From NCBI GenBank assembly GCA_905182785.1, contig CAJJDF010000067.1, positions 1 through 35,330 on the forward strand: a DNA stretch of 35,330 nt. Reading direction: 5' to 3'. Under the pieces are notes generated by a model. The model saw nothing but the letters and a program-made list of their open reading frames with translations, did no database searches and was not told the origin of the DNA. Both the position numbers and the translations under genes were made by a program. Shown one piece after another: positions 1-35,330 of the stretch (the stretch's first letter is position 1; each line of letters opens with the position of its first letter). This DNA is from an uncultured Flavobacteriales bacterium. Its GTDB lineage: Bacteria; Bacteroidota; Bacteroidia; Flavobacteriales_D; CAJJDF01.

Positions 1-2141
1 TCATAAAAACGATAAGCCATTCTCACATCCAGATTTTTTATTACTTCATAGTCCAATTGCACTTGCATACTGTTGGAGTAAGATTCTCCTTGTAGGTTAT
101 AAAAAGCAATCTCATCCGGATTTTCCCAATCTACCACAATTTGGTTTTGAAATTGAGTTCTGTATAAATCTACAGAAAACACTCCTTCTCTATCCCATAA
201 TTTAAAATCTTGAGACAAGTTAACACCCAAGTTCCAAGCTACCTCAGCCTCTAGTCCATAAGGCTTTTTGGAGGCAGCATCTCCATTCACAATTACAGTT
301 CTTGAGGTTGCAAAAAGTGCTTGATTCTCAGAGAAAATATTAGCTGTTCTTTGTCCTCTTCCAAATGCTAGTCTTGCAATAGTCGTTTCTGTTAAGTCAT
401 ATTTCAAGTGCAACCTTGGTGTTACAAAGAGGCCAAACACATTGCTGTAATCTGCTCTCAATCCCAATACCGATTTGAATCTTGGGTTTCCAGAATAAGT
501 ATATTCTCCATATACTCCTGGAGTTATTTCTACTCTATCGTAATTAGTCTCGTTCACAGATTCTTTATAATCATCCATCAATACACTTGCGCCCATAAAA
601 TAAGTATGATCGGATGTCCCAATCAGGTTTTGATAAATAAGATTCAAATACCCCGATTTTTGCTTGGCTTCGTATTTATTCAAGCCATATAAAGAAGTTT
701 GATTGTATGTAGAAAATGAAGTTTGTAAAGCAACACTTTTTCCGGGTTGATTGTAAAAGACTTTCCCTAGTTTTCCCCAAGCACGAAGTCTCGAAATTCT
801 TGTGTGAGCTCCCCAAGGGTTTAAGGTGTCAATCGTTTGATTTTTATCAAAATCTATTTGTCCCCCTGTACTTTCCAATAAAACTCCTTCTATCCCAATT
901 TGACCCTGAAGTCCAGTTGTATCAGAATATTTCCACCTGTTTATTCCAATGAAATTTTGTGTCAAAGGATTGTCTAAAAAACCATCTTTGTTCAAGTCAT
1001 TTTTTATTGCACGTGTACTGGTATGCAACAAAAATCCTGTATTCCATTTTTCGTTTACTTTGAATTTGAAATTCGTGTTTAACTCAGCTCTTCCTCCTTG
1101 GTTTGCGTATAAATTAACATGGAATTTTTCTGATTCCTCTGGTTTCTTTAGCTCTACATTTATTTGTCCAGCAATACTTTCATAACCGTTATTCACAGAA
1201 CCTATTCCTTTGGTAAGTTGAATACTCTCTATCCAATCTCCAGGAACAAACTCCATTCCATGAAAAGAAGAGAAACCTCTAATATCCGGCATCAATTCTT
1301 TGGTGATTTGTATGTTAGCACCAGACAAACCAAGCATTTTTATTTGCTTTGTTCCTGTAATAGCATCTGTATAAGAAACATCTACCGAAGGGTTTGTTTC
1401 AAAACTCTCTGATAAATTACAACAAGCAGCTTTTGCCAATTCCTTTTTGTTTATTCCTTCCACTTTCATGGCACTAATTTTCGATATCTCTATCGATTTT
1501 CTTCTTTCTACTACGGTAAATCCTCTCATTTTAATGCTATTACTTAGCATTACCAAAATTTCAGATTCATCTGTTATTTCTAACGTATCCGGAGATAAGC
1601 CAACAAAACTAACAATTAGATTTTTCTCGTTTTCGTGCTGTTTTATTTCGAAGTTCCCTTTTTCGTCTGTGGTTAATCCTTCCATTGTTTCAAGCCAATA
1701 AACATTAGCGCTAAAGACGGCTGATTTTTTTCCTTTCTCATTTATTTCTAACACTTTTCCATTGAGCAAAACATATTCTGGTTCAATTGGAGCATGATCG
1801 GCTATAATTTCTTCGTCTCGGTATTTACAACAACCGTGTAAGTTATCGTAAACTTCTTGTGTTGCTTTGGCTTGTTTTGTATCGTGACCTACTTTTGATA
1901 TCGCTTCGTGAATTTGATGTAATTTTACTTTTCCCTTATCAAATTCAATAGTTAGCATTTTGGAATCTACATCCCAAGACGCAGATTTCACACCTTTTAT
2001 TAAAGCGGCTTTTTCTATTCTTTCTTCGCACATTCCACATACGCCATCTACCCAAAAATCGGTTTTGACATCTGCTTGCGCTAAGGATTGGCTTGTTAGG
2101 ATCAATAACAAGGCAACTATACATAATTTTAAATTTTTCAT
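1..2141 (-). CDS. TonB-dependent receptor with N-terminal HMA domain (partial, C-terminus off window)
   Basis: Outer-membrane, TonB-energised transporter, probably for a metal or metal complex. The frame is open from the ATG at 2141 to the window edge, about 713 codons, and was translated by hand with no frameshift in the parts checked. Order of parts: signal peptide at residues 1-22; an HMA (heavy-metal-associated) domain at about 25-95 with the CxxC pair C35/C38 (VCGMCEER) and a following HGCCKYR motif at C104/C105; a CarboxypepD_reg-like domain at about 120-215; a plug domain from about 228; then beta-barrel strands. The last barrel strands and the stop lie beyond position 1. It follows the Cys-rich HYC_CC_PP gene by 67 bp on the same strand, so the two are probably co-transcribed. 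An HMA domain on a secreted protein would place copper-type thiol ligands in the periplasm. The substrate (copper or another soft metal) is inferred, not proven. Confidence 0.9.
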   Translation of the reverse strand, partial: MKNLKLCIVALLLILTSQSLAQADVKTDFWVDGVCGMCEERIEKAALIKGVKSASWDVDSKMLTIEFDKGKVKLHQIHEAISKVGHDTKQAKATQEVYDNLHGCCKYRDEEIIADHAPIEPEYVLLNGKVLEINEKGKKSAVFSANVYWLETMEGLTTDEKGNFEIKQHENEKNLIVSFVGLSPDTLEITDESEILVMLSNSIKMRGFTVVERRKSIEISKISAMKVEGINKKELAKAACCNLSESFETNPSVDVSYTDAITGTKQIKMLGLSGANIQITKELMPDIRGFSSFHGMEFVPGDWIESIQLTKGIGSVNNGYESIAGQINVELKKPEESEKFHVNLYANQGGRAELNTNFKFKVNEKWNTGFLLHTSTRAIKNDLNKDGFLDNPLTQNFIGINRWKYSDTTGLQGQIGIEGVLLESTGGQIDFDKNQTIDTLNPWGAHTRISRLRAWGKLGKVFYNQPGKSVALQTSFSTYNQTSLYGLNKYEAKQKSGYLNLIYQNLIGTSDHTYFMGASVLMDDYKESVNETNYDRVEITPGVYGEYTYSGNPRFKSVLGLRADYSNVFGLFVTPRLHLKYDLTETTIARLAFGRGQRTANIFSENQALFATSRTVIVNGDAASKKPYGLEAEVAWNLGVNLSQDFKLWDREGVFSVDLYRTQFQNQIVVDWENPDEIAFYNLQGESYSNSMQVQLDYEVIKNLDVRMAYRFY

Positions 2142-2208
2142 GGTTATACTTTTTAATTAATGTAAACATTCAAAATCATTCCTGATTTTAACTTTAATTA
2201 ATTAAAAA

Positions 2209-2661
2209 TCAAATTAAAAAAGATTCGATAAACGGAGCTTCCTGTCTATAAAAAAGAACGGGGACTTCATAATCATTTTCTTCAATTATGTCCTGATCAT
2301 TTGGCGAAACAGAAATAATAAATTGAGATAAAATTATAAATTGCGGCAATGTAATTTCAAATTCACGATCTTGAAGGTTAAATTCACTTCCCAACTCCAT
2401 AGTCGTTTGGTCGGAACTACAACAATCACTTTTTTCTAATATTTCTTCAGAAGAACTGTGGCATTTTTTGGTAGTTTCTTTCTCACAACAAGATTTTACT
2501 TCTTGTTTGTGATCACAAGGGTCTGCATCATTCAAGACACTCCAATTAACTATTTCTCCTTCACAATAATGAAAATTCACAGAAAAACCTGTAGATGCCA
2601 TAAGCATCCAAAAAGCCAAGAAAAGCGAAACGCTTTTTAATATGAATTTATTTGTTATCAT
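2209..2661 (-). CDS. HYC_CC_PP family small Cys-rich exported protein
   Basis: A 150-residue protein with a hydrophobic N-terminal signal or anchor (about residues 8-28), then an HYC motif at 31-33 and clustered cysteines: C49, C58/C59 (SCCEK), C67 (KCH), C80/C81 (DCC). This is the layout of the Bacteroidota HYC_CC_PP family; the C-terminal PP-like part is present only loosely (EAPF). The biochemical role is not known to me. The thiol and histidine pairs, and the position directly upstream of a receptor with an HMA domain, suggest metal binding at the cell envelope. A TAnnTTTG promoter box lies just before the start, so this is probably the first gene of a two-gene operon. Confidence 0.75.
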   Translation of the reverse strand: MITNKFILKSVSLFLAFWMLMASTGFSVNFHYCEGEIVNWSVLNDADPCDHKQEVKSCCEKETTKKCHSSSEEILEKSDCCSSDQTTMELGSEFNLQDREFEITLPQFIILSQFIISVSPNDQDIIEENDYEVPVLFYRQEAPFIESFLI

Positions 2662-2669
2662 TTGTTACA

Positions 2670-2677
2670 CAAAGATA
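2670..2677 (-). promoter_or_regulatory. Putative -7 box for the HYC/TonB-receptor operon
   Basis: TATCTTTG on the minus strand fits the Bacteroidota -7 consensus TAnnTTTG. It ends only 8 nt before the ATG at 2661, so the leader would be very short. No well-spaced upstream TTG was found. Confidence 0.4.
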
Positions 2678-2689
2678 ATCAAATTTATG

Positions 2690-3041
2690 CAAAATGTAAA
2701 TACATCTGTTGGTGGAGAAAAAAGAAAAGAACTTATAAATAATCTCAAATTCGTGCTTGGAGCTGAATTATTGGCAGATTATACTTTTAATCAGACTAAA
2801 GACTTGAATCAAGGCGTTAATAAAACTAATAGTTTTGGGGTTGGAATTGGAGGTGATATTGGATTTAGATATGAGATAAACAATCTATTTTATGCCAATG
2901 CAGAACTTCTACCCAGTTTTAAGTATAACAATAGTAGATCTGGCTCTACTATTTCAAAAAAATTATGGTTATAACACAGATAGAATTTCTTTTGGTTTTG
3001 GAAACAATAGTGCTCTTTTGTCTTTTGGTATAAAATTTTAG
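2690..3041 (+). pseudogene. Remnant of an outer-membrane beta-barrel protein (5'-truncated and frameshifted)
   Basis: The frame from about 2690 encodes alternating amphipathic strands (for example SFGVGIGGDIGFRYEI, LFYANAELLPSFKY) typical of a porin-like barrel, but it stops at 2974. The adjacent frame carries on from 2961 with NYGYNTDRISFGFGNNSA and ends at 3041 in GIKF, the usual C-terminal Phe of an outer-membrane protein. The switch falls at the A7 run 2956-2962 and is explained by one extra A. No signal peptide or N-terminal half precedes it; the upstream DNA is the divergent HYC gene start. It is therefore the C-terminal part of a decayed gene. If the frameshift is a sequencing error, it would still lack its N-terminus. 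Confidence 0.65.
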
Positions 3042-3044
3042 AAT

Positions 3045-3695
3045 TTACAATCCTACCAATCCTTCAATAGTTTGAGTAGAGTTAGAAGATCCAAACACAT
3101 AACTTCCGGCTACTAATACATCAGCCCCTGCTGCCAATAATTTGGGAGCAGTTTCAGCATTTACTCCCCCGTCTATTTCTATTAAGGCTTTGGAGTTTTT
3201 TTCTGTTATTAATTTTTTAAGCTTTTTTACTTTATCGTACGTATTTTCGATGAATTTTTGTCCTCCAAAACCAGGATTTACAGACATTAAACACACTAAG
3301 TCTACATCTTGAATTATGTCTTCTAGTAAATGAATAGGAGTATGTGGATTTAGTGCCACCCCAGCTTTCATTCCTTCTGCGTGAATTGCTTGAATCGTTC
3401 TATGCAAATGATCGCATGCTTCTATGTGTACAGTTAAAATTTCTGTTCCGTGCTCTGCAAATTTCTTAATAAACTGATCTGGATTTACAATCATTAAGTG
3501 AACATCCAAAGGCTTTGTAGCGTGTTTTTGTATTTGTTTCAATACAGGAAAACCAAACGAAATGTTAGGAACAAAAACTCCATCCATAATATCGATATGA
3601 AACCATTGGGCTTGGCTGTCGTTTACCATTTCTACATCTCTTTGCAAATTTCCAAAATCTGCGGCTAATATTGAAGGGGCTATAATGTGTGACAT
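3045..3695 (-). CDS. rpe: Ribulose-phosphate 3-epimerase
   Basis: Interconverts D-ribulose 5-phosphate and D-xylulose 5-phosphate in the pentose phosphate pathway; cytosolic TIM barrel. The 216-residue length is normal. Family motifs are all present: PSILAADF at the N-terminus, HIDIMDGVFVPN (metal-binding His and catalytic Asp), DVHLMI, LMSVNPGFGGQ and IEIDGGVN near the C-terminus with the second catalytic Asp. It is transcribed away from the COG2509 flavoprotein gene, sharing a roughly 100-bp divergent intergenic region. Its 3' end stops just short of the barrel pseudogene. Confidence 0.97.
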   Translation of the reverse strand: MSHIIAPSILAADFGNLQRDVEMVNDSQAQWFHIDIMDGVFVPNISFGFPVLKQIQKHATKPLDVHLMIVNPDQFIKKFAEHGTEILTVHIEACDHLHRTIQAIHAEGMKAGVALNPHTPIHLLEDIIQDVDLVCLMSVNPGFGGQKFIENTYDKVKKLKKLITEKNSKALIEIDGGVNAETAPKLLAAGADVLVAGSYVFGSSNSTQTIEGLVGL

Positions 3696-3728
3696 GTCTT
3701 TGTTTTAATATTACTCGGTATTTCTATC

Positions 3729-3757
3729 TTGTTTTGTAAAGATTAGAATTACCTTTG
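3729..3757 (+). promoter_or_regulatory. Bacteroidota-type promoter for the COG2509 flavoprotein
   Basis: TTG at 3729-3731, an 18-nt spacer, then TACCTTTG at 3750-3757, which fits the -33 TTG / -7 TAnnTTTG pattern. It lies about 40 bp before the ATG at 3798. Confidence 0.55.
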
Positions 3758-3797
3758 CTTTGGTTACACAAAAGTAATTAAAATCTAACTAATAGAA

Positions 3798-5348
3798 ATG
3801 CAAAAAGAAATAGAAATAACCATACCCCCTCATAAAAATGATGTGGAGTCAATGAAGCGAATTGCAGCCTCTACTCTAAAGATTAATATCGATAGAATAA
3901 AGACTGTGAGAATCGTAAAACGATCTATTGATGCAAGGAATACTAAACCATTCTATAGAGTTAAATTAATGATTTTTATTGATGAACAAGCACCTAAAAG
4001 TGATTTTGAACCGAAATTTAAAGATGTAACGGATGCCAAACAAGTAATTATTGTTGGTGCAGGACCCGCAGGATTATTTGCAGGAATAAGAGCCTTAGAA
4101 TTAGGACTTAAACCAATCATTGTAGACCGTGGAAAAGATGTAAAAAACAGAAGAAGAGATTTAGCTGCAATTAACAAAGAAGAAATTGTAAATCCAGAAT
4201 CCAACTATTGTTTTGGTGAAGGCGGAGCTGGAACTTACTCGGATGGTAAATTATATACCCGTTCTAAAAAACGTGGAGATGTAAAGAATGTGTTAGAAAC
4301 GTTAGTAGCTTTTGGTGCCGACACCACAATTTTAGCTGATGCTCATCCTCACATTGGAACGAATAAGCTTCCGCAAATTATAGTGGAGATGAGAGAAGCT
4401 ATAGTTAAAAATGGAGGTGAAGTACATTTTGATACTAAAATGACGGATTTACTCATTAAAGATGGAAAAATAGAGGGAATAGAAATAAATGTAGAACGTA
4501 AAATTATGGCAGAGAATGTAATTCTTGCCACAGGACATTCTGCCAGAGATATTTATTATTTATTAGACAGAAAAAAAATAGCTTTAGAATTCAAACCTTT
4601 TGCAATGGGAGTGAGAGTTGAACACCCGCAAACAATGATAGATTCTATTCAATATAATACGCCAGAAAGAGGTGAGTTTTTACCTCCATCTTCTTATAGT
4701 TTGGTTTGTAACACAAAAGAAAGAGGTGTATTTTCTTTTTGTATGTGTCCAGGGGGAATTATAGCTCCATGTGCTACCAACCAAGAAGAAGTGGTAACTA
4801 ACGGATGGTCGCCAAGTAAACGAAATAACCCATTTGCAAACTCAGGAATTGTAACCGAAGTAAAAGAGCAAGATGTAAGTGATTATGCTCATGCTGGAGC
4901 ATTGAAAGGATTAAAATTTCAAGAAAAAGTAGAAAGAAAATGTTGGGAAGCTGGGGGTAAAACTCAGCATATACCTGCACAAAGATTATTGGATTTTATG
5001 CAAGATCGTAAATCAGTTGATTTACCTGAAACTTCTTACATTCCAGGAATTACTTCTGTAGAAATGAAAGATGTATTTCCTGATTTCATTGTCAGAAACT
5101 TAAGAAAAGGGTTTATTGAGTTTGAAAAAAGAATGAAAGGATTCTTAACTAATGATGCTGTTATTCACGCACCAGAATCGAGAACTTCTTCTCCAGTGAG
5201 AATACCAAGAAATAAAGAAACTTTTGAGCACATAGAAATCAAAGGATTATATCCTTGTGCTGAAGGTGCTGGATATGCAGGTGGTATTGTATCTGCTGCA
5301 ATTGACGGACAAAAATGTGTGGAGAAAATTATTGAGAATAATCAGTAA
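3798..5348 (+). CDS. FAD-dependent dehydrogenase-like protein (COG2509 family)
   Basis: A 516-residue flavoprotein of the NAD(FAD)-utilising dehydrogenase group. An N-terminal domain of about 85 residues, rich in basic residues, precedes a Rossmann FAD-binding motif (VIIVGAGPAGLFAGIRALE, about residues 83-101) followed by the acidic-end strand PIIVDRG. Further family signatures are NYCFGEGGAGTYSDGKL, the second dinucleotide-type motif VILATGHSARDIY, CMCPGGIIAP, and the C-terminal PCAEGAGYAGGIVSAAIDG that closes the FAD site. The physiological substrate of this family is not established. It stands alone, with its own promoter, between rpe and the arsenic operon. Confidence 0.9.
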   Translation: MQKEIEITIPPHKNDVESMKRIAASTLKINIDRIKTVRIVKRSIDARNTKPFYRVKLMIFIDEQAPKSDFEPKFKDVTDAKQVIIVGAGPAGLFAGIRALELGLKPIIVDRGKDVKNRRRDLAAINKEEIVNPESNYCFGEGGAGTYSDGKLYTRSKKRGDVKNVLETLVAFGADTTILADAHPHIGTNKLPQIIVEMREAIVKNGGEVHFDTKMTDLLIKDGKIEGIEINVERKIMAENVILATGHSARDIYYLLDRKKIALEFKPFAMGVRVEHPQTMIDSIQYNTPERGEFLPPSSYSLVCNTKERGVFSFCMCPGGIIAPCATNQEEVVTNGWSPSKRNNPFANSGIVTEVKEQDVSDYAHAGALKGLKFQEKVERKCWEAGGKTQHIPAQRLLDFMQDRKSVDLPETSYIPGITSVEMKDVFPDFIVRNLRKGFIEFEKRMKGFLTNDAVIHAPESRTSSPVRIPRNKETFEHIEIKGLYPCAEGAGYAGGIVSAAIDGQKCVEKIIENNQ

Positions 5349-5435
5349 GATTATTCTTTAATAACTCTCGTCTTAGAGAATCTATCGGGCCATCCTACAG
5401 TCTTTTTTTCTTAACAATAGAAATAAATTAAATTT

Positions 5436-5849
5436 TCAAAGATTGTTATTTACCAATTCTTTACAAAATTCTTTAATTTCAGTTCTCACAGCTCTAAAAC
5501 TAGCTAGAATTTCTTTTACACTCCCTGTCGCTCCTGCTGGATCCGTAAAACTATGATGAATCATTTCTGCAGTAGTAGGAAAATAAGGACAAGACTCTTT
5601 TGCATTGTCACACACAGTGAATACTAAATCAAATTCCAACTCCATGTAATCATCTATGTGGTTGGAGGTCTTTTTTGTAATGTCTATTCCATCTTCATTC
5701 ATTATTCCCACAGCAATAGGATTCAATCCATGAACCTCAACACCTGCACTATAAACCTCAACTTTCCCTTTTCCAAAATGTTCCAAATAACCGTGAGCCA
5801 TTTGACTACGACAAGAATTTCCTGTGCATAAAACTAATATCTTTTTCAT
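5436..5849 (-). CDS. arsC: Thioredoxin-type arsenate reductase (LMW-PTP fold)
   Basis: Reduces As(V) to As(III) in the cytosol, with electrons from thioredoxin. The 137-residue protein begins with the phosphatase-type P-loop CTGNSCRS (C8 nucleophile, C13, R14). The redox pair C80 and C87 (VCDNAKESCPYF) matches the Cys82/Cys89 pair of the Staphylococcus aureus ArsC type, and the general-acid loop TDPAGATG follows. It is the last gene of the arsR - DUF6428 - MIP - arsC operon, 37 nt after the channel gene. It clearly belongs to the arsenate-reductase branch and not to the plain tyrosine phosphatases, because both distal cysteines are kept. Confidence 0.93.
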   Translation of the reverse strand: MKKILVLCTGNSCRSQMAHGYLEHFGKGKVEVYSAGVEVHGLNPIAVGIMNEDGIDITKKTSNHIDDYMELEFDLVFTVCDNAKESCPYFPTTAEMIHHSFTDPAGATGSVKEILASFRAVRTEIKEFCKELVNNNL

Positions 5850-5886
5850 TCTATCTATTTATAATTAAGTGCTCATTATAGGAGGA

Positions 5887-6534
5887 CTATTTAATAATTT
5901 TCCACGCTCCGTAGCTAACAAACATTCCCGAAATAGGAGCAACCATATACAGCCACATGTGCGTATAATTTCCTGATGCAATTGCAGGACCAATTGTTCT
6001 TGCAGGATTCATAGAAGCAACCGAAATTGGACCTCCTACCAAAGCGCAAATAAGAACTGTAATACCTATTACTAATCCCGCAATTACTCCTTCTTCCTTT
6101 GCTCCTGTTGCTACATTAAATATAACAAACATCAAGAAAAACGAAAGAATAAATTCCATTACAAAAGCTTGTTGCCAAGAATTTACCGGAACTGTTTCTC
6201 CTAATTTTATAGCTTCAGGGAACATGAATTTAAGAACAAAACTCGCCAAAATTGCTCCAAAAATTTGTGCAATAATATAGTATCCTGATTTTTTAAATGA
6301 AATTCTTTTATCCAACAAAAAGGACAAAGTTACGGCAGGGTTCATGTGTGCACCCGATTTATTGCCAATGCTATAAATCATTGCAAGAACCACTAATCCC
6401 CATGCAATTGCTACTCCCAAATGAGTAATTACATTTCCATGCAACTCATTAATTATCATAGCTCCTGTCCCAAAGAAAACCATAATAAAAGTTCCCATCA
6501 TTTCTGCAACAGTGTGTTTTAATAAATTACTCAT
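5887..6534 (-). CDS. MIP/aquaporin family channel of the arsenic operon (AqpS-like)
   Basis: A 215-residue membrane channel with six transmembrane segments and both half-helix signatures, HMNPAVTLSF and SMNPARTIGP, the second carrying the selectivity-filter Arg. I start it at the ATG at 6534 (MSNLLKHTVAEMMG), 4 nt after the stop of the DUF6428 gene. The open frame extends 16 codons further upstream, but that would overlap the previous gene. It sits between arsR/DUF6428 and arsC, and no ArsB or Acr3 pump is present. That is the arrangement known for aqpS of Sinorhizobium meliloti, where the channel lets As(III) made by ArsC leave the cell down its gradient. The channel family is certain; arsenite as substrate is inferred from context. 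Confidence 0.88.
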   Translation of the reverse strand: MSNLLKHTVAEMMGTFIMVFFGTGAMIINELHGNVITHLGVAIAWGLVVLAMIYSIGNKSGAHMNPAVTLSFLLDKRISFKKSGYYIIAQIFGAILASFVLKFMFPEAIKLGETVPVNSWQQAFVMEFILSFFLMFVIFNVATGAKEEGVIAGLVIGITVLICALVGGPISVASMNPARTIGPAIASGNYTHMWLYMVAPISGMFVSYGAWKIIK

Positions 6535-6538
6535 AAGC

Positions 6539-7066
6539 TTAACAACAACCTGAACCTGGTGCGCAGGTTTCACCTCCCGCAATTTCAGTTATTTGTACTT
6601 TTATTTTGGGTTGAGGAGGACAGCAAGCTGCCGCTTTTTCTTCAGGAGTTGTTGCTCTGTCTTGAGCTTTACAAGTTGTTGCCTCTGTAAATAATTTAAT
6701 CGTTACAGCCTCTTCCACTTCCACTTCTCCTACACTCAATACAGCCGTGTGAAATAAAGAGTTTCCGTATTCAAACTTAACTTCTGTGTCTTTAACAATT
6801 GGCCTTACCGCATCTACCTTCATTGCGATTTCCAAAGCTTTTGTTGTATCTACATAATTCCCATCAGGCGTAGTATTTTCCCAAATTTGAACTATCGTTT
6901 CCTTCCACTCATTTAACATTCCACCACAATCCACTGTATCGTAGGTTACATTTTTTATTTCTGTCAGGTGAAAATCTTCTCTAGCAAATTGTCCCTTGTG
7001 GTATTCAAACCTCAAATTCTTGTTTGGATTCTCCTCTAATAAGGTTAAAAATTCTTTTGTTTTCAT
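6539..7066 (-). CDS. DUF6428 family protein with Cys-rich C-terminal tail
   Basis: A 175-residue soluble protein that I match to DUF6428, a Bacteroidota family seen in arsenic operons; its function is unknown. The first 130 residues form an alpha/beta-looking domain (CGGMLNEWKETIVQIWEN). The tail is unusual: AACCPPQPKIKVQI followed by a terminal CAPGSGCC, which gives six cysteines in about the last 35 residues, including two CC pairs. Such a tail could bind As(III) or another soft metal and might act as a chaperone that hands As(III) to the channel. That idea is inference. The gene lies 13 nt after arsR and 4 nt before the channel gene. Confidence 0.7.
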   Translation of the reverse strand: MKTKEFLTLLEENPNKNLRFEYHKGQFAREDFHLTEIKNVTYDTVDCGGMLNEWKETIVQIWENTTPDGNYVDTTKALEIAMKVDAVRPIVKDTEVKFEYGNSLFHTAVLSVGEVEVEEAVTIKLFTEATTCKAQDRATTPEEKAAACCPPQPKIKVQITEIAGGETCAPGSGCC

Positions 7067-7079
7067 TTCTTTTATTTTT

Positions 7080-7409
7080 TTAACAACATTCTATTCCGTT
7101 TATCGCAGAATCGAATAAATTATTGAATTGTTTTTTTAATAGGTTCCAATTTTCCGTATTAATGCAATAACAAACCGAAGTTCCTTCAATCTTCCCTTGA
7201 ATCAACCCTACTTTTTTCAACTCTTTTAAGTGTTGCGAAATTGTGGATTGAGCCAAACCAATCTCATCTACAATACTTCCACAAACACAACTTTGTGATT
7301 TTATAATGTATTCGAGAATAGCAATTCGTGCGGGATGTCCTAACACTTTTGCTAAACACGCAATTGCGTTTTGTTCTTGTGTAAAATTTTCTGTTTTGGT
7401 AATTCCCAT
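7080..7409 (-). CDS. arsR: ArsR/SmtB-family transcriptional repressor
   Basis: A 109-residue winged-helix repressor, normal for the family. The recognition region is LAQSTISQHLKELKKVGLIQG, preceded by CVCGSIVDEIGL. C41 and C43 match the CVC metalloid-binding signature of ArsR, and a further terminal CC lies at the C-terminus. It is predicted to sit on the operator just upstream of its own start and to release it when As(III) or Sb(III) binds. It is the first gene of the operon DUF6428 - channel - arsC, so the operon is autoregulated. Confidence 0.93.
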   Translation of the reverse strand: MGITKTENFTQEQNAIACLAKVLGHPARIAILEYIIKSQSCVCGSIVDEIGLAQSTISQHLKELKKVGLIQGKIEGTSVCYCINTENWNLLKKQFNNLFDSAINGIECC

Positions 7410-7413
7410 CTTT

Positions 7414-7445
7414 ATTAATCGTTATATCGCAATATTACGATTAAT
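7414..7445. promoter_or_regulatory. ArsR operator (nested palindromes)
   Basis: Directly before the arsR ATG, ATTAATCGT (7414-7422) and ACGATTAAT (7437-7445) form a perfect 9-bp inverted repeat with a 14-nt centre. Nested in it is a near-palindrome at 7426-7441, ATCGCAATATTACGAT, with one mismatched pair. Position and symmetry fit an ArsR dimer site covering the operon promoter. Confidence 0.65.
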
Positions 7446-7466
7446 AATTTAAATAAAAAAATAATC

Positions 7467-7961
7467 TTATAATTTCAACAGACTATTCCATCTATTTTCT
7501 ATACTTCCATTTACAATTAAATAGTCCAACTTAAATTCTTTTAGGTTGCTCTCATAGATTTCAAACAACTCTTCTCTGTCATTTGGATTTTCTCTCAGTG
7601 AATCTGGCTCCCAAAGGATATCAGGCGAACACAATACATAAGTAAATTCTTTATTGGATAAAACTCTATCTAATATCCATGGAGCACAATCTCCATATTT
7701 AAACTCACTCCATATTTTTATGGTTAGTAAATCTGTATCAAAAAACAGGTTATGTTGATTTTCTCTTTTAACTTGCTCTTGTAATTCAAGTTGTCCTTTT
7801 GCAATGTCTAATAAGTCATTCTGTGAATAATCTTCTTTTAAATTATTTAAGTATTCCCTAGCATATTCAGCTACAAAAACTCCCTTTTTAAGCTCAGAAA
7901 TCTGCTTAGCTAAAGTTGTTTTTCCAGAAGATTCAGGCCCAGTAAATACTAAATTATTCAT
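7467..7961 (-). CDS. NadR-type AAA/P-loop kinase (ribosylnicotinamide kinase-like)
   Basis: A 164-residue P-loop protein matching the kinase half of NadR (COG3172). It has the Walker A motif GPESSGKTTLA at residues 8-18, then VFVAEYAREYL, FFDTDLLTIKIW and WEPDSLRENPNDRE, all typical of stand-alone NadR-like kinases in Bacteroidota. The expected reaction is phosphorylation of nicotinamide riboside to NMN for NAD salvage, but there is no adjacent pnuC or nadM partner to support it. It lies just downstream of the rpsU terminator on the same strand, so it probably has its own promoter. It ends 57 bp before arsR. Confidence 0.8.
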   Translation of the reverse strand: MNNLVFTGPESSGKTTLAKQISELKKGVFVAEYAREYLNNLKEDYSQNDLLDIAKGQLELQEQVKRENQHNLFFDTDLLTIKIWSEFKYGDCAPWILDRVLSNKEFTYVLCSPDILWEPDSLRENPNDREELFEIYESNLKEFKLDYLIVNGSIENRWNSLLKL

Positions 7962-7987
7962 CTGTCTAAATTAAAAAAATTAAGCAA

Positions 7988-8022
7988 CAAAAAAGCCATC
8001 AACTACAAAGAAGATGGCTTTT
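7988..8022 (-). terminator. Rho-independent terminator of rpsU
   Basis: Arms at 7991-8000 (AAAAGCCATC) and 8013-8022 (GATGGCTTTT) form a 10-bp hairpin with a 12-nt loop. On the minus strand it is followed by a run of T (A on the plus strand at 7988-7994). It begins about 20 nt after the rpsU stop. Confidence 0.85.
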
Positions 8023-8043
8023 AAAATTATTAAATAACAAAAT

Positions 8044-8235
8044 CTAGCTGTCTAATCCGTATTTTGCTTGGATATAAACTGCTTTAAGTTTAGTTTTTCT
8101 ATTTGCTACAGTAGGTTTAATGTACTGTTTCCTATCTCTTAATTGTCTTACAATTTTAGTTCTATTAAACTTGTTTTTGTAACGTTTAAGGGCTCTCTCA
8201 ATGTTTTCTCCTTCTTTTACTTGTACTACTAACAT
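8044..8235 (-). CDS. rpsU: 30S ribosomal protein bS21
   Basis: A 63-residue basic protein of the small ribosomal subunit with the family pattern KEGENIERALKRYKNKFN near the start and IVRQLRDRKQYIKP in the middle. Length is normal for Bacteroidota. In flavobacteria, bS21 is known to help hide the 16S anti-Shine-Dalgarno sequence, which fits the lack of Shine-Dalgarno sites in this window. The gene has a strong promoter and its own terminator, so it is a single-gene transcript. Its short leader shows no GGAGG-like element. Confidence 0.97.
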   Translation of the reverse strand: MLVVQVKEGENIERALKRYKNKFNRTKIVRQLRDRKQYIKPTVANRKTKLKAVYIQAKYGLDS

Positions 8236-8258
8236 ATTTATCTAATTATTTTGGAGTG

Positions 8259-8289
8259 CAAATGTATAAATAAGATTTTTATTTTACAA
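8259..8289 (-). promoter_or_regulatory. Promoter of rpsU
   Basis: On the minus strand, TTG (8287-8289), a 20-nt spacer, then TACATTTG (8259-8266): an ideal Bacteroidota -33/-7 pair. The -7 box ends 23 nt before the rpsU ATG at 8235. Confidence 0.75.
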
Positions 8290-8350
8290 AATAAGAAACA
8301 TAAAATGTTTAAAAAAAAACATCTTTTTTCAAACCCTTATATTTTTTACT

Positions 8351-9490
8351 TTATTTTGTTATGTTTCTAGAGATAACCAACTGCTGAATTTGAGTGGTCC
8401 CCTCTCCTATTGTACATAATTTTACATCTCTATAGAATTTCTCTACAGGGAATTCCTTTACATACCCATATCCTCCATAAATCTGAACAGCATCATTACA
8501 AACCTCACAGGCAATTTCTGAGGCATACATTTTTGCCATTGCAGATTCAGTTACCAGTTTCTCTCCTCTATTTTTTAAATCAGCTGCTTGCGCTAATAAT
8601 AAATCAGCTGCTTCAATTTTTGTCGCCATATCTGCCAATTTAAAAGCAATAGCTTGGTGCTCACAAATTGGTTTCCCAAACTGTTCTCTTTCTTTAGAAT
8701 ATTGTAAAGCTGCTTCATAAGCTCCTTTTGCAATTCCTAAAGCTAGCGCTCCAATAGAGATTCTTCCTCCGTCTAGCACTTTCATTGCTTGAACAAAACC
8801 AGTTCCTTCCTCCCCTATCATTTGGTCTTTATGAACTCTACAGTTATTAAAAATCAACTCGGTAGTTTCAGAAGCTCTCATCCCCATTTTATCTTCTTTC
8901 TTACCTGCAGAAAACCCTTCCGTTCCTTTCTCTATAATAAAAGCACTCATTCCGTGCGAGTCTCCTTTTTCTCCTGTTCTTACAATAACAACAGCCACAT
9001 CACCTGATTTTCCGTGAGTGATAAAGTTTTTAGATCCATTTAAAATCCAGTGATCTCCATCTTTTACTGCTGTAGTATTCATTCCTCCAGCATCAGATCC
9101 TGTTCCTGTTTCAGTCAAGCCCCATGCACCAATCCATTCTGCAGTTGCTAATTTCGGCAAATACTTTTTCTTCTGCTCTTCGTTTGCATTATAATAAATA
9201 TGACCTGTACACAATGAATTATGAGCTGCAACAGACAAACCGATTGATCCACATACTTTAGATATTTCAACAATCACAGAAATGTACTCGTGGTAATTCA
9301 TTCCCGAACCTCCATACTCTTCTGGAATAAAAACGCCCATTAATCCTAACTCACCTAGTTTTTTGAAAAGTGGAACGGGAAACTCCTGAGCTTCATCCCA
9401 TCTCATAACGTTGGGTCTGATTTCTTTTTCTGCGAAATCCTTCACCATTTCTTTAATCATTCTCTGATTTTCTGATTCATTAAAATCCAT
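8351..9490 (-). CDS. Acyl-CoA dehydrogenase (short/medium-chain type)
   Basis: A 379-residue FAD enzyme that introduces the alpha-beta double bond in acyl-CoA during beta-oxidation or branched amino-acid breakdown. Signatures: WGLTETGTGSDAGG and WILNGSKNFITHG (flavin and substrate binding), ERE-QFGKPICEHQAIAFKLADMA, and the C-terminal QIYGGYGYVKEFPVEKFYRD. The catalytic base is the Glu of GEGTTQIQ at about residue 363, in the same place as in short-chain acyl-CoA dehydrogenase and butyryl-CoA dehydrogenase. It starts 13 nt after apt on the same strand, so it is probably read through from upstream. Chain-length preference cannot be read from the sequence. Confidence 0.93.
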   Translation of the reverse strand: MDFNESENQRMIKEMVKDFAEKEIRPNVMRWDEAQEFPVPLFKKLGELGLMGVFIPEEYGGSGMNYHEYISVIVEISKVCGSIGLSVAAHNSLCTGHIYYNANEEQKKKYLPKLATAEWIGAWGLTETGTGSDAGGMNTTAVKDGDHWILNGSKNFITHGKSGDVAVVIVRTGEKGDSHGMSAFIIEKGTEGFSAGKKEDKMGMRASETTELIFNNCRVHKDQMIGEEGTGFVQAMKVLDGGRISIGALALGIAKGAYEAALQYSKEREQFGKPICEHQAIAFKLADMATKIEAADLLLAQAADLKNRGEKLVTESAMAKMYASEIACEVCNDAVQIYGGYGYVKEFPVEKFYRDVKLCTIGEGTTQIQQLVISRNITK

Positions 9491-9503
9491 ATCTATATAA
9501 TTA

Positions 9504-10034
9504 TTAATAGGTTGCTAAATTAATTATGTTCTTCGAATATTTCTCTAATCTTTTGGCTCCTTCCAAAAATGCCAATTCAATTATAAAACCAAATCCAGCT
9601 ACTTTTCCTCCTTGCTGTTGAACCAATTCGGCTGCTGCAATTGCAGTTCCTCCTGTGGCCAACAAATCATCATGAATGAATACATTCCAATCATTTTTTA
9701 TTGAATCTACGTGCATTTCTACGGTAGCACTTCCGTACTCAAGGTCATAAGAATATTGTATGGTTGTAAAAGGAAGTTTCCCTACTTTTCTTACCAATAC
9801 AAAAGGAACATTTAGCTCCAGTGCCAAAGGCATTCCATAAATAAATCCTCTACTCTCCACTCCTACAATTGCATCAATATTTTTTCCAACTAATTGCTTA
9901 GCCATATCTTTCACAATTTCTTTTGAAAGTGTTGGGTTTTCTACAATTGGAGAAATATCCTTGAAATTAATTCCTAGCTTAGGAAAATCTGGTACGTTTC
10001 GTACTGTGTTTTTTATTTTATCTGATAAATTCAA
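9504..10034 (-). CDS. apt: Adenine phosphoribosyltransferase
   Basis: Converts adenine and PRPP to AMP in purine salvage; cytosolic. The 176-residue length is typical. It has the family N-terminus VRNVPDFPKLGINFKDI, the VGVESRGFIYG loop, and the PRPP-binding motif VFIHDDLLATGGTAIAA. It lies 6 nt after the helix-hairpin-helix gene and 13 nt before the acyl-CoA dehydrogenase gene, in a run of tightly packed minus-strand genes. Confidence 0.97.
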   Translation of the reverse strand: MNLSDKIKNTVRNVPDFPKLGINFKDISPIVENPTLSKEIVKDMAKQLVGKNIDAIVGVESRGFIYGMPLALELNVPFVLVRKVGKLPFTTIQYSYDLEYGSATVEMHVDSIKNDWNVFIHDDLLATGGTAIAAAELVQQQGGKVAGFGFIIELAFLEGAKRLEKYSKNIINLATY

Positions 10035-10040
10035 ATTGAT

Positions 10041-11093
10041 TTATTTAAGTGTTAAATAAGGTGCAATTTTACGATATTGTTTAGCTTTTATCAAGTTATT
10101 TTCTAAAATTTGTTCAATAGAAATAAAGTCTCCATGCATTTCTCTGTAATTAATTATCTTTTTTGTTGTGTTGTAGTCACAATAAGGGTGATATAATAAC
10201 TCTTTAAACGTAACATTATTGATCCTTATTTTTGATAAAACCTCAGTGTTTATAATAAAGTATGTTGTTTTATTATTCTTAATAGTAGAGTCTAATCCAT
10301 AGACATCATCTAGTTGATTCAAATTAGAATAACCTCCTAACTTAGTTCTATAAACAATTAATCGTTCTGCTGTTTTTTCTCCTATTCCTCTTATTTTTTT
10401 CAGCTGTTCCTTGGTTGCAGAATTCAGCTCAATAATACTAATTTCATTTTCATCCCTTTCAATACTTATATAGGGCTCTAATTTGTTGTACAATTCATCC
10501 GATATAGAATATATCTTTTTCAAATCTTCCTTTTTATAAAACTTCCCTCCTTTCTGTTTAAAATTAATCAATGTCTTGGCCTGCCCTGAGGATAAACCTA
10601 GAGATTCTAGCTCGTATTCACTTACACTATTGGGATTGAAATTGAATAACGAATCGTTTCTATTTTTTGATATTGATGCTACTTTTTGTTTTGATCTATT
10701 ATTGGAAAAAGTCAAATAAGGAGCCAAAACAGTTGCTAAACTATCTTCTATAGAATAAATTTTTCGAAAGTCCTTTTCAGATTTAAACTGACCTACTTTT
10801 TTTCTATAATTTACTATATTAAAACTTTGTTTAGAGGACAATCCAAGTAATAACAAGCTATCTCTAGATATTAAATTTGGATTAAAATTAAATAATTGAA
10901 AATCTCTCTTTTCACTTATTCCTTTTTTCGCTTCTAGTTCTTTTTTGAATTCTGTAAAATCATATTTTTCGTTAATGAAAAAATACGGCATGACCATATA
11001 AAATAGGGTCATTAAAAATAGAACGCATACAAAAATAAATATCCCTTTCTTTTCGGAATTAGAAAAAACAAAATAGTTGTTAAAGAAATTCAT
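10041..11093 (-). CDS. Membrane-anchored helix-hairpin-helix repeat protein (ComEA-related)
   Basis: A 350-residue protein with one N-terminal transmembrane segment (about residues 17-39, IFIFVCVLFLMTLFYMVMPY) and a long soluble part. Three clear helix-hairpin-helix repeats occur at about 69-128, 148-207 and 217-264, each of the form FNxNPNxxSxxxLLxLGLSxxQ followed by GxFxxxxDxxKIYSI. The third is closest to ComEA: ELNSATKEQLKKIRGIGEKTAERLIVYR. A weaker fourth repeat lies at about 290-340. ComEA binds DNA outside the membrane during transformation, so a DNA-binding role is possible here, but many Bacteroidota carry this type with unknown function. Confidence 0.85.
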   Translation of the reverse strand: MNFFNNYFVFSNSEKKGIFIFVCVLFLMTLFYMVMPYFFINEKYDFTEFKKELEAKKGISEKRDFQLFNFNPNLISRDSLLLLGLSSKQSFNIVNYRKKVGQFKSEKDFRKIYSIEDSLATVLAPYLTFSNNRSKQKVASISKNRNDSLFNFNPNSVSEYELESLGLSSGQAKTLINFKQKGGKFYKKEDLKKIYSISDELYNKLEPYISIERDENEISIIELNSATKEQLKKIRGIGEKTAERLIVYRTKLGGYSNLNQLDDVYGLDSTIKNNKTTYFIINTEVLSKIRINNVTFKELLYHPYCDYNTTKKIINYREMHGDFISIEQILENNLIKAKQYRKIAPYLTLK

Positions 11094-11126
11094 TTAGTAA
11101 GTTACACATTTTCAGTGTAAAACATA

Positions 11127-11819
11127 CTATTCTTTTTGTAATCTATTTACTCCATAAAAGAAAAATGATATTGCAAAAACCATTAAAACGTGAGAAAAAT
11201 CATTTTTACTAAACCATTGGTGTAGGTTTATTTTGAGAATAAAAATAAATGCAGATGGAATAATTATTATAATTCCAAATAGAATATATTTAAAATTAGA
11301 GGAAATCTCTTTGCTAAATTTAAAACTATAGAAACCAACCGCAAACAATAAACCAAGTATTGTATCTATGGCTATGGGTAAAAATAATAATTGTGGTTTT
11401 TCTAAAGGGTTAATATTTAACCATATTAAAAAACAAACTAGGTAAGTCACAAATAACTTCACTAAAAGTAAAACATTAGCTTTTTTAATTACTTCTTTAC
11501 TCTTGTGAGCGCTTAAAATTGCTTTTCCTATCCAGTAAGTAGAAATAGGTATTACAATCCATCCTGGAACCTTTCCAACATAGTGAAAGTAATTATAAAG
11601 CAAATGTCCGAAAGCACTTAAAAGTGTAGCTAAACCAAAATACAAATAGAATTTTTTCCAATTATAAAAAAAATTATTGAATTGAGGAAATTTAGAAATT
11701 CTGTACGAATAATAAAGGGCTAAAACACCTAAAATAAAATCGTAAATAAAATCTGTGGGGTCTGTAAAATCAAATCCAAAAAGCAAAAAGTCATTTGGAG
11801 GAAAATTTTTTCCAATCAT
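11127..11819 (-). CDS. Hypothetical seven-transmembrane protein
   Basis: A 230-residue integral membrane protein with seven predicted helices, beginning near residues 20-40 (DFIYDFILGVLALYYSYRI) and ending with HVLMVFAISFFFYGVNRL. The second helix carries LLSAFGHLLYNYFHYVG and the third WIGKAILSAHKS, which give conserved-looking polar residues inside the membrane. It starts 6 nt after the symporter gene ends, so it is co-transcribed with it. I do not recognise a characterised family and give no function. Confidence 0.75.
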   Translation of the reverse strand: MIGKNFPPNDFLLFGFDFTDPTDFIYDFILGVLALYYSYRISKFPQFNNFFYNWKKFYLYFGLATLLSAFGHLLYNYFHYVGKVPGWIVIPISTYWIGKAILSAHKSKEVIKKANVLLLVKLFVTYLVCFLIWLNINPLEKPQLLFLPIAIDTILGLLFAVGFYSFKFSKEISSNFKYILFGIIIIIPSAFIFILKINLHQWFSKNDFSHVLMVFAISFFFYGVNRLQKE

Positions 11820-11825
11820 GCTCTA

Positions 11826-13508
11826 TTATTTTGCTTCCATTGTTTTCACTTTCCCTAAATATTTCTTTAGTTCGTCTCTCACCTTAGGAGCTAAGAAAAA
11901 CAATCCAATCATATTTGGCACTAACATTGCAAAAATCATGGCATCAGAAAAATCAATTACTGAACCTAAACTTGATGCCGAGCCAACAATTACGAATAAA
12001 CAGAACATAACTTTGTAGATATTTCCCACCAATTTACTTCTTCCAAAAAGGAATGACCAAGCTTGATAACCGTAATAAGACCAAGAAATCATAGAAGAAA
12101 ATGCAAATAAAACTACTGCAACTGTCAATACCCAAGGAAACCATTCTATAGATTGAGAAAAAGCTCGAGAAGTCACTTCAACTCCTTTTGTTACTTTAAC
12201 TCCATATTCAAATACATCTCCCTTGATATTGGAAATAACCAGAACAAGAGAAGTCATTGTACAAACAACTACTGTGTCAATAAATGGCTCTAATAAAGCG
12301 ACTAAACCTTCACTAGATGGATGCTTTGTTTTTACTGCCGAATGGGCAATAGATGCAGAACCAATTCCTGCCTCATTAGAAAATGCTGCTCTTTTGAACC
12401 CTTGAATCATTACAACTCCAATTGCACCTCCAGCAATAGAATCCCATCCAAATGCTCCTTCAATTATTTGTCCAAATGCTTGAGGAATTAAATCATAATT
12501 CATAAATAGCACTGCAATTACTGCAAGAGCATAAATTCCAACCATAAAGGGAACAATTTTATCTGTTACTTTTGCAATTTTTTTTATTCCTCCAATAATT
12601 ACAATCCCTACAAGAACTGCCATTATTAATCCAAAAATTAATCCGTGACCATCTACAAAACTATCTGCTCCTCCTGTGGCGTATCTAAACATTTCGAAAG
12701 CTTGATTGGCTTGAAACATGTTTCCTCCTCCAAAAGAACCTCCAATACACATAATGGCAAAAACTACAGCTAAAACCTTTCCTAATGGTCCTTTAATCCC
12801 TTTTTTAAGGTAGTACATTGGACCTCCGTAAACAGTTCCATCCTTCCCTATTTCTCGGTATTTTACTCCTAATGTACATTCTACAAATTTAGAAGACATT
12901 CCTAGTAAACCTGCCAAAATCATCCAAAATGTAGCTCCCGGACCACCCAATGAAAGCGCCACAGCAACTCCTGCAATATTCCCCAAACCTACTGTTGCAG
13001 ATAAAGCTGCGGTTAAAGCTTGAAAGTGAGTTACCTCTCCGTGGTGTTCTCCTTCTACTCTAATGGTGTCGGGATTATCAATTGAGTCATCATCTTTTTC
13101 GGATCCTGGAAAAATATTAGAAGAAGTAACTTCATGACCTTCTTCCAAATTGTCATATTTTCCTCTCACAATGTTTATTGAAGTTTTAAAACCTCTCACA
13201 TTAATAAAACCAAAATATAAAGTAAAATACAAGGCTCCAAGTATTAAAACTATTAAGACCCAAGGAACACTTAACTCTTCCGAAAATTTAATTTCTGCAA
13301 AAATTAGCTCTACAAACCAACCTGTTGCACTACCAAATGCTTTGTCAATCTTTTCATCCATTCCCAACACTTCATTTGCCGCAACAATTTCACTAGAAAT
13401 AACTTCGGATGAATTAACAATTTCATTACTTAATTCTTCCATGGACTCTTGCGAGAGAAACAGCATTGGAATTAACAAAGATATAAGCAGAAGTGATTTC
13501 TTTAACAT
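11826..13508 (-). CDS. Sodium/alanine symporter (AGCS family)
   Basis: A 560-residue secondary transporter of the alanine or glycine:cation symporter family, importing small neutral amino acids with Na+. It opens with a cleavable-looking signal peptide ([14 protein letters not shown]) and an acidic extracytoplasmic stretch before the core, which is longer than in the enteric members. Core signatures: [62 protein letters not shown] and [20 protein letters not shown]. It has its own promoter upstream and is followed closely by the seven-TM gene. Confidence 0.95.
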
Positions 13509-13530
13509 AAACTAATTTTTGGAATGATTT

Positions 13531-13561
13531 CAAATATATAACAATACATACTCCTACCCAA
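13531..13561 (-). promoter_or_regulatory. Promoter of the alanine symporter gene
   Basis: On the minus strand, TTG (13559-13561), a 20-nt spacer, then TATATTTG (13531-13538). This is a full Bacteroidota -33/-7 match, about 22 nt before the ATG at 13508. Confidence 0.7.
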
Positions 13562-13566
13562 ATATA

Positions 13567-14466
13567 TTATATTTGATTATCAAGAAATGATAAGGCTTCT
13601 TCTAAATCCAATGGATTATAACCCAAATCGTTTTTTGCCTTGTCAATAATAAATCCTGTTCTTGGGGGTCTTGCAGCTTTTTGATTTAAGGTTGCTGTTT
13701 TAATTGGGGTTACACAATCGGTAGATAAATTATAATACTTACCTATTCTTTCCACAATCTCTAAAATACTGTAGGTAAATGGTCCAGATAAATGATACAA
13801 TCCTGTTGCGTCTTTATCTGCAATTAGAATACATCCTTTTGCCAAATCCTCAGCCAATGTTGGGGATCTAAATTGATCGTCTACCACATTGATTGGCGCT
13901 TGTTTTTCAAGAGCTCCTTTTGCCCAAAAGATTAAATTTCCTCTACTCAAATTGTCTCCGTTTCCAAAAACTATAATTGTTCTGGCAATAGCAGTATTCC
14001 TGTAATTACTCTCGTTTATTAGTTTTTCTGAAGCTAATTTAGATTTTGCATAATAACTCAATGGATTAGGCTTATCTTTTTCTTCGTAAGGACCTTCTTC
14101 CCCATCAAATACAAAATCAGTAGATAAATGAATTAAATGAGAACCGTGTTTTTTAGCACTTTTCAATAAATGCCTCACAGCAGTTACATTTATATCCCAA
14201 CAATTTTCTTGGTCATCTTCACAAGCATCCACATTGGTCATTGCTGCAGTATTAATAACCACATCTGGCTTGTGACTATCCATAATTTCCTCCACCTCTT
14301 GTGATGAAGTAATATCCAAAGGTAAATAATTAAAATCTTGAAGAATTCTTCTATTCTCTCCTCGTGAAGTAGCTATTAATTCTACGTCTTTTCTGTTTTT
14401 TAATTGGTCAATTATTTTTTGACCTAACAAACCATTTGACCCGGTTACAAGAATTTTTTTTACCAT
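13567..14466 (-). CDS. RmlD-like SDR reductase (dTDP-4-dehydrorhamnose reductase family)
   Basis: A 299-residue extended short-chain dehydrogenase. It has the NAD(P) motif ILVTGSNGLLGQKI at the N-terminus, INTAAMTNVDACE, the catalytic STDFVFDG strand with Thr, and YYAKSKLASE with the Tyr-xxx-Lys pair. RmlD-type proteins reduce dTDP-4-dehydrorhamnose, but no rmlA, rmlB or rmlC lies nearby, so another sugar-nucleotide substrate is equally possible. I start at the ATG at 14466 (MVKKILVTG). An earlier in-frame ATG at 14478 would overlap the K+ channel gene. It is translated right after that gene. Confidence 0.85.
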   Translation of the reverse strand: MVKKILVTGSNGLLGQKIIDQLKNRKDVELIATSRGENRRILQDFNYLPLDITSSQEVEEIMDSHKPDVVINTAAMTNVDACEDDQENCWDINVTAVRHLLKSAKKHGSHLIHLSTDFVFDGEEGPYEEKDKPNPLSYYAKSKLASEKLINESNYRNTAIARTIIVFGNGDNLSRGNLIFWAKGALEKQAPINVVDDQFRSPTLAEDLAKGCILIADKDATGLYHLSGPFTYSILEIVERIGKYYNLSTDCVTPIKTATLNQKAARPPRTGFIIDKAKNDLGYNPLDLEEALSFLDNQI

Positions 14467-14467
14467 A

Positions 14468-15484
14468 TTAAATACCAAAAATTTTATTAATCTGATTTAT
14501 TTGTTCTGGTTTTCCTAAAACAAAAAGTTTTGACCCAGGTACCAAAAGAGTTGAAGGCTCAGGATTTACAATAAAGTCTCCTTCTTGAGTTTTATAACCC
14601 ACAATGTTGCATCCGGTCTCAAAACTTTGAGATATTGATGCAATTGTTTTGTTCTTATAAGCTTCAGGAATATTCTCAAAGTTTATTTCTTCCAAGTTTA
14701 TTTTAGAATCACCTTGAATTGTTATGTGATCCAAAAACTCTATAACATCTGGCGTAATAACCAAAGAAGCCATATGCGCTCCACCCAAAGAATCGGGCAT
14801 AATTACATTAGAAGCTCCAGCAATTTTCAGCTTTCTCACAGAAGAACCTTGAGAAGCTCTACTGATTATTGTCAGGTTAGAATTCAACTCTCTAGCAGAA
14901 AGAACTACAAATAAATTATCTGCATCAGAAGGCAAAGTGGTGATTAATGCTTGTGCATTTTCTATTTGTGCTTTCATCAAAATTTCATCTGAAGTAGCAT
15001 TCCCTTCTAAAAATAAATGCTGTTTGTTGGCTCTAAATACATCCAGCAACTCTTTACTTTGCTCAATAATTACGTACTCTTTGTTATGCGCATTTAATTC
15101 GTTCACGGCTTGAGTTCCTACCCTTCCGTATCCACAAACAATCACATGACCGCTTAGTTTTTCTACTTCTTTATTCATTTGATAATCTTTAAAATAAATT
15201 CTGTATTCTCCTTCTAATAAGTATTTTGAAATTGAAGTTAAAGCATAGGCAAACGTACCAAAACTCAACATAATTAGCAATGCTGTAAAAAACTTCCCTT
15301 CAGAAGTAACGATTGTTGTATCGCTAAATCCAACTGTAGAAACAGTTACTATTGTGATGTAAAACGCCTCAAAGAAAGTCATTTCTTCAATAATCATATA
15401 CCCCAATATTCCTGAGAATATAATTACTAAAAGCAAAAACATTGCAAAGTAAATTTTATAGAACAAACGATAACTTAATAACAA
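14468..15484 (-). CDS. Two-TM potassium channel with RCK (TrkA) domains
   Basis: A 338-residue MthK-like channel subunit. Two transmembrane helices (about residues 13-32 and 65-85) flank a pore helix and selectivity filter TVGFSD at 50-55, where the common form is TVGYGD. The cytosolic part is an RCK N-domain with the Rossmann motif HVIVCGYGRVGTQAVNEL and an acidic EQS at the end of the second strand, then an RCK C-domain ending in GSKLFVLGKPEQINQI. Such proteins form tetrameric ligand-gated K+ channels. The start appears to be TTG at 15484: an in-frame stop lies just upstream, and the first ATG (residue 15) would cut into the first helix. Confidence 0.88.
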   Translation of the reverse strand: MLLSYRLFYKIYFAMFLLLVIIFSGILGYMIIEEMTFFEAFYITIVTVSTVGFSDTTIVTSEGKFFTALLIMLSFGTFAYALTSISKYLLEGEYRIYFKDYQMNKEVEKLSGHVIVCGYGRVGTQAVNELNAHNKEYVIIEQSKELLDVFRANKQHLFLEGNATSDEILMKAQIENAQALITTLPSDADNLFVVLSARELNSNLTIISRASQGSSVRKLKIAGASNVIMPDSLGGAHMASLVITPDVIEFLDHITIQGDSKINLEEINFENIPEAYKNKTIASISQSFETGCNIVGYKTQEGDFIVNPEPSTLLVPGSKLFVLGKPEQINQINKIFGI

Positions 15485-15552
15485 ATTCTTATTTTTTTAT
15501 TGAAAGTAAAGATAGTAATCTTTTAGATTTTATAAGTATGCTCTCTTTTCTT

Positions 15553-15570
15553 TTGGCACGAATATTGAAA
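15553..15570 (+). promoter_or_regulatory. Putative sigma-54 promoter (-24/-12)
   Basis: TTGGCACG at 15553-15560 and TTGAAA at 15565-15570. The GG and the following GA are separated by exactly 10 nt, the sigma-54 spacing, and the -24 half is a perfect consensus. The -12 half has TTGA in place of TTGC. It lies about 55 bp before the DUF4476 gene. Confidence 0.65.
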
Positions 15571-15624
15571 TTAACATTGTAATAGTATTAATCTCCTTTT
15601 TGATAAGGAATAAAAACAAAAGCC

Positions 15625-16347
15625 ATGAAAGCTAAAATATTACTTACAGCCCTATTTGCATTTATGTTGGTTAACGGAAATGCTTTTCAAAAAAACAGTT
15701 CATTAGATATTGATGTTATTGAACACCCATCCAAAACTTACGTGATCGAAATGGGAAATGGAACAACCTACGAAACTGCTTCCGACATTAGAATTAACAA
15801 TCTAAGGGATGGAAGAAATGGATTAAAAATATTTAAACGAACTTACTCTGGCTCTTCTAGAAGAGGACATCAAAGATTTGACGAAAGACTAATTTATTCT
15901 GGAGCGGTAAACATACCTAGAAACTCTATTATGTTTTCCCAATTAAGAAACAGACAACTATTTGTAAACAATGTTGTTCCAAAACATGTTCCTCTAACTC
16001 CCAACAATAGATTTGGGATGCACCAAAGAAGATTTCAAAATTTGAAACACGCGATAGAACACGAAAGTTTTGACAAAGACAAATTAGCAATAATGACTCA
16101 AGCATCAAGAAATGGAGTAATTACTTCTATACAGGTTTTGCAATTGATTAATTTACTAAGTTTTGATTCTTATAAATTGAAGTTTGCTAAAAACGCTTAC
16201 AAGAATACAGTAGATAAGCAAAACTACTTTAAGGTAAGAAAAGGTTTAGTTTTTACAAGTAGCCGAAGAAAGCTAACGCAGTTTATCAATAATCAATCTC
16301 ATCATAGACCAAAAAATCGAAGAACAACAAGCAGTAAGAGGAGGTAG
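15625..16347 (+). CDS. Secreted DUF4476-domain protein
   Basis: A 240-residue protein with a signal peptide (about residues 1-21, ILLTALFAFMLVNGNAF). The middle region is of unknown type (about 25-140). The C-terminal DUF4476 domain (about 148-220) shows FDKDKLAIMTQASRNG, ITSIQVLQLINLLSFDSYKLKFAKNAY and DKQNYFKV. The extreme C-terminus is strongly basic (RPKNRRTTSSKRR). The role of DUF4476 is unknown; it is common in Bacteroidota exported proteins. The gene stands alone, with a sigma-54-type promoter in front and a strong terminator behind, so it is probably under an enhancer-binding activator encoded elsewhere. Confidence 0.8.
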   Translation: MKAKILLTALFAFMLVNGNAFQKNSSLDIDVIEHPSKTYVIEMGNGTTYETASDIRINNLRDGRNGLKIFKRTYSGSSRRGHQRFDERLIYSGAVNIPRNSIMFSQLRNRQLFVNNVVPKHVPLTPNNRFGMHQRRFQNLKHAIEHESFDKDKLAIMTQASRNGVITSIQVLQLINLLSFDSYKLKFAKNAYKNTVDKQNYFKVRKGLVFTSSRRKLTQFINNQSHHRPKNRRTTSSKRR

Positions 16348-16363
16348 AAGATAAAAACAACTT

Positions 16364-16400
16364 AAAAAACCGCTAGTGCAAATTGTACTAGCGGTTTTTT
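16364..16400. terminator. Bidirectional terminator between the DUF4476 and NUDIX genes
   Basis: Arms 16364-16377 (AAAAAACCGCTAGT) and 16387-16400 (ACTAGCGGTTTTTT) form a perfect 14-bp stem with a 9-nt loop. It has T tracts on both strands. It reaches the NUDIX stop codon at 16400-16402 and can serve both convergent genes. Confidence 0.9.
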
Positions 16401-17008
16401 TATTTTCTTTCTAAATAGGCATTCAAAACATCAGCAACAGAAGGAAAAGTGTTCTCGAAAACTTTATCAAACTTATCTACACCCATCCATTTGGCTTTAG
16501 TAATGTCCTCTTCTAATTGAGGCACCAACTCTTCATCCCCTTCATATTTCATAATGAACCAATAAGTTTTTTTAAGGCATTCTTTTCCTTTATTTTTAAA
16601 TTTATGAAAAGTCGTTATTAATTCCTCCGTTACAGTTGGATTGGTAATTCCACACTCTTCTTCAACTTCTCTAATAGCTCCTTTTTTAATTTTTTCGTGT
16701 TTTTCTAATTTTCCTTTTGGCAAATCCCACTTCCCTCTTCTAAAAATAAATAAAACTTCTTTATTTTTATTTACAACCAATCCCCCTCCAGCTTCTACAA
16801 TCCTAAAACGCTTACTAATAATTTTTTCCATCACTCTAAGAGTTGGAAAATTTACAATAACCTGCTTAGTTATTTTGTTATTTTCTAGTGTTTTTTCAAA
16901 ATCTTCTAAAGAATAACAATTTATAAACAAGATTTTTTTGTCGAAAAATGACTTTTTCAAATTAAATCCTATCAAAAATACCCTATCATTTATAAAAACT
17001 TTATACAT
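16400..17008 (-). CDS. NUDIX hydrolase
   Basis: A 202-residue protein with a NUDIX domain in its C-terminal two thirds. The NUDIX box is GKLEKHEKIKKGAIREVEEE followed by CGI, giving the conserved G, E, REUxEExGU pattern. An N-terminal extension of about 65 residues precedes it. NUDIX enzymes cleave nucleoside diphosphates linked to another group; the substrate cannot be read here, although WDLPKGKLE resembles diadenosine-polyphosphate or nucleotide-clearing members. It is divergent from pyrE: its start codon (17006-17008) overlaps the likely pyrE promoter box. Confidence 0.88.
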   Translation of the reverse strand: MYKVFINDRVFLIGFNLKKSFFDKKILFINCYSLEDFEKTLENNKITKQVIVNFPTLRVMEKIISKRFRIVEAGGGLVVNKNKEVLFIFRRGKWDLPKGKLEKHEKIKKGAIREVEEECGITNPTVTEELITTFHKFKNKGKECLKKTYWFIMKYEGDEELVPQLEEDITKAKWMGVDKFDKVFENTFPSVADVLNAYLERK

Positions 17009-17011
17009 TTG
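17004..17011 (+). promoter_or_regulatory. Putative -7 box of pyrE
   Basis: TACATTTG matches TAnnTTTG and ends 9 nt before the pyrE ATG at 17021, so the message would have almost no leader. It overlaps the first codon of the divergent NUDIX gene. A good upstream TTG was not found. Confidence 0.45.
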
Positions 17012-17020
17012 CGTCCGATT

Positions 17021-17644
17021 ATGATTTTAAACAAAAATACAGCCTCAAAGGTAGCAGAATATTTATTACAAGTAAAAGCTATCAAATTAAATGTAGAAGA
17101 ACCGTTCACTTGGGCTTCTGGCATTAAATCACCAATCTATTGCGACAATAGAGTAATTCTTTCTTATCCGGTAATAAGAACATACATTAGACAACAACTT
17201 GCAGAGCTTACTTTAGAAGCTTACGGTAAACCAGATATTATTGCTGGTGTTGCCACTGGAGGGATTGCTGTAGGTGCTTTGGTTGCTCAAGAGTTAGACA
17301 TGCCATTTGCCTATGTTCGTTCTCAAGCTAAGGCCCACGGACTTCAAAACATGATTGAAGGGGTGATGGAAAAAGGAAGGACTGTTGTGCTTATTGAAGA
17401 TTTAATTTCTACTGGAGGAAGTTCTATTCAAGCTGTGAAAGCTGTGAAAGAAAACGGAAACCAAGTAAAAGGAGTAATTTCTATTATGGATTACGGATTC
17501 CAAAAAGCAATAGATAATTTTGAAAACGAGTGTACTTTCTATTCTCTTTGTAATTTTGATGTTTTAATTGAAACAGCTCTAGAAAAAGAATTTATTACTA
17601 AAGAAAACTACGATTCATTACTTAAATGGAAAATGTCTGTTTAA
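17021..17644 (+). CDS. pyrE: Orotate phosphoribosyltransferase
   Basis: Converts orotate and PRPP to OMP in pyrimidine synthesis. A 207-residue protein starting at MILNKNTASKVAEYLL; an in-frame TTG 12 nt upstream is less likely because the promoter box covers it. Signatures: FTWASGIKSPIYCDNR, the flexible loop RSQAKAHG, and the PRPP-binding VVLIEDLISTGGSS. It is followed by a strong terminator, so it is a single-gene transcript. The divergent NUDIX - pyrE arrangement leaves no real intergenic space. Confidence 0.96.
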   Translation: MILNKNTASKVAEYLLQVKAIKLNVEEPFTWASGIKSPIYCDNRVILSYPVIRTYIRQQLAELTLEAYGKPDIIAGVATGGIAVGALVAQELDMPFAYVRSQAKAHGLQNMIEGVMEKGRTVVLIEDLISTGGSSIQAVKAVKENGNQVKGVISIMDYGFQKAIDNFENECTFYSLCNFDVLIETALEKEFITKENYDSLLKWKMSV

Positions 17645-17714
17645 AACAATTTCCTTTTATTAATATCTTACCTATTTTAATTGGGTTAAAAAAAATAAAA
17701 AATAACTAATTTTG

Positions 17715-17750
17715 AAGCATCTAGATTTAATTATCTAGATGCTTTTTGCT
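17715..17750 (+). terminator. Rho-independent terminator of pyrE
   Basis: AAGCATCTAGA (17715-17725) pairs perfectly with TCTAGATGCTT (17734-17744) and is followed by TTTTGCTTT. It lies about 70 nt after the pyrE stop and rules out purC starts placed before 17745. Confidence 0.85.
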
Positions 17751-17771
17751 TTACCTCATTTTAAGAATCTT

Positions 17772-18716
17772 ATGGAACAAACACTTACTGCTACCAATTA
17801 TAATTTTCCTGGCCAAACAGCTATTTACAAAGGGAAAGTAAGAGATGTTTACAACATCAATGACGAAAAAATAGTTTTAATTGCTTCGGATAGAATTTCG
17901 GCATTCGATGCTGTTCTTCCAAAAGGAATCCCCTACAAAGGACAAATCTTAACCGCAATTGCTACCAAGTTTTTAAATGAAACGAGCGATTTAGTTCCAA
18001 ATTGGCTTGAGGCAAATCCAGATCCAAATGTGGCTGTAGGAAAATTCTGTGAGCCATTCATGGTAGAAATGGTGATTAGAGGTTATTTGGCTGGGCACGC
18101 TTGGCGTGAATACAAAGCTGGAAAAAGAATGATTTGTGGAGTACAAATGCCTGATGGAATGAAACAAAACGATAAGTTTCCTGTTCCACTAATTACACCT
18201 GCTACCAAAGCAGAAGATGGCGACCATGACGAAGATATTTCAAGAGAAAATATTATCTCTCAAGGGATTGTAAGCAAAGAAGATTACGAACAATTAGAAA
18301 AGTACACGAGAGATTTATTTCAAAGAGGAACTGAAATTGCTGCTAAGCAAGAATTAATTTTAGTAGATACCAAATATGAATTTGGAAAAAGAGACGGAGT
18401 CATTTATTTGATTGACGAAATTCACACTCCCGATTCTTCTCGTTTTTTCTATGCGGATGGTTATCAAGAAAGACAAGACAAAGACGAACAGCAAAAGCAA
18501 CTTTCTAAGGAATTTGTTAGAGAATGGCTAATAGAGAATGGTTTTCAAGGACTGGAAGGACAAGAAATTCCTCCAATTCCAGATTCATTTGTGAATACTA
18601 TCACAGAAAGATACACGGAATTGTATGAGAAAATTACTGGAGAAACTTTTGTGAAAGCTGATAATAGCAATTTGATAAATAGAATTGAGAAGAATGTAAC
18701 GGAGTATTTGAAGTAG
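17772..18716 (+). CDS. purC: Phosphoribosylaminoimidazole-succinocarboxamide synthase (SAICAR synthase)
   Basis: Joins CAIR and aspartate with ATP to make SAICAR in purine synthesis. I start at the ATG at 17772 ([15 protein letters not shown]), since an earlier in-frame ATG at 17739 falls inside the pyrE terminator. The 314-residue length corresponds to the longer, yeast Ade1-like form, not the roughly 240-residue Escherichia coli form. Signatures: [56 protein letters not shown] and LVDTKYEFG followed by [13 protein letters not shown]. It is closed by a very strong terminator that also marks the edge of the first accessory island. Confidence 0.96.
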
Positions 18717-18732
18717 GTAAATATTTTATAAA

Positions 18733-18772
18733 AAAAAAGCTTCAAATTCATCAGAATTTGAAGCTTTTTTTT
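18733..18772. terminator. Terminator after purC (symmetrical)
   Basis: Perfect 17-bp arms at 18733-18749 and 18754-18770 with a 4-nt loop (ATCA) and T tracts on both strands. It starts about 15 nt after the purC stop. It insulates the accessory island that follows. Confidence 0.92.
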
Positions 18773-18847
18773 GGCATTTGCCGAAACACAAAAAAATAGT
18801 TGTTTTTTTTCAAACAATTCACCTCTATCTACTTAAAAAAAATACTC

Positions 18848-18868
18848 TAGCCGTATATTATACGGCTA
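18848..18868. repeat. 21-bp palindrome
   Basis: TAGCCGTATA and TATACGGCTA flank a single central T, giving a perfect 10-bp inverted repeat. It could be an operator or a structural part of the island boundary. No T tract follows, so it is not a terminator. Confidence 0.6.
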
Positions 18869-18984
18869 TGCTTTTATAAAAAGCAAGAATAACGTAACTT
18901 AATAAAAAAATAAGTTTAGACACAAATCTTATAACCCTTTATAAATTATGAAGTTAAATGCTGAAAATTTACAATTAGAATACT

Positions 18985-18992
18985 TACATTTG
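18985..18992 (+). promoter_or_regulatory. Possible -7 box for the 19069 gene
   Basis: TACATTTG, matching TAnnTTTG, about 22 nt before the island leader element at 19014. The other island has the similar TATATTTA at the matching place (28099-28106), before the same leader. Confidence 0.35.
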
Positions 18993-19013
18993 AAAAACAA
19001 ACGAATCAACACG

Positions 19014-19054
19014 TAGTGGATATATAGTTAACTGTTAACTATATTCCATTGTTA
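19014..19054. repeat. Island leader element, copy 1 (palindromic)
   Basis: TAGTGGATATATAGTTAAC (19014-19032) is identical to 28116-28134, and the right part (TAACTATATTCCATT, 19036-19050) is identical to 28131-28145. In this copy ATATAGTTAAC and GTTAACTATAT form an 11-bp inverted repeat about a central T (19022-19044), made by an extra 7 nt (TGTTAAC) compared with copy 2. It ends 14 nt before the start codon of the first island gene. Confidence 0.8.
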
Positions 19055-19068
19055 TCATCTATTGAAAT

Positions 19069-19515
19069 ATGTCAAAAACACAAGAAGGAATTGAAAAAAG
19101 AATTGAAAAGGTAAATTACTACCAAAATAAACAATTTGAATCTTTTTATATTTTTCATAGACATATAACTACTATTTCACTTGGGTTTATAGGTTTGTTT
19201 ATAGGCTTAATACCTGAAAACTTATCTCTCCAGAATAAATATCTTTTCGTATCAACAGTAATTCTATTCGGACTGAGTATCCTTTTTTCCTTAATAACTC
19301 AGCATGGCGAAACACTTTTTTATAAGAATTCAGTTCGTGCGAGGGAAAAGATGCTGTTAGAGTACATTGACTCAGTGGACGGAATAAAATTCCAATCCGA
19401 ACACACAGATATAAATAAAGTTTATAAAGTTTCCGAGAAACTGACATATGTTTGTTTGTTATTATCGATTTTATCATTGATTATCTATGTTTGTTATTTG
19501 GTTTTTAATAAGTAA
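19069..19515 (+). CDS. Hypothetical membrane protein (accessory cassette gene)
   Basis: A 148-residue protein with a charged N-terminus (about 1-30), a helical hairpin in the membrane (about 36-52 and 58-78), a cytosolic-looking loop of about 45 residues (HGETLFYKNSVRAREKMLLE), and a third membrane helix near the C-terminus (about 125-146). I do not recognise the family. It is the first gene of the purC-helicase island and is preceded at once by the palindromic leader shared with the second island. Similar small membrane proteins are common cargo of mobile cassettes and phage defence loci, but nothing here shows a function. Confidence 0.65.
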   Translation: MSKTQEGIEKRIEKVNYYQNKQFESFYIFHRHITTISLGFIGLFIGLIPENLSLQNKYLFVSTVILFGLSILFSLITQHGETLFYKNSVRAREKMLLEYIDSVDGIKFQSEHTDINKVYKVSEKLTYVCLLLSILSLIIYVCYLVFNK

Positions 19516-19522
19516 TTTAAAG

Positions 19523-19570
19523 TAACAGAATGATAACAATATATATAAAAGTATAGTTGTTAGTCTGTTA
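19523..19570. repeat. Imperfect hairpin with paired outer and inner arms
   Basis: TAACAGA (19523-19529) pairs with TCTGTTA (19564-19570), and inside it AACAA (19535-19539) pairs with TTGTT (19557-19561). The unpaired gaps differ in length on the two sides (5 and 2 nt). This two-box layout with an asymmetric bulge resembles an integron attC site, but chance pairing in AT-rich DNA is possible. Confidence 0.4.
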
Positions 19571-19631
19571 TTCTTATTTTGTTTGTATTTTTGATATTAG
19601 TTAATTTATTAAGGTTGTCTGTATCTAAACA

Positions 19632-19655
19632 CTACGTTTCATACATTAACCGTTA
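19632..19655 (+). repeat. 24-bp direct repeat, left copy
   Basis: CTACGTTTCATACATTAACC followed by GTTA. It matches 21259-21282 in 23 of 24 positions (T in place of C in the middle). It ends 11 nt before the ATG of the nuclease-fusion gene at 19667, so the two copies bracket that gene as a 1.6-kb unit. Confidence 0.8.
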
Positions 19656-19666
19656 TAGCCATAAGA

Positions 19667-21112
19667 ATGAGTTACAATCCAACTGACATATCATCTATTT
19701 TAGAATTGAAAAACATCATCCAATCGAATATAATTGATACTGATATTATCATACGTGGTGAAATAATCAAAAGTCTTGGAGATGTAGAAAAAATAACTGG
19801 ATTTCTTGGAATTAGTGACGCAAATATTCAAAACCTTGGAAACCTTAAAATAGTGGAAAAAGATTTTTGGATAAGTTCATATTTTGTTTCATCAGAATTA
19901 TCATCATTAAATAAATTAGAATTTGTTGGCGGTGATATTGGACTTAGATACTCAAAAATAAAAGATTTAGGTAATTTAAAAAAAGTTGGTGGTAGACTTA
20001 GTTTAAGAGATACAGAAATTGAGAGCTTAGGTAATTTAGAATATGTTGGTGGTGATTTATTTTTACCTAAAAGAATTGAAAAAAAAATTAACCTTTCAAA
20101 AGTAAAAGTAGAAGGGAAAGTTCGTTTTTGGAATGATAATAAAAAGAAAAAAGAAATAATTTCTAAAGAAAAAAGAAATGCTCATATAGAAAACATACAA
20201 AATTCAAAAAACAATAATGATTACGAAAAGGCTTGGGAATTAATATGTCAAAACGAATATATTAGTTTAAATAGTATTCTTGAATTTGAAAACAAACTTA
20301 ATCGAGAACTTTTAAATGGAAATTTAATAGCGAAAATTGCAGGATATAGCCATTTAACTGAATTTGGTCAAAACAACATTAATCAAATAAAACCTTTTGC
20401 GAAAAAACAACTTCAAATATATAAAATCGAAAAGGGCAAGAATTTTTTTGACCTATTTTTTAAAAATGGTAAACCAATTAGGACAAAGAAAGAATCTAAA
20501 GTTATTGATAAAAAGATAATATTTGGTTTGTTTAAAAAACAACATACTGAAGTTAAATATGTGTATAATTCTGAATATTATAAAGATTTTTTCATATCAA
20601 CTTCGGAATACGAATTATATAAATCTATTGATGATAATCAATCAATATCTGGTTTCAATTCTACTATACCACATGTAGTTGAAAAAGCAGTATTCAACCA
20701 ATGCAGAATAATATTAAAAAAAGCAGAAGATTTATATCGAGAAAAAATTGGAATGCCAAAAGTTGGAGAAGGTTGGATTAGTGAAACTGAATTGTTTTAT
20801 AAAATTTCTCAATATTTTAAAGAATATGAAGTTATACATCATGCCTCTCCAGATTGGCTCGGAAGGCAACATTTAGATATTTATCTCCCAAGTCTAAATA
20901 TAGGTATTGAATATCAAGGTGCACAACATTATGAACCTATTGAGTTTTTTGGTGGAGAAGAAGCATTTAAAAAATCAGTCGAAAGAGATAAAAGAAAAAA
21001 GGAACTTTGTGCAAAAAATAATTGCGTCTTAATTTATGCAGAAAAAGGCTATGACCTGAATGAAATAACAACAACAATTAAACAAGTAATAACGGTGTAC
21101 AACACTATATAA
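19667..21112 (+). CDS. Repeat-domain protein with C-terminal PD-(D/E)XK nuclease domain
   Basis: A 481-residue soluble protein. Residues about 35-150 are short solenoid repeats of about 20-25 residues, built on LGNLxxVGGxLxLxxxxIxxL, like a short leucine-rich array. The middle (about 160-340) is lysine-rich and unassigned. The C-terminal part (about 365-475) is a PD-(D/E)XK endonuclease-like domain of the Vsr/DUF559 kind: E374 in the first helix, GRQHLDIYLP with D404, then NIGIEYQGAQHYEP with E415 and Q417 (ExQ in place of ExK), then D441 and a last strand CVLIYAE. A DNA-cleaving role is inferred. It lies alone between two direct repeats, which suggests a mobile cassette carrying a defence-type nuclease. 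Confidence 0.75.
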   Translation: MSYNPTDISSILELKNIIQSNIIDTDIIIRGEIIKSLGDVEKITGFLGISDANIQNLGNLKIVEKDFWISSYFVSSELSSLNKLEFVGGDIGLRYSKIKDLGNLKKVGGRLSLRDTEIESLGNLEYVGGDLFLPKRIEKKINLSKVKVEGKVRFWNDNKKKKEIISKEKRNAHIENIQNSKNNNDYEKAWELICQNEYISLNSILEFENKLNRELLNGNLIAKIAGYSHLTEFGQNNINQIKPFAKKQLQIYKIEKGKNFFDLFFKNGKPIRTKKESKVIDKKIIFGLFKKQHTEVKYVYNSEYYKDFFISTSEYELYKSIDDNQSISGFNSTIPHVVEKAVFNQCRIILKKAEDLYREKIGMPKVGEGWISETELFYKISQYFKEYEVIHHASPDWLGRQHLDIYLPSLNIGIEYQGAQHYEPIEFFGGEEAFKKSVERDKRKKELCAKNNCVLIYAEKGYDLNEITTTIKQVITVYNTI

Positions 21113-21123
21113 AAATAATAAGG

Positions 21124-21249
21124 GTTAAGTGCCAAACCCAAAGTTGGTGCATATTTACAAAGTCCGCCAAATTTACAATTTGACGGTTCAAAGAAAATTA
21201 ACGGTAAAATTGTAAATTTGGCTAAGTGTTAAATCGAAAGTAAGTGCAT
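21124..21249 (+). repeat. Pair of degenerate 29-bp direct repeats
   Basis: 21124-21152 and 21221-21249 share the pattern G(T/C)TAAGTG..AAA.....AAAG...GTGCAT with about 21 of 29 positions equal. They flank the long hairpin at 21166-21222 and so give the spacer after the nuclease gene an ordered repeat-hairpin-repeat design. Confidence 0.6.
21166..21222. repeat. Long inverted repeat (16-bp perfect stem)
   Basis: GCCAAATTTACAATTT (21166-21181) and AAATTGTAAATTTGGC (21207-21222) are perfect reverse complements with a 25-nt loop. The loop side continues with partial pairing (ACGGTT / AACGGT). There is no T tract, so it is more likely a recombination or structural element than a terminator. Confidence 0.8.
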
Positions 21250-21258
21250 TTTAATCCG

Positions 21259-21282
21259 CTACGTTTCATACACTAACCGTTA
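21259..21282 (+). repeat. 24-bp direct repeat, right copy
   Basis: CTACGTTTCATACACTAACC followed by GTTA, the partner of 19632-19655. It closes the 1.6-kb unit that holds the nuclease-fusion gene. Confidence 0.8.
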
Positions 21283-21363
21283 AAATAATTGAATAAAAAT
21301 CTATTAATAAATACTTTCAAGATATTTCATCTATTGAAAATACTCGAACCGACAATCAAAAAT

Positions 21364-22788
21364 CTAATCTTCTTCCTCTGTTCCCTCAAACAGCATCTTG
21401 TGAAAATTAGCTAAATATAATTTGGTTTGCGCCCTTGTAAATGCGGTGTACATCCATCTTAAATATTCTACGTTTACCATTTCCTTGGTCAAATATCCTT
21501 GATCTATAAATACGGTATCCCATTGTCCACCCTGTGATTTATGGCAAGTTACAGCATAGGAAAACTTCACTTGAAGTGCATTAAAGTAAGGATCTTTCAG
21601 TACTTTTTCCATTCTATCTCTTCGCCCTGGGTATTCATCAAAATATTCTTTTTCTATTTCGTGGTACAAATTCTTGAGTTGCGCTCGAGGAATACTAGTC
21701 GTTTCTACCATAATTGCATCCAACATTAGTTTGACTTCAAACGGCTGTTCTTCTGGATAATCAATTAAGCGCACTTCGGCAGTAGCAAATTTAAATCCAT
21801 ACAATTCTTCTGTTTTTCTAACTCTTAATATTTCTACGATATCTCCATTGGCAATAAAACCCGCTTTAGATTTATCGGACAACCAATGGTAATTATTTTT
21901 TACCACCATCATCAAATCACCTGCATCTATTTCCTCTTCTTTGTAAAGTATCCGAGCTCTGATGTGCTGATTAAATAAGTTTGCTCTTTTATTGGAACGA
22001 CAAAGCACAATGCAGTTTTCCACTCCAAAATTACTGTAAGAACCTTCTAGCTCGTCTTGCAAATCATTCCCATTCACTCTTATCACGTCACTAAATTTAC
22101 GATTAGAAAGGAAAGGTAGAAATTCTTCCTGCTCAATTTTGTCTCTAATTTGTGTCGCATTAAACAAAATTCCCGATTCTTCTTTTTGCCTTACTACTTG
22201 GGTTAATTTATACTGAAATACTTCGGCATAGAAAGTAGATACTAAAAATTCAGAATCCAAAGCTCTACTCAATTCTTCTCCTACTGGCGGAAGCTGAGCC
22301 GTATCCCCTACAAATAAAACACTGCAATTTTTTCCAGAATATACATATTCCATCAAGTCATCTAACAGTGATTTTTTATCCATGTAAGAATTATCGCTTA
22401 TCATAGAAGCTTCATCCACAACAAATAAAGTGTTTTTTGCCGTGTTATTTTTCAATACAAAAACGCTTTTACCACCCACATGTTTGTAGGTGTAAATAAT
22501 TTTATGAATTGTAAATGCCCTTCTTTTAGAATAAGAAGAAATTACTTTTGCAGCTCTTCCTGTAGGAGCCAAAAGCATGGTGCTGTAATTTAATTTTCCT
22601 AAAATTTGAGTCAATGCAGAAACCAAAGAAGTTTTCCCTGTTCCGGCATATCCACTCATTACACCAATTTTCTTTGGAAAAGAGGAAGTTAAAAATTTAT
22701 GCAGTACTTCAATTAAATTTTCTTGATCCTCTGTAAAGGGAAATTCGAAGTTTTCTTGGATTAATTCTCTAAATTTTTCTATTTGCAT
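21364..22788 (-). CDS. RecD-like SF1 DNA helicase
   Basis: A 474-residue ATP-dependent helicase of superfamily 1, in the RecD2/Dda branch. Motif I is GYAGTGKTSL, motif Ia APTGRAAKVIS, motif II VVDEASM, motif III GDTAQLPPVG, and the C-terminal motifs are SYAVTCHKSQGGQWD and RWMYTAFTRAQTKLYL. A UvrD_C_2-type domain is thus complete. The short N-terminus has no RecD-type extension, so it probably works without RecBC. It is a conserved flavobacterial gene and marks the right border of the first accessory island. Confidence 0.92.
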   Translation of the reverse strand: MQIEKFRELIQENFEFPFTEDQENLIEVLHKFLTSSFPKKIGVMSGYAGTGKTSLVSALTQILGKLNYSTMLLAPTGRAAKVISSYSKRRAFTIHKIIYTYKHVGGKSVFVLKNNTAKNTLFVVDEASMISDNSYMDKKSLLDDLMEYVYSGKNCSVLFVGDTAQLPPVGEELSRALDSEFLVSTFYAEVFQYKLTQVVRQKEESGILFNATQIRDKIEQEEFLPFLSNRKFSDVIRVNGNDLQDELEGSYSNFGVENCIVLCRSNKRANLFNQHIRARILYKEEEIDAGDLMMVVKNNYHWLSDKSKAGFIANGDIVEILRVRKTEELYGFKFATAEVRLIDYPEEQPFEVKLMLDAIMVETTSIPRAQLKNLYHEIEKEYFDEYPGRRDRMEKVLKDPYFNALQVKFSYAVTCHKSQGGQWDTVFIDQGYLTKEMVNVEYLRWMYTAFTRAQTKLYLANFHKMLFEGTEEED

Positions 22789-22880
22789 TAATTTCTCTTC
22801 CGTTTACACTCCTAAATTACCTCAAAATAATTTAAATATTAAATATTAGGCTAATAAAGGAGAATATGTTTAAATTTAAT

Positions 22881-22909
22881 TTGTTCAATGAAAAAAATTT
22901 TTAATTTTG
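22881..22909 (+). promoter_or_regulatory. Promoter of the 22943 membrane protein gene
   Basis: TTG (22881-22883), an 18-nt spacer and TAATTTTG (22902-22909), about 33 nt before the ATG. A good Bacteroidota -33/-7 pair. Confidence 0.6.
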
Positions 22910-22942
22910 TTACGGTTACAAACACAAATAATATAGAACCCT

Positions 22943-23803
22943 ATGGATAATTACGATAAATACTGGCTTTTTATAAGAAAATACCTTTTCTCAATTTTAC
23001 TTATTTTGGCTGGCCTCACCTTTATGATAATGGGTATAGGAACTAATTCTACCACGAATTTATCTCAAAGCAATACATTCCTGATAGGAGCAATTGTTCT
23101 TTTTATCTTAGGGTTTGTATCGCTTTATTTTATAATGACTGCAAAAACCTCTAAAACTGCTACTGTTATCGCATCTGTTGTTTTCTTATTAGCATCTGTT
23201 GTTTTTATTCAATTAAACATTAAATCAGTAAAAGACAGGATCATTTACGAACAAGAATGGGAAGATTCAGAAAATTTAGCAAAACAAGGACTTTCTGACA
23301 TTAAAAAATTACAAGAAGCACACGATAGAAAGTATAAAAAACTAGCCACTTCATTTGAAGATTTAGTGAAATTCGCAAAATTTGATTCTATCAGAGTATT
23401 AACCAAAGCAATTGGTGATGTTCCTTCTCAAAAAATGACAGTTGAACAAGCTAGAGCATTGAATCATAGATACCCAGTAATATGGACAGAAAAAGATGCA
23501 TTAACTCTTGGCCTTATTATTCGTGAATACAAGAAGCTTCCTGTAGCCAACGATATTTTTGGAAAAGACACCAAAGAGAATGACAACAGAGATTACGAGT
23601 TTGATGTAGATCAATTAGCAACTCAAAGAACAATTGACAACAAAGGAAAAAAATTCAGTTTCAAAACTGCAATTGTTGACTCTTTAAACACTGTGCTTAT
23701 TCAAGCAATTCCTCCCTATGGTCCTCAATTGGATTATGATGTAAAAGACACCTTACAAATTGGTGACTTAAAGGAAAAGCAAATTAAAACAAACTGGAAA
23801 TAA
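22943..23803 (+). CDS. Hypothetical three-TM protein with large soluble C-terminal domain
   Basis: A 286-residue protein. Three membrane helices at about 12-32 (FSILLILAGLTFMIMGIG), 45-66 and 72-93 are followed by a soluble domain of about 190 residues rich in lysine and aspartate, probably helical at its start (IIYEQEWEDSENLAKQGLSDIKKLQEA). I do not recognise a named family; it looks like a conserved flavobacterial envelope protein. It has its own promoter and is followed 67 nt later by the DUF3822 gene. Confidence 0.7.
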   Translation: MDNYDKYWLFIRKYLFSILLILAGLTFMIMGIGTNSTTNLSQSNTFLIGAIVLFILGFVSLYFIMTAKTSKTATVIASVVFLLASVVFIQLNIKSVKDRIIYEQEWEDSENLAKQGLSDIKKLQEAHDRKYKKLATSFEDLVKFAKFDSIRVLTKAIGDVPSQKMTVEQARALNHRYPVIWTEKDALTLGLIIREYKKLPVANDIFGKDTKENDNRDYEFDVDQLATQRTIDNKGKKFSFKTAIVDSLNTVLIQAIPPYGPQLDYDVKDTLQIGDLKEKQIKTNWK

Positions 23804-23870
23804 TACTTTTGTTTACTAAAAAAAAGTATTAACCAACAACACCTGATTGTTCATGGTAGTTTTTTATCAC

Positions 23871-24650
23871 ATGACAGAGAATGAAGTGAAAAATTACGGT
23901 AATTTTCATCTTTCTATTGAAATAAACGCACAGTTTATCCACTTTTTATTGATTGATAAATCCAACAAAAAAGGAGTAGCAATTGAATCTATTTCTTTAG
24001 ACAAAAAGGACTTGAGTACTGCTTTTAATGAAAGTGAGATTGTTCAAAAATCAGCTCTAGACACGGTAAGTTGTGTATTTCAAAACAGTGCTTTTACTCT
24101 AGTCCCTAATTCTATTTTTCAAGAAAACGAAAGTTTAACCTATTTGGAGTTTAACCAAACTTCCTTAGAATCTTTTGAAATAAATCACGATAAACTCGTA
24201 AAACAAGAAATTACTAACTGTTACGGGATTGATAAAACGAGTAAAGAATTTCTTTCGGGATTGTTTCCAAACATTAAGTACCTGCATATTGGTTCTGTAA
24301 TGATAGATTGTCTTTCGGATGGTTTTCATGTTAATTTCAGTACAGAAAAAGAATTTGAAATAACCGCAATTGAAAACAAAAAACTCATTTTCTTCAATCG
24401 GTTTATTGCAGAAAATACAGATGAAACTCTGTATTACTTGAGTTTGGTTGCCGAAAAGTTGAAACTTGATATCCAGAAAATCAAAATAGGTCTATCGGGA
24501 ATGATTGGACCAAAAGATGAAAAATACTTGTTTTGGAGTCAGTTTATACCAAAAGAAAATCTTAACTTTAATGAAATAGAAACAAGCCAGCTAAATGCTA
24601 TTTCTACTCACAGATTTTTTACACTTCACAAACAGATTCAATGCGTATAA
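23871..24650 (+). CDS. DUF3822 family protein
   Basis: A 259-residue protein matching DUF3822, a Bacteroidota family with an ASKHA/PilM-like look (N-terminal strand FHLSIEINAQFIHFLLID, two similar halves, and a later KIKIGLSGMIG). The function is unknown. I take the ATG at 23871 (MTENEVKNYG); in-frame starts lie 18-24 nt upstream but add only a few hydrophobic residues. It overlaps rsmD by 10 nt, an arrangement usual for this family, so the two are translated from one message. Confidence 0.8.
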   Translation: MTENEVKNYGNFHLSIEINAQFIHFLLIDKSNKKGVAIESISLDKKDLSTAFNESEIVQKSALDTVSCVFQNSAFTLVPNSIFQENESLTYLEFNQTSLESFEINHDKLVKQEITNCYGIDKTSKEFLSGLFPNIKYLHIGSVMIDCLSDGFHVNFSTEKEFEITAIENKKLIFFNRFIAENTDETLYYLSLVAEKLKLDIQKIKIGLSGMIGPKDEKYLFWSQFIPKENLNFNEIETSQLNAISTHRFFTLHKQIQCV

Positions 24651-25183
24651 TAGGAGGAAAATTCAAATCGAAAAGATTTAAAGCCCCAAAACATATTACA
24701 GCAAGACCTACAACAGATTTTGCCAAAGAAGCACTTTTCAATATCATTTACAACAGTCACGACTTCGAAGATTTAATCGTCTTGGATTTATTTTCGGGAA
24801 TTGGAAGTATCTCTCTTGAGTTTTTCTCTAGAGGAGCCGAAGACATTACGTTGGTAGAAAAAGATAAAAAGCACATTCAGTTTATCAATAAAATGGTAGG
24901 AGAATTGGAAGCTACAGATAATATTCACACGATACAATTGGATGTTTTTAAGTACCTAAAAACTTGTACAAGACAATTTAATATGATATTTGCAGATCCT
25001 CCTTATATTTTAGAAAAAGGAATGGAAGTGCCAGATATTATATTCGAAAATGATTTAATGTTGCCTGGAGGAACACTTATTTTAGAACATCAAAAAAAGG
25101 TGCCAGCTCCAGAACATGAATTCTATAAAGAAACGAGAAATTATGGCAACATTAATTTTTCTTTTTATGAAGTACCTGAGTAA
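24641..25183 (+). CDS. rsmD: 16S rRNA (guanine966-N2)-methyltransferase
   Basis: A 180-residue SAM-dependent methyltransferase acting on G966 of 16S rRNA. It shows the family N-terminus MRIIGGKFKSKRFKAP followed by RPTTDFAKEALFNII, the SAM motif VLDLFSGIGSISLE, and the catalytic motif IV FADPPYI. Length is normal. It overlaps the upstream DUF3822 gene by 10 nt. No terminator follows; instead there is a cluster of small hairpin repeats. Confidence 0.95.
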   Translation: MRIIGGKFKSKRFKAPKHITARPTTDFAKEALFNIIYNSHDFEDLIVLDLFSGIGSISLEFFSRGAEDITLVEKDKKHIQFINKMVGELEATDNIHTIQLDVFKYLKTCTRQFNMIFADPPYILEKGMEVPDIIFENDLMLPGGTLILEHQKKVPAPEHEFYKETRNYGNINFSFYEVPE

Positions 25184-25214
25184 GATTTGAGTAACTGACA
25201 ACACATTGCATATT

Positions 25215-25358
25215 ATCCTGAAATAAATTCAGGATTAAGGGGTAAAACAAACCAACAGCCGTCATGCTGAACTTGTTTCAGCATCTTTATTCATTGAAAT
25301 ATTACGTGAGAGTAATGCGTGAAATATGCTTAGCTAGATCCTGAAATAAATTCAGGAT
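25215..25358. repeat. Cluster of three small palindromic repeats
   Basis: Two identical 21-bp copies at 25215-25235 and 25338-25358 have arms ATCCTGAA and TTCAGGAT around a 5-nt loop. Between them, at 25264-25284, a related hairpin has arms ATGCTGAA and TTCAGCAT around CTTGT. They look like dispersed intergenic palindromic repeats of the kind scattered through many genomes. They also sit where the convergent transcripts of rsmD and the 25394 gene meet. Confidence 0.75.
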
Positions 25359-25393
25359 GACAATGAAGACAATAATTAAAAGTATAAAAAAAC

Positions 25394-25975
25394 CTACAAA
25401 ACCAAACACCCCAAAATCTCTATAAAGAATGAAAGGGCTATCACCATCATCACTCTTTTAGTAATTACTGGCACAGATTGTTTTGCGCCATCTAGACTCA
25501 AAATAAAAGCTATAATTCCAAACCCAACTGTGTTTTTATAAAAAGTGAATTGATTGGTAAATGCAATTTCTACATCCAAAATTCTCATTGTAAAATACCC
25601 TATAATAAGTATAGCCAAAGGAAACACAAGCCACTTTGTTTTCTTTAATCTATTAAAAACAATATCATTTAAAAGGAACAAAGCGAATACAATTAATGAG
25701 ATATTTTTAACTAAAATAAAATTGGATTTATTGACTAAAGTAAACCCTTTCATGCCTGCAAAAATATAGAAAAAACTAAACCCTAAACTGATTAATAGAA
25801 AAGAATACTTAGTCACTTTTTTATGGAAGAAATAGCCCAAAGAAATAATTCCTAATACGAAATTAGAATACATAGCAGAAAAAACAAACTTCCCTACTCC
25901 ATCAAAATAATGCATTAAACCGTATACGATTACCAAGAGAATAAAAAAGATAAATACTTTGAAGTCTTTTTTCAT
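25394..25975 (-). CDS. Hypothetical polytopic membrane protein
   Basis: A 193-residue, very hydrophobic protein with six predicted membrane helices, from VFIFFILLVIVYGLMHYF at about 6-23 to MMVIALSFFIEILGCLVL at the C-terminus. I do not recognise the family. No catalytic motif is evident. It is divergent from the dienoyl-CoA reductase gene with a short shared intergenic region containing a TATCTTTG box on the minus strand. Confidence 0.65.
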   Translation of the reverse strand: MKKDFKVFIFFILLVIVYGLMHYFDGVGKFVFSAMYSNFVLGIISLGYFFHKKVTKYSFLLISLGFSFFYIFAGMKGFTLVNKSNFILVKNISLIVFALFLLNDIVFNRLKKTKWLVFPLAILIIGYFTMRILDVEIAFTNQFTFYKNTVGFGIIAFILSLDGAKQSVPVITKRVMMVIALSFFIEILGCLVL

Positions 25976-26014
25976 AAAAAGTAAGAATTAATGTAAATTA
26001 GTGTTTCAATCGCA

Positions 26015-26022
26015 CAAAGATA
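26015..26022 (-). promoter_or_regulatory. Putative -7 box for the 25394-25975 gene
   Basis: TATCTTTG on the minus strand, 39 nt before the ATG at 25975. No well-spaced TTG was found upstream. Confidence 0.4.
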
Positions 26023-26026
26023 CTAA

Positions 26027-28051
<2,025 letters not shown>

Positions 28052-28115
28052 TATACGCCAAAAAAAACTCAATACACTAGTTATCAAGAAATAATTATTA
28101 TATTTACGAAACACA

Positions 28116-28149
28116 TAGTGGATATATAGTTAACTATATTCCATTATTA
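28116..28149. repeat. Island leader element, copy 2 (palindromic)
   Basis: Shares TAGTGGATATATAGTTAAC with 19014-19032. Here ATATAGTTAACTATAT (28124-28139) is a perfect 16-bp palindrome, because the 7-nt TGTTAAC of copy 1 is absent. It lies 23 nt before the start codon of the first gene of the second island. Confidence 0.8.
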
Positions 28150-28172
28150 GCAATAATTAAAGCAGAATATAA

Positions 28173-28766
28173 ATGAAACAAATTATTTTTTTGACAACTA
28201 TATTTTTAATAAATTTTTCCGTTCTGGCACAGAATAAACTCGAAAAAGATATTGACTTTGATGGTATTATTGATACCGTTTATATTGATAATGAAAAATC
28301 AGTAATTGTATGCCTTTTATCTAGCAAGAACTTCAAAAAAACAAAAAGCAAGCCAATAGAGATATTAAACTTACAATCTGGAATATCAGATGCGAAAAAT
28401 GGATTTTATTTTGAAAATAATTGGATGCGGGCTGGTTATAAAAATCAATTTAGATATAATTCCAAATCAAAAAAAATACAATTAATTGGAATGACTAGAT
28501 ATGAGTTTGGAAATGCTTCAAATGAAGGAAGTGGAGAATCAAGTGTAAATTTATTGACTGAAGATTATATTGGAAATTGGAACTATTTCGACCATTTAGC
28601 AAATAATGAAGAAGGGAAATTAGCTAAAATTCCAACTATAAAGACAAAGATGAAATTTAAAATTATTAATATAGAAGGCTTCTCAGATGAAACCTATTTT
28701 AACTACGGTAAAAAGTGTGACGAATTATACTATAAACACAAAAATATAAAAATAAGCGAACATTAA
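28173..28766 (+). CDS. Hypothetical exported protein (accessory cassette gene)
   Basis: A 197-residue protein with a clear signal peptide (about residues 1-20, IIFLTTIFLINFSVLAQ). The mature N-terminus starts KDIDFDGIIDTVYIDN, which resembles an Asp-rich calcium-binding or VCBS-like opening, then FRYNSKSKKIQLIGMTRYEF, GSGESSVNLLTEDYIGNW and a lysine-rich end. I do not recognise a characterised family. It is the first gene of the second island and directly follows leader copy 2. Confidence 0.65.
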   Translation: MKQIIFLTTIFLINFSVLAQNKLEKDIDFDGIIDTVYIDNEKSVIVCLLSSKNFKKTKSKPIEILNLQSGISDAKNGFYFENNWMRAGYKNQFRYNSKSKKIQLIGMTRYEFGNASNEGSGESSVNLLTEDYIGNWNYFDHLANNEEGKLAKIPTIKTKMKFKIINIEGFSDETYFNYGKKCDELYYKHKNIKISEH

Positions 28767-28777
28767 TAAAATCAAGG

Positions 28778-28851
28778 CTTTTGGCTCATATCAAACTTTA
28801 TGCTTAACCAAAAGTTTAGTGCTTCCAAATCTCCTAATTTTCATACACTAA
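28778..28851. repeat. Structured spacer between island genes
   Basis: CTTTTGG (28778-28784) pairs with CCAAAAG (28808-28814). Downstream, TTTCATACACTAA (28839-28851) repeats the core of the 24-bp direct repeats of the first island. The next gene starts 21 nt later. Confidence 0.5.
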
Positions 28852-28872
28852 AATTAACTTGCATTAAAATAA

Positions 28873-29730
28873 ATGACAAAAAGAGATTACATAATCCGCC
28901 AGATAGCAAAGACAAATAAAAAGAATTACGAAAATTATGTCGTAACTCGAATATACCATTTATTAAATCGAACAGATATCAAATTTATAACTCAACAATA
29001 TGTGAATCGCCCTGAAGGTCATGCTTTGACAGATATGTACTTACCTCAAATACAATTACATATCGAAATTGACGAACCCTTTCATAAGAAGCAAATCGAG
29101 TCAGATATTGATAGAGAGACGGATATAATACAAGCAACAGAACATCATATAAGCCGAATTAAAATAACCGAAGATTTAGATTCGATTAATAACCAAATAG
29201 CAGATTTGGTTAAAAAAATAAGAACTAAAATTAAAAGCTTGGAAAAAAGCGGACAATGGGAATCATGGAATTTAGATAAAGAATTTAATCCAAATCATTA
29301 CCGTGAAAAAGGATATTTAGACGTTCAAGAAAATCCAGCTTTCAGAAAAATAGTTGACGCTTGTAATTGCTTAGGACAAAATTATAAAGCCGTTCAGCAA
29401 GCTTGGTTTAAAAGTAAAATTTATCCAAACCATAATTTATGGTTTCCTAAATTTTACGAAAACGAAGATTGGGATAATCGAATCAGTAAAGACGGAACAG
29501 TAATAACAGAGAAGTGTAAAAATCCAGAGAAATATGATGCTTGGTTTAAAGGAGTGACTTCTAATTTAGTAAAGCGTATAACGTTTCCAAGAAGTGTAGA
29601 TAATCTTGGGTTTAGACTTTATAGATTTGCAGGGATATTTGAGACGGATTTAGAGTTATCCTCTATAGAGAATGGAGTAATTCATAGACTAAAAGAAACG
29701 AGAATAGAAATAAAAAAAGATGACAGATGA
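28873..29730 (+). CDS. PvuRts1I/AbaSI-like modification-dependent restriction endonuclease
   Basis: A 285-residue protein that I match to the AbaSI family, stand-alone type IV enzymes that cut DNA carrying 5-hydroxymethyl- or glucosyl-hydroxymethylcytosine, as in T-even-like phages. The N-terminal part (about 1-120) is a Vsr-like PD-(D/E)XK fold: KKNYENYVVTRIYHLLN, then FITQQYVNRPEGHALTDMYL with D54, then LHIEIDEPFHKKQIESD with E65 and D67. The C-terminal part (about 155-260) corresponds to the SRA-like base-reading domain, with NHNLWFPKFYENEDWDNRI and LYRFAGIFETD. Length agrees with AbaSI and PvuRts1I (about 290-310). No methylase is adjacent, as expected for type IV. Family assignment is from memory of the sequences; activity is inferred. 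Confidence 0.78.
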   Translation: MTKRDYIIRQIAKTNKKNYENYVVTRIYHLLNRTDIKFITQQYVNRPEGHALTDMYLPQIQLHIEIDEPFHKKQIESDIDRETDIIQATEHHISRIKITEDLDSINNQIADLVKKIRTKIKSLEKSGQWESWNLDKEFNPNHYREKGYLDVQENPAFRKIVDACNCLGQNYKAVQQAWFKSKIYPNHNLWFPKFYENEDWDNRISKDGTVITEKCKNPEKYDAWFKGVTSNLVKRITFPRSVDNLGFRLYRFAGIFETDLELSSIENGVIHRLKETRIEIKKDDR

Positions 29731-29770
29731 TGAATTCTTTTCTATAATAAATAATCAAATAGAGAAATAA

Positions 29771-29827
29771 AACGGCAATTAACAATCCGTATAATTAATA
29801 GCGGTTTAGGAGTAATCTTAAGCCGTT
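29771..29827. repeat. Bulged inverted repeat in the spacer before the DTW gene
   Basis: AACGGC-AA-TTAA (29771-29782) pairs with TTAAGCCGTT (29818-29827), leaving a 2-nt bulge. It resembles the other island spacers. The spacer ends with AACGTTATA shortly before the next ATG, close to the AACCGTTATA that precedes the gene at 19667. Confidence 0.4.
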
Positions 29828-29921
29828 CTTTTGTTTAATTAAGTATCTTGCTACTTGAAAAATTAGTGGTGTTAAATCCTCTACTGCTAACAAAAATAAC
29901 GTTATATACAATTCTAAGACA

Positions 29922-30662
29922 ATGGATGAGTCAGAGCTCCGAGAAACACTAAAATCAAGAATAAAATGTTACACCTGCATGAGACCCTCAAGTACATGTA
30001 TTTGTAAACACATAAATTCTTTCCAGACTAAGACACGTTTTATTATTCTTATGCACCCAAAGGAGTACAAAAAAGAAAGAAACGGAACAGGAAGAATGAC
30101 TCAGCTTCAACTTGAAAATTCAGAAATTATAGTGGGTGTCGATTTTACGAACAATAAGCGTGTAAATGAAATACTGACTAAAGAAAATAGTTCTTCATTT
30201 TTACTTTATCCAGGGAAAAATAATTTCAATTTATCGACAAGAAAAAGTTCTGAAATAATCTCTTTTATGGGTGAAAATCCTCACCTATTTATTCTGGATG
30301 GCACATGGCCCTGTGCCCGTAAAATGCTTAAACTAAGTACAAACTTGCAACAACTAAAAAGAGTGAGTTTTGATAATGAAATAAAATCAAAATTTATTAT
30401 CAAACAACAGCCACAACCTCTTTGTCTTAGCACTATTGAGTCTGTCTATACTGTGCTAAATTTACTTAAAGAAGGAGATTTAGAAAAATGCGAGACGAAG
30501 GATTTTCTTATACCTTTTGAAAAAATGATTGAGCACCAAGTCGAATACGTTCTAAATCCAACTATTACGAGCTATCGCCCAAGTAAGAAAAGAGAGATTA
30601 TTCCTAGAGACAGATATAAGAAGAGTACACAAAGAACTATTATTTTTAAACAAAAAAATTAG
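29922..30662 (+). CDS. DTW-domain protein (tRNA acp3U modification family)
   Basis: A 246-residue protein of the DTW/TapT family, which transfers the 3-amino-3-carboxypropyl group of SAM to uridine in tRNA. Zinc-type cysteines C16, C19, C26 and C28 (CYTCMRPSSTCIC) are followed by IILMHPKEYKKERNGTGR, LLYPGKN, the DTW-like motif DGTW at 126-129 followed by PCARKM, and PQPLCLSTIES. The family is clear; the exact tRNA position is not. It lies at the end of the second island behind a structured spacer, so it may be cassette-borne and not the housekeeping copy. Confidence 0.85.
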   Translation: MDESELRETLKSRIKCYTCMRPSSTCICKHINSFQTKTRFIILMHPKEYKKERNGTGRMTQLQLENSEIIVGVDFTNNKRVNEILTKENSSSFLLYPGKNNFNLSTRKSSEIISFMGENPHLFILDGTWPCARKMLKLSTNLQQLKRVSFDNEIKSKFIIKQQPQPLCLSTIESVYTVLNLLKEGDLEKCETKDFLIPFEKMIEHQVEYVLNPTITSYRPSKKREIIPRDRYKKSTQRTIIFKQKN

Positions 30663-30696
30663 ATGTCTTTTTTGTGTATTACAAACCAAAGGAAAC

Positions 30697-30713
30697 CTAT
30701 CTAGTTTAGATAG
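30697..30713. repeat. Small hairpin between convergent genes
   Basis: CTATCTA and TAGATAG around GTT. A 7-bp stem without a T tract, between the DTW gene and lplA. Possibly a weak transcription end. Confidence 0.35.
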
Positions 30714-30792
30714 AAATAATCAATACGGTTTTCATATTACATAACTAAATTAAAAAAGGAAGGGCGAAACTTTAAATTCATTTATACATTTT

Positions 30793-31791
30793 TTAATCAG
30801 CACTATATAATAAATCAATAAATTCTGATTTAAGGATGTTACCAAAATATTCCTCTATTTTAACATCGTTAAGTTTTTTTGAAATTTCCTCTTTGTTATA
30901 CTTTACACCAATCAAAATATTTTCGAGATCTTCTAACGGTTCTTTACCAAAGAAGTCTCCGAAAATCTTAAGTTCAGTGAGGTATCCTTTCTCCACAAAT
31001 ATTCTCACATCAATTTCTCCAACAGGAAAACGTTTAACATACTGAACATTAAATTTTGGAGAACGACCATAATTCCAGTCCCAAGAATCATACTTTTCTT
31101 CTTTCAGAGCATGAACAGCTTTCCATTCTTCTTGTGTTAAATGATAAGTCTCAAACGACTCTCTTTCCTCATACAAACCACTCAACAATAGCTCTCTAAA
31201 ATCTTCTATTTTTAAGGGCTTATTAATATATTCACTAATATTGGCAACACGACTCCTTACAGATTTATGCCCTTTAGATATAATCTTACTCATTTTCACC
31301 TGAAGCGCATTTGCAACTTCTCCTAGATCAGTATCAAATAATAAAGTTCCATGGCTTATCATTCGTTTCCCAGTTGAAAATTGAGCAGTTCCAGATATTT
31401 TTTTATCCTTTACAAGAATATCATTTCTTCCTTTTAGCTCAGCTTCCACTCCTATTTTTGAAAGTGCACTGATAACTGGCTCTGTAAATTTTTTAAAATT
31501 ATTTAACCGTTTAATATCATAATTTGTGATGAAGCTGAAGTTAAGATTTCCAAAATCATGATAAACTGCACCACCACCAGAGATTCTTCGTACCACTTGG
31601 ATGTTATTTTTTTCAACATAATCCTGATTTATCTCTTCGATTGTATTTTGACTTCTCCCTATAATTATGGAAGGCTCGTTAATGTAAAACAATAAATAAT
31701 CAGATTGAGAGGTGAAATTACGAAGTGCATATTCTTCCAAAGCCAAATTTAATCTTGGGTCAGTGTGCCCTTCATTTTCTATAAAAATCAT
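30793..31791 (-). CDS. lplA: Lipoate-protein ligase A
   Basis: Attaches lipoate, through lipoyl-AMP, to the E2 and H proteins of 2-oxoacid dehydrogenases and the glycine cleavage system. A 332-residue protein with the N-terminal catalytic domain motifs NEPSIIIGRSQNTIEEIN, VVRRISGGGAVYHDFGNLNF and the catalytic lysine region GRNDILVKDKKISGTAQF, plus a C-terminal accessory domain of about 90 residues (NYGRSPKFNVQYVKRF). It is convergent with the DTW gene and has a TACCTTTG box upstream. Confidence 0.95.
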   Translation of the reverse strand: MIFIENEGHTDPRLNLALEEYALRNFTSQSDYLLFYINEPSIIIGRSQNTIEEINQDYVEKNNIQVVRRISGGGAVYHDFGNLNFSFITNYDIKRLNNFKKFTEPVISALSKIGVEAELKGRNDILVKDKKISGTAQFSTGKRMISHGTLLFDTDLGEVANALQVKMSKIISKGHKSVRSRVANISEYINKPLKIEDFRELLLSGLYEERESFETYHLTQEEWKAVHALKEEKYDSWDWNYGRSPKFNVQYVKRFPVGEIDVRIFVEKGYLTELKIFGDFFGKEPLEDLENILIGVKYNKEEISKKLNDVKIEEYFGNILKSEFIDLLYSAD

Positions 31792-32163
31792 AATTAATTA
31801 AATTAAATTTTGAATATCAAAGGTAAAAAATTAATTATGAAGGAGGTTTGTTTTTTTCTTGTAAAACGAGTTTTAATATTGTTAACAGTAATAAAAAAAA
31901 CTATCTATCACTTGCTTGTAACGGTTAATTTCCTTCGCTATTCGTTTCAAATGAATAATAAAAATAATTCAATTTCTAAAACGGTAATTACTTATTTTTT
32001 AAATTGACTAAAATAGCGTCTGGAAACGCCAAAATAACTTATGCTCTAGTTTTTAAACGAAAACCAGATACAGTGAGAAATTTTAAAAAACCAAAATAAT
32101 TCTGTTAGCAAATCCCCTCTATTTTTCTTACATTTAAAAATTCAGAAAACTAAACCAATTATT
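31792..32163. other. 372-bp intergenic region between lplA and the dioxygenase gene
   Basis: No credible gene. It carries the lplA -7 box near its left end (minus strand), a weak hairpin with arms GCGT and ACGC at 32016-32029, and TACATTTA at 32129-32136 as a possible imperfect -7 box for the downstream gene. TAACGGTTA at 31919-31927 recalls the island junction motif in reverse, with nothing else around it to support an island. Confidence 0.45.
31818..31825 (-). promoter_or_regulatory. Putative -7 box of lplA
   Basis: TACCTTTG on the minus strand, 26 nt before the ATG at 31791, matching TAnnTTTG. No TTG at the expected distance. Confidence 0.45.
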
Positions 32164-32694
32164 ATGAAAATTGCAGCCCCTTTTAATCTACAAAAATGGA
32201 TTGATGAAAACAGAGATTTATTAAAACCACCTGTTGGAAATAAAAATTTATATATAGAAGCTGGCGATTTTATTGTAATGATTGTGGGTGGACCTAACGC
32301 TAGAAAAGATTATCATTTTAACGAAACTGAAGAGTTATTTTACCAATTGGAAGGGGATATTTTAGTAACCGTACAAGTAGAGGGCGAAAAAATTGAAGTG
32401 CCAATTAAACAAGGAGATATGTTCTTGTTGCCTGCAAACATTCCTCATAATCCTGTTCGTTCTGCTAATTCTATAGGACTTGTAATAGAAAGAGTGAGAA
32501 AAGGGACCAACATGAAAGATGGGTTACTTTGGTTTTGTGACAACTGCAACAATAAATTACACGAAACGTATTTTTCTCAAGAAAATATTGAAACAGATTT
32601 TCAATCGAGGTTCAAAGAATTTTATAATTCTGAAGAAAAAAGAACTTGTTCTAAGTGTAATTCAGTTATGGATATTGACGAAAGATTTTTATAA
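32164..32694 (+). CDS. 3-hydroxyanthranilate 3,4-dioxygenase
   Basis: Opens the ring of 3-hydroxyanthranilate to 2-amino-3-carboxymuconate semialdehyde in the kynurenine pathway; cytosolic cupin. The 176 residues carry every key position of the Cupriavidus metallidurans enzyme at the same numbers: catalytic iron ligands H51, E57 and H95, substrate arginines R47 and R99, and the C-terminal rubredoxin-like iron site C125, C128, C162, C165. It is followed 3 nt later by the next enzyme of the pathway, so the two form an operon. Confidence 0.96.
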   Translation: MKIAAPFNLQKWIDENRDLLKPPVGNKNLYIEAGDFIVMIVGGPNARKDYHFNETEELFYQLEGDILVTVQVEGEKIEVPIKQGDMFLLPANIPHNPVRSANSIGLVIERVRKGTNMKDGLLWFCDNCNNKLHETYFSQENIETDFQSRFKEFYNSEEKRTCSKCNSVMDIDERFL

Positions 32695-32697
32695 GCT

Positions 32698-33723
32698 ATG
32701 ACAAAAGCCGAGGACATATTAAGCATTGATATTCATACGCATATCTTGCCAAAAGACATTCCAAATTTTAAACAAAAATTTGGGTACGGAGGATTTATTC
32801 ACCTAGATCATCACAAACCTTGCTGTGCAAGAATGATGATGGACGATAAGTTTTTTAGAGAGATTGAAGACAATTGCTGGAGTCCAGAGACTCGAATAAC
32901 TGAGTGTGATGCACAACACATAAATGTGCAAGTTTTATCTACAGTCCCTGTGATGTTTTCTTATTGGGCTAAACCTAAAGATTGCTTGGATGTAGCTATG
33001 TTTTTGAACGACCACATTGCTGAAATAGTTGAAAAATATCCAAAACGATTTGTGGGATTAGGAACAATCCCTATGCAAGATCCTGCCATGGCAATCATGG
33101 AATTGGAAAGGTGTAAAAAAATAGGGTTAAAAGGGATTCAAATTGGATCTCATGTAAATGATTGGAATCTGAATGATGCCAATTTATTTCCAATATTTCA
33201 AGCTTGTGAAGAACTTGATATGGCAGTATTTGTTCATCCTTGGGATATGATGTCGAAATCTAAGATGGAAAAGTATTGGTTGCCTTGGTTAGTTGGTATG
33301 CCAGCTGAAACCTCTTTGGCAATATGCTCTATGATTTTTGGTGGCATATTCGAAAGGTTACCCAACTTGCGTGTTGCTTTTGCTCACGGAGGAGGTTCTT
33401 TTCCTGCTACTATTTCTAGAATTCAACATGGATTTGATGTAAGACCCGATTTATGTGCCATTGATAACAATGTTGCACCTAAAGATTACCTTGGTAAATT
33501 TTGGTTAGATTCTTTGGTTCATGACGAAGCTAACTTAAATTATTTAATAGATTTAATTGGTTCGGATAAAGTTGCTCTGGGATCTGATTATCCTTTTCCT
33601 CTAGGAGAATTACAACCTGGGAAATTAATAAGAGAATTTGAATTGGATCTTAAAACGAAAGAAAACTTATTACATAACTCAGCCCTAAACTGGCTGAATA
33701 TGACAAAAGAAGATTTTATTTAA
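32698..33723 (+). CDS. 2-amino-3-carboxymuconate-6-semialdehyde decarboxylase (ACMSD)
   Basis: Decarboxylates the product of the preceding dioxygenase and so diverts the kynurenine pathway away from quinolinate and NAD towards 2-aminomuconate and energy metabolism. A 341-residue amidohydrolase-fold enzyme. The zinc ligands H13 and H15 (DIHTH), H180 (FVHPWDM) and the catalytic H230 (FAHGGGSFP), with D297 (GSDYPFPLGE), match H9, H11, H177, H228 and D294 of the Pseudomonas fluorescens enzyme. It ends just before a convergent gene. Confidence 0.95.
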   Translation: MTKAEDILSIDIHTHILPKDIPNFKQKFGYGGFIHLDHHKPCCARMMMDDKFFREIEDNCWSPETRITECDAQHINVQVLSTVPVMFSYWAKPKDCLDVAMFLNDHIAEIVEKYPKRFVGLGTIPMQDPAMAIMELERCKKIGLKGIQIGSHVNDWNLNDANLFPIFQACEELDMAVFVHPWDMMSKSKMEKYWLPWLVGMPAETSLAICSMIFGGIFERLPNLRVAFAHGGGSFPATISRIQHGFDVRPDLCAIDNNVAPKDYLGKFWLDSLVHDEANLNYLIDLIGSDKVALGSDYPFPLGELQPGKLIREFELDLKTKENLLHNSALNWLNMTKEDFI

Positions 33724-33794
33724 AATAAAATTTTATTAAAGTTCTATTCTCAACAGAGGAAAACTTTCTTTTCTACTTCAACTAAATTAATATC

Positions 33795-35330
33795 CTATTT
33801 AACCAAATTAACGTGACCCATTATTTCGGCTCTTGCTTCTGTTAGATGTCCGTATGTTATTTTCCAAACATAAGTATCTACTTTACTTAAAGTGCCCTGA
33901 TAGATTCCATCCCATCCATTTTCTATGTTATCTGTTTCGTATAACAGTTCTCCCCACCTATTGAAAATCTGCATAGTGAATGAAGTTATATTTTCTGAAA
34001 CTGGATAAAAAGTATCGTTTATGCCATCCCCATTTGGAGTAAATGTATTGGGAACTCTAAGTATCCCTCCAATTTGAATCTGAACGGTATCTTTATCAAC
34101 ACACCCATTGGTATCTATTAACTCCAATTCATAAGTTGTAGTATACTCAGGAAATACTTGAGATGTTCTACAGTAATCACAAGAGACCGATCCTAAAGAG
34201 GATGTCCATCTTACTGCTCCAGCATCACCCTTAGCAGTTAATACAGTAGATTCACCCAAATCAATTATTTGATCCTTACCTGCGTCTATGTTTGCATTAT
34301 TATATAAATCCACAAAAACAGTAGTTGAATCAATACAACCAAATGCATCAACAGCAATAACTTTATATTTTGTAGGCTTCGTAGGTTCTACAGTCAAGAC
34401 AGAACTATATATTCCCGATACAATAGAGTTGTCATACTTCCATTGATATTGCACTGCTCCAGAGGCTATAATATTAATCATACTACCTGGGCAAATTATT
34501 TTATCAGGAACAACAATAGCATTGTTTCCCGGAACTATTACGGCTACAGAATCTCTAACTGTAAAACATTTATTTGAAATATCTACATAAAAAGTTGTAT
34601 TTCGAACTGGTGCAGCCAATGTACTTGAACTATTTGGAGTTGACAAATAGATAGCTGGCGACCAAGAGTAGGAAGCTCCACCTGTGGCAGACAACAATAA
34701 GGCACTATTTGAACACAAAACCGTATCATTTGTAATGGTTGGATAAATTTTATTCGTATCAACCAAAACGGTAACATCATGTTTTTTCAAACATCCTTTT
34801 GGCGTAATTAAACTAACGTTATAAATTGTTGTATTACTAGGAAAAGCATTAGTCTGACTAGATCTTGGAGAAGTTAAGGTAGAACTCGGACTCCAAAAAT
34901 AAGTCACACCTCCGTAAGCTGAAATTGAAGCTGTATCTCCTAGACAAATTGATGAGCCTGGACCTACTCCATAATTTTCATTATGCAGTGAAATCGTAAC
35001 ACTATCTTTTAAAACACATCCTCTTACCGAAACAACAGTCAATTTATAATTTGTAGTAACTAATGGAGTTACAATTGGATTTGAAACTGAATTACCAACC
35101 AATGTAGGATTAGAATCCCAATTATAAGAGCCTCCTCCTGTAGAAAATAAATTAAAACTACTCCCAAAACAAATTCCTGTATCAAGAGATATTGTTATTG
35201 AATCATTAAAAATGGTTACCGACACACTGTCTTTCAACAAACATCCGTTGGGTGAAACTACATTCAATACATAAGTTGTACTCGATTGCGCTACTTCTGT
35301 AATGGTTGATGTTGTTTTTGAATTACTCCA
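33795..35330 (-). CDS. Large secreted repeat protein with T9SS type B sorting domain (partial, N-terminus off window)
   Basis: The frame is open from the right edge (35330) to the stop at 33795, 511 residues; the start lies outside. The visible part consists of five or more Ig-like/PKD-type modules of about 75-85 residues, each with the pattern ICxGxxxxLxAxGGxxYxWSP, then TTxYxLxVxxxxGCxxxDSVxV. The C-terminal 85 residues form the gliding-motility-associated C-terminal (T9SS type B) domain: VPNTFTPNGDGINDTFYPV, FTMQIFNRWGELLYET, GWDGIYQG and TYVWKITY. It should therefore cross the outer membrane by type IX secretion and stay on the surface or be released. The function is probably adhesion; no catalytic domain is visible. 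Confidence 0.9.
   Translation of the reverse strand, partial: WSNSKTTSTITEVAQSSTTYVLNVVSPNGCLLKDSVSVTIFNDSITISLDTGICFGSSFNLFSTGGGSYNWDSNPTLVGNSVSNPIVTPLVTTNYKLTVVSVRGCVLKDSVTISLHNENYGVGPGSSICLGDTASISAYGGVTYFWSPSSTLTSPRSSQTNAFPSNTTIYNVSLITPKGCLKKHDVTVLVDTNKIYPTITNDTVLCSNSALLLSATGGASYSWSPAIYLSTPNSSSTLAAPVRNTTFYVDISNKCFTVRDSVAVIVPGNNAIVVPDKIICPGSMINIIASGAVQYQWKYDNSIVSGIYSSVLTVEPTKPTKYKVIAVDAFGCIDSTTVFVDLYNNANIDAGKDQIIDLGESTVLTAKGDAGAVRWTSSLGSVSCDYCRTSQVFPEYTTTYELELIDTNGCVDKDTVQIQIGGILRVPNTFTPNGDGINDTFYPVSENITSFTMQIFNRWGELLYETDNIENGWDGIYQGTLSKVDTYVWKITYGHLTEARAEIMGHVNLVK

Follow-up and report, generated by a model that had tools for sequence, protein, structure and literature searches.

What are the two genes that lie between purC and a RecD/PIF1-like helicase gene in an uncultured Flavobacteriales bacterium, and could they have arrived as mobile cassettes? 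The stretch of 35,330 nucleotides analysed here (the window) carries 24-bp direct repeats on either side of the second gene, and the original prediction had likened the arrangement to integron cassettes. The features of the locus are the following.

17739-18716, plus strand: purC, the conserved left neighbour
19008-19053, no strand assigned: site A, an att-like palindrome AAC-ACGTAG-TGGATATATAGTTAAC..GTTAACTATATTCCA-TT-GTT at the left edge (detector score 12.6)
19051-19652, plus strand: predicted cassette 1, with one gene and a period of 601 bp, its limits being the GTT at 19051 and the G at 19652
19069-19515, plus strand: ORF for a 148-aa membrane protein, the gene of cassette 1
19535-19654, plus strand: site B, a degenerate attC-like site of 120 bp, AACAATATATATAAAAGTATAG...CTACGTTTCATACATTAACCGTT, closing cassette 1
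19632-19655, plus strand: left 24-bp repeat, the 3' (L'-R') end of site B
19652-21279, plus strand: predicted cassette 2, with one gene and a period of 1627 bp, its limits being the GTT at 19652 and the G at 21279
19667-21112, plus strand: ORF of 481 aa, the putative 'nuclease fusion' of the original prediction and the gene of cassette 2
21101-21281, plus strand: site C, an attC-like site of 181 bp with a central hairpin, closing cassette 2
21166-21222, plus strand: central hairpin of site C, with 23-nt arms at 21166-21188 and 21200-21222 that are 91% complementary
21259-21282, plus strand: right 24-bp repeat, the 3' (L'-R') end of site C
21364-22788, minus strand: RecD/PIF1-like helicase gene, the conserved right neighbour

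A search of the window for repeats returned the two copies exactly as first described, identical at 23 of 24 positions and 1627 bp from start to start, with 11 nt between the left one and the ATG at 19667. A chance origin was ruled out by two sets of counts. When up to three mismatches are allowed, the window has two matches to the 19-nt core of the repeat, where shuffles have a mean of 0.08 (0 of 100 shuffles reached two), and the 24-mer, again with up to three mismatches, has four matches in the whole genome and none for its reversed control. The original prediction had held that repeats confined to this locus would not support mobility; the 24-mer recurs in the same genome and in sister species, and the site is found across the Bacteroidota. 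Both repeats are the 3' ends of longer attC-like sites, which begin with AAC 120-181 bp upstream. The 16-bp perfect inverted repeat noted earlier is present as the outer part of the hairpin arms in site C, but the degenerate direct repeats said to surround it were absent from the repeat search, and the flanks are instead the two poorly complementary halves of an outer stem. Site A had been missing from the first list of features.

We consider that the island consists of two cassettes belonging to an integron-like site-specific recombination system of the Bacteroidota, in a genome that lost the integrase or never had it, and we give this reading a probability of about 0.86. One ORF followed by a structured attC-like site agrees with the cassette geometry originally proposed, and in three sister species the gap between purC and the helicase gene holds other content, a kelch-like gene of ~545 aa. 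The comparison of sister species proposed earlier does not refute mobility: both window genes are absent from that gap. A clean empty site was not seen there.

Site C has a close relative in another family of the order, identical in 164 of 191 alignment columns (86%), which follows an unrelated 191-aa gene (L082:14607-14797), including a near-identical hairpin (L082:14672-14733). The folding of site C is better than that of shuffled sequences (z -3.0), due to the central hairpin, as is that of sites from L082 (-2.9) and L237 (-3.8). Site B folds no better than its shuffles (z -0.7). An early fuzzy scan with the 3' half was blind to site types other than one of 123 bp, and for that reason we adopted a detector based on structure, with the dfrA1 and aadA1 attC sites of E. 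coli p135-2 as positive control. This found 235 sites with AAC...GTT ends and an imperfect palindrome in 902 kb, where shuffles gave 19, a count that is circular as a test of stems since the detector selects by pairing. Searches by sequence gave the same picture. At least 119 DNA stretches from public genomes, almost all of them Bacteroidota, contain an exact 26-mer of the site, in sites between unrelated single genes; the 19-mer marks 30 sites across the order against 2 control matches. A common length is exactly 123 bp with ends AAC...GTT, and ~25 such sites adjoin unrelated genes. The 123-bp site had no match in phage records.

In a complete system, a gene for an IntI-like tyrosine recombinase would be followed by an attI-like site and then by a co-oriented array of cassettes, each with one ORF and an attC-like imperfect palindrome of the form nnnnAAC - 3 nt - L'' ... 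L' - 5-6 nt - GTTnnnn. Recombination at GTT would place a cassette at attI or behind another attC, and the inserted cassette would retain its own TTnnnn start, which should therefore be complementary to its own R''. Across the arrays, 78 of 123 pairs of cassette start and R'' are complementary at six or more of seven bases (controls 2.3%). These 78 cassettes carry 74 ORFs on the attC strand with a median coverage of 87%, and the encoded proteins fall into 70 families among 74. Where one cassette stands behind different left neighbours, homology begins exactly at GTT (27 locus pairs), and one array (G007) contains an exact tandem duplication of a 787-bp cassette. The recombining substrate is probably the folded single-stranded attC.

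The candidate enzyme lies at the head of the arrays. In twelve of them an IntI-like tyrosine recombinase gene stands upstream of the cassettes and co-directional with them, its stop codon 31-111 bp short of the first cassette, so that relatives have an attI adjoining an integrase whereas the window has a candidate attI only. Few of the 20 recombinase loci from our first search of relatives showed an array by detector or by eye, and the detector gave none at most of the loci L070-L088, which speaks against the favoured reading; in many cases the contig stops at the recombinase or close to it. In a tree the array recombinases form a branch separate from IntI. They score 195-213 bits against TIGR02249, below its cut-off of 265, and the distance from the box I to the box II Arg is 92-97 residues, compared with 134 in all seven IntI, these being IntI1 and six others. 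The reference was IntI1 of Aeromonas, as the integrase of E. coli p135-2 is 37 residues short. The difference corresponds to ~42 residues of the IntI-specific domain that marks strict integrons, and the Bacteroidota system appears to use an integrase without the domain thought to define integron integrases. The sites, their GTT boundaries, the self-complementary starts, the reuse of cassettes, the recombinase-attI-array anatomy and the missing IntI domain are established at the level of sequence; the array recombinase would be the enzyme that moves the cassettes.

These observations bear on two other explanations. The repeats and hairpins might have nothing to do with DNA mobility and be transcription terminators or REP-like intergenic elements, as the position of hairpins 3' of genes and the little structured site B would allow; Rfam, which gave no family in 99.6 kb, is silent either way. 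A reading as terminators alone leaves the fixed 123-bp length with its GTT boundaries, the self-complementary starts, the exact cassette duplication and the attI beside a recombinase unexplained; we rejected it and regard it as highly improbable. The other possibility is that these are canonical integron cassettes (CALIN, attC sites clustered where no integron integrase is encoded) served by an ordinary IntI with the IntI-specific domain. The two systems share a tyrosine recombinase with an insertion point behind it, single-gene cassettes arrayed in one direction, imperfect palindromes AAC...GTT with unequal unpaired spacers, an attI beside the integrase, starts complementary to the cassette's own R'', and resistance cassettes on plasmids. 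Among 296 genomes taken as a sample of the phylum, 84 also have a canonical IntI over the TIGR02249 cut-off. Within the class only 1 of 295 genomes exceeds the cut-off, with 113 others below it, nearly always over positions ~2-180 only, and the array recombinases differ in length and branch as described. The R boxes also depart from the integron consensus, with 14 of 213 sites fitting GTTRRRY at R' and 15 of 213 fitting RYYYAAC at R''. The spacers are usually 3 and 5-6 nt and the integrase is usually co-directional with its array, further differences from integrons. Having failed the tests for IntI and R boxes, ordinary CALIN was rejected, and we think it unlikely.

Resistance plasmids provide a link to experiment. 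The attC-like sites also separate resistance genes on plasmids of Riemerella and Myroides. In Riemerella anatipestifer, an aph(3')-IVb segment of 956 bp, made up of a 27-bp 5' UTR, 789 bp and a 140-bp attC-like 3' UTR, was integrated by natural transformation without flanking homology (PMC13148043). On a plasmid (NZ_CP073240.1) the same gene sits in a cassette array with a GTT-to-GTT distance of 956 bp, equal to the published segment. Homology-independent integration of a segment of the predicted length has thus been shown by others for one cassette (PMC13148043); together with the breakpoints at GTT this bears indirectly on the predicted excision and insertion of cassettes by the integrase. 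The element matches our predicted cassettes in its period, its attC-like 3' UTR and its homology-free integration; its authors treat one gene and name no recombinase, attI, cassette rule or wider family (PMC13148043).

Cassettes might alternatively move by homologous or microhomology recombination between the attC-like repeats, for instance during natural transformation, with no dedicated recombinase. The sites are often near-identical (those of the 123-bp type), many lie far from recombinases of the family, none of which occurs in the window's genome, and the published transfer was itself natural transformation (PMC13148043). What makes this explanation improbable in our view is that the breaks fall at GTT and not within the repeat, even with dissimilar left neighbours including attI, that homologous recombination does not predict self-complementary starts, and that the published integration lacked flanking homology (PMC13148043).

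The tet(X) cassette, too, counts in favour of site-specific recombination: it stands behind attC in Riemerella and behind the presumed attI in Acinetobacter. The recombinase adjoining tet(X3) in Acinetobacter has no annotation beyond that of a generic tyrosine recombinase; it groups with a Belliella array integrase at 99% bootstrap, and the GTT at which the tet(X3) segment begins is that of the Riemerella tet(X) cassette. The Acinetobacter module differs in that the attC behind tet(X3) is truncated and runs into a resolvase gene and an IS91-like element. Related recombinases also accompany IS91-family elements as accessory tyrosine recombinases (L238, L257), where they are paired with an IS91 transposase, whereas the arrays read here have no transposase between recombinase and attI.

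Integrons are regarded as nearly absent from the Bacteroidetes, and they are recognised by the IntI-specific domain, which is held to be required for attC recombination. Since recognition relies on a domain missing here, standard tools would be expected to miss this system. A survey with IntegronFinder 2.0 gave one complete integron for the Bacteroidetes proper, in Salinibacter ruber M1 (PMC9024848). Our search of the open-access literature found no earlier account of integrons in Flavobacteriia or Bacteroidia, and the Riemerella study (PMC13148043) is the only solid lead. On balance, and with less assurance than for the window itself, we lean towards the view that the Bacteroidia have their own branch of integrons, with an integrase lacking the IntI-specific domain, as an unrecognised assembler of accessory and resistance genes (tet(X), OXA, estT, MYO-1, aadS) in the class and the source of the Acinetobacter recombinase-tet(X3) module, the window holding a stranded pair of cassettes. 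If it works in this way, the system would account for the way in which single genes, resistance genes of clinical importance among them, come together in Flavobacteriales, Cytophagales and Bacteroidales, would supply a mechanism for the unexplained homology-free integration in Riemerella, and suggests an origin for the Acinetobacter module. It would also let one ask, by a natural test, if recombination of folded attC truly requires the IntI-specific domain.

How, then, did the window come by its cassettes? Site A contains TAGTGGATATATA (19014-19026), 13 bp identical to the presumed attI of Acinetobacter p80-1-2-tetX3, which lies between the IntI-like recombinase and tet(X3) and has the match about equally far before GTT. 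There is no integrase remnant to the left of site A (18600-19100). Site A is a candidate attI without an integrase gene, or else a degenerate attC. The absence of an integrase nearby, pointed out originally, extends to the whole genome, a search of which found no recombinase of the array type. With the integrase missing and the sites degenerate, mobility in this genome is unlikely today; the cassettes are probably stranded and immobile, and may have been delivered in trans or left behind when an integrase was lost.

In cassette 1 the first bases, GTTATCAT, and the R'' box, ATGATAAC (19530-19537), are reverse complements of each other. Cassette 2 starts with GTTATAGCC, which mismatches its R'' GTGTACAAC, and for this reason it may be a fusion of two cassettes. 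This break in self-complementarity, along with the weakness of the sites (B folding no better than shuffles, the outer stem of C not predicted), counted against our preferred explanation. Homologues of both window genes elsewhere have no flanking att sites, which is neutral or counts against the cassette reading. The 148-aa protein has a weak PADLOC match to Csx27 (E 1.1e-4, 20.6 bits); of 294 further genomes of the class, 4 have homologues of it. The 481-aa protein matched no family in Pfam, NCBIfam or PADLOC, and its C-terminal part (346-476) has homologues of 51-53% identity in two other genomes.

Direct 24-bp repeats and a hairpin had been noted from the sequence alone, and both were borne out in the window, where the repeats agree at 23 of 24 positions with a spacing of 1627 bp. 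Two copies of their 19-nt core were reached in 0 of 100 shuffles of the window, so they are not expected by chance.

Features of the window
19008-19053, att-like site A
19051-19652, cassette 1, 148-aa membrane-protein gene
19535-19654, site B
19632-19655 and 21259-21282, direct repeats (3' ends of sites B and C)
19652-21279, cassette 2, 481-aa gene
21101-21281, attC-like site C
21166-21222, hairpin
28873-29730, plus strand, PvuRts1I-like modified-cytosine restriction enzyme with an SRA domain (Pfam PF21598, PF18491; PADLOC mREase_II, E 4.4e-91)

The genome comprises 2.32 Mb in 73 contigs, with the window being all of contig C67. A genome-wide search for the repeat, as had been proposed, returned two more copies, both diverged, at C36:63767-63790 and C45:18760-18783; the reversed control gave no match. 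The copy on C45 lies behind a small lipoprotein gene, and the unit it closes has a start GTTAGCTCTC and an end GAGAGCTAAC that by eye are self-complementary. Both copies mark single attC-like sites outside the window, C36:63768-63890 (L005:9730-9852 in the fetched locus) and C45:18760 (locus L004).

The 24-mer recurs in sister genomes beside different neighbour genes. In genome G004 it lies 3' of a one-gene unit whose other neighbour is a divergent 277-aa tyrosine recombinase. A related 381-aa recombinase occurs in G007, a single-contig genome from another family of the order, followed by an array on the same strand.

The G007 array (fetched stretch L082)
9379-10524, 381-aa recombinase
Array genes: D12 methyltransferase, NO-VEIN-domain protein, penicillin-binding/beta-lactamase-like protein, DUF6998 protein, several unknowns
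15564, 16351 and 18894, sites with the end CATATACTAACCGTTA

One 787-bp gene-plus-site unit of this array is an exact tandem duplication, and all three matches to the 19-mer in the 4 Mb of G007 lie less than 9 kb from the recombinase. The site at 14607-14797 in this stretch, which stands behind an unrelated gene, matches window site C in 164 of 191 columns (86% identity).

Aligning 3' halves with the best upstream AAC revealed one site type, AACAATGTATATAAAAAATAGGCGAAACAGT...CGCCTACTTTTCATATACTAACCGTT, whose length is exactly 123 bp and which turned up at about 25 separate places; further types measure 56-80 bp and 180-200 bp. A detector using the pattern AAC, short spacer, stem ... stem, spacer, GTT identified 235 sites in 123 loci (902 kb) compared with 19 in Markov shuffles, and because almost all loci were fetched for one site the informative part is the excess beyond one per locus, together with the strand bias. 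The commonest spacers were 3 nt and 5-6 nt. Pairing is required by the detector, making pair counts on its output circular, and we claim none. Sites from G007 and the Riemerella plasmid L237 fold well (z of -2.9 and -3.8); the fold of window site C comes mostly from the central hairpin, and that of site B is no better than shuffles.

An integron cassette opens with bases (TTRRRY) complementary to its R'' box, at the AAC end of the site closing it. In 78 of 123 consecutive site pairs, at least 6 of the 7 bases following GTT match the cassette's own R'', compared with 2.3% of unrelated pairs, and several non-matching pairs bridge a gap containing a site missed by the detector. In the 78 validated cassettes a single main ORF starts a median 32 nt past GTT and covers 87% of the unit, and in 74 of them it lies on the attC strand; 74 proteins represent 70 families. 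Window cassette 1 (GTT at 19051, R'' ATGATAAC) follows this rule. Cassette 2 violates it, with start GTTATAGCC versus R'' GTGTACAAC, and is perhaps a fusion of two cassettes by deletion.

In 27 locus pairs sharing a cassette start behind unlike left neighbours, identity begins at GTT, with 0-5 extra identical bases upstream, and where the left neighbour is attI, the insertion point, it starts at GTT exactly. Two Riemerella plasmids carry the tet(X) cassette GTTATGTGCCATTTTTGAATG, each after a different attC site; on the Acinetobacter plasmid p80-1-2-tetX3 it comes after a recombinase gene and a palindrome. For twelve arrays with an upstream recombinase, the R'' box of the site nearest downstream was used to predict where the first cassette starts; in 11 of them this point falls 31-111 bp beyond the stop codon of the recombinase. 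The twelfth is L180, where the detector missed the first cassette's site; a cassette start GTTATGCGG is present there too, and the attI-like sequence before it is shared with L148, a second Algoriphagus locus whose first cassette is different. Window site A has 13 bp (TAGTGGATATATA) in common with the tet(X3) attI at nearly equal distance to GTT, a post hoc match.

The best solved relatives of the recombinase are an archaeal XerC-like protein and then VchIntIA (2A3V), in whose alignment 64 residues of chain are replaced by 21 of the query. From the box I to the box II arginine, array recombinases span 92-97 residues, Xer proteins 95-99 and IntI 134 (n=7, including IntI1). Most array recombinases carry an IntI-like C-terminal tail, (I/V)(K/R)SP(L/F)D, absent from Xer proteins, and many (for example in L082 and L074) have an N-terminal extension of ~100 residues before the core that is absent in the 277-aa G004 protein. 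In the tree they form a branch apart from IntI (88% support; IntI 100%; deep nodes weak). The TIGR02249 cut-off is passed in 84 of 296 genomes of the phylum versus 1 of 295 of the class, where 113 other genomes have sub-threshold matches, nearly all confined to positions ~2-180. The 84 phylum genomes with canonical IntI come nearly all from classes other than that of the window. Related recombinases also accompany IS91-type transposases, and family membership alone is therefore no proof of an integron role. Such pairs of an IS91-family transposase and a tyrosine recombinase occur in L238 (a Myroides plasmid), L257 and L260, the recombinases of L238 and L257 being placed near array recombinases or IntI.

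Judged from sequence, all comparative tests that were made agree with a system working as an integron does, and we infer that the array recombinase does the recombining, on folded single strands. It lacks both the IntI-specific domain and the R-box consensus of a strict integron, and is therefore classed as an integron-like variant.

The original prediction placed no integrase nearby, and this extends to the whole genome: no recombinase of the array family was found there, the best match, at 27% identity and about 54 bits, being an Xer protein. It also proposed comparing the gap between purC and the helicase in sisters. Both genes are kept in the three same-genus genomes G001-G003, where the gap is occupied by a ~545-aa kelch-like secreted-protein gene and neither window gene is present, and the gap is therefore variable; a clean empty site was not seen in these three. 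The window genome contains no full copy of the kelch-like gene. The 481-aa and 148-aa genes are both uncommon in the class, with homologues in 5 and 4 of 294 other genomes, respectively. The likeliest history is that an integrase which has since been lost, or one working from another location, inserted the window cassettes, and that these then decayed.

At least 119 stretches contain an exact match to the 26-mer, nearly all of them from Flavobacteriales, Cytophagales and Bacteroidales; among the matches listed, a Gracilimonas and a KSB1 MAG fall outside these orders. Sites separate resistance genes on plasmids of Riemerella anatipestifer (NZ_CP072192.1, NZ_CP073240.1) and Myroides odoratimimus (p63039), and unknown genes on a Persicobacter plasmid. 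Beside or between attC-like sites on L236, L237 (Riemerella) and L238 we observed estT, blaOXA, tet(X), lnu(I), blaMYO-1, aadS, APH and a RelE/HTH pair. The tet(X3)-adjacent recombinase groups inside the array branch, beside a Belliella array integrase (99%). Its module with tet(X3) in Acinetobacter (L253, NZ_CP041297.1, 4052-6073), where the tet(X3) start is a cassette GTT, looks like a fragment captured from an integron-like array of Bacteroidota.

An independent study reports the integration of aph(3')-IVb into R. anatipestifer ATCC 11845 (PMC13148043, 2026). The gene brought along 27 bp of upstream and 140 bp of downstream sequence and went in with no homology at its flanks; the 140 bp are reported to fold like attC, and the study names no recombinase. 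In the plasmid copy from strain RCAD0416 (L237) the gene measures 789 bp including the stop, and the GTT-to-GTT distance, 8220-7264 = 956 = 27+789+140, equals the published segment. The published insertion locus is marked by a relE-HTH pair, and on this plasmid that pair is followed by an attC-like site (L237:2558-2680).
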